Assembly: GCF_014145325.1 (NCBI RefSeq)
Contig: NZ_JACHTF010000006.1
Location: 62,001-126,000 of the forward strand
Origin: Marilutibacter spongiae
Lineage (GTDB): Bacteria > Pseudomonadota > Gammaproteobacteria > Xanthomonadales > Xanthomonadaceae
DNA length: 64,000 nucleotides
Reading direction: 5' to 3'
Positions 1-64,000 of this stretch are shown piece after piece. Numbering within the stretch: the first letter of the stretch is position 1; each line of letters starts with the position of its first letter. The position numbers were made by a program, and so were the translations under genes. The notes beneath the pieces were generated by a model. The model was not told where the DNA came from. It saw only the letters and a list, made by a program, of their open reading frames with translations, and made no database searches.

Positions 1-126
1 GGCATCACCCTGGCCGAGAAGCACACCCGCGAGCTCAAGGAGATCTGGGCCTGCCGCTGCGGTGCGAAGAAGTGCACGGGCACGATGCTGCAGCCGAAAA
101 AGAAGAAAAAGAAGAAGAAGCGGTGA
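1..126 (+). CDS. SET domain protein, C-terminal end (partial)
   Basis: This is the 3' end of a gene that begins before the window; frame 1 is open to a TGA at 124-126. The 41 visible residues contain CRCGAKKC followed by TGTML, which is the Cys-rich post-SET motif (C-x-C-x4-C) found after SET lysine-methyltransferase domains. A run of about nine Lys/Arg ends the protein. Short SET proteins with a basic tail are known in xanthomonads. The catalytic domain lies outside the window, so activity cannot be judged. The stop codon is the first bases of a heptamer repeat array. Confidence 0.75.
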   Translation, partial: GITLAEKHTRELKEIWACRCGAKKCTGTMLQPKKKKKKKKR

Positions 127-179
127 TTCGTGATTGGCAATTGGCAATTGGTGATTGGTGATTGGTGATTGGTGATTGT
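124..179 (+). repeat. Tandem heptamer repeat TGATTGG, 8 copies
   Basis: Eight consecutive 7-base units run from 124 to 179: TGATTCG, TGATTGG, CAATTGG twice, TGATTGG three times, then TGATTGT. The patch is AT-rich against a very GC-rich background. The first unit contains the stop codon of the upstream SET gene. A related inverted patch lies at 224-243. Similar intergenic heptamer arrays occur in related genomes as far as I recall; function is unknown. Confidence 0.9.
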
Positions 180-223
180 CGCAGGGGGGGTAGTCGCTCC
201 TGTCCGTGTCGCTGGTTCTCGCG

Positions 224-243
224 CCAATCACGAATCACGAATC
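224..243 (-). repeat. Inverted heptamer patch
   Basis: Read on the minus strand this is GATTCGT twice, then GATTGG. It is the inverted counterpart of the start of the array at 124-179 (GATTCGTGATTGG at 125-137). The two patches could pair into a long stem in a transcript running through 125-243, with a loop of about 85 bases. Confidence 0.8.
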
Positions 244-319
244 CTCCAATGGCCAAAAGTGCGATGGCATCGTCACGGCGCATCGGCATACTGGGCGCTC
301 CCCTCGACAGGAGCCCGAC

Positions 320-1120
320 ATGAGTTCGATTGAAGGCAAGGTGGCGGTCGTGACCGGCGCCGCCAGTGGCATCGGCAAGGAGATCGCACACGAATTGTCG
401 CGCGCTGGCGCGGCGGTGGTGATCGCGGACCTCAACCTCGAGGGTGCCGGGGCCGTGGCCGATTCGATCACCGGGGAAGGTCGGCGCGCGATGGCGGTCG
501 CGATGGACGTCACCGACGAGACCGCGGTCGAGGAGGGCATCGCGCGCGCGGTGGAAACCCTGGGCCCGATCGACATCCTGGTCTCCAACGCGGGCATCCA
601 GATCGTCAACCCGATCGAGGAGTACCGCTTCGACGACTGGCGCAAGATGCTCGCGATCCACCTCGACGGCGCCTTCCTGACCACGCGCGCGGTTCTGCCG
701 CACATGTATGCCGAGGGGGCGGACGGCAAGGCCCGCGGCGGCACGGTGGTCTACATGGGCTCGGTCCATTCGCACCAGGCCTCCAAGTTGAAGTCGGCCT
801 ACGTGACCGCCAAGCATGGCCTGCTCGGCCTGTCGCGCACCTTGGCCAAGGAAGGCGGCGACCGTGGCGTCCGCAGCCACGTCGTCTGCCCGGGCTTCGT
901 GCGAACGCCGCTGGTCGACAAGCAGATCCCCGAGCAGTCGCGCGAGCTGGGCATCAGCGAGGAGGAGGTCATTCGCAACGTCATGCTCGGCCAGACGGTG
1001 GACGGCATCTTCACCACCGTCGAGGACGTCGCGCAGACCGTGCGCTTCCTGTGCGAGTTCCCCAGTGCCGCGCTGACGGGACAGAGCATCATCGTCAGCC
1101 ACGGCTGGCACATGCAGTAG
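320..1120 (+). CDS. 3-hydroxybutyrate dehydrogenase
   Basis: Classical short-chain dehydrogenase of 266 aa that interconverts 3-hydroxybutyrate and acetoacetate with NAD, in the cytoplasm. The N-terminal TGAASGIG motif binds NAD, NAG occurs mid-protein, and the catalytic residues are Ser148, Tyr161 and Lys165 (YxxxK). The C-terminal half carries [10 protein letters not shown] and ends GWHMQ, typical of the 3-hydroxybutyrate dehydrogenase subfamily. The ATG at 320 follows CAGGAG (308-313) at 6 bases; an upstream in-frame ATG at 206 has no ribosome site and runs through the repeat region. A patatin-like lipase follows after 14 bases, a pairing common in polyhydroxybutyrate users, so both may act in storage-lipid turnover (inference). 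Confidence 0.92.
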
Positions 1121-1134
1121 CCACGGCCAGCGCC

Positions 1135-2307
1135 ATGCCCGCCGCCACGGCCGCGCCGCTCCCCGACAACATCGCCCTGGTCCTGCAGGGCGGCGGTGCC
1201 CTGGGGGCCTACCAGGCGGGGGTGTACCAGGGCCTGCACGAGGCCGGCGTGGCCCCGGGCTGGCTGGCGGGCATCTCGATCGGCGCGTTCAACACCGCGA
1301 TCATCGCCGGCAATCCGCCGGGGCAACGCGTGGAGGCCCTGCGCACGTTCTGGGAGACCATCTCCCAGCCCTACCTGTTGCCGGCGACGACGCTCGGCCA
1401 GGAGGCGCGCCTGGAAGGCCTGGGCGAGCATGCGCGCGCCTGGCTCGATACCTGGGAGGCCTGGCGCGCGCTGGCGGAGGGCCAGCGTGGCTTCTTCCAC
1501 CCGCGCGGCTGGGACGCAGGACTGAGCGGGCAGTCCCCGTTCGATGCCGCCGGCCCGCAGTCGGCGAGCTGGTACGACACCCGTCCGATGGTCGAGACGC
1601 TGGAGCGGATGGTCGACTTCGACCGCCTCAACGATGGCGGCGTCCGCGTCTCGGTGGGCGCGGTGAACGTCGCCACCGGCAACCTGGAGTACTTCGACAA
1701 CACCCGCATGCGCCTGGACGCGCGGCACATCCTGGCGTCCGGGGCACTGCCGCCAGCCTTCCCCGCCGTCGAGATCGACGGCGCCTTCTACTGGGACGGG
1801 GGGCTGGTCTCGAACACGCCGCTCTCCTACGTGCTGTCCGACCCGCGCCGGGCGGACACCCTGGTCTTCCAGGTCGACCTGTGGAGCGCCCGTGGCGACC
1901 TGCCGCAGAACCTGCTGGACGTCGCCGAGCGGCAGAAGGAGATCCAGTACTCCAGCCGTACCCGGATGGTGACCTCGGTGCAGCGCGTCGACCAGCACTA
2001 CCGGCGGCTGCTGCGCGAACTGCTGGACGCCATCCCGGCCGAGGCGCGCCAGTCCAACCCCTGGGCCCGGCACGCAGCGGACCTGGCCTGTGGCAACCGC
2101 ATCTCGGTGATCCAGTTGATCTACCGCGAGCGGGCCCGGATCGGCCATTTCAAGGATTACCAGTTCGGGCGCGTGGCCCTGCGCGAGCACTGGAAGTCGG
2201 GGCTGGTCGACGTCAACCGGGCGCTTGCGCACCCGGAGTGGCTGCGCCTGCCGACCGGCGAGGATGCCTTCGCCAGCCACGACGCGACCGCGATGGACGC
2301 CGACTGA
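1135..2307 (+). CDS. Patatin-like phospholipase family protein
   Basis: A 390-aa patatin/RssA-type serine hydrolase. The N-terminus has the oxyanion glycine stretch GGGALGAYQAG, the nucleophile Ser48 lies in GISIG, and the catalytic Asp221 lies in DGG. The catalytic Ser-Asp dyad is therefore intact. The C-terminal third resembles the DUF3734 extension seen in many such proteins. No signal peptide is visible, so it is probably cytoplasmic or peripheral. It starts 14 bases after the hydroxybutyrate dehydrogenase and is likely co-transcribed with it. The substrate (phospholipid, or polymer-granule associated lipid) is not determined by the sequence. Confidence 0.9.
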   Translation: MPAATAAPLPDNIALVLQGGGALGAYQAGVYQGLHEAGVAPGWLAGISIGAFNTAIIAGNPPGQRVEALRTFWETISQPYLLPATTLGQEARLEGLGEHARAWLDTWEAWRALAEGQRGFFHPRGWDAGLSGQSPFDAAGPQSASWYDTRPMVETLERMVDFDRLNDGGVRVSVGAVNVATGNLEYFDNTRMRLDARHILASGALPPAFPAVEIDGAFYWDGGLVSNTPLSYVLSDPRRADTLVFQVDLWSARGDLPQNLLDVAERQKEIQYSSRTRMVTSVQRVDQHYRRLLRELLDAIPAEARQSNPWARHAADLACGNRISVIQLIYRERARIGHFKDYQFGRVALREHWKSGLVDVNRALAHPEWLRLPTGEDAFASHDATAMDAD

Positions 2308-2375
2308 GCGTCCCGCGGGCCGGACCGGTGGCGACCTGCATCCCCGGCCATTGGGCTTCGATGCAGGCGGGACGC
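2308..2375 (+). other. Possible structured RNA, nested stems
   Basis: Right after the lipase stop, the arms 2308-2316 (GCGTCCCGC) and 2367-2375 (GCGGGACGC) are perfect 9-base complements. Directly inside the right arm, 2336-2341 (CTGCAT) pairs with 2361-2366 (ATGCAG), so the two stems could stack. There is no T-run, so it is not a standard intrinsic terminator. It could be a 3' UTR structure or a leader of the next gene; random pairing in GC-rich DNA cannot be excluded. Confidence 0.4.
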
Positions 2376-2456
2376 GAAGGGTTGCCATGACTTGTGCCAG
2401 TCGGCGCGGGCGCCGGGCGCCGGTAGTCTGCGCGGCATTCCCCGACCGTCGATCCC

Positions 2457-4691
2457 ATGCGCCCCCTCCAGACCCTCGTCCTGCCCTTGCTCTTCCTGCT
2501 GCCCGTCCTGCAGGCGCGTGCCATCGAAGTGGACGGCCGCATCGATCCGGACGAGTGGGCAGGCGCGACGCGGGTGACGGACTTCCGCAAGGTGCAGCCG
2601 CTGAGCCTGGCGCCGGGGTCGCTGCCGACCGAGGCCTGGGTGCTGGCCACGCCCGAGGGCCTGGCGGTCGGCTTCCGCAACACGCAGCCGCAGTCGGTCA
2701 CCTGGACCCGCCAGCGCGTGCAGCGCGACTTCAGCGCGCAGGTGGACCGGGTCAACCTGATGGTCGACTTCGATGGCGATGGCCGCACCGGCTACAACTT
2801 CACCGTCGCCTCCACCGGCGGCATCACCGACGCGGTGATCACCAACGAGAACCAGTTCAACGACGACTGGGACGGCAACTGGCGCCACGCCGTCTCCGAG
2901 GAGGCGGACGCGTGGTCGGTGGAGATGCTGATCCCGTGGTACATCGCCCCGATGCGCGCCGGCGAGGACGGCACGCGGACGCTCAAGCTGCAGCTCGACC
3001 GCGTGGTCGGCTCCACCGGCGAGCGCATGGCCTGGCCGGGCGCGAGTTTCGAGCGTCCGCGCTACCTGTCCGAGTTCGCCCCGCTCGAGATGCCCCAGTA
3101 CAGCCAGTCGCTGCTCGCGGTGACGCCCTATGCCTCGGGCCTGTACGACAACATCGGCGGCGAAAGCGACTTCGAGGCGGGCTTCGACCTGTTCTGGAAG
3201 CCCAACGGCCAGTTCCAGCTGACCGCGACGGTCAACCCCGACTTCGGCCAGGTCGAGAGCGACGACCTGGTGATCAACTTCGGCGCCACCGAGACCTTCA
3301 TCAGCGACAAGCGCCCGTTCTTCACCGAGAACCAGGGCATCTTCGAGTTCACCACCCCGTCCGACTACAGCCAGCTGCTCTACACCCGCCGCGTCGGCGG
3401 TCCGGCCGACGACGGCGACGGGGCCGGCGACATCGACGCCGCGGTGAAGCTCAACGGCAGCCTGGGCGCGACCAAGTACGGGCTGTTCCTCGCCGACGAG
3501 GCCGACGAGGCCGGGCGTAGTTTCGGCGCCCTGCGCGTGGTGCGCGATTTCGACACCCAGAACCTGGGCGCGATGCTGACCCGGGTCGAGCGGCCCTGGC
3601 TCGACCGCGAGGCCACCGTGCTGGGCGTCGACCACGACTGGCGCCCCGGCGAGCGCCTGATCGTGCAGACCCGCCTGATCGGCAGCCAGATCGAGCAATC
3701 GGGCGACACGCGGCGCGACAACGGCGCGACGGTGTTCGCCAACTACGAAATGGACGACGGTTGGCGGCAGCAGTGGCTGGCGATGCACTTCGGCAACGGC
3801 CTGCAGATCAACGACTTCGGTTACCTGTCGCGCAACAGCCTGAACTACGCGCACTGGGAGCTGCGACGCCGCTTCACCGGGCTGCCGGAGGCCTCGCGCT
3901 ACGCATCGAAGGAATGGCGCGGGCGCATCAGCGGCACCGACAACGACCACGGCGACCGCCTGCAGCGGCAGTTCCGGCTCAGCCGGCAGGGGCAGCTGCG
4001 CGACGGCAGCGCCGAGTACGCGCAGATCAATGTCAACTCGTCGGGTTACGAGGACCTGCTGACCCGCGGCAACGGCATCCTGCGCGTGCCTTCCAACTTC
4101 AACGCGTATTACGAGTACGACCGCCCGCGCAAGGGCAACTGGGCCTGGGAGCTGGACGTCAACATGTTCAGCGGCGGCCTGGCGGGCAACGACGAGGTCG
4201 GCTACGACTTCAGCCTGGAGCCGCGCTACTTCTTCAGCGACGCCTTCGCCGTCTATGCGGGGATGTTCTACCAGCACCGGCCCGACTGGCTGGTCTGGCA
4301 GCAGGACAACCTGATCGGGTCCTTCGACCAGGAGCGCCTGCAGTTCAGCGCCGGACTGGACTGGACCATCGACGGTCGCCAGGAATTGCGGGTGAAGCTG
4401 CAGGCCATCGGCCTGGACGCGGAACTGCTGCAGGCCTATCGCGTCCAGCCGGGCGGCGAGGCCGTGGCCAGCAACGATCCGGTCGACGACTTCAACGTGC
4501 GCAACCTCGGCTTCCAGGTCCGCTATCGCTACGAACTGGCCCCGCTTTCCTACCTGTACGTGGTCTATGGCCGCGGCGGCTACGAGCAGGCGCCCTACTC
4601 GGACGGGACCTGGCCGTTGCTGGAAGACAGCTTCGGCCTGCACGACGACGAACAGTTGCTGGTCAAGCTGTCCTACCGTTTCGAACTCTAG
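2457..4691 (+). CDS. CBM9-like / DUF5916 outer-membrane protein
   Basis: A 744-aa exported protein. Residues 1 to about 22 form a signal peptide (MRP, then a Leu-rich core ending QARA). Residues 23 to about 200 resemble a carbohydrate-binding family 9 domain, with DGRIDPDEWAGA at the start and a conserved YNFTVASTGGITDA segment. The rest matches the DUF5916 barrel-like region, with NPDFGQVESDDL, FISDKRPFFTENQGIF and many alternating aromatic strands up to the C-terminal LSYRFEL. Such proteins are common in xanthomonads and Bacteroidetes but lack a proven role; carbohydrate or polymer binding at the cell surface is inferred. Its TAG stop overlaps the stop of the convergent PIN gene. Confidence 0.88.
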   Translation: MRPLQTLVLPLLFLLPVLQARAIEVDGRIDPDEWAGATRVTDFRKVQPLSLAPGSLPTEAWVLATPEGLAVGFRNTQPQSVTWTRQRVQRDFSAQVDRVNLMVDFDGDGRTGYNFTVASTGGITDAVITNENQFNDDWDGNWRHAVSEEADAWSVEMLIPWYIAPMRAGEDGTRTLKLQLDRVVGSTGERMAWPGASFERPRYLSEFAPLEMPQYSQSLLAVTPYASGLYDNIGGESDFEAGFDLFWKPNGQFQLTATVNPDFGQVESDDLVINFGATETFISDKRPFFTENQGIFEFTTPSDYSQLLYTRRVGGPADDGDGAGDIDAAVKLNGSLGATKYGLFLADEADEAGRSFGALRVVRDFDTQNLGAMLTRVERPWLDREATVLGVDHDWRPGERLIVQTRLIGSQIEQSGDTRRDNGATVFANYEMDDGWRQQWLAMHFGNGLQINDFGYLSRNSLNYAHWELRRRFTGLPEASRYASKEWRGRISGTDNDHGDRLQRQFRLSRQGQLRDGSAEYAQINVNSSGYEDLLTRGNGILRVPSNFNAYYEYDRPRKGNWAWELDVNMFSGGLAGNDEVGYDFSLEPRYFFSDAFAVYAGMFYQHRPDWLVWQQDNLIGSFDQERLQFSAGLDWTIDGRQELRVKLQAIGLDAELLQAYRVQPGGEAVASNDPVDDFNVRNLGFQVRYRYELAPLSYLYVVYGRGGYEQAPYSDGTWPLLEDSFGLHDDEQLLVKLSYRFEL

Positions 4692-5149
4692 CCGGGCGGG
4701 ACGGCCTCGCCGGGCCGCCAGGCCTCCGGCACCAGGACCGAGAATCCGTGGTCGCGCACCGTCTTGCGGTTGAGCCGGAGCAGGGCCTTGTCGCGACTGA
4801 CCAGCCAGCGTGCCCCGCAGGCGCGGGCCAGTTCGAGGAACTTCTGGTCGTCCGCGTCGCGGCAGCGCGGTAGCGGCGGCGCGTCGATGGCGTGGCCGTC
4901 GTACGGCCGCGTGAGCGTGTCGAATTCGCGCAGCAGTGCCGCCTGCCGCGCCGGGTCCAGCGCGAGCACGGGATAGTCGAGTACGCGGCGCCATTCCTCG
5001 CGGCAATCGGCGTCGGTGAATGCCGCCAGACGGTCCTCGCCGAGCGCGGTCCGGATCGCGCCGATGCGCGGGTCCTCGAACACCAGCAGGTCCAGCCAGG
5101 CATTGGTGTCGAGGACGATGGGCGTCGCGCCGGCGGCCGTTGGACTCAT
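4688..5149 (-). CDS. PIN-domain protein, putative toxin component
   Basis: A 153-aa PIN-domain protein of the COG1569 type. Acidic residues expected for the metal site are present: Asp14 in VLDTN, Glu in CREEW, Asp in RDADDQKFLELA and the late Asp in SRDKALL. Such proteins are often single-strand RNases in toxin-antitoxin pairs, yet no antitoxin-sized DNA-binding gene is next to it. The ATG at 5149 is chosen because the conserved fold starts about ten residues later; the upstream extension is low-complexity. It lies 34 bases downstream of the Cdd1-like gene on the same strand. Its stop shares the palindrome CTAG with the convergent neighbour. Confidence 0.82.
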   Translation of the reverse strand: MSPTAAGATPIVLDTNAWLDLLVFEDPRIGAIRTALGEDRLAAFTDADCREEWRRVLDYPVLALDPARQAALLREFDTLTRPYDGHAIDAPPLPRCRDADDQKFLELARACGARWLVSRDKALLRLNRKTVRDHGFSVLVPEAWRPGEAVPPG

Positions 5150-5183
5150 GCGGCGCACACGTCGAAGGACGGGGGCGTGCCGC

Positions 5184-5516
5184 TCATCGCGTGGGCGCGT
5201 CGTCGGGCACGAGTGTGCGGCGGCGGGCTTCGACGGCAGGCCAGTCGCGCTTGCGCGCTTCGGTGAAGGCCCACCATGGCCGCGCATCGTCGTTCTCGGC
5301 GAAGGCCACGGCGGCCATGAAGGTGTCCAGCACGCAGGGGTCCTGGCGCAGGCCGCTCAGCCGGCACAGCTGCAGGTAGAGCCCGGCAGGGTCCTTGCCC
5401 TTCAGGTCGGCGGGGGCATCGATGCCAAGGGCGCGCAGGTCGCCGGCCATCGCCGGCCCGATGTTGGGGATGTCGACGAGGCGGTGGGCCTGCGCAAGCG
5501 TGCGTGCCTTGGGCAT
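5184..5516 (-). CDS. Helix-hairpin-helix protein, Cdd1-like
   Basis: A 110-aa protein whose N-terminal 60 residues contain DIPNIGPAMAGDLRALGI, a helix-hairpin-helix DNA-contact motif, followed by AGLYLQLCRLSGLRQDPCVLDTF. This matches the Cdd1 (pathogenicity locus) family as I know it. The molecular role is unknown. Conserved aromatic residues (ARPWWAFT) lie near the end. It is upstream of, and probably co-transcribed with, the PIN protein gene; together they could form a nucleic-acid-acting pair (inference). Confidence 0.85.
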   Translation of the reverse strand: MPKARTLAQAHRLVDIPNIGPAMAGDLRALGIDAPADLKGKDPAGLYLQLCRLSGLRQDPCVLDTFMAAVAFAENDDARPWWAFTEARKRDWPAVEARRRTLVPDDAPTR

Positions 5517-5639
5517 GGTTCAGCTCCGTGGTCGAAGGGCGGGGCGCAGGCCCGCCCGCGGCGCCGTCGCGGCGAGGACGGCGGGCAGCGTGGGCGCGTC
5601 GAGCAGCGGCATGGGGCGACCTCGGCAGGGCAGGTCAGT

Positions 5640-7703
5640 CTACTCGTCGTCGTGCCGCGGCTTGTAGGCCTCGACCAGTTTCTGCTGCACCTGCGTGGGC
5701 ACGGGCTCGTAGTGGCTGAAGTCCAGCGAATAGCGGCCGCGCCCGGCGGTCACCGACTTCAGCTCGGCCGCGTAGCCTTCCAGTTCCGACAGCGGCACCT
5801 GCGCCTTGACCACGATTTCGCCGCCGCGCAGCGCGTCGGTGCCATGGATGCGCGCGCGCTTGGCCGCCAGGCCCCCGCTGATGTCGCCCATGTGCTGCTC
5901 GGGTGCGTTGACCTCCAGCTCGACGATCGGCTCGAGCACCTGCGGCCGTGCCTTCCCGACCGCGTCGAGGAAGGCCTTGCGGCCGGCCGCCACGAAGGCC
6001 ACCTCCTTGCTGTCGACCGGGTGGTGCTTGCCGTCGTAGACGATCACCCGCACGTCCTGCATCGGATAGCCGGCCAGCGCACCGCCATCGAGCACCTGGC
6101 GCACGCCCTTCTCGACCGCCGGCAGGAACTGGCCGGGAATCGTGCCGCCCTTGACCTGGTCGACGAACTCGAAGCCCTCGCCCCGCGGCAGCGGCTCCAC
6201 CCGCAGGAACACCTCGCCGAACTGGCCGGCGCCGCCAGTCTGCTTCTTGTGGCGGTGGTGGCCCTCGGCGCGGGCACCGATGGTCTCGCGATATGCGATG
6301 CGCGGCGGCCGCGATTCGACGTCCACGCCGTGCCGTTCGCGCAGGCGGTCGAGGTTGATCCGCAGGTGCAGGTCGGACAGGCCGCGCACGACCGTCTCGT
6401 TGGTCTCGCTCTCGTGCTCGACCACGAAGCAGGGATCTTCTTCCGCGAGCTTGTGCAGGGCCGACGCCAGCTTCTGCTCCTGGCCCTTGCGGGTCGCTTC
6501 GACGGCCAGGCCGAACATCGGGCGCGGGAAATCCAGCGGTGCGAGGTGGATATGGTCCTCGTCGTGGCTGTCGTGCAGGACGGCGTCGAAGTGCAACTCG
6601 TCGACCTTGGCGACCGCCGCGATGTCGCCGGGGACGGCCTGGTCGACCTCGGCGTGGTCCTTGCCGGCGAGCTTGAACAGGTGGCCGACCTTGAAAGGCT
6701 TCTTGCCATCGTCGATGAACAGCTGGCTGTCGCGGCGGACCGTGCCCTGGTAGACACGGAACACCGCGAGCTTGCCGACGAAGGGATCGTTGACGATCTT
6801 GAAGACGTCGGCGATCACGTGCGCGGCGGGGTCGGGGCGGGGCTCCAGCGGGGTCGCGTCGGGCCCGGTGCCCTTGGCGAAGGGCGGGGGATTGGCCTCG
6901 CCGGGGTGCGGGAACAGGCGCTCGGCGACGTCGAGCAGGGCAGGCACGCCGACGCCGCTGCGCGCGGAGCAGAACAGCACCGGGACCAGGTGGCCTTCGC
7001 GCAGGCACTGTTCGAAGGCATCGTGCAGTTCCTCGCCGGACAGGCCGCCCTCGCCGAGGTCCAGGTAATGCTCCATCACCGACTCGTTGACCTCCACGAC
7101 CTGGTCGATGATCTTCTGGTGCCAGTCGGCGACAGGCCCGAGATCGCTGTCGCCACTGGGCGAGGCGAAGCAGTCGACCACCGCGCGGCCGCCGTCGGCG
7201 GGGAGGTTGAGCGGCAGGCATACCGGGCCGAAGGCCTCGCGCAGTTCGTCGAGCACGCGCCCGCAGTCGGCGCCTTCGTGGTCGATCTTGTTGACGACGA
7301 TCGCGCGGCAGAGCTTGCGTGCGCGGGCGTACTCCATCATCCGCCGGGTCCCGTACTCGACGCCGTGGTCGGCGTCGACGACCAGCAGCACGGTCTCCAC
7401 CGCCGCCAGGGCCGACAGCGCCGGGCCGCGGAAGTCCGGGTAGCCCGGCGTGTCGAGCAGATTGACGTGGACGCGCCGCCCGGACGCCGACTTGTGGTCG
7501 ATGGACGCGATCGCGGCGTCCAGCGAGTGGCCGCGCGCCTTCTCCATGGGGTCGAAGTCCGAGACCGTGTTGCCGCGCTCGACGCTGCCTGCCGTCTGGA
7601 GGGTGCCGCCGGCGTGCAGCAGGGCTTCGAAGAGGGTGGTCTTGCCGGCGGCGGGGTGGCCTGCGAGGGCCACGTTGCGGATGTCCTGCGTACTGTACGA
7701 CAT
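5640..7703 (-). CDS. Elongation factor G-like protein (EF-G2 type)
   Basis: A 687-aa translational GTPase with the full EF-G domain order: G domain, domain II, and domains III to V ending near HYEPVP. The G1 loop is GHPAAGKTT (15-23) instead of the usual AHIDAGKTT, G3 is DTPG and G4 is NKID. The switch I sequence that reads RGITI in canonical EF-G is RGHSL here, so the G2 threonine is replaced. This matches the FusA2-like group, whose members are not the main translocase. The ATG at 7703 follows GGGAGG at 9 bases; an upstream extension of 36 residues is rejected. The leader holds two hairpins (7728-7772). Confidence 0.9.
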   Translation of the reverse strand: MSYSTQDIRNVALAGHPAAGKTTLFEALLHAGGTLQTAGSVERGNTVSDFDPMEKARGHSLDAAIASIDHKSASGRRVHVNLLDTPGYPDFRGPALSALAAVETVLLVVDADHGVEYGTRRMMEYARARKLCRAIVVNKIDHEGADCGRVLDELREAFGPVCLPLNLPADGGRAVVDCFASPSGDSDLGPVADWHQKIIDQVVEVNESVMEHYLDLGEGGLSGEELHDAFEQCLREGHLVPVLFCSARSGVGVPALLDVAERLFPHPGEANPPPFAKGTGPDATPLEPRPDPAAHVIADVFKIVNDPFVGKLAVFRVYQGTVRRDSQLFIDDGKKPFKVGHLFKLAGKDHAEVDQAVPGDIAAVAKVDELHFDAVLHDSHDEDHIHLAPLDFPRPMFGLAVEATRKGQEQKLASALHKLAEEDPCFVVEHESETNETVVRGLSDLHLRINLDRLRERHGVDVESRPPRIAYRETIGARAEGHHRHKKQTGGAGQFGEVFLRVEPLPRGEGFEFVDQVKGGTIPGQFLPAVEKGVRQVLDGGALAGYPMQDVRVIVYDGKHHPVDSKEVAFVAAGRKAFLDAVGKARPQVLEPIVELEVNAPEQHMGDISGGLAAKRARIHGTDALRGGEIVVKAQVPLSELEGYAAELKSVTAGRGRYSLDFSHYEPVPTQVQQKLVEAYKPRHDDE

Positions 7704-7727
7704 GGGGCCGTGCCTCCCGTTCGAGGT

Positions 7728-7772
7728 GGGAGTCCGGCCATCGACGGCCGGGCTCCTGCGGAAATACCGCAG
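7728..7772 (-). promoter_or_regulatory. Two hairpins in leader of EF-G-like gene
   Basis: Between 25 and 70 bases upstream of the minus-strand ATG, 7734-7739 (CCGGCC) pairs with 7746-7751 (GGCCGG), extended by GGAG/CTCC across one mismatch. Next to it, 7756-7761 (CTGCGG) pairs with 7767-7772 (CCGCAG) around AAATA. Two adjacent stems in a leader could be regulatory, but no T-run follows either. The rest of the 345-base gap (7773-8048) shows no gene or clear promoter on either strand. Confidence 0.4.
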
Positions 7773-8048
7773 TTCGGGCGTCATGGCTGTCCGCGTCGGA
7801 AGCGCTGCCATCCGAGGGCGGTGTGCGCTCGGCGGGCGGTCATGGCGGGATCCGGCCGAAGCCGGGCCCCAAGGCTCGCGCCAACCGGGCGCCGGGTCAA
7901 GGGGGCGGGCGCCGGGGCGCGCAGCCGCGTCCCCTCACGTGCCGCCCGCGCCGCGCGTGCCACCATGCGGCGGCATCGGGCCGAGGGGCTCCGGCCCCGG
8001 CGCGCGCGCATGCGACCCCCGGAGAGTCCTCCCACGGAGACACGAGAC

Positions 8049-8501
8049 ATGGCATTCAAGCGATACGCCGACGCGGTCTGGCAGGGCGACCTGCAGGCCG
8101 GCGCGGGCACCATGAGCACCCCCCAGAGCGGCCTGTTCGCCGACCAGGCCTACTCCTTCAAGACCCGCTTCGGCGAGCCCGGCGAGTCCGGGAGCCGCGG
8201 CACCAACCCCGAGGAACTGCTGGCCGCCGCCCATGCCGGCTGTTTCAGCATGGCCTTGTCGGCCGTGCTGGGCAAGGAAGGCTTCACGCCCGAGCGCATA
8301 CAGACCCGTGCCGAGGTGTCGATGGACCCGGGCATGGACCCGGGGCCGACCGTGACCGGCGTGAAGCTGGTCGTGGAAGCCGCCGTCCCGGGCATCGATG
8401 CCGAGCGCTTCCAGTCGATCGCCGAGGCGGCCAAGGCCGGCTGTGTGATCTCGCGCGCGCTGTCGGTCCCGGTCAGCCTCGACGCGACGCTGGCGTCCTG
8501 A
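8049..8501 (+). CDS. OsmC family peroxiredoxin
   Basis: A 150-aa OsmC/Ohr-fold protein that reduces organic hydroperoxides in the cytoplasm. The two redox cysteines are Cys65 in AAAHAGCFSMAL and Cys132 in AGCVISRAL, with Glu in NPEELLAA placed as expected for the active-site network. The N-terminus KRYADAVWQGDLQAGAG matches the OsmC rather than the Ohr subgroup. The ATG follows GGAGA at about 8 bases. An alpha/beta hydrolase gene begins 11 bases downstream, so the two are probably one transcript; a fused version of the same two folds occurs at 42230-43459. Confidence 0.93.
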   Translation: MAFKRYADAVWQGDLQAGAGTMSTPQSGLFADQAYSFKTRFGEPGESGSRGTNPEELLAAAHAGCFSMALSAVLGKEGFTPERIQTRAEVSMDPGMDPGPTVTGVKLVVEAAVPGIDAERFQSIAEAAKAGCVISRALSVPVSLDATLAS

Positions 8502-8512
8502 GCCTGCTGCGC

Positions 8513-9244
8513 ATGCCGAACCCGCGAGCCGGCCATGCGCTGCTGTTGCATGGCGCCGGCGGAGGCGGCTGGGAGTGGGCGGTCTGGTCCCGGGTGTTCG
8601 AAGCTGCCGGGCTGGTGGTGTCCGCGCCCGACCTGCTGCCGGTGGGCGACGGCCTGGCGGCGACGGGCCTGGACGACTACCGTTCCCAGGCCGATGCAGC
8701 CCTGCGCGCGTTGCCGCGGCCGCGGCTGCTGGTCGGCGCCAGCCTCGGCGGCCTGCTCGCGGCCGCGATCGCGCCCGACAGCGCCGATGCCCTGGTCCTG
8801 GTCAATCCCTTGCCCCCGGCACCCTGGGCCGCGGCGCTGCCGGCGCGCGACTGGGCCGGGCGGGTGAGTTGGGGTCGCTTGGCGCGCCTGGACTCGACCC
8901 GTCGCGCGATACCCGATGCCGAGCCGGCCACGGCGCTGTTCGCGTTCCGCCGCTGGCGCGACGAGTCCGGCCAGGTGCTGCGGCAGGCGCACGCCGGCCT
9001 GGCCCTGTCCAGGCCCGATTGCCCGGTGCTGTGCATGGCGTCGATCGACGACGACGACGTGCCCCCGGGCCTGACCGGCGCGCTGGCCCATGCCTGGGGG
9101 GCGGACATGGTCACGCTGCCCGGTGCGAGCCACGTGGGTCCGCTGCTGGGCCGGGAGGCGGCGGCCTGCGCCGAAACGGTGCTGGCGTGGTGGGCGCGGT
9201 CGGCGCCCGGCGTCAGGTCCCCGGCCAGTCCAGCTCGCCGCTGA
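8513..9244 (+). CDS. Alpha/beta hydrolase
   Basis: A 243-aa single-domain alpha/beta hydrolase. The oxyanion turn is LLHGAGGGGWEW, the nucleophile elbow is GASLGG near residue 78, a late Asp occurs in SIDDDDVP and the catalytic His in GASHVG. No signal peptide is seen. The ATG at 8513 comes 11 bases after the OsmC stop. The last 32 bases overlap the convergent PhzF-like gene (9213-9244). The substrate is unknown; association with OsmC suggests a lipid or ester detoxification role (inference). Confidence 0.82.
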   Translation: MPNPRAGHALLLHGAGGGGWEWAVWSRVFEAAGLVVSAPDLLPVGDGLAATGLDDYRSQADAALRALPRPRLLVGASLGGLLAAAIAPDSADALVLVNPLPPAPWAAALPARDWAGRVSWGRLARLDSTRRAIPDAEPATALFAFRRWRDESGQVLRQAHAGLALSRPDCPVLCMASIDDDDVPPGLTGALAHAWGADMVTLPGASHVGPLLGREAAACAETVLAWWARSAPGVRSPASPARR

Positions 9245-10097
9245 GCACGTCGCAGGCCTGGCCGCCGGACCAGATGTCGCCCGCCGCGTCGATGCGCAGG
9301 TGCAGGCGCGCGTCGTAACCCACCTCGCGTCCCTGGCTGGCGACGTAGCGACCGCCCTGGCCCGGGACGGTGTCGTTGTGCCCCAGCCAGGCCGCGAGCG
9401 TGGCATTGGCGGCGCCGGAGGCCGCGTCCTCGAAGCGGGCACCTGCGCCGACGAAGGCGCGCACGGCGAGGTCGTGCTCCTGCCCGGCATCCGCATGGGC
9501 GAAGGCGAACACACCCATGCTGTCGGTCGCGGCGGCCAGGGTGGCGACCGCGTCCCAGTCGGGCGCGGCGGCGCGAAGCGTCGCCTCGTCGGCCAGTTCC
9601 ACGACCCACCAGCGACGGCCGCCGTCCATCAGCGCGGGCGGCAACCGCCCGGGGGCGACGCCCGGCAGCGCGGCGGCGATGCGGCCGTCCCCGTGCGCGG
9701 CGGTTTCGGCCACCCGGGCACGCGGTGCCCGCACCGCGATGCGGCGTTCGCGGCCCGATCCGGTCACCGCCAGCGGCAACACGCCCGTCGCGCCTTCCTG
9801 CCACAGCAGGCCGTCGACGGGGGCGGCGATGCCGGCCTCCATCACCACGTGCGCTGTGCCCACGCTGGGGTGCCCGGCGAAGGGTACTTCCCGTTGCGGG
9901 CTGAACATGCGGATGCGGTAGCTCGCGCCGGCTTGTGTCGGAGGAAAGACGAAGGTCGTTTCAGGCAGTCGGGTCCAGCGGGCGATCGCCTGCATGGTCG
10001 CCGCGTCCAGGCCTTCGGCATCGGGGATCACGCCCAGGGGGTTGCCGGCCCCCGGGCGATGGGCGAAGACGTCCAGCTGGAGATAACGACGGGGCAT
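9213..10097 (-). CDS. PhzF family isomerase-like protein
   Basis: A 294-aa member of the PhzF/YddE family with two diaminopimelate-epimerase-like halves. Landmarks are GAGNPLGV (16-23), the putative catalytic Glu46 in PETTFVF, FAGHPSVGTAH, and near the C-terminus EDAASGAANA in place of the common EDPATGSA. No phenazine genes are nearby, so a role in phenazine synthesis should not be assumed; most members have unknown substrates. Its 3' end overlaps the convergent hydrolase by 32 bases. No strong ribosome site precedes the ATG at 10097. Confidence 0.88.
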   Translation of the reverse strand: MPRRYLQLDVFAHRPGAGNPLGVIPDAEGLDAATMQAIARWTRLPETTFVFPPTQAGASYRIRMFSPQREVPFAGHPSVGTAHVVMEAGIAAPVDGLLWQEGATGVLPLAVTGSGRERRIAVRAPRARVAETAAHGDGRIAAALPGVAPGRLPPALMDGGRRWWVVELADEATLRAAAPDWDAVATLAAATDSMGVFAFAHADAGQEHDLAVRAFVGAGARFEDAASGAANATLAAWLGHNDTVPGQGGRYVASQGREVGYDARLHLRIDAAGDIWSGGQACDVLSGELDWPGT

Positions 10098-10140
10098 ATC
10101 GAAAGAGGGTCCTGGGGCGATGCGGGGGAGGGAGTTCGAC

Positions 10141-10146
10141 TAGAAT
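10141..10146 (+). promoter_or_regulatory. Candidate -10 TAGAAT upstream of ask-lysA
   Basis: TAGAAT lies 140 bases upstream of the ask-lysA start; the same hexamer occurs upstream of purE at 54767. No convincing -35 box is visible. Transcription from here would give a leader of about 130 bases holding the hairpin at 10155-10177. Confidence 0.4.
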
Positions 10147-10154
10147 CGCGGTTT

Positions 10155-10177
10155 GGCGTCGCTTCGCTGGCGACGCC
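10155..10177 (+). promoter_or_regulatory. Leader hairpin before ask-lysA
   Basis: GGCGTCGC (10155-10162) and GCGACGCC (10170-10177) form a perfect 8-base stem with a 7-base loop, just after the candidate -10. No T-run follows, so it is not a simple terminator. The leader is too short and simple to be called a lysine riboswitch. Confidence 0.45.
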
Positions 10178-10285
10178 GGGCGCCGGCGCGGTGCGGTCCC
10201 GAGGGGATGCCGCCGACCGGTGATTTTAAGGGCTACGGGCGGAGCGCGCCCGATCCCATCGAACCTATCCATATAACTCAGAGGC

Positions 10286-12874
10286 ATGGTGGTGGCACAA
10301 GGACAGCGTTGGGTCGTACTCAAGTTCGGCGGGACCTCGGTATCGCGCCGCAATCGTTGGGACACCATCGGACGCCTGGCCGCCAAACGCATGGCCGAGG
10401 AAGACGCGCGCGTGCTCGTCGTGGTCTCGGCCCTGTCGGGCGTGACCAACGAGCTCACCGCGATCTGCGCGGGCGACGGCGTCCCCGCGCGCATCGAGGC
10501 CCTGGTCGAGCGCCACCGCGCGTTCTGCGGCGACCTCGACCTGGACGCCGACGATGTCCTGGGCGAGCGCTTCGGCGTGCTGCGCGCCCTGGGCGCCGAC
10601 CCGCGCGCGGCTGCGCTGGCGCTGGACTGGCAGGCCGACGTGCTGGCCCAGGGCGAGCTGATGTCGTCCACGCTGGGCGCGGCGTACCTGCGCGCGCAGG
10701 GCCACGACTTCGGCTGGTGCGATGCCCGCGACTGGCTCGACGCGGTGTCCCTGCCCAATGCCAGCGAGTGGTCGCAGCGGCTCTCGGTCAACTGCCAGCG
10801 CGAGGTCGACGCCGGCTTCGGCGAGCGATTCGCCGCCCAGCCCACCGCGATGTTGATCACCCAGGGCTTCATCGCCCGGCATCGCGACGGCAGCACCGCG
10901 GTGCTCGGACGCGGCGGCTCCGATACCTCGGCGGCCTACTTCGGTTGCCTGCTCAGGGCGCAGCGGGTCGAGATCTGGACCGACGTGCCGGGCATGTTCA
11001 GCGCCAACCCGCGCGAAGTGCCCGATGCACGCCTGCTGACCCGGCTGGACTACGCCGAGGCGCAGGAAATCGCCACCACCGGCGCCAAGGTCCTGCACCC
11101 GCGCTCGCTCGGCCCCTGCCGCCACGCGGGCGTGCCGATGGCGATCCTCGACACCGAGCGCCCCGAGCTGCCGGGCACCCGCATCGACGGCGCCGCGGCC
11201 ACCCTGCCCGGCGTCAAGGCGATCAGCCGTCGCAACGGCATCGTGCTGGTGTCGATGGAAAGCGTCGGCATGTGGCAATCGGTGGGCTTCCTGGCCGACG
11301 TGTTCGAGCGCTTCCGTCGCCATGGCCTCTCGGTGGACCTGATCGGCTCGGCGGAAACCAACGTCACCGTGTCGCTGGACCCCAGCGAGAACCTGGTCAG
11401 CACCAACGTGCTCGAGGCGCTGTCGGCCGACCTGGAGGAGATCTGCCGGGTCCGGGTCATCGTGTCCTGCGCCGCGATCACCCTGGTCGGTCGTGGCATG
11501 CGCTCGATGCTGCACAAGCTGTCCGGGGTCTGGGCCGCGTTCGGCAAGGAGCGCGTGCACCTGATCTCGCAGTCGTCCAACGACCTCAACCTGACCTTCG
11601 TCATCGACGAGGCCGATGCCGACGGCATGCTGCCGTTCCTGCACGCCGAGCTGATCGACAGCGGCGCGATGCCGGTGCACGAGACCGAGGTGTTCGGTCC
11701 GCGCTGGCGCGAGATAGAGGGGCAGTTGCGGCCCAAGCCCACGCCCTGGTGGATCGGCGAGCGGGACCGCCTGCTGGGACTGGCCGAAGGCCCGACCCCT
11801 CGCTATGCCTACCACCTGCCGACGGTGCGCGAGCGTGCCCGCCAGCTTGCCGCGATCGACGCGATCGATCGCCGCTACTATGCGATCAAGGCCAATTCCC
11901 ACCCGGAGATCCTCAAGGCCCTGGTCGCCGAGGGCTTCGGCCTGGAATGCGTGTCGCTGGGCGAGTTGCGGCACGTGTTCGCGGTCCTGCCCGGCATGGA
12001 TCCCGCGCGGGTGCTGTTCACCCCCAGCTTCGCCCCGCGCGAAGAGTACGAGGCCGCGCTTGGCATGGGCGTCACCGTCACCCTCGACAACGTCGAGGCG
12101 CTGCGCAACTGGCCCGACGTGTTCCGTGGCCGGCGGCTGTGGCTGCGCATCGACCTGGGCTTCGGCGACGGCCACCACGAAAAGGTCACCACCGGCGGCA
12201 AGACCTCCAAGTTCGGGCTCGCGGCGGGCCGCGTCGACGAGTTCGTGGAGGCCGCGCGCGCGCTCGGCATCGGCATCGTGGGCGTGCACGCGCACCTGGG
12301 CAGCGGCGTGGAGACGCGCGCGCACTGGCGGCAGATGTACGACGACCTCGCCGGCTTCGCGCGCCGGATCGGCACGGTCGAAGTGCTGGACATCGGCGGC
12401 GGCCTGCCGATCCCGTACGGCGCCGACGACGAGCCCTTCGACCTGCGCGACTGGGCCGAGGGCCTGGCCGAGGTCAAGGCCATCCATCCGGCGTTCCAGC
12501 TGACGATCGAGCCGGGGCGCTTCCTGGTCGCCGAGGCCGGCGTGCTGCTGTCGCGGGCCACCCAGGTGGTGGAGAAGGACGGTATCCGGCGCGTTGGGCT
12601 GGACGCCGGCATGAACGCCCTGGTGCGCCCGGCGCTCTACGATGCCTGGCACGAGATCGTGAACCTGCAACGCCTGGATGCGGCGAAGGACGGCGCGTTC
12701 GACGTCGTCGGGCCCATCTGCGAATCCAGCGACGTGTTCGGCCACCGCGTGCAGCTCCCCGACGGCACCGCGCCCGGCGACGTGATGCTCGTCGCCGACG
12801 CCGGAGCCTACGGCATGAGCATGGCCAGTACCTACAACCTGCGGGCCTTGCCGGCCGAGGACGTGATTGAATGA
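10286..12874 (+). CDS. Bifunctional aspartate kinase / diaminopimelate decarboxylase
   Basis: An 862-aa fusion that catalyses the first and last steps of lysine synthesis. Residues 1 to about 300 are the aspartokinase domain (KFGGTS at 13-18, then VVVSALSGVTN, TTGAKVLHPRS). About 310-460 hold paired ACT domains. From about 500 the protein is a PLP-dependent diaminopimelate decarboxylase: Lys535 in YYAIKANSHPE is the PLP lysine, then HLGSG, GGGLPIPYG, EPGRFLV and Cys812 in CESSD. This fusion is characteristic of xanthomonads. AGAGG (10280-10284) is only one base from the ATG; GTG at 10292 would have 7-base spacing and is a plausible true start. The stop overlaps murL as ATGA. Confidence 0.95.
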   Translation: MVVAQGQRWVVLKFGGTSVSRRNRWDTIGRLAAKRMAEEDARVLVVVSALSGVTNELTAICAGDGVPARIEALVERHRAFCGDLDLDADDVLGERFGVLRALGADPRAAALALDWQADVLAQGELMSSTLGAAYLRAQGHDFGWCDARDWLDAVSLPNASEWSQRLSVNCQREVDAGFGERFAAQPTAMLITQGFIARHRDGSTAVLGRGGSDTSAAYFGCLLRAQRVEIWTDVPGMFSANPREVPDARLLTRLDYAEAQEIATTGAKVLHPRSLGPCRHAGVPMAILDTERPELPGTRIDGAAATLPGVKAISRRNGIVLVSMESVGMWQSVGFLADVFERFRRHGLSVDLIGSAETNVTVSLDPSENLVSTNVLEALSADLEEICRVRVIVSCAAITLVGRGMRSMLHKLSGVWAAFGKERVHLISQSSNDLNLTFVIDEADADGMLPFLHAELIDSGAMPVHETEVFGPRWREIEGQLRPKPTPWWIGERDRLLGLAEGPTPRYAYHLPTVRERARQLAAIDAIDRRYYAIKANSHPEILKALVAEGFGLECVSLGELRHVFAVLPGMDPARVLFTPSFAPREEYEAALGMGVTVTLDNVEALRNWPDVFRGRRLWLRIDLGFGDGHHEKVTTGGKTSKFGLAAGRVDEFVEAARALGIGIVGVHAHLGSGVETRAHWRQMYDDLAGFARRIGTVEVLDIGGGLPIPYGADDEPFDLRDWAEGLAEVKAIHPAFQLTIEPGRFLVAEAGVLLSRATQVVEKDGIRRVGLDAGMNALVRPALYDAWHEIVNLQRLDAAKDGAFDVVGPICESSDVFGHRVQLPDGTAPGDVMLVADAGAYGMSMASTYNLRALPAEDVIE

Positions 12875-14274
12875 GTGACACCGTGGACACACCGGCCAGC
12901 GGATCCTGGAAGTTCCAGCGCGACGCGATCGAAGCCTTCCGGTTCGTGCGCTGCGAATTCGATGCCGATACCGGCGTCGCGCGCCTGGTCTATGCCTTCG
13001 ACGACGGCCCCGAGCTGGTCGAGACCGTCACCGTGCCCGGCGCGCCGTTCGCGCTCGAGGGCGAACGCGCACGGGCGGTGGAGCAGGCCCTGCGCCTGCT
13101 GCACCTGGTCGCGGGCGTGAGCTACTACAAGGCGGCGGTGCCGCGCGCGATCCGCATCGAAGGCTACGGCATCGACGCGGCGACCGCAGCGTTGCTGGAC
13201 GACATCTATCTCAATGGCCTGGGCGAATTCGCCTACCGCAACGGACTGGACCTGCACGGCCACATCCGCTTCCCGGCCGACGGTGAGGCGCACACGCCTG
13301 CGCCCGCGCTCGGCCTGCGCCGGCATGCGCTGGTCGCGATCGGCGGCGGCAAGGACTCGCTGGTCAGCATCGAGGCCCTGCGCGGCCTGGGCGTGGAACA
13401 GACCGTCAGCTGGATTGGCGGCTCGCAATTGATCCGCGCCTGCGCCGAACGCACCGGCCTGCCGATGCTCAACATCGGGCGCGCGCTGGCCCCGGCCCTG
13501 TTCGAGTACAACCGGCAGGGCGCCTGGAACGGACACATCCCGGTGACGGCGGTGAACTCGGCGATCCTGGTGCTGGCCGCGCTGCTGAATGGCGTCGACC
13601 AGGTGGTCTTCTCCAACGAGCGTTCGGCCAGTTACGGCAGCCTGATCCTCGCGCCCGACGGCAGCGTCACCGGCGAAGTGAACCACCAGTGGTCGAAGGG
13701 CTGGGCGTTCGAGAAGACCTTCGGCGAGTACGTCGAGCGCCATGTCGCCGCCGACCTGTCCTATTACTCGCTGCTGCGGCCGCTCAGCGAGCTCGCGGTG
13801 GCGCGCCAGTTCGCGCGCGGCGACCGCTACGACGGCCATTTCTCCAGCTGCAACCGCAACTTCCACATCCTCGGCGAGCGACCGGCGAACCGCTGGTGCG
13901 GCGTCTGCCCGAAGTGCCATTTCGTGTTCCTGGCCCTGGCGCCGTTCATGCCCAAGACGCGACTGGTCGGCATCTTCGGCCGCAACCTGCTCGACGACCC
14001 GGCGCAGACCGCCGGCTACGACGCCCTGCTCGAGTTCCGCGAGCACAAGCCCTTCGAGTGCGTGGGCGAGGGGCGCGAGTCCCGCGCGGCGATGGCCTGG
14101 CTGGCCACGCGCGCCGAATGGCGTGGCGATGCGCTGGTGGAACGCTTCATCCGCGAGATCCTGCCGCAGCTCGATCCCGAGGCGCTGCGCATCGAGCCCC
14201 TGCTGGTACCCGACGAGGAACACCGGATCCCGGCCCCGTTGGCGGAGCGCCTGGGTGCGTATTTCGCAGCTTGA
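12871..14274 (+). CDS. murL: UDP-MurNAc-L-Ala-L-Glu epimerase
   Basis: A 467-aa cytoplasmic enzyme matching MurL, described from Xanthomonas oryzae, which epimerises the terminal L-Glu of UDP-MurNAc-L-Ala-L-Glu to D-Glu. Visible marks are a GGGKDS loop (158-163) like those of ATP-pyrophosphatase folds, [21 protein letters not shown], a Cys/His cluster FSSCNRNFH and CGVCPKC at 343-349. The start overlaps the ask-lysA stop by four bases (ATGA), so translation is probably coupled. murD2 follows with a 20-base overlap. The pair replaces the MurI glutamate racemase plus standard MurD route, which makes the operon important for cell-wall synthesis. Confidence 0.9.
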
Positions 14275-15697
14275 GTCGCTCGTCGCCGCGGGCGGCCGCC
14301 TGGCCCTGTGGGGCTGGGGGCGCGAAGGCCGCGCGACCCATGCCGCGCTGCGGGCGAGCGCCACGCGGTTCGGCGCGGTCAACGACGCGCCGCTGCCGCT
14401 GACGGTGTTGTGCAACGCTCAAGAGCGCGAGTCCATCCTCGCACTGGCCGATCCCGCATTGCAGGTGGAGGTCGACGTCGACGCCGAGCGCCTGTCGCGC
14501 TTCGACCTGGTGGTGAAGTCGCCCGGTATCAGCCCGCACCGCCCGGAGGTGATCGCCGCCCGGGCGGCCGGCACGCGCTTCACCGGCGCCACCGCGATCT
14601 GGTTCGCCGAGCATGCCTCCGGCACGGGCATCGTCGAGCATGCCGTATGCGTGACCGGCACCAAGGGCAAGAGCACCACCACCGCGCTGCTGGCGCACCT
14701 GCTCAGGGCGGGCGGGCACCGTACCGCGCTGGCGGGCAACATCGGCATGCCGCTGCTCGAGTTGCCGGCGCACGTGCCGGTACCGGCCTACTGGGCGATC
14801 GAACTGTCGAGCTACCAGACCGGCGACGTCGCCGACAGCGGTGCGCGCCCGGACGTGGCGGTGGTGACCAATATCTTCCCCGAGCACCTGGACTGGCACG
14901 GCTCGGAGGCGCGCTACATCGAGGACAAGCTGCGACTGGTGACCGACGCGCGGCCCAGGATCGCCGTCCTCAATGCCGCCGACCCGCGCCTGTCGCGCCT
15001 GTCCTTGCCCGAAAGCGACATCCACTGGTACGGCGACGCGCGCGGCTGGCACCTGCGCGACGACATGCTCTGCCATGGCCAGGCGCGGATCCTCGACACC
15101 GCCGGCCTGCCCTTGCCGGGGCGTCACAACCGCAGCAATCTCTGCGCAGTCCTCGCGGCAATCGACGCGCTGGGCCTGGACGCGCGCGCGCTGGCGCCGG
15201 CCGCGGCGGGCTTCCAGCCCCTGCCGCACCGGCTGCAGTCGCTGGGCGTGCGCGAGGGCATCGAGTTCGTCAACGACTCCATCAGCACGACGCCGCACGC
15301 CACCCTGGCGGCACTGGAGTGCTTCCGGGACCGTCGCGTGGCGGTCCTGGTGGGCGGCCATGACCGCGGCATCGACTGGGGTGACTTCGCCGATGCAATG
15401 GCCAGGCAGGCGCCCATGGCGATCGTCGCGATGGGGCAGAACGGGCCGCGGATCGCCGCCCGCCTGGCTGGATTGGCCACTGGAGGCCGCTTCCGGCTGG
15501 CCGAGGCCGAGTCGCTCGCGGACGCGATGGCCATGGCCGTCCGCGCGCTGGAGGGGGAGGGCGTCGTGCTGCTCTCGCCCGGCGCGCCCAGCTTCGGCCC
15601 GTTCCTCGACTACGTCGATCGCGGTCGCCGCTTCGCCGCCCTGGCCGGGTTCGACCCCGAGCGCATCAGTACCATCCAGGAACTGGGCATCCACTGA
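14255..15697 (+). CDS. murD2: UDP-MurNAc-L-Ala:L-Glu ligase
   Basis: A 480-aa Mur-ligase family protein that adds L-glutamate to UDP-MurNAc-L-Ala, giving the MurL substrate. The N-terminal Rossmann-like domain has [11 protein letters not shown], the central ATP loop is GTKGKSTT (135-142), followed by [18 protein letters not shown] and, in the C-terminal domain, [28 protein letters not shown] and LLSPGAPSF. The GTG start at 14255 is chosen because GGAG (14244-14247) lies 7 bases upstream and no in-frame ATG precedes the conserved fold. It overlaps murL by 20 bases. Assignment as MurD2 rather than MurD rests on murL linkage. Confidence 0.9.
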
Positions 15698-15776
15698 AGG
15701 CGGCGCGGCGGCGCCCTCCACCCGGCGCTCGCGACAGCCGCGCTATCCTCGGGATCCCTTCGCCCGGAGACGTCCC

Positions 15777-16574
15777 ATGCGCCGCATCCTCCTTACCCTC
15801 GCGGTCTCGCTCGCCACCCTGCCGGCCGTGGCCGCGATCCAGCAGGCGCCCCTGGAGTGGGCGAGCGGCGACAAGACGTTCAGCGGCGTGCTCGTCTACG
15901 ACGACGTCGGCAAAGCCCGGCCCGGCGTGCTGATGGTGCCCAACTGGATGGGCGTCACCGATGCGGCGATCGCGCAGGCGCGCGAGGTCGCCGGCGCCGG
16001 CTACGTCGTCCTGGTCGCGGACATGTACGGCAAGGGCATCCGGCCCGCCGACAGCGACGAGGCGCGCAAGCAGGTGCAGGCCGTGTTCGCCGACGGCGGC
16101 GTGACCGCCCGGCAACGGGCGGGCGACGCGCTGGCGGCCCTGCGTGGACAGGCCGGGCGACTGCCGCTCGACGCCGGGCGCGTGGCCGCGATCGGCTACT
16201 GTTTCGGCGGCACGGTCGCGCTGGAGATCGCGCGGGCGGGCGCCGACGTCGACGGCGTGGTCAGCTTCCATGGCGGCCTGGGCTCGCCCGCGCCGGCCGG
16301 TGCGCAGTCGCCGGTCGCCACCTCGATCCTGGTCCTCAACGGGGCCGACGACACCTCGGTGCCCGACGAGGCCATCCTCGCCTTCGAGCAGGAGATGGAT
16401 GCCGCCGGGGCCGACTGGCAACTGGTCAACTTCAGCGGCGCGGCCCACTGCTTCACCCATCCCGAAGACGCCGGCAAGACCGGCAACTGCCGGTACGACG
16501 CGCGCTCGGCCCGGCGCGCGTTCGAGATGATGCGCGACTTCCTGGGCGAGCGTTTCCAGGCCCCGGGCGGCTGA
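15777..16574 (+). CDS. Exported dienelactone hydrolase family protein
   Basis: A 265-aa dienelactone-hydrolase fold protein with a signal peptide (MRRILLTLAV core, cleavage near AVAA-I). The triad is Cys142 in GYCFGG, Asp191 or Asp192 in GADDTSVP and His224 in AHCFTHP, so it uses a Cys nucleophile as in the classic family. Two further cysteines near the C-terminus could form a disulfide, fitting a periplasmic site. GGAG (15766-15769) precedes the ATG by 7 bases. It lies 79 bases after murD2 and may have its own promoter. The natural substrate is unknown; nothing nearby suggests chloroaromatic degradation. Confidence 0.88.
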   Translation: MRRILLTLAVSLATLPAVAAIQQAPLEWASGDKTFSGVLVYDDVGKARPGVLMVPNWMGVTDAAIAQAREVAGAGYVVLVADMYGKGIRPADSDEARKQVQAVFADGGVTARQRAGDALAALRGQAGRLPLDAGRVAAIGYCFGGTVALEIARAGADVDGVVSFHGGLGSPAPAGAQSPVATSILVLNGADDTSVPDEAILAFEQEMDAAGADWQLVNFSGAAHCFTHPEDAGKTGNCRYDARSARRAFEMMRDFLGERFQAPGG

Positions 16575-16584
16575 AGCCCCGGAC

Positions 16585-17580
16585 TCAGTGGTCGCGGCTG
16601 ACCGCGTAGCGCGCCAGCCCGCGCAGGGCGGCGACGTACGCGTTGTCGGCCAGCCCCGACAGGCTGGCCTCGGCGGCATCGGCATACGAAGCGGCGCGAC
16701 CGCGGCTGTAGCCCAGGCTGTCGTGCGCGCGGATCGCGTCGAGCACCTCGGGCAGGGCGCCGGTGTCGCCGTGTTCGACCGCCTCGCGCAGGCGCTGGCG
16801 GGTGGCGCCATCGGCATGGGCCATCGCATGGATCAGGGGCAGGGTGGCCTTGCCCTCGGCGAGGTCGTCGCCCAGGTTCTTGCCCAGCGTGTCCGCGTCC
16901 GAGGCGTAGTCGAGCACGTCGTCGGCGATCTGGAAGGCATAGCCCAGCTGCAGGCCGTAGTCGTGAAGGGCGTCGCAGGTGGCCGCGTCGGCGCCGGCGA
17001 TGAGCGCCCCCAGGCGTGTCGCGGCGGCGAACAGCACCGCGGTCTTGCGCTCGATGACCCGCAGGTAGGCGGCCTCGTCGGTATCGGGATTGCGCACGTG
17101 CAGCAGTTGCAGCACCTCGCCCTCGGCGATTCGGTTGGTGGTGTCGGCGAGGATGCGCATGACCTCCATGCGGTCGAGCTCGACCATCAGCTGGAAGCTG
17201 CGCGAATACAGGAAGTCGCCGACCAGCACGCTGGCCGCGTTGCCCCAGACCGCGTTTGCCGTGCGGCGGCCGCGGCGCAGGTCGGATTCGTCGACGACGT
17301 CGTCGTGGAGCAGGGTCGCGGTATGGATGAACTCCACCACGGCGGCAAGCTGGTGCGCGTCCGGCCCGCGGTGGCCCAGGGCGCCGGCGGCCAGGAGCAG
17401 CAGCATCGGCCTCAGGCGCTTGCCCCCGGCACCGACGATGTACTCGGCGACCTGGTTGATCAGCACCACGTCGGACGCCAGCCGGCGGCGGATCAGCGCG
17501 TCGACCGCGCCCATGTCCTCCCGGGCGAGCGACTGGATGGCGGCGAGGTCCGGCGACGCGGCCTGGGCTTGGACTGACAT
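16585..17580 (-). CDS. ispB: Octaprenyl/polyprenyl diphosphate synthase
   Basis: A 331-aa trans-prenyltransferase that builds the long isoprenoid side chain of ubiquinone. The first aspartate-rich motif is LLHDDVVDES (DDxxD at 93-97) with RRGRRTANAVWGN after it, and the second is QIADDVLDY. GGKRLRPML near residue 52 is the isopentenyl-diphosphate binding segment. Length and motif spacing fit IspB. The ATG at 17580 is chosen over upstream codons in a low-complexity stretch. A minus-strand TATAAT at 17608-17613 lies 28 bases upstream. The product chain length (C40 expected in this group) cannot be read from sequence. Confidence 0.93.
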   Translation of the reverse strand: MSVQAQAASPDLAAIQSLAREDMGAVDALIRRRLASDVVLINQVAEYIVGAGGKRLRPMLLLLAAGALGHRGPDAHQLAAVVEFIHTATLLHDDVVDESDLRRGRRTANAVWGNAASVLVGDFLYSRSFQLMVELDRMEVMRILADTTNRIAEGEVLQLLHVRNPDTDEAAYLRVIERKTAVLFAAATRLGALIAGADAATCDALHDYGLQLGYAFQIADDVLDYASDADTLGKNLGDDLAEGKATLPLIHAMAHADGATRQRLREAVEHGDTGALPEVLDAIRAHDSLGYSRGRAASYADAAEASLSGLADNAYVAALRGLARYAVSRDH

Positions 17581-17607
17581 GGAGTTCCGCTGGCTTGGAG
17601 TCGGCGA

Positions 17608-17613
17608 ATTATA
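17608..17613 (-). promoter_or_regulatory. -10 box TATAAT for ispB
   Basis: A perfect TATAAT on the minus strand, 28 bases upstream of the ispB ATG, in a GC-rich region where such a hexamer is rare. No clear -35 box at 17 bases. Confidence 0.6.
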
Positions 17614-17752
17614 AGCGGAGTGGTCGACTGGACGGGCGTGGGCTGCGTGCGCGACGGCCCCTCGCGGGGACGTGAGGGGCACCGGGCCAGCGGCGATTCA
17701 GGAAAATCCTACAGTGCTGCAGGCGCCCGCCTGATGGCGCGGGAGGGGAGGG

Positions 17753-17758
17753 TATACT
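17753..17758 (+). promoter_or_regulatory. Candidate -10 TATACT for ssb
   Basis: TATACT lies 64 bases upstream of the ssb ATG in a GC-rich stretch. The -35 position shows no good match. No LexA-like palindrome was found between ispB and ssb. Confidence 0.5.
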
Positions 17759-17821
17759 GCAATGTCGGTCCCCGGTGGCACGAGCGGGGGCATTCCCGGA
17801 CTTCAAATTAGGACCCATCCC

Positions 17822-18319
17822 ATGGCACGCGGCATCAACAAGGTGATCCTGGTCGGCAACCTCGGCAACGACCCCGAAATGAAATACACGCAGGGCGGCA
17901 TGGCCATCTGCACCCTCAGCGTGGCGACCAGCAGCGTGCGCAAGGATCGCGACGGCAACAGCCAGGAGCGGACGGAGTGGCACCGGGTCAAGCTGTTCGG
18001 GAAGCTGGGCGAGATCGCCGGCGAGTACCTGCGCAAGGGGCGCCAGGTCTACATCGAAGGGTCCATCCGGTACGACAAGTTCACCGGCCAGGATGGCGTC
18101 GAGAAGTACTTCACCGACATCATCGCCGACGAGATGCAGATGCTCGGTGGTGGCGGTGAAGGTGGCGGCGGTGGCGGCGGTGGTCGTGGCGAGTATCGCG
18201 GTGGTGGCGACCGTCCTTCCGCGCCGCGCCAGCAGGCATCGCAGCCGCGCCGCGAGGCGCCGCCGGCCAAGTCCAACGACTTCGCCGACGACTTCGCCGA
18301 CGACGACATCCCGTTCTGA
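17822..18319 (+). CDS. ssb: Single-stranded DNA-binding protein
   Basis: A 165-aa SSB that coats single-stranded DNA during replication and repair as a tetramer. Residues 1 to about 108 form the OB fold (MARGINKVILVGNLGNDPE, TEWHRV, GEYLRKG, YVEG-like segments). A Gly-rich linker with long glycine runs follows, then a Pro/Arg/Gln stretch, and the conserved acidic tip DDDIPF binds repair partners. Start and length match gammaproteobacterial SSB. It stands alone here, without uvrA beside it. Confidence 0.97.
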   Translation: MARGINKVILVGNLGNDPEMKYTQGGMAICTLSVATSSVRKDRDGNSQERTEWHRVKLFGKLGEIAGEYLRKGRQVYIEGSIRYDKFTGQDGVEKYFTDIIADEMQMLGGGGEGGGGGGGGRGEYRGGGDRPSAPRQQASQPRREAPPAKSNDFADDFADDDIPF

Positions 18320-18387
18320 GCGCGGCCGCCCTGGGCGCTGGCCCGCGCGACCGTACCGATTGCATCGAATCCCAGGGGAGTGCCCGA

Positions 18388-19440
18388 GTGCCCACATGGC
18401 TTGTGACTGGCGGTGCCGGTTTCATCGGGGGTAATTTCGTCCTGGGCGCCGTATCGCGCGGCGTCCGGGTCATCAACCTCGACGCGCTGACCTACGCAGG
18501 CAACCTGGACACGCTGGGCCGCCTGGAAGGCAACGACGATCACGTCTTCGTGCGCGGCGACATCGGCGACCGCGACCTCGTCCAGCGCCTGCTCGCGGAG
18601 CACCGGCCCGACGCCATCGTCAACTTCGCGGCGGAAAGCCACGTCGACCGTTCCATCGACGGCCCCGCCGCCTTCGTCCAGACCAATGTCGTGGGCACCC
18701 TGGGATTGCTGGAGTGCGCGCGCGACTACTGGAAGGGCCTGGAGGGCGAGCGGCGCGACGCGTTCCGCTTCCTCCATGTCTCCACGGACGAGGTGTACGG
18801 CAGCCTGGGCGAGTCGGGCCGCTTCAGCGAGACGACGCCTTATGCGCCCAACTCGCCGTATTCGGCGTCGAAGGCCGCCTCCGACCACCTGGTGCGCGCC
18901 TTCCACCACACCTACGGGTTGCCGGTCCTGACGACCAACTGCTCGAACAACTACGGTCCGTACCAGTTTCCGGAGAAGCTGGTGCCGCTGGTCATCGCCA
19001 AGGCGCTGGCCGGCGAGCCAATCCCGGTCTACGGCGACGGCCTGAACGTGCGCGACTGGCTGTTCGTCCAGGACCACTGCGACGCGATCGAACGCGTGCT
19101 CGAGAAGGGACGTCCCGGCGAGACCTACAACGTGGGCGGCAATGCCGAGCGCGAGAACCTCGTCGTGGTCAGGACGATCTGCCGCCTGCTCGACGCGCGC
19201 CGCCCACTCGCGGACGGGCGCGCGCGCGAGTCGCTGGTCACCTTCGTGGCCGATCGTCCGGGACACGACCGGCGCTACGCGATCGACGCGGGCAAGCTGC
19301 GCGACGAACTCGGGTGGGAACCGGCCGTGGGCTTCGACGAAGGCATGGCCCGCACGATCGACTGGTACCTGGCCAACGGCGACTGGGTCCAGCGCGTGCT
19401 GGACGGCAGCTACCGGCTCGAACGCATCGGCCAGGGCTGA
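18388..19440 (+). CDS. rmlB: dTDP-glucose 4,6-dehydratase
   Basis: A 350-aa extended SDR that converts dTDP-glucose to dTDP-4-keto-6-deoxyglucose, the second step of dTDP-L-rhamnose synthesis. NAD motif TGGAGFIGG at the start, catalytic Thr133-Asp134-Glu135 in STDEVYG, and Tyr158/Lys162 in YSASK. The start is GTG at 18388, supported by GGGGAG (18375-18380) at 7 bases. First gene of rmlBACD; the next gene follows after 12 bases. The product feeds O-antigen or exopolysaccharide assembly. Confidence 0.97.
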   Translation: MPTWLVTGGAGFIGGNFVLGAVSRGVRVINLDALTYAGNLDTLGRLEGNDDHVFVRGDIGDRDLVQRLLAEHRPDAIVNFAAESHVDRSIDGPAAFVQTNVVGTLGLLECARDYWKGLEGERRDAFRFLHVSTDEVYGSLGESGRFSETTPYAPNSPYSASKAASDHLVRAFHHTYGLPVLTTNCSNNYGPYQFPEKLVPLVIAKALAGEPIPVYGDGLNVRDWLFVQDHCDAIERVLEKGRPGETYNVGGNAERENLVVVRTICRLLDARRPLADGRARESLVTFVADRPGHDRRYAIDAGKLRDELGWEPAVGFDEGMARTIDWYLANGDWVQRVLDGSYRLERIGQG

Positions 19441-19452
19441 GGAGCACGACAC

Positions 19453-20337
19453 ATGGCACGCAAGGGCATCATCCTCGCAGGCGGCTCCGGCACCCGCCTG
19501 TATCCGGTCACGCAGGCCGTCAGCAAGCAACTGTTGCCGATCTACGACAAGCCGATGATCTATTACCCGCTCAGCGTGCTGATGCTGGCGGGGATCCGCG
19601 ACGTGCTGATCATCAACACCCCGCACGAGCAGCCGTTGTTCCGGAACCTGCTCGGCGACGGCTCGCAGTGGGGCATGCGCCTGGAATACGCGGCGCAGCC
19701 CAGCCCCGACGGCCTGGCGCAGGCGTTCCTGATCGGGCGCGAATTCCTGGCCGGACAGCCCAGTTGCCTGGTCCTGGGCGACAACATCTTCCACGGCCCC
19801 GGACTGACCGCCCTGCTCAGGCGCGCGGACGAACGCCAGGCGGGCGCAACGGTCTTCGGATACTGGGTGAGGGATCCCGAGCGCTACGGCGTGGCCGAGT
19901 TCGACAGCCAGGCCCGCGTCGTCAGCCTGGAGGAGAAGCCGGCCCAGCCGCGTTCGAACTACGCGGTCACCGGCCTGTACTTCTACGACGGTCGCGCCAG
20001 CGACTTCGCCGCCGAACTCAGGCCCTCGCCGCGGGGCGAGCTCGAGATCACCGACCTCAACAAGCGCTACCTGGCGTCGGGCGAATTGCACCTGGAGCCG
20101 TTGGGCCGTGGCTACGCCTGGCTCGACACGGGGACCCACCAGTCCATGCTCGAGGCCAGCAACTACATCGAGACGATCGAAGCACGACAGGGCCTGCGCG
20201 TGTGCTGCCCGGAAGAGATCGCCTGGAACAACCGCTGGATCAGCGATGCCGACCTGGTCGAACTCGCCAGGCCCTTGTCCAAGAACGGCTATGGCGAGTA
20301 CCTGATGGGCCTGGCCCGGCGGGGGTTCGTGCCATGA
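19453..20337 (+). CDS. rmlA: Glucose-1-phosphate thymidylyltransferase
   Basis: A 294-aa nucleotidyltransferase making dTDP-glucose from dTTP and glucose-1-phosphate. It has the signature [11 protein letters not shown] and the Lys of [13 protein letters not shown], then [10 protein letters not shown] and EEKP. The tetrameric enzyme is normally feedback-inhibited by dTDP-rhamnose. The stop overlaps the rmlC start as ATGA (20334-20337), consistent with translational coupling. The order B-A-C-D equals that of xanthomonad lipopolysaccharide loci. Confidence 0.97.
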
Positions 20338-20891
20338 AGGTCATCGACACCGACCTGCCCGGGTGCCTGGTGATCGAACCGCAGGTGTTCGGCGACGAGC
20401 GTGGTTTCTTCTTCGAGTCGTTCAACCACGACAAGCTGGCCGCGCATGGGCTGTCGCCCGCCTTCGTCCAGGGCAACGTATCCGCCTCCAGCCGCGGCGT
20501 GTTGCGGGGGCTCCACTACCAGTGGCCCAACCCCCAGGGCAAGTACGTTTCGGTCGTGGAGGGCGAGGTCTGGGACGTCGCGGTCGACATCCGCCGCGGC
20601 TCACCACACTTCGGGCAATGGACCGCGGTCCACCTGAGCGCGGAGAACAAGCGCCACTTCTGGATCCCGGAAGGCTTCGCGCATGGCTTCGTCACGCTGA
20701 GCGAGCGCGCGGTGTTCACCTACCTGTGCACCGCCACGTACGATCGCGACGCCGACGCGGGGATCCGCTGGAACGATCCGACGCTGGGGATCGACTGGCC
20801 CGTGAGCGAGCCGCTGCTTTCGCCCAAGGACGCGCACGCACCCTTCCTGTCCGGACTCGACGAACACCGGCTCCCGGTCCACGCGCCATGA
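20334..20891 (+). CDS. rmlC: dTDP-4-dehydrorhamnose 3,5-epimerase
   Basis: A 185-aa cupin-fold epimerase acting on dTDP-4-keto-6-deoxyglucose. Conserved [11 protein letters not shown], the catalytic His61 in RGLHYQ, the segment [15 protein letters not shown] and [11 protein letters not shown] are all present; family length is normal. ATG overlaps the rmlA stop and its own TGA overlaps the rmlD ATG. Confidence 0.97.
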
Positions 20892-21787
20892 AGTCGCTGG
20901 TGATCGGCGCGAATGGCCAACTCGGCCATGCGCTCGTGCGGAGCCTCTCGACGCTGGGAACGGTGGTCGCGGCGACCCGCGATGGCGAGCGGGTCGGGGG
21001 CGGTCGTTGCGAGGCTGTGGACCTGGCCGATGGTGCCGCGATCGGCTCGCTGATCGAGCGCGTGCGGCCGGACGTGGTGGTCAATGCGGCTGCCCATACG
21101 GCCGTCGACAAGGCCGAACAGGAGCCCGACGTGGCGTTCCGGATCAACGCCCAGGCCCCTGCGGCGATGGCGCGTGCCTGCGCGAGGCAGGGCATCGCGC
21201 TGGTCCATTACTCGACCGATTACGTATTCAACGGCGGCGCCCATCGCCCATACACCGAGGCCGACCCCACGGATCCGCTGGGCGTGTATGGCGAAAGCAA
21301 GCGTGCCGGCGAGCGGGCGCTGGCCGAAAGCGGGGCCCGCTACCTGGTGCTGCGCACCGCGTGGGTCTATGGCCTGCATGGCCACAATTTCCTCAGGACC
21401 ATGCTGCGCCTGGGCGCCGAGCGCGACGAACTGCGCGTCGTCGACGACCAGGTCGGCACCCCGACGCCCGCCTGGCTGATCGCCGACACCACCGCCGCCA
21501 TCCTGGAGAAAGGGATCCAGGCCGATGGCATTCGCCACCTGACCGCACGCGGGCAGTGCAGCTGGTGCGATTTCGCGGTCGCGATCATGGACGAGGCCAC
21601 CGCGTCGGGAATCCTGCCCCGCAAGCCCCGCGTGGTGCCCATCCGCACCTCGGAATACCCGACGCCGGCCCGTCGCCCCGCCTATTCAGTCATGGACGTG
21701 GGCCGTCTCGAGCAGGAATACGGTCTCGAACTCCCTGACTGGCGCGACGCGCTTTCGCGCACGCTCGCGCCCCAAGCGGCGCCCTGA
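20888..21787 (+). CDS. rmlD: dTDP-4-dehydrorhamnose reductase
   Basis: A 299-aa SDR that reduces dTDP-4-keto-L-rhamnose with NADPH, the last step to dTDP-L-rhamnose. The cofactor motif is GANGQLG (7-13), with NAAAHTAVDKAE, STDYVFNG and the active pair Tyr134/Lys138 in VYGESK. The start overlaps the rmlC stop as ATGA. A strong intrinsic terminator follows at 21793-21821, ending the operon. Confidence 0.96.
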   Translation: MKSLVIGANGQLGHALVRSLSTLGTVVAATRDGERVGGGRCEAVDLADGAAIGSLIERVRPDVVVNAAAHTAVDKAEQEPDVAFRINAQAPAAMARACARQGIALVHYSTDYVFNGGAHRPYTEADPTDPLGVYGESKRAGERALAESGARYLVLRTAWVYGLHGHNFLRTMLRLGAERDELRVVDDQVGTPTPAWLIADTTAAILEKGIQADGIRHLTARGQCSWCDFAVAIMDEATASGILPRKPRVVPIRTSEYPTPARRPAYSVMDVGRLEQEYGLELPDWRDALSRTLAPQAAP

Positions 21788-21792
21788 TCGGG

Positions 21793-21821
21793 ACGGGCGC
21801 CGGCTCACCGGCGCCCGTTTT
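21793..21821 (+). terminator. Intrinsic terminator of rmlBACD
   Basis: ACGGGCGCCGG (21793-21803) pairs perfectly with CCGGCGCCCGT (21808-21818) around a CTCA loop, followed by TTTT. It begins five bases after the rmlD stop. Confidence 0.85.
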
Positions 21822-21939
21822 CCGCTAATCTCCGGTTCGGGCCGCGGGGAGCGGCATCATCGAAACGGGCCGGGTTGCCGGGCGCGCCCGCATGCCGCGC
21901 GCGTCCAGTCGAAGGTTCCACGGAGACAGGGGTAAAAGG

Positions 21940-23928
21940 ATGAAGAAGTGGATTGCGGCGTCGATGCTCGCACTGGTCGCCACGACGGCGTCGCCGGTCC
22001 GGGCGGTCGACCTGGATGCCTACGTGAAGCGCGACAGCTTCACGGACATCAAGATTTCGCCGAACGGCGATTACTACGCGGCCACGGTGCTGCTGGAGGA
22101 TCGCACCGCGCTGGTCGTCCTCAATCGCGAGACGCTCGAGGTGACAGGCAACTTCACCCTCGAGCGCAATACCCATGTGATCGGTTTCCAATGGGTGAGC
22201 CCGGAGCGCCTGGTCATCAGCACGGCACAGAAGTTCGGCCTGCTGGCCCAGCCCCTGCCCGATGGCAACCTGTATGCGATCAATGCCGATGGCAGCCGCG
22301 CCGAGATCCTGGCGGGCCAGTCGGTCGCCAGCCCCGGGCCGGGCACGACCATCAAGCCCAAGAAGGTCGAGCCGGTGCAGGCCTACCTGGTCGACGACTT
22401 GCCGGCCGAGGACAAGTTCGTCGTGGTTTCGATCACGCCATTCAACCAGGATCCCTTCACCCGCGCTGACCGGATGGACGTGTTCACGGGCCGTCGCATC
22501 CAGCTCGCCGCCGCGCCGGTGCGCAATGCGAGGATGACGACCGACAACGCCGGCGAGGTCCGGTTCGCGATCGGCGCGGACGTCGACAATGCGCTCAAGC
22601 TCTATTACCGCGCCAAGGCCGGTGCCGACTGGGAGCTGATCCGCGACGAGGACGTCAATCCGCTCATCGAACGTCCCGTCGGCTTCTCCGCGGACGACAA
22701 CGTGGCCTATTTCATCGCTGAACGGTCCCAGGGGCCAGATGCCATCGTCGCCTACGACGTCGGCAAGTGGGATGCTCCGCGCGAGGTTGCGCGCGATGCC
22801 TCCGTGGACCCCGATCACCTGATCTACCGCAACAACACCCACCAGCCAGTGGGCGTGATGTTCATGGGCGGCACGCCGCGGACCGCGTTCTTCGACCCGG
22901 AGTCGAGCGAGGCCCGCCTGTACAAGAGCCTTGAGGCAGCATTCCCGGGCCAGGCGGTGTCGGTGACATCGACGACCGACGACAACCGCCTGGTCCTTGT
23001 CGCCGTATGGAGCGATACCTCACCCGGGGATTACTTCCTCTTCGACACCGTTGCGAAAAAGGCGAACCACGTGGTGAGCCGGGCGCAGTGGATCGACCCC
23101 GACGCCATGGCGCGCATGCGCTCCGTCACCATACCCGCACGCGATGGTCTGCCGCTCCAGGCTTACCTGACCGTACCCGCGGGAAGCGATGGAAAGTCGC
23201 TGCCGACGATCGTGCTGCCCCATGGGGGACCCTACGGCATCCGCGACTACTGGACCTTCCAGCCCGAAGTACAGATGCTTGCCGACGCCGGATACGCCGT
23301 GCTGCAGGTCAACTTCCGCGGGTCGGGGGGCTTCGGCAAGGCATTCAAGCAGGCCGGCGCCCGGCAATGGGGCAAGGCCATGCAGGACGACCTGACCGAT
23401 GCCACGCGCTGGGCCATCGAGCAGGGTCATGCCGACCCCGCGCGCATCTGCCTGTATGGCGCCAGCTACGGCGCGTACGCTTCACTGATGGGCGTCGCCA
23501 AGGAACCCTCGCTGTACCGTTGCGCCGCGGGTTACGTGGGCGTCTACGACCTCCCTGCCATGCAGAAGCAGGATGCGCGCGACAGCAGCAGCCTCGGCAA
23601 CTGGTCGAAGGACTGGGTCGGCGATGTCGATACCCTCGGCGACGTCTCGCCCAACCGGTTCGCCGAGCGGATCAAGGTGCCGGTGTTCCTGGCCGCCGGC
23701 GGCGAGGACGAGGTCGCGCCGGTGACCCACACCGAGATGATGGAACGCGCGCTCAAGCAGGCCGGCGTGCCGGTCGAGTCGCTTTACTACCGCGACGAAG
23801 GCCACGGCTTCTACAAGGAAGAGCACCGCCGCGAGTTCTACACGCGGCTGCTCGCCTTCTTCGCCCGGAGCCTGGGCGGCGAGGTCGCGACCACGGGGTC
23901 GACGCAGCAGGGCGCCGCCGGCAACTGA
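21940..23928 (+). CDS. Exported S9 family prolyl oligopeptidase-like peptidase
   Basis: A 662-aa serine peptidase with a signal peptide (MKKWIAASMLALVATTASPVRA). The middle is a beta-propeller of poorly matching repeats, and the C-terminal 250 residues form the alpha/beta hydrolase domain. The triad is Ser509 in GASYGAYAS, Asp590 in GGEDEV and His622 in EGHGF; HGGPYG supplies the oxyanion region. It probably trims short peptides in the periplasm or medium. AGGGG precedes the ATG by 7 bases. A terminator follows at once. A second S9 peptidase at 25942 and the peptide transporter between them suggest joint use for peptide nutrition. Confidence 0.9.
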   Translation: MKKWIAASMLALVATTASPVRAVDLDAYVKRDSFTDIKISPNGDYYAATVLLEDRTALVVLNRETLEVTGNFTLERNTHVIGFQWVSPERLVISTAQKFGLLAQPLPDGNLYAINADGSRAEILAGQSVASPGPGTTIKPKKVEPVQAYLVDDLPAEDKFVVVSITPFNQDPFTRADRMDVFTGRRIQLAAAPVRNARMTTDNAGEVRFAIGADVDNALKLYYRAKAGADWELIRDEDVNPLIERPVGFSADDNVAYFIAERSQGPDAIVAYDVGKWDAPREVARDASVDPDHLIYRNNTHQPVGVMFMGGTPRTAFFDPESSEARLYKSLEAAFPGQAVSVTSTTDDNRLVLVAVWSDTSPGDYFLFDTVAKKANHVVSRAQWIDPDAMARMRSVTIPARDGLPLQAYLTVPAGSDGKSLPTIVLPHGGPYGIRDYWTFQPEVQMLADAGYAVLQVNFRGSGGFGKAFKQAGARQWGKAMQDDLTDATRWAIEQGHADPARICLYGASYGAYASLMGVAKEPSLYRCAAGYVGVYDLPAMQKQDARDSSSLGNWSKDWVGDVDTLGDVSPNRFAERIKVPVFLAAGGEDEVAPVTHTEMMERALKQAGVPVESLYYRDEGHGFYKEEHRREFYTRLLAFFARSLGGEVATTGSTQQGAAGN

Positions 23929-23972
23929 TCGCCGGCCTGCCGCTCGCGGCGCGCCATTGCCGCAAACAGGAA

Positions 23973-23999
23973 GGGCGCCCCGCGGGGCGCCCTTTTTTT
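23973..23999 (+). terminator. Intrinsic terminator after S9 peptidase
   Basis: GGGCGCCC (23973-23980) pairs with GGGCGCCC (23985-23992), a self-complementary arm, around the loop CGCG, followed by seven T (23993-23999). It sits between the convergent peptidase and POT genes; the T-run serves the plus strand. Confidence 0.9.
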
Positions 24000-24012
24000 C
24001 GCTGCCGGCGTC

Positions 24013-25740
24013 CTATTTGACGCCGTGCATCCAGCGCCTGGCCAGGGGCGTGAGCAGCAGGAACACCACACCCGAACCCACGCCGACCCAGACCATCAAC
24101 CAGAACAGGTCCGAGTACTTGCTGGCGGCCTCGGCCATGTCGAGGGTGGCGCCTTCGGCGACCTCGATCGACGCCAGCTTGCCGAAGCCGGCCGCGAGTA
24201 CCTCCGAATAAGCGGTCGCCAGCCAGAAGGCACCCATCATCAGGCCGACGACGCGGGCCACCGACAACTGGGTGACCGCGGAGAGGCCGATCGGCGACAG
24301 GCACATCTCGCCGATCTCCAGCACGAAGTACGCCAGCACCAGCCACCACACGCTGGCCATGGCGTCGCTGGCACCGGCGTACTGCGCAGCGGCGACCATC
24401 GGCAGGAAGGCCAGGCCGGCGAAGACCAGGCCGATGCCCATCTTGGCCGGCTTGCTGGGGTTGAGTCCGCGCTTCTCCAGCCACGGCCAGAACCAGGAGA
24501 AGATCGGCGCCAGCACGACGATGAAGAACGCGCCCAGGAAGGTCAGCGAGCCGGCGGTCTGCTTGACGAGCACGATGTCGTGCGCAATCGCCACGAACAG
24601 GCCCACGCCCATCAGCACCACCAGGCCCTTGGCGACGTCGCCGCGGCCGCGGTCGCTGGCCATCAGCGCGGCGATCATCAACGGCGGACTTGCCGCGAGC
24701 GCGTACACCGCCCAGGGCAGGGCCGGGACGTAGGCGTTGTCGGCCGCGCCGAACAGGTCCTTGGTCAGCAGGCGGTCGGTGAACGTCACCCAGGAGCCGT
24801 AGGTCTGCTCGTAGAGGGTGAAGAAGATCAGCACGCCGATGATCAACAGCACCAGGGTGATCATCTGCTGGCGCTGCACGCGGTTGCACTGGGTGACCAG
24901 GAAGTAGACGAACCACACCGCGAGCAGGAGGGCGATGATGTGCATCGCGCCGTGCACCGTCCAGGTGCGCTGGATCAGCTGCCAGACGATGGCGACGCCG
25001 CCCAGGCTGCCCAGGTAGATCCACCATTCGCGGCTGAGCGGGCCGACGCGTTCGCGCAGCTTGTCCGGGTCGTTGGGCTCGGCGTGGCCATGCAGGTACT
25101 TCTGGCCCCAGACGAACATCACCAGGCCGGCCAGCATGCCGACGCCGGCGGCACCGAAGCCGTAGCTCCAGCCGTAGGTTTCGCCGAGGAAGGCGCAGAT
25201 GAGCGATGCGAACAGGGCCCCGACGTTGATGCCGGCGTAGAACAGGGTGAAGCCCGAATCGCGGCGCGGATCGTTCTCCGGATAGAGGCGGCCGACGATG
25301 GTGGAGATGTTCGGCTTCAGGAAGCCCACGCCCATGATGATCAGCGCCAGCGAGAGGTAGAACACCTGCAATGCGCCTTCGTCGCGGACCACCTCGCCGG
25401 CGACGATGCGCGCCTGCTCGCCCTCGAAGGCCATGCCGATGTGCCCCAGTACCAGCAGGATGCCGCCCAGCAGCACCGCCTTGCGCATGCCCAGGTAACG
25501 GTCCGCGAGCAGGCCGCCGATCACCGGGATCGCGTACACCAGGCCGCCGTAGGCACCGAGCAGGTCGTAACCGGCGTCGTCGCCGAACAGGTGGTACTTC
25601 AGCAGGTACAGCAGGAGGAGGGCCTTCATCCCGTAGAAGGAGAAGCGTTCCCACATCTCGGTGAAGAAGCAGACGAACAGGCCTTTCGGGTGGCCGAGGA
25701 ATTCGTCGCGATCGTGCGCGACGGCTTGGGCTTCTGGCAC
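24013..25740 (-). CDS. POT family proton-dependent peptide transporter
   Basis: A 575-aa MFS-type di/tripeptide-proton symporter of the inner membrane with 12 or more hydrophobic segments. Family motifs are FFTEMWERFSFYGM in TM1, GGLLADRYLG, FYAGINVGAL, and EQTYGSWVTFTDR in the middle. The start is taken as GTG at 25740, which places the TM1 motif at the usual distance and has AAGG six bases upstream; ATG codons farther up lie in low-complexity sequence. A minus-strand TATACT (25772-25777) is a fitting -10. It is flanked by two exported peptidases, implying uptake of their products. Confidence 0.9.
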   Translation of the reverse strand: MPEAQAVAHDRDEFLGHPKGLFVCFFTEMWERFSFYGMKALLLLYLLKYHLFGDDAGYDLLGAYGGLVYAIPVIGGLLADRYLGMRKAVLLGGILLVLGHIGMAFEGEQARIVAGEVVRDEGALQVFYLSLALIIMGVGFLKPNISTIVGRLYPENDPRRDSGFTLFYAGINVGALFASLICAFLGETYGWSYGFGAAGVGMLAGLVMFVWGQKYLHGHAEPNDPDKLRERVGPLSREWWIYLGSLGGVAIVWQLIQRTWTVHGAMHIIALLLAVWFVYFLVTQCNRVQRQQMITLVLLIIGVLIFFTLYEQTYGSWVTFTDRLLTKDLFGAADNAYVPALPWAVYALAASPPLMIAALMASDRGRGDVAKGLVVLMGVGLFVAIAHDIVLVKQTAGSLTFLGAFFIVVLAPIFSWFWPWLEKRGLNPSKPAKMGIGLVFAGLAFLPMVAAAQYAGASDAMASVWWLVLAYFVLEIGEMCLSPIGLSAVTQLSVARVVGLMMGAFWLATAYSEVLAAGFGKLASIEVAEGATLDMAEAASKYSDLFWLMVWVGVGSGVVFLLLTPLARRWMHGVK

Positions 25741-25771
25741 TGGGCACCTTGTGGATGGCAAAGCTCGGCCG

Positions 25772-25777
25772 AGTATA
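25772..25777 (-). promoter_or_regulatory. Candidate -10 TATACT for peptide transporter
   Basis: TATACT on the minus strand 32 bases upstream of the proposed GTG start at 25740. This would leave a leader of about 25 bases. It argues against start codons farther upstream. Confidence 0.5.
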
Positions 25778-25941
25778 GCGGCCCGCCGACGGCACGCCCG
25801 GGCGGTCCGGGCATGGCGTCGGGCGCCGCCGCGATGCTGTGCTGCAACATCGAAAGCGGCCGTCGGCGGCATGACGCCCGGCCTTTGCCCCGGCGCGCGC
25901 GCCGGCCTACCATCGGGACTTTCGTCCTGTCGGAGTCGTCC

Positions 25942-28014
25942 ATGGTCCTGCGTCACGCCTTACTCCCGCTGCTGGTCGCCGCAGCCTCGTCGGCCACCGG
26001 ATTCGGCGCCCATGCCGCCGAACGCGGCTTCGACGTGCGCGACATGGCCGGGCTCGACCGTTACGCCTCGCCCGTGCTGTCGTCCAATGGCCGGCACCTG
26101 GTGTTCGCCAAGCGCGTCGCCGACCTCGACGCCAACAGCGCCACCAGCAGCCTGTGGATCGAGGACCTGTTCGCGCGCGACGCGGCGCCCCCTGTGCGCC
26201 TGACCCCCGAAGGCTGGAACGTGAATTCGCCGGCCTTCTCGCCCGATGGACGGACGGTCTACTTCCTCAGTGCAAAGTCGGGCTCCTCGCAGCTCTATGC
26301 GATCGATGCCGGCGGCGGCACGCCGAGGCAGGTCACCGACCTGCCGGTCGATGTCGGCGGTTTCAGGCTGTCGCCCGGTGGCGACCGCGTGGCGGTCAAC
26401 GTCGAGGCCTTCGCCGACTGCGCGGGCGACCTGGCCTGCACCGCCGCACGGCTGGACAGCCGCGCGGCATCCAAGCAGAGCGGCGTCGTCTACGACCGCA
26501 TGTTCGTGCGCCACTGGGACACCTGGAACGACGGCCGCCTCAACCGCGTCTTCGTCGCGCCGCTGGGCAAGGCGCCGGTGAAGAGCGCCACCCTGGTCGG
26601 TGCCGACCTGGTCGCCGACGTGCCCTCCAGGCCCTTCGGCGACAGCAGCGAATACACCTGGGCGCCGGACGGAAATACGCTGGTGATGAGCGCGCGCCTG
26701 GCCAACGCCGGTGAGCCGTGGTCGACCAATTTCGACCTCTACCAGGTCGCCGCCGACGGGTCGGGCAGCGCGAAGAACCTGACCGCCGCGAACAAGGCCT
26801 GGGACACCGGCGCGACCTTCAGCCAGGACGGCGGCACCCTCTACTACACCGCGATGAAGCGTCCGGGCTTCGAGGCCGACCGCTTCGGCCTGATGGCGAT
26901 GGACATGGCGACCGGCGCCACCCGCGAGATCGCCCCCGACTGGGACCGCTCCGCCGGTGGCATCGCCCTGTCGGCCGACGGCGGGACCATCTACACCGCC
27001 GTGCAGGACATGGGCGAGCATCCGCTCTACGCGGTCGACGTCGCCAGCGGCGAGGCGCGCAAGCTCGTGGGCGGCGGCACCGTGTCATCGGTGCAACTGG
27101 CCGGCCCGACGCTGGCGTTCACCCGCAATGGCCTCAAGACCGGCGACGTGATCTACGCCGCCACCCCGGAGGGCGAATCGCTTCGCGCGATCACGCCGTC
27201 GGCGGGCGAGATGCTGGAGGACGTGCGCTTCGGCGACTTCGAGCAGTTCAGCTTCAAGGGCTGGAACAACGACACCGTGCATGGCTACGTGGTCAAGCCG
27301 TGGAACTACCAGGAAGGCCGCGACTATCCGGTCGCCTTCCTCATCCACGGCGGGCCGCAGGGCAGCTTCGGCGACGGTTGGAGCTACCGCTGGAACCCGC
27401 AGACCTACGCCGGCCAGGGCTACGCGGTGGTGATGATCGACTTCCACGGCTCGACGGGCTACGGCCAGGCCTTCACCGACGCCATCAGCGGGCACTGGGG
27501 CGACCGGCCGCTGGAGGACCTGCAGAAGGGCTGGGCCGCCGCCCGGGCGAAGTACGACTTCCTGGACGGCGACAAGGCCTGCGCCCTGGGTGCCAGCTAT
27601 GGTGGCTACATGGTCAACTGGATCGCAGGCAACTGGAACGCGCCCTGGAAGTGCCTGGTCTCGCACGACGGCGTGTTCGACCAGCGGATGATGGGCTACG
27701 CGACCGAAGAACTGTGGTTCACCGAATGGGAGAACGGCGGCACGCCGTACGAGAACCCCGAGGGCTACGAGCAGTTCAATCCGGTCAACCACGTGAAGGA
27801 CTGGAAGGTGCCGATGCTCGTGATCCACGGCCAGCTCGACTACCGCATCCCGGTCGAGCAGGGCCTGGGCGTGTTCACCGCGCTGCAGCGACAGGGCATC
27901 GAGTCGAAGTTCCTGTACTTCCCGGACGAGAACCACTGGGTCCTCAAGCCGCAGAACAGCGTGCAGTGGCACGATACGGTCAACGCCTGGCTGAAGCAGC
28001 ACATCGGCGACTGA
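25942..28014 (+). CDS. Exported S9 family dipeptidyl-aminopeptidase-like peptidase
   Basis: A 690-aa secreted prolyl-oligopeptidase-family enzyme. Signal peptide MVLRHALLPLLVAAASSATG through AHAAE, then a propeller with TolB-like strands (FSPDGRTVYFLSAKSG, QLYAIDAGGG), then the hydrolase domain. Triad: Ser552 in GASYGGYM, Asp633 in GQLDYRIP and His665 in DENHWV; HGGPQGSFGDGWSYRWNPQ is the conserved oxyanion stretch of the xanthomonad DPP-like group. CGGAG lies six bases before the ATG. It is distinct in sequence from the peptidase at 21940, so the two are not a recent duplication. Cys residues in the propeller could form a disulfide. Confidence 0.92.
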   Translation: MVLRHALLPLLVAAASSATGFGAHAAERGFDVRDMAGLDRYASPVLSSNGRHLVFAKRVADLDANSATSSLWIEDLFARDAAPPVRLTPEGWNVNSPAFSPDGRTVYFLSAKSGSSQLYAIDAGGGTPRQVTDLPVDVGGFRLSPGGDRVAVNVEAFADCAGDLACTAARLDSRAASKQSGVVYDRMFVRHWDTWNDGRLNRVFVAPLGKAPVKSATLVGADLVADVPSRPFGDSSEYTWAPDGNTLVMSARLANAGEPWSTNFDLYQVAADGSGSAKNLTAANKAWDTGATFSQDGGTLYYTAMKRPGFEADRFGLMAMDMATGATREIAPDWDRSAGGIALSADGGTIYTAVQDMGEHPLYAVDVASGEARKLVGGGTVSSVQLAGPTLAFTRNGLKTGDVIYAATPEGESLRAITPSAGEMLEDVRFGDFEQFSFKGWNNDTVHGYVVKPWNYQEGRDYPVAFLIHGGPQGSFGDGWSYRWNPQTYAGQGYAVVMIDFHGSTGYGQAFTDAISGHWGDRPLEDLQKGWAAARAKYDFLDGDKACALGASYGGYMVNWIAGNWNAPWKCLVSHDGVFDQRMMGYATEELWFTEWENGGTPYENPEGYEQFNPVNHVKDWKVPMLVIHGQLDYRIPVEQGLGVFTALQRQGIESKFLYFPDENHWVLKPQNSVQWHDTVNAWLKQHIGD

Positions 28015-28056
28015 CGCCGCGCACGCCCGGGCATGCGTCGCGCCACCGGCGCCGGC

Positions 28057-28113
28057 GCATGGCAAGGGACGCCATGCCCGTGTCCCCATCGCCTCCCGCC
28101 ACCGGCGGGAGGC
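28057..28113 (+). promoter_or_regulatory. Hairpin pair upstream of DUF819 gene
   Basis: GCATGGC (28057-28063) pairs with GCCATGC (28071-28077), and GCCTCCCGCC (28091-28100) pairs perfectly with GGCGGGAGGC (28104-28113) around ACC. No T-run follows. The second stem (10 bases) could still stop transcription from the peptidase gene or act as a leader element. Confidence 0.5.
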
Positions 28114-28178
28114 AGCGACATGGCCAGCGCCGCGGGGCGCTGGCCGGGTCGACACCCTGACCGACAACGGGAGCCTCC

Positions 28179-29441
28179 ATGGCCGCAGCCACCGACCCGA
28201 CCACCAGCGCCGCCCTGATCACCAACGACGCCGTCGTCATGGGCCTGCTGGCCATCACCCTGGGCCTGATCTTCTGGACCTCCTCGCGTCCCGACGGCTT
28301 CTGGAAGAAGTTCTACACCTACGTGCCGGCCCTGCTGCTGTGCTACCTGGTGCCGGCGATCTTCAACAGCATGGGGCTCATCGACGGCAACGCCTCCGGT
28401 CTGTATCCCGTCGCACGGGACTACCTGCTGCCCAGCGCGCTGGTGCTGCTGTGCATCGCCATCGACCTGGGCGCGATCCTGCGCCTGGGGCCCAAGGCGG
28501 TGATCATGTTCCTGACCGGCACGATTGGCGTCATGCTGGGGGCGATCGTCTCGTTCGCCGTCATGGGCCTCGTCCACCCGGAGACCGTGGCGGGCGACAC
28601 CTGGCGCGGCATGACCACGGTGGCCGGCAGCTGGATCGGCGGCGGCGCCAACCAGGCGGCGATGAAGGAAGTCTTCGAGGTGGACAGCGACCTGTTCGGC
28701 CAGTTCATCGCGGTCGACGTGCTGGTGGCCAACGTGTGGATGGCGATCCTGCTGTTCCTGGCCGCGCGTTCGGAGGCCTTCGACCGCTGGACGCGCGCGG
28801 ACACCTCCGCGATCGAGGACATGAAACGGCGCATCGAGGCCTACCAGGCCGAACACTCGCGCATTCCCAGCCTGGCCGACCTGATGATCATCCTCGCGGT
28901 GGGGCTCGGGGCGACGGGCCTGGCGCACTTCCTCGCCGATCCGCTGGTGGCCTGGATCGGCACGTTGCCGGCGGAGTGGCGGCTGGCCGACTACAGCCTA
29001 ACCTCGGGCTTCTTCTGGATGGTGGTATTCGCGACCACCATCGGCCTGGCGCTGAGCTTCACCCGTGCGCGGACGCTGGAAGGCGCGGGCGCATCGAAGG
29101 TGGGCTCGGCGATGCTCTACGTGCTGGTCGCGACGATCGGCATGCACATGGACATCGGCGCGCTGCTGGACAAGCCGGGTCTCTTCGCGCTGGGGCTGAT
29201 CTGGATCGGCGTGCATGCCGGCCTGCTGCTGCTGGTGGCCAAGCTGATCCGCGCGCCGCTGTTCTTCATGGCGGTGGGGTCGCAGGCCAACGTCGGCGGC
29301 GCGGCCTCCGCGCCGGTCGTCGCCAGCGCCTTCCACCCGGCGCTGGCGCCGGTGGGCGTGCTGCTGGCGGTGCTCGGATACGCGCTGGGAACCTACTGCG
29401 CGTACCTCACCGGACAGATGTTGCGCATCGTGGCGACTTGA
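28179..29441 (+). CDS. DUF819 family membrane protein
   Basis: A 420-aa inner-membrane protein with about ten to twelve hydrophobic segments, matching DUF819 (YjcL-like). Conserved stretches include TVAGSWIGGGANQAAMKEVF in the middle, IGMHMDIGALLDKPGLF, and VGSQANVGGAASAPVVASAF near the end, an arrangement like that of sodium/solute symporter-type carriers. A cytoplasmic loop of about 50 charged residues separates the halves. GGGAG precedes the ATG by about 5 bases. Function is unproven; transport of a small solute is inferred from fold and from the neighbouring peptide and pyruvate-type transporters. Confidence 0.88.
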   Translation: MAAATDPTTSAALITNDAVVMGLLAITLGLIFWTSSRPDGFWKKFYTYVPALLLCYLVPAIFNSMGLIDGNASGLYPVARDYLLPSALVLLCIAIDLGAILRLGPKAVIMFLTGTIGVMLGAIVSFAVMGLVHPETVAGDTWRGMTTVAGSWIGGGANQAAMKEVFEVDSDLFGQFIAVDVLVANVWMAILLFLAARSEAFDRWTRADTSAIEDMKRRIEAYQAEHSRIPSLADLMIILAVGLGATGLAHFLADPLVAWIGTLPAEWRLADYSLTSGFFWMVVFATTIGLALSFTRARTLEGAGASKVGSAMLYVLVATIGMHMDIGALLDKPGLFALGLIWIGVHAGLLLLVAKLIRAPLFFMAVGSQANVGGAASAPVVASAFHPALAPVGVLLAVLGYALGTYCAYLTGQMLRIVAT

Positions 29442-29561
29442 TCGGCGTGTCCGTGCTGCATCGCAACACCCGGGTCGCGCGCGCTGCAACTTTAGTCGCA
29501 ATGCGCGTTTAGCGGGGCGCTGTCGGCTTCCAATCCCGTCGCCGAGGTTCCATCCTCGACC

Positions 29562-29594
29562 GGGCACCGCCACCGCCGGTGCCCAAGAGGAGGG
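29562..29594 (+). promoter_or_regulatory. Stem next to the cstA ribosome site
   Basis: GGGCACCG (29562-29569) pairs with CGGTGCCC (29577-29584) around a 7-base loop, ending three bases before the strong ribosome site GAGGAGGG (29587-29594). The site is six bases from the ATG. A stem touching the ribosome site could limit initiation; no CRP/Clp palindrome was seen in 29442-29600. Confidence 0.4.
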
Positions 29595-29600
29595 TCCGCC

Positions 29601-31277
29601 ATGAATGCCGTTGTCCTGATGCTCGTTGGCCTCGCCACCATGGCGCTGGGCTTCTTCTTCTACTCGAAGTTCATCGCCGAGAAGATCTACCGGCTCGATC
29701 CCAACTACCGGACCCCGGCGCACGAGTTGCGCGACGACGTCGACTTCGTGCCGACCAACAAGTTCGTGCTGTGGGGGCACCACTTCACTTCGGTCGCAGG
29801 TGCGGCGCCGATCGTCGGGCCCGCCATCGCGGTGATCTGGGGCTGGCTGCCGGCCTTCCTGTGGGTGACGCTGGGCACGGTGTTCTTCGCCGGCATCCAC
29901 GATTTCGGCGCGTTGTGGGCCAGTGTCCGAAACAAGGGCAAGTCGATCGGCACGCTGACCGGCACCGTGATCGGCACGCGCGCGCGCAACCTCTTCCTGG
30001 TGGTGATCTTCCTGCTGCTGCTGATGGTCAACGCCGCGTTCGCGGTGGTGATCGCCAACCTGCTGGTCGCCAACCCGGCTTCGGTCATCCCGACCTGGGG
30101 CGCGATCGTGGTGGCCCTGTTCATCGGCCAGGCGATCTACCGCTTCAAGGTGCCGCTGCTGTGGCCCTCGATCATCGGCGTGGTGGTGCTGTACGCGCTG
30201 ATCTTCGTCGGCCAGTCCTACCCGATCACCCTGCCCGAGTCGGTGATGGGCTTCGGCCCGAAGGCGCAGTGGATCATCCTGCTGTTCGCCTACGCGGGCA
30301 TCGCGTCGCTGCTGCCGGTCTGGGTGCTGCTGCAGCCGCGCGACTACATCAACGGCCTGCAGCTGTTCGTCGGCCTGGGCCTGATGTACGCGGCCACCCT
30401 GTTCTTCCACCCCACCATCGTGGCACCGGCCATGAACGCCAACGTGCCCGACGGCACGCCGGGCATCGTACCCCTGCTGTTCGTGACCATCGCCTGCGGC
30501 GCGATCAGCGGCTTCCACGGCCTGGTCGCCTCCGGCACCAGCTCCAAGCAGCTCGACAAGGAAACCGACGCGCGTTTCGTCGGCTACTTCGGCGCGGTGG
30601 GCGAGGGCATGCTGGCGCTGGCGGCGATCATCGCCTGCACCGCGGGCTTCGCCACGCTCGGCGAATGGGAAGGCGTCTACGACAAGTTCGGTTCCGGCGG
30701 CGTGGTCGCCTTCGTCAACGGCGGCGGCAACATCCTCGCCAACGGCCTGGGCCTCGATCCGGGCCTGGGCAGCACGATCCTGTCGGTGATGGCGATCCTG
30801 TTCGCCGCGACCACGATGGACACCGGCCTGCGCCTGCAGCGCTACGTGGTCCAGGAAGCGGCGGAGATCGTCGGCGCGCGCCCGGTGCAACAGGGATGGG
30901 TCGCGACCCTGGTGGCGCTGGCGACCTGCCTGGCGCTGGCCTTCGGCGCCGGCGGCGACGGTTCCGGTGGCATGGTCATCTGGCCGCTGTTCGGCACCAC
31001 CAACCAGCTGCTGGCCGGCCTCACGCTGTGCATCCTGTCGGTGATCCTGATCAAGCAGCGCAGGCCGGTCTGGTTCACCGCGATCCCGCTCGCCTTCCTG
31101 CTGGTCATGTCGCTGCTCGCCCTGCTCGTGCAGCTGGGCAAGTTCTACGCCGACCAGAACTGGCTGCTGCTGGGCATGGACATCGTCATCCTCATCGCGG
31201 CCCTGTGGGTGGCGTTCGAGGCCATCATGGCGATGGCGCGCGGCGCGGGCGGCGAAGCGGTGGCGGAGTCGTCCTGA
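29601..31277 (+). CDS. cstA: Carbon starvation protein A family transporter
   Basis: A 558-aa inner-membrane protein of the CstA/BtsT family, whose studied members take up pyruvate or peptides under carbon limitation. It begins at TM1 (AVVLMLVGLATMALGFFFYSK), and carries HHFTSVAGAAPIVGPAIAVIWGW, GTVFFAGIHDFGALWASVRNKGKSIG and SGFHGLVASGTSSKQL, all hallmarks of the family. It belongs to the shorter class (E. coli CstA is about 700 aa). One base after its stop lies a 92-aa protein ending Cys-Cys, and then an ArsA-like ATPase, so the three form one transcript. The E. coli paralogues are also followed by small proteins ending CC. Confidence 0.94.
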   Translation: MNAVVLMLVGLATMALGFFFYSKFIAEKIYRLDPNYRTPAHELRDDVDFVPTNKFVLWGHHFTSVAGAAPIVGPAIAVIWGWLPAFLWVTLGTVFFAGIHDFGALWASVRNKGKSIGTLTGTVIGTRARNLFLVVIFLLLLMVNAAFAVVIANLLVANPASVIPTWGAIVVALFIGQAIYRFKVPLLWPSIIGVVVLYALIFVGQSYPITLPESVMGFGPKAQWIILLFAYAGIASLLPVWVLLQPRDYINGLQLFVGLGLMYAATLFFHPTIVAPAMNANVPDGTPGIVPLLFVTIACGAISGFHGLVASGTSSKQLDKETDARFVGYFGAVGEGMLALAAIIACTAGFATLGEWEGVYDKFGSGGVVAFVNGGGNILANGLGLDPGLGSTILSVMAILFAATTMDTGLRLQRYVVQEAAEIVGARPVQQGWVATLVALATCLALAFGAGGDGSGGMVIWPLFGTTNQLLAGLTLCILSVILIKQRRPVWFTAIPLAFLLVMSLLALLVQLGKFYADQNWLLLGMDIVILIAALWVAFEAIMAMARGAGGEAVAESS

Positions 31278-31278
31278 C

Positions 31279-31557
31279 ATGGCAGGCGGGACGCCCGGCG
31301 AGGATTCCCTGCTGCAGAAGCTGGCGGCGGGGCTGCAGGAGTTCTACGCGGCCCCCTACCGGCGCACCTTCGCCCGCGCGCGTCGCGACGAGGACGACCT
31401 GTTCATGCTGCTGGTGTTCGCCGAGACCCTGGGCGTGCCCAATCCCGCGGCCTGCTACACGATGGAGCTGATGCCGGTGATGTACGAACGCTTCCACGAC
31501 TGGCATCGCCGCATGGGCCTGGAGCGCTCGCCGCTCGACCACGTCGGCTGCTGCTGA
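31279..31557 (+). CDS. Small CC-tail protein (cory-CC-star type)
   Basis: A 92-aa soluble protein with the last three residues Gly-Cys-Cys directly before the stop. It matches what I know as cory-CC-star proteins, named for the terminal CC. The core is FYAAPYRRTFARARRDEDDLF, MLLVFAETLGVPNP and YTMELMPVMYERFHDWHRRMG, rich in aromatic and charged residues, with no signal peptide or membrane helix. It lies one base after cstA and ten bases before the ArsA-like ATPase gene. Unrelated small proteins beside CstA/BtsT in E. coli (YbdD, YjiX) also end in CC, which suggests the tail has a shared job such as metal binding, docking to the NTPase or to the transporter (inference). Confidence 0.82.
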   Translation: MAGGTPGEDSLLQKLAAGLQEFYAAPYRRTFARARRDEDDLFMLLVFAETLGVPNPAACYTMELMPVMYERFHDWHRRMGLERSPLDHVGCC

Positions 31558-31567
31558 GGCCGGGGGC

Positions 31568-32578
31568 ATGCTGCGGAGCCTGGCGCGCGCGCGACGCGTC
31601 CTCTTCATCGGCGGCAAGGGCGGCGTCGGCAAGACCACGGTCGCCACCGCCACGGCGCTGGCCGCGGCGCGCGAGGGCCGCCGCGTGCTGCTGGTCTCGA
31701 CCGATCCTGCGCACAACCTCGGGCACCTGTGGGGCTGCGGGATCGGCGCGCGCGTGCGGCGGCTCGCGCCCAACCTCGACGGCCTGGAGCTCGACCCCGA
31801 ACAGACCGCGCGGGCCCACCTGGAGGAAGTCGGCGCGGCCCTGCGCAAGCTGATGCCCGAGCACCTGGGCAGCGAGGTCGACAAGCACATGGCGCTCTCG
31901 CGCGAGACGCCCGGGATGCACGAGGCCGCCATGCTCGAGCGCATCGCCGAACTCGTCGAGCAGGGCGACCGCGAGCACGACCTGCTGGTGTTCGACACCG
32001 CGCCTTCCGGCCACACCGCGCGCCTGATGGCCTTGCCTGAGATGATGTCGGCGTGGGTCGACGGCATGCTGCACCGCCAGTCCCGGAGCCGTCATTTCGG
32101 TGAGGTGTTGCGCGGACTGGGTCGCGACGACGACGTCGGTCGCCAGGCCATCGGGCCCATGGAAGGCACGCGCGCCGGGGCGACGGGCGACCCCACGGAC
32201 GCGCGCGACGACCGCATCCGCAGCCTGCTCAACCGCCGGCGCCATCGCTTCGAGCACCTGCGCGGGGTCCTGGCCGATCGCGAGCGCACCGCCTTCGTCA
32301 TCGTCCTGACCGCCGAACGCCTGCCGGTGCTCGAGACGCTGGAGCTGCACGCGCAACTGCAGCGCTCGGGCATCCACGTCGGGGGGCTGGTAGTGAACAA
32401 GCGATCACCGCTCGATGCCGGCGAGTTCCTGGCCCATCGCGCGGCCCTGGAGGCCGGGCACCTGGGGGAACTGGCGCGTTCGTTGCCGGGGGTGCCGCTG
32501 CTGGAGCTGCCGCTGCTGCCGGGCGAGCCGGTTGGCCGCGATGCCCTGGAAGCCTTCTCGGCCCGGCTCCCCGGCTGA
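31568..32578 (+). CDS. ArsA/Get3-like ATPase
   Basis: A 336-aa SIMIBI-class ATPase. It has the deviant Walker A GGKGGVGKTT (15-24) with the signature Lys17, switch I STDPAHNL (44-51), switch II DTAPSGHTARLM and the adenine-contact VVNK. These are the motifs of ArsA and the tail-anchored-protein targeting factor Get3. There is one NTPase domain, no second half as in ArsA, no CxxC zinc motif of Get3, and no arsenic genes nearby, so arsenite export is unlikely. A Gly/Asp/Arg-rich insert (about residues 185-215) is unusual. It forms an operon with cstA and the CC-tail protein, suggesting work in assembly or gating of that transporter (inference). Confidence 0.87.
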   Translation: MLRSLARARRVLFIGGKGGVGKTTVATATALAAAREGRRVLLVSTDPAHNLGHLWGCGIGARVRRLAPNLDGLELDPEQTARAHLEEVGAALRKLMPEHLGSEVDKHMALSRETPGMHEAAMLERIAELVEQGDREHDLLVFDTAPSGHTARLMALPEMMSAWVDGMLHRQSRSRHFGEVLRGLGRDDDVGRQAIGPMEGTRAGATGDPTDARDDRIRSLLNRRRHRFEHLRGVLADRERTAFVIVLTAERLPVLETLELHAQLQRSGIHVGGLVVNKRSPLDAGEFLAHRAALEAGHLGELARSLPGVPLLELPLLPGEPVGRDALEAFSARLPG

Positions 32579-32599
32579 TCGTCGCGCGCGGGCGCGCGC

Positions 32600-33589
32600 C
32601 TAGAGCCAGCCCACCCGCTTGAACAGGCGGTACAGCAGGTAGCTGGTGGCGGCGAGCACGCCGATCAGCACGGCGTAGCTGTAGCGTCCCTGCAGCTCGG
32701 GCATGTGCACGAAGTTCATTCCGTACCAGCTGGTGATCAGCGTCGGCGCGGCCAGCAGGGCCGCCCACGCGCCGAGGCGCTTGACCGTCTCGCCCTGCTG
32801 CACGGTCACCAGCGACAGGTTCATGCTGACCGCCGCGGTGAGCATCTCGCGCAGCATGTCGGTGATCTCGTTCATCCGCAGCACGTGGTCGAGCACGTCG
32901 CGGAAGTAGGGCTGCAATTCGTCGTGGATCAGTGCGTGGCGCGAACGCGTGAGTTGCCCCAGGACGTCCTGCAACGGCGAGACCGACATCCGCAGGCGGG
33001 TGAGTTCGCGCTTGAGCACGTACAGCTTTCGCACGGTGCCGTGGTGGAAGCCGTCGCCGAGGATGTCGCGCTCCAGGCGGTTGAGCTCGTCGTCGAACTC
33101 GTCGACGATCGGCCGGTAGTTGTCCACGATCATGTCCAGCACCGCGTACAGCGCGGCGCCGCTGCCGTGCTGCAGCAGTTCCGGCTCGCGTTCCATCCGC
33201 GCCCGCGCGGGCGCGTAGCTGATCGAGGCGCCATGGCGCACGGTGACCAGGTAGCGTTCGCCGACGAACATCTGGGTCTCGCCGAAGCGGATCGCGTCGT
33301 CGATCCGTTGCGCGGTGCGCACGGCGATGAACATGGAGTTGCCGTAGCCCTCGATCTTCGAGCGCTGGTGGGCGTTGTGCGCGTCCTCGACCGCGAGGTC
33401 GTGCAGGCCGAAGACGTCCTGCAGCTGTTCCAGCAGGGCTTCGGGCGGCTGGTACAGGCCCACCCAGACGAAGCTGCCGTCGTCGCGGGCGAGCACCCCC
33501 TCTATCTCGTCGAGGCTGATCTCGCGCCGCTCGCCGTCGCGTCCGTACGCGACGCAGTTCATGAGGCTGCTCGGGGTGCCCAGGGTCAT
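32600..33589 (-). CDS. corA: CorA-type magnesium transporter
   Basis: A 329-aa CorA channel for Mg2+ (and Co2+/Ni2+) in the inner membrane. The N-terminal 260 residues form the cytoplasmic funnel, and the C-terminus has two membrane helices joined by the signature YGMNF (GMN), with the loop MPELQ after it. The start at 33589 has AGGA at 7 bases; the internal ATG at 33562 is an alternative. It lies downstream of the DUF4105 gene and corC on the same strand, giving a magnesium-themed cluster. Confidence 0.94.
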   Translation of the reverse strand: MTLGTPSSLMNCVAYGRDGERREISLDEIEGVLARDDGSFVWVGLYQPPEALLEQLQDVFGLHDLAVEDAHNAHQRSKIEGYGNSMFIAVRTAQRIDDAIRFGETQMFVGERYLVTVRHGASISYAPARARMEREPELLQHGSGAALYAVLDMIVDNYRPIVDEFDDELNRLERDILGDGFHHGTVRKLYVLKRELTRLRMSVSPLQDVLGQLTRSRHALIHDELQPYFRDVLDHVLRMNEITDMLREMLTAAVSMNLSLVTVQQGETVKRLGAWAALLAAPTLITSWYGMNFVHMPELQGRYSYAVLIGVLAATSYLLYRLFKRVGWL

Positions 33590-33629
33590 GCGGCCATCCT
33601 GCCCGCTGCGACGATGGGCGGCAACCGGC

Positions 33630-34850
33630 TTATGCCGCCCGCGGCGCTGCCTTCGATCGCAGCGCCACCCACAGGCCGGCGTGGATCGGTCCAAGCAGGA
33701 CGATCCAGTGCAGGTTCTGCTGCGGACTCACCGGCAGCCAGTAGAAGAACAGGCCGACCACCGGCAGCAGCGCGACCGCGGCGAGCACGAGGTCGAACAG
33801 GCGACCCGCCGGGCGGCCGCGTGCGATCCGCCAGCCGCCGGGCAGCAGCAGCCAGCACAGCGGCGAGAGCAGGAACAGGTTGCGGTTGGCCCAGCCGAAG
33901 CGGTGTTCGGTCCCGAACCAGATGAACAGCATCAGCGCGCCGAGCGTGCCGGCAAGCGTCCACACGGGCAGCGCGCCGGCGGCGACCAGGCGCGGTCGAC
34001 GCCGGGCCAGCCAGGCCGCGCCGTAGCCGAGCAGGGCGCCGGCCAGCGCCCACGGCCACCACGCGCGCGACTGCTCGACCGGCTCGGGCGGCAAGCGCTG
34101 CGGCAGCACGTCCTGCTCGGCCGCGACCAGCGGCTTGCCGGTGGCGGGATTGTCGACCTCGCGCAGCGCGCTCGACAGGCGCATGGGCACGAACGACTCG
34201 CCCCAGAGCGGCTGCGGCACGTCAGCGGCCGGGCCCAGGCCGATGTCGAAGCCCAGCCACATCCACGGGGCCGGCGAGGCCAGCCGCAGCGCCTCGCTGC
34301 GGAAACTGGTGCCGTGCGAGCGCCCCTGCGTCTGCCGGGCCAGGCCGCCGTCGAGGGTGGCGTCGAGCGCATCGCGCACGCGGGTGGAGCAGTTGTCGGT
34401 GAAGTAGTCGTAGCGGTAGTGGGCGTTCTCGGGGCGGGCGTTGTCCGCCAGCGACGCGGCCAGGGCGCGCGCCTGCGCATCGGTCAGGGCCAGCCATTGG
34501 ATGGACACGCCGCGGCCGACCTGTTCGTAGTAGCGCAGGTCCTGGGCGAGCGGCAGCGCCACCAGCTGGTAGCGCATGCGGCCCTTGACGAAGCGGGCCA
34601 CGAAATCCGGCTCGGTCGGGTCGAAGTAGCCGAAGTTGTAGGCCGTCGCCTCGCCGCTGTCGGGATCCTCGACGAGGATGGCGTTGTGCCCGAAGCGCTC
34701 GAAGAAGATCTCGCCCGGCTGCATCGTGACCACGCCGATCCGCGGCGCGTGCCCGGCCTGCGCCCAGGCGCCGGCGCTGAAGACCAGGAGCAGCCAGAGC
34801 AGCGGCAGGCGCAGCATGGCCCGCCGCCGGGCCCGGCGGCCGTCACGCAT
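33630..34850 (-). CDS. DUF4105 domain membrane protein
   Basis: A 406-aa protein with a basic N-terminus and a hydrophobic signal or anchor (LPLLWLLLVFSAGAWAQ). A periplasmic DUF4105 domain of about 220 residues follows, with ERFGHNAI, YNFGYFDP and the conserved YDYFTDNCSTRVRDAL, in which Cys and Asp may be catalytic. The last 150 residues contain four or five membrane helices. His/Cys in such domains suggest a hydrolase, but function is unknown. Start at 34850 overlaps the corC stop (ATGCGTGA) and suggests coupling; ATG 34817 is the alternative, right before the signal. It lies between corC and corA. Confidence 0.85.
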   Translation of the reverse strand: MRDGRRARRRAMLRLPLLWLLLVFSAGAWAQAGHAPRIGVVTMQPGEIFFERFGHNAILVEDPDSGEATAYNFGYFDPTEPDFVARFVKGRMRYQLVALPLAQDLRYYEQVGRGVSIQWLALTDAQARALAASLADNARPENAHYRYDYFTDNCSTRVRDALDATLDGGLARQTQGRSHGTSFRSEALRLASPAPWMWLGFDIGLGPAADVPQPLWGESFVPMRLSSALREVDNPATGKPLVAAEQDVLPQRLPPEPVEQSRAWWPWALAGALLGYGAAWLARRRPRLVAAGALPVWTLAGTLGALMLFIWFGTEHRFGWANRNLFLLSPLCWLLLPGGWRIARGRPAGRLFDLVLAAVALLPVVGLFFYWLPVSPQQNLHWIVLLGPIHAGLWVALRSKAAPRAA

Positions 34851-35727
34851 CGCCGAGGATGCCCACGTGGAAGGCATGCACGCGACGGGCGTCGGCGCTG
34901 GAGACGCGGAACACGAAGCGACCCAGCGTGAGTTCCTCGCCGGCCTCGGGCAGGTGCCCGATCGCCGCGATCACCAGGCCGCCGATGGTGTCGTACTCGT
35001 CGTCGTCGAAATCGGCGCCGAATCGTTCGTTGAAGTCGTCGATCGGGGTCAGGGCATCGACCACGTACTGGCCGTCGGCCTGCGCCGCGATCAGCGCGTT
35101 GGGGTCCTCGGCGTCGTCGTGCTCGTCGTCGATCTCGCCGACGATCTGCTCGAGCACGTCCTCGATGGTCAGCAGGCCGGCGACGCCGCCGTATTCGTCG
35201 ATGACGATGGCCATGTGGTTTCGGCTGAGCCGGAACTCGCGCAGCAACACGTCCAGGCGCTTGGATTCGGGGATCAGGACCGCCGGGCGCAGGAGCTCGT
35301 GGATGCCGATGGGGCCCTCGTCGTCGCCGGCGACCACCGCGCGCAGCATGTCCTTGGCCAGCAGGATGCCGAGGATCTCGTCCTTGTCCTCGCCGTGGAC
35401 CGGGAAACGGGAATGGCCCGACTCGACCACCTGCTTCATCAGCCCGGGCAGCGGCTCGTCGGCCGGCAGCACCACCATCTGCGAGCGGGGGATCATCACG
35501 TCGCCGACGCTGAGGTCGGACACGCCGATCGCGCCTTCCATCATCGCCAGTGTGTCGGCCGCGATCAGGCCGTCGGCCTGCGCGTCGCGCAGCAGTTCGA
35601 CCAGGTCCTCGCGGGTGGTGGGTTCGCCCGACAGCGCCGAGCTGATCCGGTCGAGCCAGGAGCGCCGCTTCTCGTGCGGCTTGTCGCTGGCGTCGCTGGG
35701 GTAGGTACTACTGTCGTCCTCGGACAT
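34843..35727 (-). CDS. corC: CorC/HlyC family CBS-domain protein
   Basis: A 294-aa cytoplasmic protein with two CBS domains (about 70-190, starting VGDVMIPRSQMVVL) and a C-terminal CorC_HlyC transporter-associated domain (about 210-290). It matches E. coli YbeX/CorC, linked to magnesium/cobalt efflux and ribosome maturation, and lacks the membrane DUF21 domain. It follows ybeY as in the ybeZYX cluster; lnt, the usual next gene, is absent and replaced by a DUF4105 gene. Confidence 0.94.
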   Translation of the reverse strand: MSEDDSSTYPSDASDKPHEKRRSWLDRISSALSGEPTTREDLVELLRDAQADGLIAADTLAMMEGAIGVSDLSVGDVMIPRSQMVVLPADEPLPGLMKQVVESGHSRFPVHGEDKDEILGILLAKDMLRAVVAGDDEGPIGIHELLRPAVLIPESKRLDVLLREFRLSRNHMAIVIDEYGGVAGLLTIEDVLEQIVGEIDDEHDDAEDPNALIAAQADGQYVVDALTPIDDFNERFGADFDDDEYDTIGGLVIAAIGHLPEAGEELTLGRFVFRVSSADARRVHAFHVGILGDA

Positions 35728-35818
35728 TGCATCTGTTCAAACGCCCGCGGGGGTTGGGCGTCGGGGCGAGTCTACCGCGGAAACGGGGGCTTGCGCCTCT
35801 CCCGGCCGGTCGGCCGGC

Positions 35819-36301
35819 TCACGCCACCCGGTACGGGTCGGCGATACCCAGGGAGGCGAGGATCTCGCGTTCGAGCTGCTCCATGCATTCGGCCTCGCGT
35901 TCGTCCTCGTGGTTCCAGCCCAGCAGGTGCAGGGCGCCGTGGACGGTCATGTGGGCGTAGTGCGCGGCGAGCGGCTTCTTCTGGTCGCGGGCCTCGCGGG
36001 CGACCACGGGCGCGCAGATCACCAGGTCGCCGAGCAGCGGGAACCTGACGTCGCTGGGCAGGCCTTCGGGCAGCTCGGCGGGGAAGCTGAGCACGTTGGT
36101 GGCGTAGTCCTTGCCGCGGAAGTGGCGGTTCATCGCGCGCCCTTCGCGGACGTCGACGATGCGCACGGCCAGGTCGGCCTCGCGGATGCGGCCGGCGAGG
36201 GCGGCCGCCACCCACTTGCGGAAGCTCACCGCGGCCGGGATCCCGGTGCGCGGGAGCCCGTAGGTGACGCTGACATCGAGTCGTACGGGACCTTGGGTCA
36301 T
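35819..36301 (-). CDS. ybeY: rRNA maturation endoribonuclease YbeY
   Basis: A 160-aa zinc metalloprotein required for 16S rRNA 3'-end maturation and ribosome quality control. The metal motif HGALHLLGWNH gives His121, His125 and His131. The conserved RGKDYATNVLSFP segment precedes it. It lies 9 bases downstream of phoH and upstream of corC, the standard gene order. Confidence 0.96.
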   Translation of the reverse strand: MTQGPVRLDVSVTYGLPRTGIPAAVSFRKWVAAALAGRIREADLAVRIVDVREGRAMNRHFRGKDYATNVLSFPAELPEGLPSDVRFPLLGDLVICAPVVAREARDQKKPLAAHYAHMTVHGALHLLGWNHEDEREAECMEQLEREILASLGIADPYRVA

Positions 36302-36310
36302 GGCCTGTGT

Positions 36311-37306
36311 TCAGCCCTTGGCGCCGGACTGGGCGTCCGTCGCATCACGTGCATCGTAAGCGTTGACGATGCGCGCGACCAGCGGGTGGCGGACCACGTC
36401 GCGCGACTCGAAGAAGGTGAACGAGATGCCATCGACCTCGTGCAGCACCTCGATGGCGTCCTTGAGCCCCGACTTCTGGTGGCGCGGCAGGTCGATCTGG
36501 GTCATGTCGCCGGTGACGACCGCCGTGCTGCCGTAGCCGATGCGCGTCAGGAACATCTTCATCTGTTCGATGGACGTGTTCTGGGCTTCGTCGAGGATGA
36601 CGAAGGCGTCGTTCAGGGTGCGGCCGCGCATGTACGCCAGCGGCGCGATCTCGATGACGTTCTTCTCCAGCAGTTTGACGACCTTCTCGACCCCCAGCAT
36701 CTCGTAGAGCGCGTCGTAGAGCGGGCGCAGGTAGGGATCGACCTTCTGGGTGAGGTCGCCGGGGAGGAAGCCCAGCTTCTCGCCAGCCTCCACCGCCGGG
36801 CGCACCAGGATCAGGCGGTGCACGCGGCCTTCGTTCAGGGCCTCGACCGCGCTGGCGACGGCGAGGAAGGTCTTGCCGGTACCGGCGGGCCCGATGCCGA
36901 AGTTGATGTCGTGGGTGGCGATCGCGTGGAGGTACTTGGCCTGGTTGGCGCCGCGGCCGCGCACGGTGCCGCGCTTGACCCGGATGGCGACCTCCTGGGG
37001 CGCGTAGTCCTGCGCCATGCGGTCGGCGCCGGCTTCGGCCAGGCGCAGGTGGATCGCCGGCTCGTCCAGGGTCTCGTGGACGGCGTCCTGCCACAGGGCG
37101 TGCAGGAGCTTTTCGGTGCGCTTCACCGCGCCCTTGGCGCCGGTGACCTTGAAGATGTTGCCGCGATTGGCGATCTCCACGCCCAGGCGGAGTTCGAGCA
37201 GGCGCAGGTGCGCGTCGAACGGGCCGGCCAGGTTGGCCAGGCGTTCGGCGTCGGCGGGATCGAGGGCGAATTCGGACGTGGTGGCGCGGGAGGCGGAGTC
37301 GTTCAA
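36311..37306 (-). CDS. ybeZ: PhoH-like ATPase (YbeZ)
   Basis: A 331-aa PhoH family P-loop ATPase with Walker A GPAGTGKT, Walker [10 protein letters not shown] and the conserved [16 protein letters not shown]. The N-terminal 100 residues form a KH-like RNA-binding region ([21 protein letters not shown]). It partners with YbeY in ribosome maturation. The only in-frame start near the expected N-terminus is TTG at 37306, with no good ribosome site, so initiation is uncertain. In most gammaproteobacteria miaB is directly upstream; here it lies about 8.6 kb away on the same strand. Confidence 0.94.
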
Positions 37307-37382
37307 TGCGTGCTCGGCAGGGAAGGGGGCGGGACGGGCTGATCGGGAAGATCAGGGCGAAACCCGGGAAGGACAAGGGGCA

Positions 37383-37604
37383 CTAGGCCGATGTCGACCG
37401 GCGACGCCATGCCCACGCGCCGCACAGGGCGACCAGGATGCCGCCGACCAGATAGGTCCAGGCCACTGCGTCGGCTCCCCCGGCGCCGTCGCGGTACGCG
37501 CGCATCGCGAAACGGAGCATGCCCAGCAGGCCGAGCGCGAGCAGCCAGAGGGCCAGGGCCTGGTCGCGGAGGCGGAGAGTCGGTCTGGGGGCGTCCTGGG
37601 GCAT
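37383..37604 (-). CDS. Small two-helix membrane protein, unknown
   Basis: A 73-aa predicted protein with two hydrophobic helices (ALALWLLALGLLGMLRF and TYLVGGILVALCGAWAW) and a basic C-terminus. I do not recognise a family. ATG 37604 is chosen because it directly precedes a charged N-terminus; a longer form would add a low-complexity stretch. It lies 76 bases upstream of phoH on the same strand and is divergent from the TetR gene. The GC-rich composition allows chance ORFs, so confidence is moderate. Confidence 0.55.
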   Translation of the reverse strand: MPQDAPRPTLRLRDQALALWLLALGLLGMLRFAMRAYRDGAGGADAVAWTYLVGGILVALCGAWAWRRRSTSA

Positions 37605-37704
37605 CGTGGCGGCGGCGGCGGGAGGGCGGGCTGGCAGGATAGCGCCGCCGGCGTTCGGCCGGCGTGACCCGACGCGGCGGGCCATGGGGCGGGCGGCGAG
37701 GCAC

Positions 37705-37733
37705 TTGCAATTAAATTAACTGTTTAATTAAAT
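37705..37733 (+). promoter_or_regulatory. Promoter with AT-rich palindrome at TetR start
   Basis: TTGCAA (37705-37710) and TTAAAT (37728-37733) are spaced by exactly 17 bases. The palindrome AATTAAA (37709-37715) / TTTAATT (37723-37729) lies between and over them, a fitting TetR operator for autorepression. Transcription would start near 37740, at the second ATG of the gene, so the mRNA may be leaderless. The tract is strikingly AT-rich against its neighbours. Confidence 0.7.
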
Positions 37734-38459
37734 ATGAGCATGACCCCGCCCCCGCACCCCCCGCATCCCCAGGCCCGCCCCCGTCGCACCGCGGACGCGG
37801 CGCCCGGCAGGCGACAGCCCGGTCGTCCCGGCGCCGACGCGCCCGACCAGCGCGAGCGCGTGCTCGACGCGGCGATCGCCTGCTGGGTCGAACACGGCAT
37901 CGCGGCGACCACGCTGCGCCGGATCGCCGACCGGGCCGAAGTCAACCCGGCGCTGTTGCACTACTACTTCGGCGACAAGGCGCAACTGCGCGAGGCGGTG
38001 ATCGAGGCGCGCATCCTCCCGGCGTTCGAGGGCCTGCGCGCGCGCATCGCCGGTGAAGGCAACGACGTCGCCGGCCTGGTCGCGGGCTTCGTGCAGGGCG
38101 TCGGCGCCCTGGTCGCCGCCCATCCCTGGTTGCCGGCCCTTTGGGTGCGCGAGGTCCTGTGCGAAGGCGGCGGGCTGCGCGACGTCCTGTTCGAGCGGCT
38201 CGGGCCGCAGTTGCCGCTGATGATGGCCGGGCGCTTCGCCGAGGCGCGCGCGCGCGGCGAGCTCAACGCCGACCTCGATCCCCGCCTGCTGATGGTCTCG
38301 CTGGTGGGCCTGACGCTGTTCCCGATCGCCGGAGCGCCGGTATGGCGGCAGTTGTTCGGCGCCGGCGACCTGGACTTCGACGCCTTGCGCCTGCATACGC
38401 TGGCGCTGCTGGACCGCGGGCTCGAATTGCCCGCCATGCCGAGTGAGGAAACCCGATGA
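37734..38459 (+). CDS. TetR/AcrR family transcriptional regulator
   Basis: A 241-aa regulator with a Pro/Arg-rich N-terminal tail of about 37 residues, then the TetR helix-turn-helix (RERVLDAAIACWVEHGIAATTLRRIADRAEVNPALLHYYFGDKA region, about 40-85), and a C-terminal ligand-binding domain. ATG 37734 and ATG 37740 are both possible; neither has a ribosome site, and the promoter geometry favours a leaderless start at 37740. It overlaps the adaptor gene as ATGA (38456-38459). Order and content resemble E. coli cecR-ybhGFSR, so it probably represses its own exporter operon. Confidence 0.92.
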   Translation: MSMTPPPHPPHPQARPRRTADAAPGRRQPGRPGADAPDQRERVLDAAIACWVEHGIAATTLRRIADRAEVNPALLHYYFGDKAQLREAVIEARILPAFEGLRARIAGEGNDVAGLVAGFVQGVGALVAAHPWLPALWVREVLCEGGGLRDVLFERLGPQLPLMMAGRFAEARARGELNADLDPRLLMVSLVGLTLFPIAGAPVWRQLFGAGDLDFDALRLHTLALLDRGLELPAMPSEETR

Positions 38460-39430
38460 GGCATCGCACCCTGTTGGCCTGCCTGTTGGCCACCGCGACG
38501 CTGGCCGCCTGCGGCCGGGACGCCCCGCAGGCGCTGGGCACGCTCGAGCGGGACCGCATCACCCTGCCGGCACCCGCGGCCGAGCGCATCGTCGCGATCG
38601 ACGTGCGCGAAGGCCAGGTCGTCCGCGCCGGCGAACGCGTGATGCAGTTGGAGACCACGCGGACCCGGTCGCGGCTGGAAGCCGCACGGGCGCAGGCGCG
38701 GCAGGCCGGCGAGGCGCTCGCCGAACTCGAGGCCGGGCCGCGGAGCGAGTCGATCGAGCAGGCCCGGGCGCAGCTGGCGGCTGCCCGTGCGCAGGCCGCC
38801 GACGCGCAGGCCTACTACGCGCGGCTGCAGCCGCTGGGCCGCCGCCAGCTCGTCGCCGCGGCCGACGTCGACCGCGCGCGCGCCGCCGCCGGCAATGCCA
38901 GCGCCGCGGTGCGCCAGGCCGAGGCCGCACTGCTCGAGCTCGAGCATGGCAGCCGCAGCGAAGCCATCGCCCAGGGCGTCGCCGCCGAAGCCGCGCGCCG
39001 GGCCGAAGCCCGGGCCCAGGCCGTCGACCTGGCCAAGCTCGATGTCCTCGCGCCGCGCGATGCGTTCGTCGAGCAACTCCCCTACGAACTGGGCGACCAG
39101 GCCCCGGTCGGGGCGCCACTGGCGGTCCTGCTCGTGGGCGATGCGCCGTTCGCGCGCGTCTACGTGCCCGAGCCGATCCGCGCCTCCATCCGCGTGGGCC
39201 AGAAGGCGCGGGTGCGGATCGAGGGCCGCGACGACGCCCTCGACGGCGAAGTCCGGATGATCCGCGGCGAGCCGAATTTCACGCCGTACTACGCACTGAC
39301 CGGCGAGGACGCCGCGCGCCTGAGCTATGTCGCCGAGATCAGCCTCCACGGCGAGGGCGTGCAGGCGCTGCCGGTCGGCGTACCCGTGACCGCGACCTTC
39401 CCGGGGGCGCGCGATGGGGGCGGGGAATGA
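38456..39430 (+). CDS. HlyD-type membrane fusion lipoprotein
   Basis: A 324-aa periplasmic adaptor. The signal ends in a lipobox LAAC with Cys19 as the lipidation site. It then has a biotinyl-lipoyl-like half (ITLPAPAAERIVAIDVREGQVVRAGERVMQLE), a long Ala/Arg/Glu coiled coil (about 65-185) and the second half-motif (KLDVLAPRDAFVEQLPYELGDQAPVGAPL). It resembles E. coli YbhG. It would connect the ABC transporter at 39584-41685 with an outer-membrane channel. Start overlaps the regulator stop. Confidence 0.92.
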   Translation: MRHRTLLACLLATATLAACGRDAPQALGTLERDRITLPAPAAERIVAIDVREGQVVRAGERVMQLETTRTRSRLEAARAQARQAGEALAELEAGPRSESIEQARAQLAAARAQAADAQAYYARLQPLGRRQLVAAADVDRARAAAGNASAAVRQAEAALLELEHGSRSEAIAQGVAAEAARRAEARAQAVDLAKLDVLAPRDAFVEQLPYELGDQAPVGAPLAVLLVGDAPFARVYVPEPIRASIRVGQKARVRIEGRDDALDGEVRMIRGEPNFTPYYALTGEDAARLSYVAEISLHGEGVQALPVGVPVTATFPGARDGGGE

Positions 39431-39594
39431 GGCGCGAATGCCTGCCCGAGGTGCTGTACGCGACCTTCACCCGCCGGGCCAACGGCACCTTCGGCCATGT
39501 CGTGCCGGAACCGGGCCGACTGCGTGGGTGGCGCTGTCGTCGCGCGGAGGCCGGGTCGCTGCCGCCCGTCCTGCTCCCGGACCATGCCTGCTGA
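39427..39594 (+). CDS. Possible 55-aa ORF between adaptor and ABC ATPase
   Basis: An ATG at 39427 overlaps the adaptor stop (ATGA) and opens 55 codons ending at 39594, inside or next to the start of the ATPase gene. It is Arg-rich with no recognisable domain. Overlap at both ends fits a coupled operon, but the sequence may only be a 150-base spacer. The ATPase gene lacks a visible ribosome site, so translation through this ORF could help deliver ribosomes to it (inference). Confidence 0.25.
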   Translation: MRRECLPEVLYATFTRRANGTFGHVVPEPGRLRGWRCRRAEAGSLPPVLLPDHAC

Positions 39595-40588
39595 CATGAC
39601 CGGCGCGAAGTCCGACGACGACACCCCGATGGCGATCCGCGCCCGCGGACTGACCAAGCGTTTCGGCGATCTGGTCGCCGTGGACGCGGTCGATCTGGGC
39701 GTGCCCAGGGCGCAGGTGTACGGTTTCCTGGGGCCGAACGGATCGGGGAAGTCCACCACCATCCGCATGCTGTGCGGCCTGCTCACGCCGACCAGCGGCG
39801 ACATCCGGGTGCTGGGCCTGGACATTCCCGCGCAGGCCGAGGCGCTGCGGCAGCGGATCGGCTACATGACCCAGCGCTTCTCGCTGTTCGAGGACCTCTC
39901 GGTGCGCGAGAACCTTGAGTTCATGGCCGCCGCGCAGGGCGTGCCGCGAAAGCGCACGCGCGCGCGGATCGACGACCTCGTCGAGCAGTACCACTTCGGC
40001 GACCGGCAAGCGCAGTTGGCCGGCACCATGAGCGGCGGACAGAAGCAGCGCCTGGCGCTGGCCGCGGCGGTGATCCACGAGCCCGAGCTGCTGTTCCTCG
40101 ACGAACCGACCAGCGCGGTGGATCCGGAGTCGCGCCGCGACTTCTGGGAGAAGCTGTTCGAACTGGCCGATGCCGGCACCACGCTGCTGGTGTCGACCCA
40201 CTACATGGACGAGGCCGAACGCTGCCACCGCCTCGCGATCCTGGACCGCGGCGCGCTGGTCGCCGATGGCACCCCCGCCGAGCTGACCGCACGGCTGGCG
40301 GGCCGGACGCTGGAGGTGCAATCGTCGCGGCCGCGCCGAGCCAAGCGCCTGCTCGCGGGGGTGCCGGGGATCCTGAGCGTCGCCCAGATCGGCAACGCGC
40401 TGCGGGTGCTGGCGGGCGATGGCGAGGATGCGCAGGCACGCATCCGCGACGCCCTGCGCGAGCAGGACGGCGAAGCCGGAGTCGAGCGGGTCGAGCCGAA
40501 CCTGGAGGACGTGTTCGTCGATGCCACGCGCGGCAGCGAGACCCATCGCGAGCTCCATCCGGCGCGTGACGCGGGGGGCGGGGCATGA
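39584..40588 (+). CDS. ABC transporter ATP-binding protein
   Basis: A 334-aa single ABC ATPase. Walker A GPNGSGKST (50-58), Q-loop near YMTQRFSLFEDLSVREN, signature SGGQKQR, Walker B LLFLDEPT and the H-loop STHYMDEAER are intact, so it should hydrolyse ATP. The C-terminal 100 residues form the regulatory domain common in ABC-2 exporters. Start is uncertain: ATG 39584, 39596 or 39629, none with a ribosome site. It overlaps the permease start as ATGA. E. coli YbhF has two ATPase halves, here there is one. Confidence 0.92.
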   Translation: MPADMTGAKSDDDTPMAIRARGLTKRFGDLVAVDAVDLGVPRAQVYGFLGPNGSGKSTTIRMLCGLLTPTSGDIRVLGLDIPAQAEALRQRIGYMTQRFSLFEDLSVRENLEFMAAAQGVPRKRTRARIDDLVEQYHFGDRQAQLAGTMSGGQKQRLALAAAVIHEPELLFLDEPTSAVDPESRRDFWEKLFELADAGTTLLVSTHYMDEAERCHRLAILDRGALVADGTPAELTARLAGRTLEVQSSRPRRAKRLLAGVPGILSVAQIGNALRVLAGDGEDAQARIRDALREQDGEAGVERVEPNLEDVFVDATRGSETHRELHPARDAGGGA

Positions 40589-41685
40589 ACTGGCGCCGCT
40601 TGTGGGCGATCGTGGTCAAGGAACTGCGGCAGATGGGCCGCGACCGCGTCACCCTGGCGATGATCATCGGCATCCCGGTGATGCAACTCGTGCTGTTCGG
40701 CTATGCGATCAACCTCAACCTGCGCGGGCTCGACGCCGCCATCGTCGACGAGTCGGGCACGCGAGCGTCGCGCGAACTCGTCATGGACATGCTGGCGACC
40801 GGCGTGATCGAACCGGTCGCCCGCGCCGACACGCCCCGTGAACTGGTGGACATGCTGCGCCGGGGCGAGATCAGCGTGGGCGTGGCGATCCCCCGCGATT
40901 TCGAGCGTCGCCGCATCGAGGGGCGCGAGCTGGTCCAGGTGATGGTGGACGGCAGCGACACCGTGGTGCAGAGCGCCGCGGTGCAGCTGGCGCAGATGCC
41001 GGTCGCCGCGCCCACCGCCGGGGCCGCCGCCGCACCGGGGCGGGTGGCGCCGATCGGCGTGGTGGCCTTCTACAATCCCGAGCGGCGGTCGGCGGTGAAC
41101 ATCGTCCCGGGCCTTATCGGCGTGATCCTGACCATGACGATGGTGCTGTTCACCGGCGTGGCGATCGTTCGCGAGCGCGAGCGCGGCAACATGGAACTGC
41201 TGATCGCCACGCCGATCAGCCGGGCCGAACTGATGATCGGCAAGGTCCTGCCCTATGCGGTGATCGGCCTGGTGCAGACGAGCGTCGTGCTGTTGCTTGG
41301 CGTCCTGCTGTTCAAGGTGCCCGTGCTGGGCAGCGTGCTCGACGTCTACGTGGCCTCGATCCTGCTGATCCTGGCCAACCTCACCCTGGGCCTGCTGATT
41401 TCCACGCGCGCCCGGTCGCAGTTCCAGGCCATGCAGATGACCTTCTTCGTGTTCCTGCCCTCGATCCTGTTGTCGGGCTTCATGTTCCCCTTCGCGGGCA
41501 TGCCGCGGCCGGTGCAGTGGCTGGCCGAGGTGCTGCCGCTGACCCATTTCCTGCGCCTGATCCGCGGGGTCATGCTGCGCGGCGCCAGCCTGTGGGAACT
41601 GTGGCCCGACGTGCTGGCGCTGCTGGGTTTCACCGCCGTGATGATGACGCTGGCGATCCACCGCTTCCGCAAGCGGCTCGACTGA
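40585..41685 (+). CDS. ABC-2 type transporter permease
   Basis: A 366-aa inner-membrane permease. TM1 (about 22-45) is followed by a periplasmic domain of about 130 residues, then five helices from about residue 170 to the end (VNIVPGLIGVILTMTMVLFTG onward). The ABC-2 signature AIVRERERGNMELLIATPISRAELMIGK is clear. It matches the YbhS/YbhR group. Only one permease gene is present, so it probably acts as a homodimer. The operon likely exports a toxic or lipophilic compound (inference). Confidence 0.93.
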   Translation: MNWRRLWAIVVKELRQMGRDRVTLAMIIGIPVMQLVLFGYAINLNLRGLDAAIVDESGTRASRELVMDMLATGVIEPVARADTPRELVDMLRRGEISVGVAIPRDFERRRIEGRELVQVMVDGSDTVVQSAAVQLAQMPVAAPTAGAAAAPGRVAPIGVVAFYNPERRSAVNIVPGLIGVILTMTMVLFTGVAIVRERERGNMELLIATPISRAELMIGKVLPYAVIGLVQTSVVLLLGVLLFKVPVLGSVLDVYVASILLILANLTLGLLISTRARSQFQAMQMTFFVFLPSILLSGFMFPFAGMPRPVQWLAEVLPLTHFLRLIRGVMLRGASLWELWPDVLALLGFTAVMMTLAIHRFRKRLD

Positions 41686-41694
41686 GGCCGTGCT

Positions 41695-42141
41695 TCAGTC
41701 GGCGGCCTTGCGCAGGGCGACCGCGTTCATGCAGTAGCGCAGGCCGCTGGGCGGCGGGCCGTCGGGGAACACGTGGCCCAGGTGGGCATCGCAGGTGTTG
41801 CAGACCGTTTCCACCCGCTGCATGCCATGGCTCTCGTCCAGCCGGTAGGCGATCGCCTCGACCGTCGCCGGTTGCGTGAAGGAGGGCCAGCCGGTCCCGG
41901 AGTCGAACTTCTCCCCGGCGTCGAACAGCAGGCTGTCGCAGCCGATGCAGTGGTAACGGCCCGGCTCGAGCAGGCCGCACATCGGATTGCTGAAGGCCCG
42001 CTCCGTGCCCGCCTCGCGGGTCACGCGGTACTGTTCGGGGCTCAGTTGCGCGCGCCATTCGGCCTCGCTCTTCTCGATCCGGCGCGCGGGCCTGGGGTTG
42101 CCCTCGCGGGCGAATGCGATCACGTCCTGCCACTTGAGCAT
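41695..42141 (-). CDS. msrB: Peptide-methionine (R)-S-oxide reductase
   Basis: A 148-aa MsrB that reduces the R-sulfoxide of methionine residues. Zinc cysteines are Cys65/Cys68 and Cys114/Cys117, the fold motifs are SGTGWPSF and HLGHVFPDGP, and the catalytic Cys137 lies in RYCMN. It is convergent with the ABC permease gene and divergent from a hydrolase-OsmC fusion, another antioxidant-type enzyme. Confidence 0.95.
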   Translation of the reverse strand: MLKWQDVIAFAREGNPRPARRIEKSEAEWRAQLSPEQYRVTREAGTERAFSNPMCGLLEPGRYHCIGCDSLLFDAGEKFDSGTGWPSFTQPATVEAIAYRLDESHGMQRVETVCNTCDAHLGHVFPDGPPPSGLRYCMNAVALRKAAD

Positions 42142-42229
42142 CGGGGCTGTCCAGGGAAAGGGATGCCCACTACTTTGTCACAGCGCCCCGGCTACCGTGC
42201 ATGCACCACCGTCACCCGGGTGCCTGTCG

Positions 42230-43459
42230 ATGCCGCGCCAGAAGTTCGAGTTCGCCAATGCAGTCGGCCAGACCCTGGCCGGCTTGCTCGAGACCCCGCT
42301 GTCGGGGCGTCCGGAAGACTGGCGCTACGCCGTCTTCGCCCATTGCTTCACCTGCGGCAAGGACATCGCCGCGGCCACCCGCATCAGCCGGGGCCTGGCG
42401 GCGCGCGGCATCGCGGTGCTGCGCTTCGACTTCACCGGACTGGGCGGTAGCGACGGCGATTTCGCCAATACCGATTTCTCGTCCAACGTGGCGGACCTGC
42501 TGGCGGCCGCGCGGGCGCTCGAGGCACGTCATTCGGCCCCCAGCCTGCTGGTGGGCCACAGCCTGGGCGGTGCGGCGGTGCTGGTGGCGGCGCAGTCCCT
42601 GCCCGCAGTGAAAGCGGTGGCGACGATCGGGGCCCCGGCCACCGCCGATCACGTCAAGCACCTGTTCGCCGACGTGGAGGCCCGTGTGCGCCGCGATGGC
42701 GAGGCGACCGTCGCCCTCGGTCCGCGGCACTTCAACATCCGCAGGCAACTGCTCGACGACCTCGACGCGCATGCGTCGGCGGCCCACATCAGGGCGCTCG
42801 GGCGCCCGCTGCTCGTGTTCCATTCGCCGCTCGACGCGGTGGTCCCCATCGAACAGGCGGCGCGCATCTACGACGCGGCCCTGCATCCCAAGAGTTTCAT
42901 CTCGCTCGACCGCGCCGACCACCTGCTGTCGAAGCAGGAGGACGCGGAGTACGTGAGCGCGACGCTGGCCGCGTGGGCTGGACGCTACCTGGGCCTCATG
43001 GCGCCGCCGGCGCGGCCGCCAGGGACCGTGGAGGAGGGCGAGGTGCTGGTCACCGAGCTCGACAAGCACTTCCTGCGCGGGCTCTACAGCGCCTCGCACG
43101 CGCTGCTGGCGGACGAGCCCTTGGGTGCCGGCGGCAGCAACCGCGGTCCCACGCCCTACGACCTGCTGCTGATGAGCCTGGGCGCCTGCACGTCGATGAC
43201 CCTGCGTCTGTACGCGGAGCGCAAACGCTACCCGCTGGATGACGTCGACATCGAACTCGTCCACGAGCGTGTGCACGCCCGGGACTGCGCCGAGTGCGCC
43301 GAACGCGATGGCCATGTCGAACGCATCACCCGGCGCGTGCGCCTGGTCGGCGAGCTCGACGCGGCCCAGCGCGAGGACCTGCTTCGCATCGCCGATCGTT
43401 GCCCGGTCCATCGCACCCTGGCCAGTGCGCCGGCGATCGTGACGCACCTCGTCGACTGA
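42230..43459 (+). CDS. Bifunctional alpha/beta hydrolase - OsmC protein
   Basis: A 409-aa fusion. Residues 1 to about 255 are an alpha/beta hydrolase with nucleophile Ser111 in GHSLGG, an Asp in SPLDAVVP and a His in RADHLL. Residues from about 275 are an OsmC domain with cysteines in SLGACTSMTL and ADRCPVH, and a Cys-rich stretch RDCAECAE in between. Such fusions are known as a named bacterial family. The upstream ATG codons in frame run into the msrB gene on the other strand and are rejected. A separate OsmC gene followed by a hydrolase gene occurs at 8049-9244. Confidence 0.92.
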   Translation: MPRQKFEFANAVGQTLAGLLETPLSGRPEDWRYAVFAHCFTCGKDIAAATRISRGLAARGIAVLRFDFTGLGGSDGDFANTDFSSNVADLLAAARALEARHSAPSLLVGHSLGGAAVLVAAQSLPAVKAVATIGAPATADHVKHLFADVEARVRRDGEATVALGPRHFNIRRQLLDDLDAHASAAHIRALGRPLLVFHSPLDAVVPIEQAARIYDAALHPKSFISLDRADHLLSKQEDAEYVSATLAAWAGRYLGLMAPPARPPGTVEEGEVLVTELDKHFLRGLYSASHALLADEPLGAGGSNRGPTPYDLLLMSLGACTSMTLRLYAERKRYPLDDVDIELVHERVHARDCAECAERDGHVERITRRVRLVGELDAAQREDLLRIADRCPVHRTLASAPAIVTHLVD

Positions 43460-43544
43460 GGCCGGAGCGGCGGGTCCGGGCGGGGCTTGATCCGGCGGCA
43501 GCCCGTCGCGCACAGTCGCAGGCCTGTCCGGAGGGAGATCGAGG

Positions 43545-45209
43545 ATGCGTATTCGTTGCCTGGCCCTGGCGGCCGCCCTGGCGATGACGGCAGGCGCCGT
43601 GCACGCCGCCGACGTGACCGTGTTGAGTGCACGCAGCATCCACACCATGGAAGCCGACGCGCCCCACGTGCAGGCGATCGCCTTCGACGCGGGCGGACGG
43701 ATCCTCGGGACCGGTTCGGTCGAAGCGCTCGCGGCACGCTATCCCGATGCCCGACGGCTGGACCTGGGCGACGCCACCGTGGTCCCCGGCCTGATCGACG
43801 CACATGGCCATGTCGCGGGACTCGGGATGACGCACCTGACCGCCGACCTGGTCGGCACGCGCGACAAGGACGAGGTACTGGCGAGGTTGCGGGCCTTCGC
43901 CCGCGACCTGCCCGCCGGGGCCTGGCTGGTCGGTCGCGGCTGGGACCAGAACGACTGGCCCGAGCGCGACTTCCCGACCGCCGCCGACCTCGACGCGGCA
44001 TTCCCCGACCGCGCGGTCTGGCTGGAGCGGATCGACGGCCACGCCGGCTGGGCCAACAGCGTGGCCATGCGCCAGGTGACGCGCGACCTCGCGGGCGACT
44101 GGCAACCCGAGGGCGGGCGCATCGTCCGCGACGCGACCGGCCAGCCGACCGGCATCTTCGTCGATGCCGCCGCGTCGCTGGTCGACGATGCGCGGCCGCC
44201 GCTGGACGAAGCGCTCGCCGAACGCGCGCTGGTGCTGGGCATGCAGGATGCAGTGGCGCATGGCCTGACCGGGGCCCACGACGCCGGCGTCGACCTCGCG
44301 GGGCTCGACCGCTACCGGCGCCTGGCCGACCGTGGTGCGTTGCCGATGCGCATCACCGCGATGGCCGCGGGCGACGGCGACGCACTCGACGCGCTTTGCC
44401 GCGACGGCGTCTACCGTCACCCGGCCGGACGGCTGCGGATGCGCACGGTGAAGGTCTACGCCGACGGCGCCCTCGGCAGCCGCGGGGCGGCCCTGCTGGC
44501 CGACTACAGCGACGACCCCGGCAATCGCGGCCTGATGGTGACCTCGCCCGAGGGCCTGCACGCGGTCGCCCGCAAGGCGATGGCCTGCGGCGTGCAGGTG
44601 GCCACCCATGCGATCGGCGACCGCGGCAACCACGAGGTGCTCGAGGCCTATGCGGACGTCCTGGGCGATCGCCGCGACGGCGACCATCGCTGGCGCATCG
44701 AACACGCGCAGGTGCTCGCCGCCGACGACCTGCCACGACTGGCGCGGATGCACGTGATCGCCTCGATGCAGCCGACCCATGCCACCAGCGACATGCCCTG
44801 GGCCGAGGACCGGCTGGGGCCCGTGCGCATCGTCGGCGCGTATTCCTGGCGCCAGCTGCGCGACAGCGGGGCGCGCCTGGCCCTGGGCTCGGACTTCCCG
44901 GTCGAATCGGTCGACCCCCGCCTGGGCCTGCATGCCGCCACCACCCGCGCCGATTCGCAGGGCCTGCCTGCGGGCGGCTGGCGCCCGGAGGAAAAGCTCA
45001 CCGCCTTCGAAGCCCTGCGCGGCTTCACGATGGACGCCGCGTTCGCCGGCTTCGCCGAGAACGAGGTCGGCAGCCTGGCCGCGGGCAAGCGCGCGGATTT
45101 CGTGGTGTTGGCCGAAGACCCGCTGGCGATCCCGCCCTCGGGCCTGCGCGATCTGACCGTGCTGGCGACCTATGTCGACGGGCGGGCGGTGTACCGCCGG
45201 CCCGAGTAG
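43545..45209 (+). CDS. Exported amidohydrolase (YtcJ-like)
   Basis: A 554-aa metal-dependent amidohydrolase with a signal peptide (RIRCLALAAALAMTAGAVHA). The metal motif HGH is His87/His89 in LIDAHGHVAG, followed by VKVYADGALGSRGAALL, ATHAIGDRGNHEVLEAY, EHAQVL and LGSDFPVESVDP, the last Asp being a probable catalytic base. This is the YtcJ-like group. GGAGG precedes the ATG at about 11 bases. Substrate unknown; it probably hydrolyses an amide or cyclic nitrogen compound in the periplasm. Confidence 0.92.
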   Translation: MRIRCLALAAALAMTAGAVHAADVTVLSARSIHTMEADAPHVQAIAFDAGGRILGTGSVEALAARYPDARRLDLGDATVVPGLIDAHGHVAGLGMTHLTADLVGTRDKDEVLARLRAFARDLPAGAWLVGRGWDQNDWPERDFPTAADLDAAFPDRAVWLERIDGHAGWANSVAMRQVTRDLAGDWQPEGGRIVRDATGQPTGIFVDAAASLVDDARPPLDEALAERALVLGMQDAVAHGLTGAHDAGVDLAGLDRYRRLADRGALPMRITAMAAGDGDALDALCRDGVYRHPAGRLRMRTVKVYADGALGSRGAALLADYSDDPGNRGLMVTSPEGLHAVARKAMACGVQVATHAIGDRGNHEVLEAYADVLGDRRDGDHRWRIEHAQVLAADDLPRLARMHVIASMQPTHATSDMPWAEDRLGPVRIVGAYSWRQLRDSGARLALGSDFPVESVDPRLGLHAATTRADSQGLPAGGWRPEEKLTAFEALRGFTMDAAFAGFAENEVGSLAAGKRADFVVLAEDPLAIPPSGLRDLTVLATYVDGRAVYRRPE

Positions 45210-45234
45210 GCCGTGCCGGTCCGCGTCCCCCGGC

Positions 45235-45903
45235 TCAGGGGCGCGACACGCCGGCCGCGACGGCCCCCGGCGCATGCGCGCGCCGCGGCCCCCAGAGCCC
45301 GGCCCACCACGTCCCGGCCAGCGCGGTGGCCGCGCCGCCGAGCAAGTCGATGGCGTAGTGCTGCCCGGTGGTCATGATCGTGGGGAACAGCAGCGCGGGC
45401 AGCCAGATCCAGCGCCGCGAGGCCGGGTGCTGCGCCGCGAAGGCGATCATCACCACGACCGGGATCGTGATGTGCCCCGAGGGGAAGCAGGTATAGGGTT
45501 CGTCCAGCGCGTACAGGAGCTCCCATGCCCATCGTGTCGCGCCGTCCAGCGCGTCGGGCAGGGCATGGCGCAGGATGCGCGTCGGCCAGGCCAGCCAGAC
45601 CAGCATGTTCAGGCCCATGGCGAGTGCGTAGGACTTGAACGTGGCCCACAGCACCGCCTTCGAGCGCAGGCCCAGGGCGAGGAACGGGTTGATGCACAGC
45701 AGCAACCAGTACGGCCAGATCGTCCACGCATGCCAACCCACCGCCTGGTCGAGCGCGGTGACCGGCAGCAGCGTGGGCGGCCGCGTGGGATGGGCATTGA
45801 TGAGCAGGTAGAGCGCGGTGTTCAGGCAGACCACCGCCACGATCGCAAGCAGGCGGTGGCGGACGTCCAGGTCCGCGTCCGCTGCGCTTGCGTCGTCCGT
45901 CAT
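45235..45903 (-). CDS. PAP2 family phosphatase, membrane
   Basis: A 222-aa membrane protein with five to six helices and the PAP2 phosphatase motifs PSGH (141-144) and GQHYAIDLLGG, where His182 and Asp186 are catalytic. The first motif KxxxxxxRP is not clear, which is usual in the PAP2_3 group. It could dephosphorylate undecaprenyl or phosphatidic lipids. It lies 12 bases downstream of miaB on the same strand and 25 bases from the convergent amidohydrolase. Confidence 0.88.
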   Translation of the reverse strand: MTDDASAADADLDVRHRLLAIVAVVCLNTALYLLINAHPTRPPTLLPVTALDQAVGWHAWTIWPYWLLLCINPFLALGLRSKAVLWATFKSYALAMGLNMLVWLAWPTRILRHALPDALDGATRWAWELLYALDEPYTCFPSGHITIPVVVMIAFAAQHPASRRWIWLPALLFPTIMTTGQHYAIDLLGGAATALAGTWWAGLWGPRRAHAPGAVAAGVSRP

Positions 45904-45915
45904 CGATGCGTCGCC

Positions 45916-47340
45916 TCAGGCCTGCGCGTCTTCGTCGATGGCGACGACCCGGCCGCGCAGCGAGTTGCTCAACGCCCCGGTGATGGCCACGTCGACGAAG
46001 CGGCCCACCAGGCGCGGGTCGCCGGGGAAGTTCACCGAGCGCATGTTCTCGGTCTTGCCGGTCAGCTCGTTGGCATCCTTCTTCGAGGCGCCGACCACCA
46101 GCACCTTCTGCACGCTGCCGACCATCGCCTCGGAGATGCGCCTGGCATTGGCGTTGATCGCGGCCTGCAGGCGCGACAGGCGGGCATGCTTTTCCTCGCT
46201 CGACACGTGGTCCTCCAGGTCCGAGGCCGGCGTGCCGGGGCGCCGCGAGTAGATGAAGGAGAACGACTGGTCGAAGCCCACGTCCTCGATCAGCTTCATC
46301 GTCTTCTCGAACTCCGCCTCGGTCTCGCCCGGGAAGCCGACGATGAAGTCGGAACTGATCGAGATGTCCGGGCGGACCGCGCGCAGCTTGCGGATCTTCT
46401 GCTTGAACTCCAGTGCCGTGTAGCCGCGCTTCATCGCCGACAGGACGCGGTCGGAGCCGGACTGCACCGGCAGGTGCAGGTAGTTCGCCAGCTCGGGCAC
46501 GTCGCGGTAGGCCTCCACCAGCGAGTCGCTGAACTCCAGCGGGTGCGAGGTGGTGAAGCGGATGCGGTCGACGCCGTCGATCTCGGCGATCGCGCGGATC
46601 AGCAGGCCCAGGTCGGCGACGTCGGCCTCGTCGCCCTCGCCATAGGGGCCCCGGTACGCGTTGACGTTCTGGCCGAGCAGGTTGATCTCGCGCACGCCCT
46701 GCGCGGCGAGGTCGGCGACCTCGACCAGGACGTCCTCGAAGGGACGGCTGATCTCGGTGCCGCGGGTGTAGGGCACGACGCAGAAGGAACAGTACTTCGA
46801 GCAGCCCTCCATGATCGACACGAACGCGCTGGGGCCTTCGGCGCGCGGCTCGGGCAGGCGGTCGAACTTCTCGATCTCCGGGAAGCTGATGTCCACCTGC
46901 GGCTGCCGCTGCTCGCGCCGGGCGCGGATCAGTTCCGGCAGGCGGTGCAGGGTCTGCGGACCGAAGACCAGGTCCACGTAGGGCGCGCGCTTGATGATCG
47001 CCTCGCCCTCCTGGCTGGCGACGCAGCCGCCGACGCCGATCAGGACGTCGCGACCGCCTTGCTTGAGCGCTTTCCAGCGGCCGAGCTGGCTGAACACCTT
47101 CTCCTGCGCTTTTTCGCGGATCGAGCAGGTATTGACCAGGATCACGTCGGCTTCTTCGACGTTCGCGGTCAACTCCAGGCCGTCGGAGGCGGCCAGCACG
47201 TCGGCCATCTTGGCCGAGTCGTACTCGTTCATCTGGCAGCCGTGGGTCTGGATGAAGAGCTTGCCGGAGGGCTTCGCCGGCGCGGGGCGCACGGGCGAGG
47301 AGGGGGCCGAGGCGGTCGGCAGGGTATGGAGGTCGGACAT
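45916..47340 (-). CDS. miaB: tRNA-2-methylthio-N6-dimethylallyladenosine synthase
   Basis: A 474-aa radical SAM methylthiotransferase that modifies A37 of tRNAs reading UNN codons. The N-terminal UPF0004 cluster is Cys35, Cys72, Cys106, the radical SAM cluster is Cys180, Cys184, Cys187 (GCSKYCSFC), and the C-terminal TRAM domain covers about the last 65 residues. An N-terminal Ser/Pro-rich tail of about 25 residues is extra. ATG 47340 is preferred over upstream codons that lie in non-conserved sequence. Its usual partner ybeZ is separated by an inserted gene block. Confidence 0.96.
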
Positions 47341-47482
47341 GTGGGATCCCGGGGGTTCGGTGGTTATTCCGTGCCGGACAGCACTGCAGGGGCGGTGATT
47401 GTAGCGGCCGGAACGGGCCCGAAGTCGCGTTTTGTTGGACAGGTATTGGCAATTCAGGCGATTTGGAGTGACACTCGCGCCC

Positions 47483-48421
47483 ATGAAGGGGGGCTTCACA
47501 CTACTGGGGATGATCTGCCTGTTCGCGGCCATGCCGGCCGTCGCGGGCACGATTTACCGTTGCGAAGGCGCCGATGGCGTCCCGAGCTATGTCAGCAAGA
47601 AGGTCGCCGGCGCCCGCTGCTCGGCGGTCACCAGCTACCGGCCGGGGCGCAGCTCGCCCTCGGTGCCGGTGACGTCCTCCAGCCTTTCCCAGCCCTCGCG
47701 CCCGGCCACGGTGGGCAGCGCGACCCCGGCCAACCCGGTCGCGGGCTCCCCGGCCTCCGGGACCGTGCAGGCCAGCGACAGCCCGGCGATGACCAATGCC
47801 GCCCCCATCCAGGCCGTCAACCGGGGCGCGTCCGGCTCGCGCGTGGTCTCCGGCCAGGTGTACTCGTACATCAAGGACGGCGTCCGCCACTACACCAGCC
47901 GCAAGCCGGCCGGCGTGGCCAACGCCAGCGCCGTGCGGACCATCAAATACAGCTTCATCGAGACCTGCTACGCGTGCTCGGCGAGCAGTGGCGTCAACTT
48001 CGGCTCCATTCGCCTCAACACCTCGGCCTACAGCAACGAGATCGCGGCGGCGGCGCGGCGCCACGGCGTCGACGAGGCGATCGTGCGGGCGGTCATCCAC
48101 GCCGAGTCGGCGTTCAACCCCAACGCGCTCTCGCATGCCGGCGCCCAGGGGCTGATGCAGCTCATCCCCGCCACGGCCCGGCGCTTCGGGGTCAGCAATC
48201 CCTTCGACGCCAGCCAGAACATCGAGGGCGGCGTGCAGTACCTGGCGTGGCTGCTAAAGCGCTTCAACGGCGACCTGACCCTGGCCGCGGCCGGCTACAA
48301 CGCCGGCGAGGGCGCGGTGGACAAGTACAACGGCGTCCCGCCCTACAGCGAGACCCAGCGCTACGTGCAGCGCGTGGGCGTGCTGGCAGAGCGCTACCGC
48401 GCGGCCACCCTGCAGCGCTGA
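47483..48421 (+). CDS. Exported lytic transglycosylase
   Basis: A 312-aa periplasmic murein transglycosylase. Signal peptide [23 protein letters not shown] short DUF4124-like motif follows ([23 protein letters not shown]), then a Ser/Pro/Ala-rich linker to about residue 125, a second small motif ([18 protein letters not shown]), and the SLT domain from about 195 with catalytic Glu208 in [25 protein letters not shown] and [23 protein letters not shown]. The pairing of these modules is common in xanthomonads. A hairpin follows at 48442-48461. Confidence 0.93.
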
Positions 48422-48441
48422 AACCCCCTGTTCGTCGCCGG

Positions 48442-48463
48442 AAGGCCGTCGCAGCGGCCTTTG
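48442..48463 (+). terminator. Possible terminator after lytic transglycosylase
   Basis: AAGGCCG (48442-48448) pairs with CGGCCTT (48455-48461) around TCGCAG. Only a short T-run (TTT) follows, so strength is uncertain. Confidence 0.45.
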
Positions 48464-48628
48464 CGCCCGTCCGTGCGCGCGCCGGGAGCGTGACGGGCAT
48501 CGCGGATGCATCCAAGGATTGTCGGCTCGTTAAGGCTTCCGTTACACTTTCCCGTCTTTATAAGCCGCGAGCCGTCGCCAGTGGCGGGCCCGCGGTGAAC
48601 TTCGATATCAAGATTTGCGGAGTGCCGG

Positions 48629-49261
48629 ATGGCCAACCAAGGGGTCAACGATCCTATCCATGAACCCGTCAACACCGGCCGACGCCGGTTCCTGACGGCG
48701 ACCACCGCCGTGGTCGGCGCCGTAGGCGCGGGTGTTGCGGCTGTGCCGTTCATCAAGTCCTGGAACCCCAGTGCGCGCGCCAAGCTGGCCGGCGCACCGG
48801 TGACCGCGGACATCACGGCCCTGCAGGAAGGCGAGCGGCTCGTGCTGGAATGGCGCGGGCAGCCGATCTGGATCGTCAAGCGGTCCAAGGCGATCCTCGA
48901 GGCGCTGCCGACCCTGGACAGCCACCTGCGCGACCCGATGTCGGAGAACCCCGACCAGCAGCCCGCCTACGTGCTCGAGCACGACCCCGAGCTGCGCTCG
49001 ATCAAGCCCGAGGTCTCGGTGCTCGTCGGCCTGTGCACCCACCTGGGCTGCTCGCCGGAGATGAAGGCCGAGATCCGGCCCGAGCCGTTCGATCCGGAGT
49101 GGAAGGGCGGTTACTTCTGCCCCTGCCACAAGTCGCGCTTCGACATGGCCGGCCGCGTGTTCCAGGGCGTCCCCGCCCCGACCAACCTGGTGGTGCCGCC
49201 GCACTACTACGAGAACGACACCACCATCGTCATCGGCGTCGATCCGCAGGGGGCCGCGTAA
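48629..49261 (+). CDS. petA: Cytochrome bc1 Rieske iron-sulfur subunit
   Basis: A 210-aa Rieske protein of the ubiquinol-cytochrome c reductase. A Tat-type signal with GRRRFLT starts the single N-terminal helix. Cluster ligands are Cys136/His138 in CTHLGC (disulfide Cys141) and Cys164/His167 in CPCHKS. First gene of petABC; petB starts after three bases. The 200-base region upstream has a possible -10 TATAAG (48559-48564) without a clear -35. Confidence 0.97.
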   Translation: MANQGVNDPIHEPVNTGRRRFLTATTAVVGAVGAGVAAVPFIKSWNPSARAKLAGAPVTADITALQEGERLVLEWRGQPIWIVKRSKAILEALPTLDSHLRDPMSENPDQQPAYVLEHDPELRSIKPEVSVLVGLCTHLGCSPEMKAEIRPEPFDPEWKGGYFCPCHKSRFDMAGRVFQGVPAPTNLVVPPHYYENDTTIVIGVDPQGAA

Positions 49262-49264
49262 GCC

Positions 49265-50524
49265 ATGTCCAACATCATCACCCGTACCGCCAACAACGTC
49301 TTCGACTGGGTCACCGCACGCGCGCCCGGCATGATGCCGGCCTACCGCAAGCACATGACCGAGTACTACGCGCCGAAGAACTTCAACCTCTGGTACTACT
49401 TCGGGTCGCTCGCGATGCTGGTGCTGGTCAACCAGATCCTGACCGGCATCTTCCTGACGATGCACTTCAAGCCGTCCGCGGCCGAGGCGTTCTCGTCGGT
49501 CGAGTACATCATGCGCGACGTCGAGTGGGGCTGGCTGATCCGCTACATGCACTCCACCGGCGCCTCGCTGTTCTTCATCGTCGTCTACCTGCACATGTTC
49601 CGCGGCCTCATGTACGGCTCCTACCAGAAGCCGCGCGAGCTGGTGTGGATCCTGGGCATGCTGATCTACCTGGTGCTGATGGCCGAGGCCTTCATGGGCT
49701 ACGTGCTGCCGTGGGGCCAGATGTCGTTCTGGGGCGCCAAGGTCATCATCTCGCTGTTCGGCGCGATCCCCGTGATCGGCGGTGGCCTGGTCGAGTGGAT
49801 CATGGGCGACTACCTGCCCGGCGACGCCACCCTCAACCGCTTCTTCGCGCTGCACGTCATCGCGCTGCCGCTGGTCCTGCTGCTGCTGGTCGTGCTGCAC
49901 CTGGGCGCCCTGCACGAGGTGGGTTCGAACAACCCGGACGGCGTCGACATCAAGAAGGGCCCGAAGGGCAACCGCTGGGACGCGAACAAGCCCAAGGACG
50001 GCATCCCGTTCCACCCGTACTACACGGTCAAGGACCTGTTCGGCGTCGGCTTCTTCCTGATCATCGCCGCCTTCATCATCTTCTTCGCCCCGGCGTTCGG
50101 CGGCTGGTTCCTCGAGCACGACAACTTCGTCGAGGCCAACCGCCTGGTCACGCCCGAGCACATCAAGCCGGTCTGGTACTACACCCCGTACTACGCGATG
50201 CTGCGCGTCGTGCCGGACAAGCTGGGCGGCGTGATCGTGATGTTCTCGGCGATCGCGATCCTGTTCCTGGTGCCGTGGCTGGACAAGGCCAAGGTGAAGT
50301 CCTACCGCTACCGCGGCGTCTTCTCCTGGGTGATGCTGCTGGCCTTCGCCTTCGCCTTCGTGTGGCTGGGCAAGATCGGCGCCGGCCCGGGCACCGACCC
50401 GGTCGAGACCATCATCGGTCGCGTCCTGACCTTCTTCTACTTCGCTTTCTTCATCTCCATGCCGCTTTGGACCAAGCTCGACCGGACCAAGCCGGTGCCG
50501 GAACGGGTGACGATGCATGACTGA
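49265..50524 (+). CDS. petB: Cytochrome b of bc1 complex
   Basis: A 419-aa integral membrane cytochrome b carrying two b hemes and the quinol sites. Expected helices and heme histidines are visible (HSTGASLFFIVVYLHMFRG and HVIALPLVLLLLVVLHLGALHEVGSNNPDG), and PEHIKPVWYYTPYYAMLR contains a PEWY-like region near the Qo site. Length agrees with proteobacterial cytochrome b. Overlaps petC by 8 bases. Confidence 0.97.
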   Translation: MSNIITRTANNVFDWVTARAPGMMPAYRKHMTEYYAPKNFNLWYYFGSLAMLVLVNQILTGIFLTMHFKPSAAEAFSSVEYIMRDVEWGWLIRYMHSTGASLFFIVVYLHMFRGLMYGSYQKPRELVWILGMLIYLVLMAEAFMGYVLPWGQMSFWGAKVIISLFGAIPVIGGGLVEWIMGDYLPGDATLNRFFALHVIALPLVLLLLVVLHLGALHEVGSNNPDGVDIKKGPKGNRWDANKPKDGIPFHPYYTVKDLFGVGFFLIIAAFIIFFAPAFGGWFLEHDNFVEANRLVTPEHIKPVWYYTPYYAMLRVVPDKLGGVIVMFSAIAILFLVPWLDKAKVKSYRYRGVFSWVMLLAFAFAFVWLGKIGAGPGTDPVETIIGRVLTFFYFAFFISMPLWTKLDRTKPVPERVTMHD

Positions 50525-51317
50525 CACCACCGCCAAGCACCGAACCGACCGAACCGACCGGACCCTGACCATCGTGAAGAAGTTCGCCCTGTCTTTTGCT
50601 GGAGTCTTCGTCGCCGCGATGCTGGTTTCCGCCAGCGCCGCCGCCGCGGAGGGTGGCGCCGTCGAGCATGCCGGCACCGACCTTGGCGACCGCGCGTCCC
50701 TGCAGCGCGGCGCCCACCTGTTCATGAACTACTGCTCGGGCTGCCACTCGCTCAAGTACCTGCGTTATTCGCGCATGGCCGACGACCTGGGGCTGACCGA
50801 GCAAGAGGTGATGGACAACCTCAACTTCACCGGTGCCAAGTTCGGCGAGCAGATCCAGGTGGCGATGACGGCCGAGCACGCGAATGCCTGGTTCGGCAAG
50901 ATGCCGCCGGACCTGAGCCTGATCGCCCGCTCGCGCGGCAGCGACTGGATCTACACCTACCTGAAGTCGTTCTATCTCGACGAGTCGCGGCCGCTGGGCT
51001 GGAACAACAAGCTGTTCCCGAACGCCTCCATGCCGAACCCGCTGTGGGAGCTGCAGGGCCTGCAGCACGCCGAGTACGGCGAGCCGGACGAGAACGGCGA
51101 GCGCCACGTCACCGGCCTGAAGGTCACCGAGGCCGGTACGCTCGACACCGCCGGCTTCAACCAGGCGGCCCGCGACATCACTGCATTTCTCGAGTACGCC
51201 GGCGAGCCGGCCGCCCTCAAGCGCCACAGCCTTGGCGTCTGGGTGATCCTGTTCCTGACGGTGTTCACGCTGCTGGCCTGGGTGCTGAAGAAGGAATACT
51301 GGCGCGACGTGCACTGA
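50517..51317 (+). CDS. petC: Cytochrome c1
   Basis: A 266-aa membrane-anchored cytochrome c1. Heme motif CSGCH (Cys73, Cys76, His77), a Met ligand region near the C-terminal half, and a final anchor helix (VILFLTVFTLLAWVLKKEYW). The ATG at 50517 gives an unusual hydrophilic 19-residue head with TDR repeats encoded by a 9-base tandem repeat (CGAACCGAC, 50541-50558). The GTG at 50574 gives a classical signal peptide (MKKFALSFAGVFVAAML) and may be the true start. Third gene of petABC. Confidence 0.95.
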   Translation: MTDTTAKHRTDRTDRTLTIVKKFALSFAGVFVAAMLVSASAAAAEGGAVEHAGTDLGDRASLQRGAHLFMNYCSGCHSLKYLRYSRMADDLGLTEQEVMDNLNFTGAKFGEQIQVAMTAEHANAWFGKMPPDLSLIARSRGSDWIYTYLKSFYLDESRPLGWNNKLFPNASMPNPLWELQGLQHAEYGEPDENGERHVTGLKVTEAGTLDTAGFNQAARDITAFLEYAGEPAALKRHSLGVWVILFLTVFTLLAWVLKKEYWRDVH

Positions 51318-51492
51318 CCCGGGGGAACCGCCGATGCGTCAAGGCCCCGGCCGGGCGCATCGCAGCCGTCGGGGGCTTTACTGACAGGCGGCGGGCAGGC
51401 AGTCTCGAGACCGTGGCGACCGACCACAAGGGGTGGGCGGCGTCTTGATGACGGGTGGGCGCGGCAGTGCCCGCCGGTCCCAGGAGAGGTCG

Positions 51493-52131
51493 ATGATGGC
51501 GGCAAGTCCCCGTATGCGAAATGCCCTGACACTGTTTTCCTCGACCGACTGCGTCCTGTGCCATCGGGTCCGGCTGGTGCTGGCCGCCAAGGGCGTCACC
51601 TACGATCTGATCCCGGTGGATCCGCAGAACCCGCCGGAAGACCTGATCGACCTCAACCCGTACCACTCGGTGCCGACCCTGGTCGAGCGCGAACTGGTCC
51701 TGTACGCCGCCAGCGTGGTCAGCGAATACCTCGACGAGCGCTATCCGCACCCGCCGCTGATGCCGGTCGATCCCTTGTCCCGCGCCCGACTGCGGCTGGC
51801 CATGCTGCGCCTGGAGCACGACTGGGTGCCGCAGGTTCAGGCCATCCAGCTGGGCAACAAGGCCCAGGCCGACGCCGGCCGCAAGCGCCTGAAGGACCTG
51901 CTCACCGCCTCGGTCCCCCTGTTCAAGGCCAGCAAGTTCTTCCTGAACCCGGAAATGAGCCTGGCCGACTGCGCGATGGCGCCGATCGTCTGGCGGCTTC
52001 CGGCCCTGGGCGTGGCCCTGCCCAAGGACGCCAAGGCGATCGAGGACTACGGCAACCGCATTTTCCGCAGCCCCGGCTTCTCGCGCAGCCTGACCGAGGA
52101 CGAGCGCAAGCTGAACGAATTGCCGGTCTGA
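51493..52131 (+). CDS. sspA: Stringent starvation protein A
   Basis: A 212-aa GST-fold protein that associates with RNA polymerase under starvation. The N-terminal thioredoxin-like part has FSSTDCVLCHRVRLVLAAKG and PYHSVPTLVERELVLY, the C-terminal part is helical. AGGAG (51482-51486) lies 6 bases before the ATG; ATG 51496 is also possible. petABC-sspA-sspB is a usual order in beta- and gammaproteobacteria, but here an extra gene lies between sspA and sspB. Confidence 0.94.
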   Translation: MMAASPRMRNALTLFSSTDCVLCHRVRLVLAAKGVTYDLIPVDPQNPPEDLIDLNPYHSVPTLVERELVLYAASVVSEYLDERYPHPPLMPVDPLSRARLRLAMLRLEHDWVPQVQAIQLGNKAQADAGRKRLKDLLTASVPLFKASKFFLNPEMSLADCAMAPIVWRLPALGVALPKDAKAIEDYGNRIFRSPGFSRSLTEDERKLNELPV

Positions 52132-52228
52132 TCACACCGGCCCTGCGAAGATCCGTGCGGGGCGCCGCGTCGACGCCCCCGGTAGGCCCGCCTGCCGCGT
52201 TCCCTGTGCTGACGAAGGGGTAAGGATC

Positions 52229-52543
52229 ATGAAGACGCAGATTTGGCTGACCGGCGTGTCGCTGACCGTCGTGCTGGCGTTCGTGCCGGCCTGCGCGGGC
52301 GTACTCGACCCGCATTGCACGCCCGCCAAGGCCGCCAAGAGCGCCGCGGCGAAGGCAACGGTGGGCGTGGGCGGACGGTGCGATGCCAAGGAAACCATCA
52401 AGGACACCGCCGACGACGCCCTCGACCTGGACCTGGATGCGGACGACGCGAAGGACAAGCTGGACGACGTACGCGACAAGGCGGACGACGCCCACGACAA
52501 GCTCGACGACGCCGTCCACGACCGCGGCGATCGCGACGACTGA
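52229..52543 (+). CDS. Small acidic exported protein, unknown
   Basis: A 104-aa protein with an N-terminal signal (MKTQIWLTGVSLTVVLAFVPACAG). The Cys of VPAC could be lipidated, but Pro at -2 is atypical. Three more Cys/Ala-Lys residues follow, then the last 45 residues are almost only Asp, Lys, Ala, Leu with a repeating pattern (DAKDKLDDVRDKADDAHDKLDD), likely a charged helix or coiled coil. A strong ribosome site (AAGG at 52222-52225) precedes the ATG. I know no family. It is placed between sspA and sspB, and could bind cations or sit at the envelope; function is unknown. Confidence 0.75.
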   Translation: MKTQIWLTGVSLTVVLAFVPACAGVLDPHCTPAKAAKSAAAKATVGVGGRCDAKETIKDTADDALDLDLDADDAKDKLDDVRDKADDAHDKLDDAVHDRGDRDD

Positions 52544-52676
52544 CCTCCCGGGCGGCGTCCGCGCACGGGCCTGCCCCGTCACCGGCATCGACAAGCGCGC
52601 GCCGGGCCTGCAAAGTAGCAGGGCCCGCAGGGGGCGCGCGGCAACGCTTTTTTCTCGACCCGGCAGTAAATGCGCA

Positions 52677-53195
52677 ATGACTGATGACTCACCCGGCATG
52701 ACCAGCCACCGCCCCTACCTGCTGCGGGCGCTGTACGAGTGGATTGCCGACAACGACATGACCCCGCACCTGCTGGTGGACGCCACCCGGCAGGGCGTGC
52801 GGGTGCCGTCCCATGCGGTCAGCGAAGGCAAGATCGTGCTCAATATCGCCCAGCGCGCGGTCTCGCACCTGGAAATGGGCAACGAATCGATCGACTTCAG
52901 CGCGCGCTTTGGTGGCGTCAGCCAAGCCGTGTCGGTGCCGGTGAGCGCGGTGCTGGCGATCTATTCACGTGAAACGGGGCAGGGCATGGCCCTGCCCGAT
53001 GACTCGGCGATGGCGGGCAGCGGCGGCGACGCCGGCCCGGACGAGGCGAGCGGGGACGACGTCGCGGGAAGCCCGTCGTCGCCGGCCTTGAGCGCGGTGC
53101 CCAGCGAGCGTGCCCCGGACGGGGATGGCGACGGCGACGACGACGGCCCGCCTTCCGGCCCGCGGCGTACCGGCCACCTGCGCGTGGTCAAGTAG
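52677..53195 (+). CDS. sspB: ClpXP adaptor, stringent starvation protein B
   Basis: A 172-aa adaptor that delivers ssrA-tagged proteins to ClpXP. The N-terminal 105 residues form the substrate-binding fold (RPYLLRALYEWIADNDMTPHLLVDA, then GVRVPSHAV). A disordered acidic/glycine tail of about 55 residues follows, and the final LRVVK is the ClpX-binding motif. ATG 52677 and 52698 are both possible. Confidence 0.95.
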   Translation: MTDDSPGMTSHRPYLLRALYEWIADNDMTPHLLVDATRQGVRVPSHAVSEGKIVLNIAQRAVSHLEMGNESIDFSARFGGVSQAVSVPVSAVLAIYSRETGQGMALPDDSAMAGSGGDAGPDEASGDDVAGSPSSPALSAVPSERAPDGDGDGDDDGPPSGPRRTGHLRVVK

Positions 53196-53219
53196 GCGCG
53201 CCAGGGCGCTGGGGCCGTT

Positions 53220-53543
53220 TCAGGGCGTCGTGCGCCCGTCGGGCAGCGGCGGACCGCTGAACACGACGAGGCGGTCGCCCCGCAGCACCATCCGACCCGA
53301 ACGGCGGTCCTCGCCGTCGACCGAATAGTCGAAACGGAAGCTGCGCTCCAGGCCCAGCCTGCCGTCCTCGTGGCGACACAGGCGCAGCCCGTGCGCATGC
53401 ACGGTCTGGTCCAGCCATTGCACGCCGGCCGCTCTGCAGGCCTCGCGGCCCAGGCGCTCGGCCTGTTCGGCCGCGGCACGCGCGGCATTCCACCAGGCAT
53501 AGCCGATGGCACCCAGCAGCATCACCACGATCGCGGTCGGCAT
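53220..53543 (-). CDS. DUF3301 domain protein
   Basis: A 107-aa protein with one N-terminal membrane helix (IVVMLLGAIGYAWWNAARAA) and a small domain with AAGVQWLDQTVHAHGLRLCRHEDGRLGLERSFRFDYS, the DUF3301 pattern. Function unknown. It lies 12 bases after nadC on the minus strand, as often seen in this group. Confidence 0.88.
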   Translation of the reverse strand: MPTAIVVMLLGAIGYAWWNAARAAAEQAERLGREACRAAGVQWLDQTVHAHGLRLCRHEDGRLGLERSFRFDYSVDGEDRRSGRMVLRGDRLVVFSGPPLPDGRTTP

Positions 53544-53555
53544 GGGGGTTCCGGG

Positions 53556-54428
53556 TCAGTGCGGCGCAGGGCCGAGCTTGAGGGACAGGTCGATCGCGTG
53601 GACATGCTTGGTCAGTCCGCCGATCGAGATGTAGTCGACCCCGTCCTCGGCGATCGCGCGGAGGCCGGCGAGGTCGACGCCGCCGGAGACTTCCAGCGGA
53701 ATGCGGCCGGAGAACGGCGCGGCGCGCGCGATCGCGACCGCCTCGCGGCGCATCGCCGCGCTGAAGTCGTCGACCAGGATGCGATCGCAGCCTGCCTCGA
53801 GCGCCTCGCGCAGCTGGTCGATCGATTCGACCTCCACGATCAGCGGCAGCGTGGGATGCATGGCGCGCGCGCCGCGGATCGCGGCCGTGAGCGAGCCTGC
53901 GGCACGCACGTGGTTCTCCTTGAGCATCACCTGGTCGTAGAGGCCCATGCGGTGGTTGACCCCGCCGCCGGTGCGCACCGCGTATTTCTGCGCCTGGCGC
54001 AGGCCGGGCAGGGTCTTGCGGGTGTCGAGGATGCGCGTGCCGGTGCCGCGGACGGCGTCGACGTGGGCCGCGGTGACGGTGGCCGTGCCGCTCAGGGTCT
54101 GCATGAAGTTGAGCGAGGCGCGCTCGGCGCTGACCAGGGCGCGGTTGCGCCCCTGCAGGGTCGCCAGCACCGTGCCAGCGTCTACCCGCTGGCCTTCCGC
54201 GACCCGCCAGTCGATGCGCACGAGCGGGTCCAGTGCGCGGTGGCAGGCGTCGAACCACGGCCGCCCGCAGACGACCGCGTCCTCCTTGCACAGCAGGTAG
54301 GCGACGTCCCCGGCATCGGGGAGCAGGGCGGCGGTGACGTCGCCGCTGCCGATGTCCTCGGCCAGGGCCGCGGCCACGTCGGCCTGTACGGCCGACGCGG
54401 GCGGGGGCGCGACGTCCGGCGCGTTCAT
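53556..54428 (-). CDS. nadC: Nicotinate-nucleotide pyrophosphorylase (carboxylating)
   Basis: A 290-aa quinolinate phosphoribosyltransferase of NAD synthesis. Conserved motifs are RTGGGVNHRMGLYDQVMLKENH, the Lys of DTRKTLPG, EVES and DDFS, with SGGVDL near the end. Overlaps the Trm112-like gene stop as ATGA. nadA and nadB are not in the window. Confidence 0.95.
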   Translation of the reverse strand: MNAPDVAPPPASAVQADVAAALAEDIGSGDVTAALLPDAGDVAYLLCKEDAVVCGRPWFDACHRALDPLVRIDWRVAEGQRVDAGTVLATLQGRNRALVSAERASLNFMQTLSGTATVTAAHVDAVRGTGTRILDTRKTLPGLRQAQKYAVRTGGGVNHRMGLYDQVMLKENHVRAAGSLTAAIRGARAMHPTLPLIVEVESIDQLREALEAGCDRILVDDFSAAMRREAVAIARAAPFSGRIPLEVSGGVDLAGLRAIAEDGVDYISIGGLTKHVHAIDLSLKLGPAPH

Positions 54429-54694
54429 GCCGCGGCGAAGCCCGCGATACCGTCGGTGGCGATGGCGTCCTCGGCCAGCAGCACCGGGATGCCGTCGTCC
54501 ACGCGGTACACCGTGCGGCGGTCGCGGGTGACCAGCGCCTGCGCCAGCGGCGCGGCCTGGGCGCTGCCGTCGCCGCGCAGGGCCGTGCCGGCGTCGATGG
54601 CGGCGTTGACGGCCTTCAGGCCCGCGTCGTCGAGCAGGGCGAGGGGCTGGCGGGTGGTCGGGCAGACCAGGAGGTCGAGCAGCTTGCGATCCAT
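54425..54694 (-). CDS. Trm112-like protein
   Basis: An 89-aa Trm112/YcaR family protein (MDRKLLDLLVCPTTRQPLALLD, then YRVDDGIPVLLAEDA). Eukaryotic Trm112 activates methyltransferases; the bacterial role is unclear. The usual CxxC zinc motif is reduced to CPTT, with one Cys. ATG 54694 is chosen because the family begins there. Upstream of nadC and divergent from purE. Confidence 0.9.
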   Translation of the reverse strand: MDRKLLDLLVCPTTRQPLALLDDAGLKAVNAAIDAGTALRGDGSAQAAPLAQALVTRDRRTVYRVDDGIPVLLAEDAIATDGIAGFAAA

Positions 54695-54766
54695 GGCTTC
54701 ACGTCGGTTCGGGAGGGAATGCGGCGGCACGGGAGCGCTGAACTACTCTGGCCGTGCCAACCGGCC

Positions 54767-54772
54767 TAGAAT
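54767..54772 (+). promoter_or_regulatory. Candidate -10 TAGAAT for purE
   Basis: TAGAAT lies 25 bases upstream of the purE ATG, the same hexamer as before ask-lysA. No PurR-like palindrome and no good -35 were found. Confidence 0.5.
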
Positions 54773-54796
54773 ACCGTTTTGACGTTGGGCCAAGCC

Positions 54797-55312
54797 ATGA
54801 CTGATAGCAAGGCCGCGACCGACGCCCAGCCGCTGGTGGGCATCGTGATGGGGTCGCGTTCGGACTGGGAGACCATGCAGCACGCCGCTGCGAAGCTCGA
54901 AGCGCTGGGCGTGCCGCACGAGGTACGCGTGGTATCCGCGCACCGCACCCCTGACGTGCTGTTCGACTATGCCGCGACCGCGCGGTCGCGTGGGCTGCAG
55001 GCGATCATCGCCGGCGCCGGCGGCGCCGCCCACCTCCCGGGCATGCTCGCCGCCAAGACGCCGGTGCCGGTGCTGGGCGTGCCGGTGCAGAGCAAGGCGC
55101 TCAACGGCATGGACTCGCTGCTCTCGATCGTGCAGATGCCGGCCGGGATCCCGGTGGCGACCTTCGCGATCGGCAACGCCGGGGCCGCCAATGCCGCGTT
55201 GTTCGCCGCCGCGATGCTGGCGCCGACGCATCCGCCCATCGGCGAGGCGCTCGACGCGTTCCGCCGCAAGCAGACCGACGACGTCGCCGGCAACGACGAC
55301 CCGCGCCAATGA
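54797..55312 (+). CDS. purE: 5-(carboxyamino)imidazole ribonucleotide mutase
   Basis: A 171-aa class I PurE, moving the carboxyl group of N5-CAIR to give CAIR in purine synthesis. Motifs [17 protein letters not shown] and [25 protein letters not shown] are present. ATG 54797 is preferred over a TTG at 54779. It is coupled to purK by ATGA (55309-55312). Confidence 0.97.
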
Positions 55313-56463
55313 GCGGCGGCACGATGACCACCGTGGGCATCCTCGGCGGCGGCCAGCTGGCGCGCATGCTGGCGCTGGCCGGCGCGCCGCTGGGCCTGCG
55401 CTTCAAGGTCATGGACACCTCGGCCGAAGCCTGCGCCGGGCAGTTCGCGCCGATGGTCGTGGGCGATTACCGCGACGATGCGGCACTGGCCGAGTTCGCC
55501 TCCAGTGTCGACGTCGCCACCTTCGACTTCGAGAACGTACCCGCCGAATCGGCGCAATGGCTGGCCGAGCGCTTCCCGGTGTTCCCCAGTCCCCGTGCGC
55601 TGGCGGTGGCCCAGGACCGGCTCGCAGAGAAGACCCTCTTCCGCGAGCTCGGCATCCCGGTGCCGGACTTCGCGCCGATCGACACGCGCGAAGACCTCGA
55701 CGCGGCGCTGGCACGCGTCGGCGTGCCGTGCATCCTGAAGACGCGCCGGCTGGGCTACGACGGCAAGGGGCAGTTCCGCATCCGTTCGCTGGCCGACGCC
55801 GACGCCGCCTGGGCCGCGCTCGGCGAGCAGGCCGCTACCGTCGGCCTGATCCTGGAGGGCTTCGTCGCCTTCGACCGCGAGCTGTCGGTGGTGGCCGTGC
55901 GCGGCCGGGACGGCGAGTTCCGCACCTGGCCGCTGACCGAGAACTGGCATGTCGACGGCGTGCTCTCGGCCAGTCTGGCGCCGGCGGTGGCCGACGACGT
56001 GCTCACCGCGACCGCGTTCGACTACGCCCGCGCGCTGGCCGAGGCGCTCGACTATGTCGGCGTCTTCGCCCTCGAGCTGTTCTGCCGCGATGGCGAGCTG
56101 CTGGCCAACGAGCTGGCGCCGCGGGTCCACAATTCCGGCCACTGGAGCATCGAAGGCAGCGAGACCAGCCAGTTCCAGAACCACCTGCGCGCCGTCCTCG
56201 GCCTGCCGCTGGGCGACACGCGCATGGTCGGCCATGCGTGCATGCTCAACTGGATCGGCGCGATGCCCGATGCCGGCCCGGTGCTGGCCGAGCCGGGCGG
56301 GCACTGGCACGACTACGGCAAGTCGCCGCGCGAGGGCCGCAAGGTCGGCCACGCGACCCTGCGCGCCGACGGCGTTGCCGACCTGGGCCATGCCCTGGAG
56401 CGCGTCGGCCGTGCCCTGGGGCGCGAGGCGCAGGTCGCGCCGGTCATCGCCCGCCTGGGCTGA
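55309..56463 (+). CDS. purK: 5-(carboxyamino)imidazole ribonucleotide synthase
   Basis: A 384-aa ATP-grasp enzyme that makes N5-CAIR from AIR, bicarbonate and [11 protein letters not shown] at the N-terminus, [15 protein letters not shown] and [15 protein letters not shown] are diagnostic. ATG 55309 overlaps purE; ATG 55324 would start directly at [12 protein letters not shown] hairpin terminator follows. Confidence 0.97.
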
Positions 56464-56498
56464 GTCCGGGGCGGCCGCGCCGCCGTCCGCCCCAACGC

Positions 56499-56526
56499 AG
56501 GACGGCCGGGTTGCCCCGGCCGTCCT
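56499..56526. terminator. Hairpin between purK and sodB
   Basis: AGGACGGCCGGG (56499-56510) pairs perfectly over 12 bases with CCCGGCCGTCCT (56515-56526) around TTGC. It lies between convergent genes and lacks a T-run on either side, so it may be a bidirectional but weak terminator. Confidence 0.6.
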
Positions 56527-56549
56527 GGTGGTACCGGTGGATCGCCCGC

Positions 56550-57128
56550 TTACTTCATCTGCGAGGCGATGAACTCCCAGTTGACCAGGTTCCAGAACGC
56601 GTCCATGTACTTCGGGCGCGCGTTGCGGTAGTCGATGTAGTAGGCATGCTCCCACACGTCGCAGGTCATCAGCGGGGTGTCCTCGCCGGTGAGCGGCGTG
56701 GCCGCGTTGGAGGTGCTGACCAGGGCGACGGAGCCGTCGGCGCGCTGCACCAGCCAGGCCCAGCCGGACCCGAAGGTGCCGACGGCGGTCTTGGTGAACT
56801 CGTCCTTGAACGTCGCGAAGTCGCCGAAGGCCTTGTTGATCGCCTCGGCCAGCTTGCCCGTCGGCTCGCCGCCACCGGCGGGGGACAGGCAGTTCCAGTA
56901 GAAGGTGTGGTTCCAGACCTGCGCCGCGTTGTTGAACATGCCGCCCTGCGACTTGCGGACGATCTCTTCCAGCGACAGGTCGGCGAACTCCGTGCCCTCG
57001 ATCATCTTGTTGAGGTTGGTGACGTAGGTCTGGTGGTGCTTGCCGTAATGGAAGTCGATCGTCTCGCCGGAGATGTGCGGTTCCAGCGCGGTGCGGTCGT
57101 AGGGCAGGGCAGGCAGTTCAATCGCCAT
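56550..57128 (-). CDS. sodB: Superoxide dismutase, iron type
   Basis: A 192-aa Fe/Mn-family superoxide dismutase. Metal ligands are His27 in [11 protein letters not shown], His in [11 protein letters not shown], and Asp/His in DVWEHAYY. The [11 protein letters not shown] and GGMFNN context indicates the iron form. AAGGAG lies six bases upstream of the ATG. Confidence 0.96.
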
Positions 57129-57214
57129 GGGGGGCTCCTTGTGGCTCGATTTGGTTGGCTGAAGGCGAACCCTGACGTGCCGGCGGCGGCCACGTCCAGG
57201 ACTTCTTGAGGGCT

Positions 57215-57220
57215 TACAAT
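57215..57220 (+). promoter_or_regulatory. Candidate -10 TACAAT upstream of grxD
   Basis: TACAAT lies 118 bases upstream of the grxD ATG, between it and the divergent sodB gene. The -35 match is poor; no Fur-like palindrome was seen. Confidence 0.35.
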
Positions 57221-57338
57221 AGGGGCAGTCGGCGCAGGCGGGATCGGCCGCGAGCCTCTCGACTGACCGCCCCATTCTATCCCCACCACGTGTTGGCGCA
57301 CCGTCAAGCCGCGCAACAGCCCATTCCAGGAGTAGTCG

Positions 57339-57659
57339 ATGTCCGTGCTCGAACGGATCCAGGCCGAGGTCGAGGGCCACCCGATCGTGTTGTTCATGAA
57401 GGGGACGCCGCAGTTCCCCATGTGCGGGTTCTCCAGTCGCGCCATCCAGGCGCTGACCGAGGCCGGCGCTACGCAGCTGCATACCGTCAACGTGCTCGAG
57501 GACCCGGAGGTCCGCGCCAACCTGCCCCGGTTCTCCAACTGGCCGACCTTCCCGCAGCTGTTCATCCATGGCGAACTGATCGGCGGTTGCGACATCACCG
57601 TCGAGCTGTTCGAGTCGGGCGAGCTGGCGCGCATGATCAGCGAGACGCAGGCATCGTGA
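57339..57659 (+). CDS. grxD: Monothiol glutaredoxin
   Basis: A 106-aa CGFS-type glutaredoxin (Cys29 in PMCGFS) that carries iron-sulfur clusters. [19 protein letters not shown] is the glutathione/cluster region. CAGGAG (57327-57332) lies six bases before the ATG. Its stop overlaps the SDR start (GTGA). Confidence 0.97.
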
Positions 57660-58405
57660 GCGACGCATCGCCGCAGGCGGCCGACCCGGGCACGCGCCTG
57701 GACGGCCGGGTGGTGCTGGTCACCGGTGCGCACGGCGGGCTGGGCAGCGCCGCCGCCCGGGCCTGCGCCGAGGCCGGCGCGACGGTCGTGCTGCTGGGCC
57801 GCAAGCTGCCCAGGCTCAATCGCGTGTACGACGCCGTGGCCGCCGCCGGCCCCGAGCCGCTGCTGTATCCCTTCGACCTGGAGGGCGCGGCGCCGGACGA
57901 TCATGCCGAACTGGCGGCGCGGATCGAATCCGAGCTTGGCCGGCTCGACGGGCTGCTGCACTGCGCCGCCGAGTTCCGCGGCCTCACCCCGCTGCCGCAG
58001 ACCGACCCGGCGCAGGTGGCGCGCGCGATCCACGTCAACCTGACCGCGCCGGTCTGGCTTACCCAGGCCTGCCTGCCCGTGTTGTCGAAGGCCGCCGACG
58101 CGGCGGTCGTGTTCACCCTCGACGCGCCCGAGCGGGTCGGCGGCGCCTATTGGGGTGGCTACGGCCTCGCCCAGCACGGGCTCGCGGCCGCGGTCGGCAT
58201 GCTGCACCACGAACTGATCGGTTCGAACATCCGCGTCAGCGGCCTGCGTCCCGGGCCGATGCGCACGCCGCTGCGCTCACGGGCCTATGCCGACGACAAC
58301 GATCCGCGCACGCGCGATCCGTCGGTCTACGCACCGGCCTGCGTGACCCTTCTATCGGCGCGGGGCGGCGTGCACCGCGGCCAGGTCTGGAGTCCTCCGG
58401 CATGA
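57656..58405 (+). CDS. SDR-family protein with degenerate active site
   Basis: A 249-aa short-chain dehydrogenase-like protein, closest in layout to YciK. The NAD(P) motif TGAHGGLG (23-30) is kept. The catalytic YxxxK is replaced: Tyr169-Gly-Leu-Ala-Gln173, so the Lys is Gln, and the upstream catalytic Ser region reads FTLDAPE. It may thus be inactive as an oxidoreductase, or use a changed mechanism. GTG start at 57656 overlaps the grxD stop; the marC start overlaps its own stop, giving a coupled grxD-SDR-marC operon. Confidence 0.88.
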
Positions 58406-58998
58406 CCATCGCATCGGCGGCGCTGTTGCTGTTCCTGATCCTCGATCCGCTCGGCAACATCCCCATCTTCCTGAGCCTGCTGCGCAGCCTGCCGCCCCGG
58501 CGGCAGCGCATCGTCCTGGCCCGCGAGCTGCTGATCGCGCTGGCGGTGCTGATGATGTTCCTGTGGGGCGGCAAGTACGCGCTGGAGCTGATGCACCTGC
58601 GCCAGGAGTCGGTGTCCATCGCCGGCGGCATCGTGCTGTTCCTGATCGGCATCCGCATGATCTTCCCGCGACCGGAGGGCCTGATGGGCGAACTGCCCGA
58701 CGGCGAGCCGTTCATCGTGCCCATGGCCATCCCATTGGTGGCGGGGCCATCGGGGATGGCGGCGGTCATGCTGATGGGCAGCGACGACCCCACCCGGCTG
58801 GGCGACTGGAGCATCGCGCTGCTGATCGCCTGGGGCGCCACCGCGGCGATCCTGTTCTCGGCCACCCTGCTCTACAAGTTGCTGGGCGGACGGGCACTTT
58901 CGGCCATCGAACGCCTGATGGGCATGTTGCTGGTGGCGATCTCGGTGCAGATGTTCCTCGATGGTCTCGGGACTTACCTGCAGATCGCCGCACCTTGA
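58402..58998 (+). CDS. MarC family membrane protein
   Basis: A 198-aa inner-membrane protein with six helices, matching the MarC/YhgN family (LLLFLILDPLGNIPIFLSLLR at the start, PMAIPLVAGPSGMAAVMLM in the middle). The role is unknown; earlier links to multidrug resistance were not upheld as far as I recall. Start overlaps the SDR stop (ATGA). Confidence 0.93.
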   Translation: MTIASAALLLFLILDPLGNIPIFLSLLRSLPPRRQRIVLARELLIALAVLMMFLWGGKYALELMHLRQESVSIAGGIVLFLIGIRMIFPRPEGLMGELPDGEPFIVPMAIPLVAGPSGMAAVMLMGSDDPTRLGDWSIALLIAWGATAAILFSATLLYKLLGGRALSAIERLMGMLLVAISVQMFLDGLGTYLQIAAP

Positions 58999-59089
58999 GC
59001 GAACTTGACGTCTTGTTCAGGTCCGTGTGAGGGGCGTGGGCCAATTCGATGACTTTCTTCACGATACTGTAACGTAGGGATCGTAGCGT

Positions 59090-59106
59090 GTTAAAGTGCC
59101 GTTAAC
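59090..59106 (+). promoter_or_regulatory. GTTAA inverted repeat upstream of receptor
   Basis: GTTAA (59090-59094) and TTAAC (59102-59106) form an inverted repeat with 7-base spacing, 125 bases upstream of the receptor ATG in an otherwise gene-free stretch (58999-59230). It could be an operator; no matching regulator is nearby. Confidence 0.35.
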
Positions 59107-59230
59107 CCGGAGGGGCGCACTGCGCCAGCCGGGCTCTAGCGGATGCACTTTGCTGATCGATGCGGGCGATGCGTTTCCGCTGCAAGGAAGCGTTCGCCTG
59201 CCAGAACTCCACGTTATTCGAGGCCCCGCC

Positions 59231-62200
59231 ATGACCCATCCGAACCGTGTCCGGCTGTCCAGGCTTACGCTTGGCCTGCTCGCCGTACTCGCCACCGCTC
59301 CCGTCTTTGCCCAGAGCACGTCCGCCGGTATCGGCGGCGTCGTCACCGATGCCAGTGGGCAGCCCGTCCAGGGCGCCAACGTCACCATCACCCACGTCGA
59401 GTCGGGCACGGTGAGCCGGACCACCACCGACGACAGCGGTCGCTACAACGCGCGCGGCCTGCGCGTGGGCGGTCCCTACACCGTCACCATCACGGCGGCC
59501 GACGGTGAGACGACGACCGAGGACAACGTATACCTCGACCTGAACCGGGTGAACGCGATCAACGCGCAGCTCGACGGCGGCGACGCGGTCCTGCTGGACA
59601 CGGTTTCGGTGACGGCCTCTTCCGACCTGTACTCGGTCTTCAGCCCCGACAACAAGGGCGTGGGCACCTCGGTCGCCGGCCGCGTGCTGGAGCTGACCCC
59701 GCAGGCGAACCGCTCGCTCGACGACGTCGCGCGCCTCGATCCGCGCGTCCAGGTGACCGACGCGGGCGATGGCTCGATCTCCGTCGCCGGCGTGAACAAC
59801 CGCTTCAACAACATCTCCGTCGACGGCATGTCGCAGGGCGACCCCTTCGGCCTGAATGCCAACGGCATGCCCTACATCGGCACCCCGATCTCGGTCGACA
59901 CCATCGACGCCTACGACATCAAGGTGGCCGATTACGACGTGGGCTCCGACACCGTCGGCGCCACCGTCAATGCGGTGACCAAGTCCGGTACCAACGAGTT
60001 CCACGGCTCGGTGTACGGCGCCCTGCGCGACGCCGACTGGATGGGCGACCTGGACGGCGACGGCTACCAGGGCTTCGACAACGACCGTACCTTCGGCGCC
60101 ACCCTCGGCGGCCCCATCCTCAAGGACCGCCTGTTCTTCTTCGGTTCGTACGAAGAGCAGACCATCAAGAACTTCGGCGGCTCGGCCACCTCCGACGGCG
60201 TCGCCAACGGCGACGTCACGCAGGCCGACGTCGACCGCGCGATCGCCATCGCCGAGAGCCTGGGCATGCAGCCTGGTTCCTACGGCGCCACCGGCGTCAA
60301 CCTCGAAACCAAGCGCTACCTGGCCAAGCTGGACTGGAACATCAGCGATTTCCACCGCGCCAGCCTGACCTACCAGCAGACCGAGGAGTTCCGCCCGTCG
60401 CCTTACGACGCGTTCTCCGACACCGTCGTGCTGACCAGCCACTGGTACAACATCGACAACGTCACCAAGAACACGTCGCTGCAGCTGTTCAGCGACTGGA
60501 CCGAGAACTTCAGCACCGAAGCGAAGATCAGCTACAACAAGTTCGACCAGGTCAACGGCAATCCCATCGACCAGCCCGAGGTCGAGATCGAGACCGCCAA
60601 CGGCGGTTCGATCTTCATCGGCGAGGACAACAACCGCCACGAGAACCAGATCAACACCGAGCGCGTCTCGGCGTCGATCTTCGGTACGTACTACGCGGGC
60701 GACCACGTCATCAAGGGCGGTTTCGACTACCTGCGCCACGACGTGTTCAATCTGTATGGCCGCGACCTGCATGGTTCGTACGTGTTCGAGAGCCTGGACG
60801 ATTTCGCGGCGGGCGACTACGACGTCTACAACCTGCGCACGCCGGCCCCCGGCTTCGGCGTCGACGACACCGCCGCCGCGCTGGTCTACAGCCAGTGGAG
60901 CCCGTACCTGCAGGACACCTGGCAGGTCAACGACAACCTCTCGCTGACCTACGGCGTGCGAGTCAACATCCCCAGCGTCGACAAGGCCCCGGTCCGCAAC
61001 GACGGCTTCGAGCAGGCCTTCGGTTTCCGCAACGACTACAAGCTCGGTTCCGACAACAAGGTCGTCCTGCCGCGCGTGTCGTTCAACTACATGTTCGACA
61101 CCGATCGCTTCATGCAGCTGCGCGGTGGCCTGGGTTCGTTCCAGAGCGTGCCGCCCTTCGTGTGGCTGGCCAATCCGTACCAGAACAACGGTGGCATGAC
61201 CGCCGTGTCGTATCGCGTGTTCGACCCGACCGAAGCGCCGTTCAGCCCCGATCCGTACAACCAGAACGTGCCGGCCGGAGGCAGCCCGTCGAACCAGATC
61301 GACACCATCGACCCGGACTTCAAGCTGCCGACGGTGTGGAAGGCCAGCCTGGGCTTCGACGCCGAGCTGCCGTGGTACGGCATGATCGGTACGGTCGAGC
61401 TGCAGTCCATCCAGGCGCGCGACGCGGCGTTCTACAAGGCGCTGAACATCGGCCAGGCCCAGGGCACGCTCGCCGACGGCCGCGAAAGCTACTGGTGCAC
61501 GCTGGGCAACACCTCCAGTTCCAACAAGAACTGCGGCCGCAACCCGGACTACAGCTTCAACTCGACCGTGCTGGACAACACCGACAAGGGCGGTTCGAAC
61601 TCGCTGACCCTGTCGCTGAGCAAGCCCATGTCGAACGGCTGGTACGGCAACATCAGCTACACCTACACCGATGCCGACGAAGTGGGCTCGGATGCCAGCT
61701 CGCAGGCATGGTCCAGCTACCAGTACGTCTCGCGCGTCAACCCGAACCAGGAGATCGCCACCACCGCCAGCCGCGAGATCCCGAATTCGATCAAGGCGTC
61801 GCTGGGCTGGGAGCACGCGTTCTTCGGCGACTACAAGTCCAGCGTCTCGCTGTTCTACTACGGGCGTGACGGCCTGCCGTACACCTGGCTGGTCAATGGC
61901 GACGCCAACGGCGACGGCATCTTCCAGGATCCGGCGTACATCCCGCTGGTCAACGATCCGAACGTGAGCTACGGCGGCGCAACCGCGGAGCAGATCGAAG
62001 CGTTCCACCGCTTCATCGCCAACGATCCCTACCTGCAGGCGCACCGTGGCCAGATCGCCGGTCGCAACGAAGGCCGCCTGCCGTGGGTCAACCAGCTCGA
62101 CCTGGGCCTGCAGCAGGAGTTGCCGGGCTTCTTCGCCGACCACAAGTCGACGATCCGCCTGGACATCTACAACGTCCTGAACCTGCTCAACAAGGACTGG

Positions 62201-62398
62201 GGCGTCACGGACGAGATCGGTGGTTTCGATACGCGCTATCTGGCCCGGCTTGGCGGCGTGAACGCCGACGGCACCTACGTCTACGACCTGGGCACGCCGG
62301 ACAACCCGAGCTGGCAGGACCTGCGTCCCTACGAGGGCCGCGTCCCGCGCGTGGTCTCGCGTTGGGCGGCGCAGCTGACCCTGCGCTACGAGTTCTGA
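59231..62398 (+). CDS. TonB-dependent receptor, Oar-like
   Basis: A 1055-aa outer-membrane receptor. Signal peptide (RLTLGLLAVLATAPVFA, then QSTSAG). Residues about 30-115 are a carboxypeptidase-regulatory-like domain (GGVVTDASGQPVQGANVTITH). A plug domain follows from about 125 (VLLDTVSVTASSDLYSV; VNNRFNNISVDGMSQGDPFGLN), then a long beta-barrel with conserved GSVYGALRDADWMGD and ending in LTLRYEF with the terminal Phe. This is the Oar group, expanded in xanthomonads; the ligand is unknown (peptides or glycans proposed). It is followed by a strong terminator. Confidence 0.94.
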   Translation: MTHPNRVRLSRLTLGLLAVLATAPVFAQSTSAGIGGVVTDASGQPVQGANVTITHVESGTVSRTTTDDSGRYNARGLRVGGPYTVTITAADGETTTEDNVYLDLNRVNAINAQLDGGDAVLLDTVSVTASSDLYSVFSPDNKGVGTSVAGRVLELTPQANRSLDDVARLDPRVQVTDAGDGSISVAGVNNRFNNISVDGMSQGDPFGLNANGMPYIGTPISVDTIDAYDIKVADYDVGSDTVGATVNAVTKSGTNEFHGSVYGALRDADWMGDLDGDGYQGFDNDRTFGATLGGPILKDRLFFFGSYEEQTIKNFGGSATSDGVANGDVTQADVDRAIAIAESLGMQPGSYGATGVNLETKRYLAKLDWNISDFHRASLTYQQTEEFRPSPYDAFSDTVVLTSHWYNIDNVTKNTSLQLFSDWTENFSTEAKISYNKFDQVNGNPIDQPEVEIETANGGSIFIGEDNNRHENQINTERVSASIFGTYYAGDHVIKGGFDYLRHDVFNLYGRDLHGSYVFESLDDFAAGDYDVYNLRTPAPGFGVDDTAAALVYSQWSPYLQDTWQVNDNLSLTYGVRVNIPSVDKAPVRNDGFEQAFGFRNDYKLGSDNKVVLPRVSFNYMFDTDRFMQLRGGLGSFQSVPPFVWLANPYQNNGGMTAVSYRVFDPTEAPFSPDPYNQNVPAGGSPSNQIDTIDPDFKLPTVWKASLGFDAELPWYGMIGTVELQSIQARDAAFYKALNIGQAQGTLADGRESYWCTLGNTSSSNKNCGRNPDYSFNSTVLDNTDKGGSNSLTLSLSKPMSNGWYGNISYTYTDADEVGSDASSQAWSSYQYVSRVNPNQEIATTASREIPNSIKASLGWEHAFFGDYKSSVSLFYYGRDGLPYTWLVNGDANGDGIFQDPAYIPLVNDPNVSYGGATAEQIEAFHRFIANDPYLQAHRGQIAGRNEGRLPWVNQLDLGLQQELPGFFADHKSTIRLDIYNVLNLLNKDWGVTDEIGGFDTRYLARLGGVNADGTYVYDLGTPDNPSWQDLRPYEGRVPRVVSRWAAQLTLRYEF

Positions 62399-62418
62399 TC
62401 CCAGCGCTGTGCGCATGG

Positions 62419-62450
62419 AACGGCCGGGGATTCCCCGGCCGTTTTTTTTT
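62419..62450 (+). terminator. Intrinsic terminator after the receptor
   Basis: AACGGCCGGGG (62419-62429) pairs perfectly with CCCCGGCCGTT (62433-62443) around ATT, followed by nine T (62442-62450). Confidence 0.95.
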
Positions 62451-62506
62451 GCGCGGCCTGCGCTAGAGTCGTCGCAGACCAGACGACACGAAAACGAGAA
62501 GAAGAA

Positions 62507-63886
62507 ATGAGCAAAGAAGTCCCCGCCAGCCTGCCCACCGTCAACGCGCGCATCCACCCCAGCGGTGCGCTCGACATCCTGTCCCGCGACGAGGTCGCCC
62601 GCCTGCGCGACGCGTCGACCGGCATGCACGACCTGTTGCGCCGCTGCGCCCTGGCGGTGCTGACCACCGGCAGCGTGTCCGACGATCCGCGCGCCGCACA
62701 GGCGCAGTACGCCGATTTCGACATCCAGGTGCACCAGCAGGACCGTGGCATGCGCATCGACCTGGCCAACGCGCCCGCGATGGCCTTCGTCGACGGCGAG
62801 ATCATCCGCGGCGTGGCCGAACTGCTGTTCGCGGTCGTGCGCGACCTGGCCTTCACCGCGATCGAGCTGGGCGAGGCCTGCGGTCGCGACCTCAACACCA
62901 GCGCCGGCATCACCGACGGCGTCTTCGACCTGCTTCGCAACGCGCGCATCCTGCAGCCCACCGATCCCCGCCTGGTGGTGTGCTGGGGCGGCCACTCGAT
63001 CTCGCGCGACGAGTACATCTACACCAAGCAGGTCGGCTACGAGCTGGGCCTGCGGGGCCTGGACATCTGCACGGGCTGCGGCCCCGGTGCCATGAAGGGC
63101 CCGATGAAGGGCGCCAACATCGCGCACGCCAAGCAACGGCGCGAGCACCCGCGCTACATCGGCGTGACCGAGCCGGGCATCATCGCCGCCGAATCGCCGA
63201 ATCCGATCGTCAACCACCTGGTGATCCTGCCCGACATCGAGAAGCGCCTGGAGGCCTTCGTCCGCATCGGCCACGGCATCATCGTGTTCCCGGGCGGCGT
63301 CGGCACGGCGGAGGAGATCCTCTACCTGCTGGGCATCCTGCTGCGCGAAGAAAATGCCGGGCTGCAGTTCCCGCTGATCTTTACCGGCCCCACGGCGTCG
63401 GCGGCGTACTTCGAACAGATCGACCGCTTCCTGCGGCTGACGCTGGGCGAGGCCGCGACGTCGCGCTACGAGATCATCATCGCCGACCCGGCCGCGGTGG
63501 CGCGGCGCATGACCGCGGGCATCCGCAAGGTCCGGGAGCAGCGCATCGCGCAGAAGGATTCGTTCTTCTTCAACTGGTCGATCGACATCCCGCTCGAGTT
63601 CCAGCAGCCGTTCCGGCCCACCCACGAGGCGATGGCGGCGCTGGACCTGCACAAGGGCCGCAAGCCGCACGAGTTGGCGGCCGACCTGCGGCGTGCGTTC
63701 TCGGGCATCGTCGCCGGCAACGTCAAGGAAGACGGCATGCGGCGGATCGATGCGCACGGACCGTTCGAGATCCACGGCGACCCGGAGATGATGCAGTCGC
63801 TCGACGCGTTGCTGCGCGCATTCGTCGAGCAGCGGCGCATGAAGATCGACGGCGACTACGACCCCTGCTATCGCGTCGTCGCCTGA
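62507..63886 (+). CDS. ppnN: Nucleotide 5'-monophosphate nucleosidase
   Basis: A 459-aa LOG-family enzyme matching E. coli PpnN (YgdH), which releases bases from purine and pyrimidine monophosphates and responds to (p)ppGpp. The LOG motif PGGVGTAEE, GCGPGAMKGPMKGANIAHAKQR and the C-terminal KEDGMRRIDAHGPFEIHGD region are present. Start ATG 62507, 56 bases after the terminator. Length is normal for the family. Confidence 0.95.
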   Translation: MSKEVPASLPTVNARIHPSGALDILSRDEVARLRDASTGMHDLLRRCALAVLTTGSVSDDPRAAQAQYADFDIQVHQQDRGMRIDLANAPAMAFVDGEIIRGVAELLFAVVRDLAFTAIELGEACGRDLNTSAGITDGVFDLLRNARILQPTDPRLVVCWGGHSISRDEYIYTKQVGYELGLRGLDICTGCGPGAMKGPMKGANIAHAKQRREHPRYIGVTEPGIIAAESPNPIVNHLVILPDIEKRLEAFVRIGHGIIVFPGGVGTAEEILYLLGILLREENAGLQFPLIFTGPTASAAYFEQIDRFLRLTLGEAATSRYEIIIADPAAVARRMTAGIRKVREQRIAQKDSFFFNWSIDIPLEFQQPFRPTHEAMAALDLHKGRKPHELAADLRRAFSGIVAGNVKEDGMRRIDAHGPFEIHGDPEMMQSLDALLRAFVEQRRMKIDGDYDPCYRVVA

Positions 63887-63907
63887 GCCCCCTCGTGCAG
63901 CGCCCAT

Positions 63908-63924
63908 CGCCCCTGGGCGGGGCG
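63908..63924. terminator. Small GC hairpin between convergent genes
   Basis: CGCCCC (63908-63913) pairs with GGGGCG (63919-63924) around TGGGC, between ppnN and the minus-strand gene at the edge. No T-run. Confidence 0.35.
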
Positions 63925-63926
63925 CT

Positions 63927-64000
63927 TCAGTGGCCGTTGACGGGCAGGCGGACGGTGGCGACGTAGAGGTCGCCTTCCCGTGAGGTGGTGACGCTGCCCT
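63927..64000 (-). CDS. C-terminal end of a minus-strand gene, sensor-kinase-like
   Basis: The last 23 visible codons end in VATVRLPVNGH and a TGA (complement of 63927-63929). The pattern GSVTTSREGDLYVATVRLPV resembles the final strand of a histidine-kinase ATPase domain, perhaps the LytS type. Too short for certainty. Confidence 0.45.
   Translation of the reverse strand, partial: GSVTTSREGDLYVATVRLPVNGH

Follow-up and report, generated by a model that had tools for sequence, protein, structure and literature searches.

CstA-family transporters are common (they were found in 156 of the 299 Pseudomonadota genomes in our panel) and act as pyruvate importers in E. coli. Some of them are encoded beside partners that end in Cys-Cys or beside NTPases of the SIMIBI class, and the literature that we found offers no explanation for these neighbors. 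A three-gene locus in Marilutibacter spongiae raised the question of what such partners do. The locus lies in a 64,000-nucleotide stretch of contig NZ_JACHTF010000006.1, which was analyzed as a whole and is referred to here as the window. Its small protein appears to be unrelated to the one found in E. coli but has the same end and accompanies the same transporter superfamily, which makes the tail a testable object.

The features of the locus are listed in Table 1. The layout given in a preliminary description of this DNA was recovered in full: the coordinates, the gaps of 1 base between cstA and the Cory gene and 10 bases between the Cory and ATPase genes, the three families, the motifs GGKGGVGKTT, STDPAHNL, and DTAPSGHTARL, and the Gly-Cys-Cys end followed by a stop codon were all present in the sequence. 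The transporter scored above the PF02554 cut-off, and the other two proteins exceeded the cut-offs of NF041419 (CC_star_Cory; 80 bits) and TIGR00345 (GET3_arsA_TRC40; 135 bits). In a profile search against the equivalog model for E. coli-type CstA (NF011590), the window CstA scored 226 bits, which is below the cut-off of 1188. The ATPase was the one strong ArsA-family match in the genome.

Table 1. Coordinates of the genes and motifs of the locus within the window
Feature	Positions	Strand	Basis
cstA, short-type CstA-family transporter, 558 aa	29601..31277	+	PF02554, 463.7 bits; in Cory-associated clade
cory-CC-star protein (Cory/CstX), 92 aa	31279..31557	+	NF041419, 134.4 bits
Codons for Cys91-Cys92, TGA stop right after	31549..31554	+	Sequence
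Single-domain ArsA/Get3-like ATPase, 336 aa	31568..32578	+	TIGR00345, 210.4 bits; PF02374, 197.7 bits
Deviant Walker A, GGKGGVGKTT	31610..31639	+	Sequence and alignment of 88 ATPases
Switch I, STDPAHNL	31697..31720	+	Sequence and alignment of 88 ATPases
Switch II, DTAPSGHT	31994..32017	+	Sequence and alignment of 88 ATPases

The locus had been put forward as an undescribed module, and this was incorrect. It is a CstA-CstX-ArsA operon of the kind reported in 2010 by Castillo and Saier (PMC2963123), since a cstA gene, a gene for about 90 aa, and a gene for a single-domain ArsA homologue of about 330 aa occur together in the window. That paper also notes that single-domain ArsA proteins are without the three ArsA cysteines, and it tabulates a 335-aa ArsA homologue of P. 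stutzeri A1501; S. stutzeri contributed five of the Cory loci studied here. In the text searched, the terms YbdD, selenocysteine, and thiol do not occur, and the passages on cysteine concern ArsA or arsenic and not the end of CstX. The small family has an NCBI name, cory-CC-star (NCBIfam NF041419), and plasmid records from three genera place cory-CC-star beside carbon starvation protein A and an ArsA family ATPase. A literature search on this name returned no paper. The present analysis adds the constancy of the tail, the pair as a unit of its own, the CstA clade, and the natural separations of the pair and CstA.

The ATPase gene directly followed the Cory gene in all 86 loci in which Cory was found, a sample that is biased because it was collected through Cory and mostly from one class, and in which one genome was counted twice (L002 and L048). 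In the reverse test, proteins closely related to the ATPase (E < 1e-40) occurred in exactly the 6 Cory-bearing genomes of the 299 in the Pseudomonadota panel. Together, these results indicated that the adjacency was not due to chance. The cstA gene adjoined the pair in 44 of the 86 loci. Of the 42 genomes with unlinked pairs, 38 had cstA elsewhere (short-type in 36, as judged by reading match profiles), so CstA was present in 82 of the 86 pair-bearing genomes. Thus, the co-occurrence that had been singled out for checking was borne out: the small protein and the ATPase travel with CstA. CstA was undetected in the remaining four genomes (G338, G315, G316, and G340). Because the pairing held in 86/86 loci, only 44 had an adjacent cstA, and the pair was kept where CstA was undetected, the core unit is the Cory-ATPase pair, and CstA is its usual, apparently not obligatory, partner. 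Viewed from the transporter, Cory was absent from 150 of the 156 panel genomes with CstA.

The terminal Cys-Cys was constant in all 89 Cory homologues (86/86 loci and 3/3 plasmid homologues), and the variable terminal cysteines that had been named as a possible weakness were not seen. An FHxWH motif was likewise present in 89/89. The start of the ATPase gene overlaps the Cory Cys codons in 78 of the 86 loci, and the constant tail could have been a side effect of this overlap. This reading was rejected because the 8 loci without overlap also encode Cys-Cys and because both TGC and TGT are used for these cysteines. No transmembrane segment was predicted by hydropathy in any of the 89 proteins (maximum 19-residue Kyte-Doolittle mean of 1.51; 1.46 for the window Cory). 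Cory alone was modeled as a helical hairpin with low confidence (pLDDT of 75, pTM of 0.36). A single-sequence query of viral contigs yielded no relative.

In the CstA tree, all Cory-associated rows (45 linked and 24 unlinked) lay on one side of a branch with an SH-aLRT of 98; the tool issued a warning about long branches, including that of L179. The only other rows on that side, nested within this clade, came from genus g10, and CstA of the E. coli type formed a separate, long-type clade. All three g10 genomes kept CstA and had neither Cory nor the ATPase; the whole pair was also absent from f32 (5 genomes tested). The g10 CstA carried 6 unusual changes, compared with 0 to 11 in 13 of 14 control lineages and 44 in a long-branch Cytobacillus row. 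In the absence of an excess of such changes, no Cory-dependent surface was visible on CstA.

The ATPase tree (88 rows) placed all 41 unlinked or CstA-less rows together (SH-aLRT of 93), which points to a single split of the operon. From then on, the Cory and ATPase genes remained neighbors in all loci observed. The four CstA-less genomes did not cluster exclusively with one another: their group of 8 also contains four rows with CstA, and the four may have a single origin. An assembly gap is an unlikely cause of the absence in the case of G338 only, in which the usual CstA neighborhood is contiguous on one contig and lacks CstA; CstA might sit in an unassembled part. Among CstA-less genomes, pN for Cory was 0.03 to 0.05 versus a pS of 0.55 to 0.62 (three pairs of three loci). 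That lineages without a detected CstA keep the pair under strong selection hints at a further client. A strict role in the service of CstA, for which assembly, gating, or insertion had been suggested, is weakened by these genomes.

A SNF symporter was upstream in 36 of the 42 unlinked loci and was considered as a second client. It was not beside the pair in L086, was not found in assemblies G340 and G315, and was present in the two g10 genomes searched, in which the pair is absent; it is regarded as a regional neighbor, in what is presumably the smpB-ratA-fur region. Downstream, a TonB receptor of one cluster was found in 29/42 unlinked loci but in 0/38 linked loci examined. The cluster member tested was ZnuD-like (366 bits, under the cut-off of 950).

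We give about even odds to the idea that the pair is a cytosolic module that acts on short-type CstA as a maturation or regulatory factor, with CstA as the usual but perhaps not the only client. Specifically, Cory would be a small helical adaptor whose carboxyl end presents a free Cys-Cys. The dedicated single-domain Get3/ArsA-type ATPase would require Cory as a partner and would function as a homodimer switched by nucleotides. The pair would mature or regulate short-type CstA instead of serving as a permanent energizing subunit, and other clients are possible. The pairing, the co-occurrence, the restriction to one CstA clade, the joint absence from g10, the retention of the pair where CstA is undetected, and the constant tail are observations; the physical complex, the action on CstA, and the role of the tail are inferred. 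The AlphaFold fusion described below, the g10 CstA, the four CstA-less genomes, and the 150/156 CstA genomes without Cory were counted against a service model.

The alternative that survives best is that Cory is an ArsD-like thiol carrier of a metal or metalloid and that the ATPase handles metals. Cys-Cys and FHxWH would then bind the ligand, and CstA would be linked through a cofactor or metabolism. The invariance of both Cory motifs and the TonB receptors downstream of unlinked pairs, of which the member tested is ZnuD-like, are consistent with this idea, but the absence of these receptors from linked loci is not. The ATPases also argue against it: no column exceeded 30% Cys across 88 sequences, in which the Walker A columns were at least 95% conserved (at least 80% for the last Thr). 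At the position in the CTTE stretch that we take to be C113 of ArsA, Gly was found in 88/88 Cory ATPases and Cys in both halves of 5/5 two-domain ArsA proteins. In addition, an AlphaFold model of a Cory-ATPase fusion left Cory and its tail unplaced, with no docking on the ATPase. Therefore, the earlier proposal that the tail hands over a metal to the NTPase, or docks with it, found no support. ArsD as a metallochaperone for ArsA is a known parallel (PMC2963123), but overall we consider a metal carrier unlikely.

Castillo and Saier proposed an ATP-energized transport complex of CstA, Cory, and the ATPase, with Cory acting as the coupler between hydrolysis and CstA. The operon association and matching trees in their paper (PMC2963123) favor this proposal, as does CstA in 82/86 pair-bearing genomes. 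It is nevertheless quite improbable, given that a same-clade CstA persists in g10 without either partner, that the pair is kept where CstA is undetected, and that hydropathy predicts no transmembrane segment in Cory. Slightly less probable is a Get3-like targeting role for the ATPase in CstA membrane insertion or folding, with Cory as the recognition adaptor. The TIGR00345 score and the Get3 chains among solved relatives fit this role. However, CstA passes through the membrane many times (a Kyte-Doolittle value of 1.6 was exceeded in 15 windows of the relative L009) and is not tail-anchored, and CstA of g10 and f32 does without the ATPase. Get3 carries a CXXC zinc site, which is absent here because no Cys is conserved in the 88 ATPases, and we know of no tail-anchored client of a Cory-type ATPase. 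The idea that the pair merely hitch-hikes and serves something else entirely draws on the 42/86 loci without adjacent cstA and the four CstA-less genomes, but it is very improbable because 36 of those 42 genomes have short-type CstA elsewhere (the 24 placed in the tree were all in the Cory-associated clade) and because the whole pair is missing together in f32 and g10.

A broader reading, which we hold only tentatively, is that Cory and the ATPase make up a free-standing ATPase/adaptor system that works through the free Cys-Cys end. This end would have arisen independently of the CC or CPC end of YbdD, both would meet the same need of CstA-type transporters, and the pair would serve at least one further client. 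The genus without the pair and the genomes without CstA provide ready comparisons.

In E. coli, the gene orders are btsT-yjiX-yjiA and cstA-ybdD. The small protein ended in CC in 29 of 30 YbdD loci, and a G3E-type P-loop lay within 1.5 kb in 11 of the 30. No homology between Cory and YbdD/YjiX was detectable (hhalign probability of 0.7%, with a shallow Cory alignment, Neff of 1.9); the window Cory had no Pfam match, and PF04328 (YbdD/YjiX) had no match in G000. The small proteins thus show no relation by this measure, as had been claimed, and their shared tails look convergent at the sequence level. As for the wider convergence on a transporter, a CC tail, and a SIMIBI NTPase, the tail part held, and the NTPase parallel was only partial. 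The convergence idea stands; the mechanism proposed for the tail does not yet. Cory and YbdD did not occur together in any of the 299 panel genomes, but strict exclusion was ruled out by five unlinked-Cory genomes with a CPC-ending YbdD-like gene beside a long CstA. Deletion of ybdD in E. coli lowers CstA-type pyruvate uptake (PMC5847655), which speaks by analogy for a service model.

Among known systems, the CstA-CstX-ArsA operons match the window locus in gene set and sizes (PMC2963123). NF041419, whose score cut-off the window Cory exceeds and whose terminal CC it carries, supplies a name only. The ArsA arsenical pump ATPase has two domains and the CTTE Cys, whereas the window ATPase has one domain and Gly instead, and it scored 134 bits against the two-domain equivalog TIGR04291 (cut-off of 650). 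ArsD-ArsA likewise combines a small thiol protein with an ArsA-type ATPase, but the window ATPase is single-domain and without the ligand Cys. With Get3/TRC40, the window ATPase shares the subfamily model, the deviant Walker A, and sequence relatives in the PDB (1f48, an ArsA chain, was the best match, and 3zq6 was within the best five), but not the zinc site. Finally, btsT-yjiX-yjiA and cstA-ybdD also bring together a CstA-family transporter, a CC-ending small protein, and a nearby G3E-type P-loop, but they differ in having a long-type CstA, a small protein with no detectable homology to Cory, a GTPase of another family, and a tail that is sometimes CPC.

The window carried three adjacent genes (see the table) separated by 1 and 10 bases, the ATPase motifs GGKGGVGKTT, STDPAHNL and DTAPSGHTARL, and a Gly-Cys-Cys C-terminus on the 92-aa cory-CC-star protein (Cory), all as in the preliminary description. 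Because the window CstA reached no more than 226 bits with the E. coli-type CstA equivalog model, whose cut-off is 1188, it was assigned to a different branch of the CstA family. At the limits used, no sequence relative of the window CstA or Cory was found among solved structures.

Coordinates and profile matches of the features discussed
Locus	Positions	Strand	Feature	Match
Window	28179-29441	+	DUF819 membrane protein gene, upstream of cstA	PF05684
Window	29601-31277	+	cstA	PF02554, 463.7 bits
Window	31279-31557	+	Cory gene	NF041419 CC_star_Cory, 134.4 bits (cut-off 80)
Window	31568-32578	+	Single-domain ATPase gene	TIGR00345 GET3_arsA_TRC40, 210.4 bits (cut-off 135)
L038 (Cory-ATPase pair without adjacent cstA)	6889-9027		TonB receptor, downstream of ATPase	ZnuD-like, 366 bits (below cut-off 950)
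L179 (Cytobacillus plasmid)	5675-5962		95-aa gene between CstA and Cory	No Pfam or NCBIfam match

The operon was real and already known. The preliminary description had put the module forward as a candidate undescribed one, but CstA-CstX-ArsA operons were published by Castillo and Saier (2010; PMC2963123). That paper describes 26 CstA-ArsA associations, 24 of them with CstX, argues for co-evolution, and proposes CstX as the coupler of ATP hydrolysis to CstA; members of its cluster 18 were judged by its authors unlikely to be orthologous. Cory is very probably CstX, an identification based on shared species, since the paper tabulates an ArsA homologue of 335 aa from Pseudomonas stutzeri A1501 and S. 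stutzeri loci were among those that we examined. NCBI plasmid records (Cytobacillus, Paracoccus, and Pseudochrobactrum) also place cory-CC-star beside a "carbon starvation protein A" and an "ArsA family ATPase". In the open-licence literature, we found no paper on cory-CC-star by name and none that mentions a "carbon starvation protein" and an "ArsA family ATPase" together. CstX appeared together with CstA only in Castillo and Saier, which was also the only paper that fit by title among the matches listed for CstA/ArsA/Get3 combinations. From 2011 onward, "carbon starvation protein" plus "ArsA" yielded only a Pseudomonas genome comparison, known by its listing.

New, though modest, was the anatomy: Cory and the ATPase were never seen apart, Cory had a constant Cys-Cys end, and the pair was tied to one CstA clade while apparently being separable from CstA in both directions. 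A scan of species genomes gave at least 571 relatives among at least 591 pattern matches; the best 80, mostly titled as Gammaproteobacteria, were taken together with six further loci. The resulting 86 loci (85 distinct, as L002 and L048 are the same place, and including the window itself as L001) were all found through Cory. In every one, Cys-Cys directly preceded the Cory stop and the ATPase gene followed. With three plasmid homologues included, the terminal Cys-Cys and an FHxWH motif were each present in 89 of 89 proteins, a constancy in keeping with the preliminary idea of a functional tail; the residue before Cys-Cys was variable. The ATPase start overlapped the Cys codons in 78 of the 86 loci. 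Because the tail was the same in the eight loci without overlap, and both TGC and TGT were used, the constraint acts on the protein.

Exactly one ArsA-family match below 1e-50 was found in each of 13 Cory genomes tested. In one evenly drawn panel of 299 Pseudomonadota genomes, close relatives (E < 1e-40) occurred in exactly the six genomes with Cory over the cut-off. Twelve others had only distant matches (E, 2e-30 to 5e-13), mostly in open frames of about 580 to 600 codons, as in two-domain ArsA (exceptions, G184, G246, and G114). CstA was present in 156 panel genomes, including all six with Cory (Fisher p, 0.03), an association that was weak because CstA is so common. Cory occurred in 17 of 198 genomes of the window's family.

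CstA was encoded in the genomes of the 44 linked loci and of 38 of the 42 unlinked loci, but cstA adjoined the pair in only 44 of 86. Unlinked pairs lay mostly in another recurrent region. Of the 38 genomes with CstA elsewhere, 36 had the short type, as judged from match profiles, and two (G301 and G302) had only the long, E. coli-type CstA. A tree of 104 CstA proteins was built by a quick method, leaving out distant types, partial sequences and 20 of the 30 long-type rows; long branches in it, L179 among them, may be grouped falsely. A branch with an SH-aLRT of 98 set apart the 45 linked and 24 unlinked Cory-associated CstA proteins. The only three further rows on their side came from one genus (g10) that lacked both Cory (best E, 0.03) and the ATPase of the pair (best E, 9e-11, short matches). 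Since its CstA is nested inside the clade, this genus most simply lost both partners; its CstA showed no unusual set of changes (6, against 0 to 11 in 13 of 14 control lineages). The next branch outside was the short CstA of one family (f32), whose genomes lacked Cory and, in the five tested, the ATPase. Separately, a CstA from a record labelled Ornithinimicrobium (Actinomycetota) sat on a long branch among mostly proteobacterial ones, reflecting either transfer or contamination. A distant CstA type of about 490 to 540 aa (L163 to L178) was read in eight gammaproteobacterial genomes that had no match to Cory or YbdD.

Separation also seems to have occurred in the other direction. All 41 rows that were unlinked or CstA-less grouped together (SH-aLRT, 93) in an ATPase tree of 88 rows, from which L052 was omitted; the simplest history is that the operon split once and that Cory and the ATPase then stayed adjacent in every locus seen. 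Four genomes had the pair and no CstA match, and their rows were not a clade of their own. In G338, the usual CstA-flanking genes lay in the relatives' order on one contig with CstA missing; a real loss is the simplest reading if CstA has not moved into sequence missing from the assembly. In G315, G316, and G340, the absence may be an assembly gap. Among three CstA-less loci (L057, L084, and L086), pN was 0.03 to 0.05 against a pS of 0.55 to 0.62 for Cory, and 0.11 to 0.12 against 0.69 to 0.72 for the ATPase, with synonymous sites near saturation and some divergence possibly preceding CstA loss. The L057 record is labelled as a Klebsiella pneumoniae MAG, probably wrongly; its ATPase groups with uncultured Gammaproteobacteria of the same unlinked arrangement.

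Unlinked loci had recurrent neighbors. TonB receptors of one cluster lay downstream of the ATPase in 29 of 42, and those read contained His/Asp/Glu-rich stretches. A protein of about 110 aa with a Cys-x-x-Cys stretch, of one cluster, occurred in 25 of 42; that of L038 had no Pfam or NCBIfam match.

The preliminary proposal that the tail delivers metal to, or docks with, the ATPase was not supported. No column of the 88-ATPase alignment exceeded 30% Cys, and the position of the ArsA CTTE cysteine was Gly in all 88; Castillo and Saier (PMC2963123) had noted that single-domain homologues do not conserve the three cysteines of E. coli ArsA. His84 (86 of 88) and His107 (84 of 88) distinguished most of these ATPases from five ArsA proteins compared. 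An AlphaFold model of a tethered Cory-ATPase chain (59 unpaired rows, one ATPase copy, artificial tether, no dimer) reached a pTM of 0.73, with Cory mostly below pLDDT 60 and its tail at 35. Cory alone did better (tail block, 49; pTM, 0.36). Given the tether, the single ATPase copy and the unpaired rows, the model is a weak negative. We give roughly even chances that the pair would be an ATPase module for maturation or regulation whose usual client is CstA; a metal-carrier role for Cory seems less likely. By hydropathy, none of the 89 Cory proteins had a transmembrane segment (maximum, 1.51), whereas the CstX of an archaeal cluster is given a single one in PMC2963123.

A known parallel is YbdD (PF04328), which a 2018 study (PMC5847655) found E. 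coli to need, along with CstA, in order to take up pyruvate constitutively. YbdD was found in 50 of the 299 panel genomes, 49 of which had CstA and none of which had Cory. It ended in Cys-Cys in 29 of 30 loci fetched and in Cys-Pro-Cys in the other, as did five further YbdD-like proteins in Cory genomes; those with the Cys-Pro-Cys end (L087 to L091 and L210) lay beside long CstA. A profile alignment of Cory with YbdD gave no match (probability, 0.7%), although the Cory profile was shallow and could miss distant homology. Thus, the thiol-end half of the proposed convergence stood, in that two small, apparently unrelated proteins with such an end lie beside two branches of CstA. A G3E-type P-loop lay within 1.5 kb of YbdD in 11 of 30 loci (three contigs were short), and the NTPase half of the parallel was weaker than first proposed because every Cory seen had its ATPase beside it, whereas YbdD often had no adjacent GTPase.
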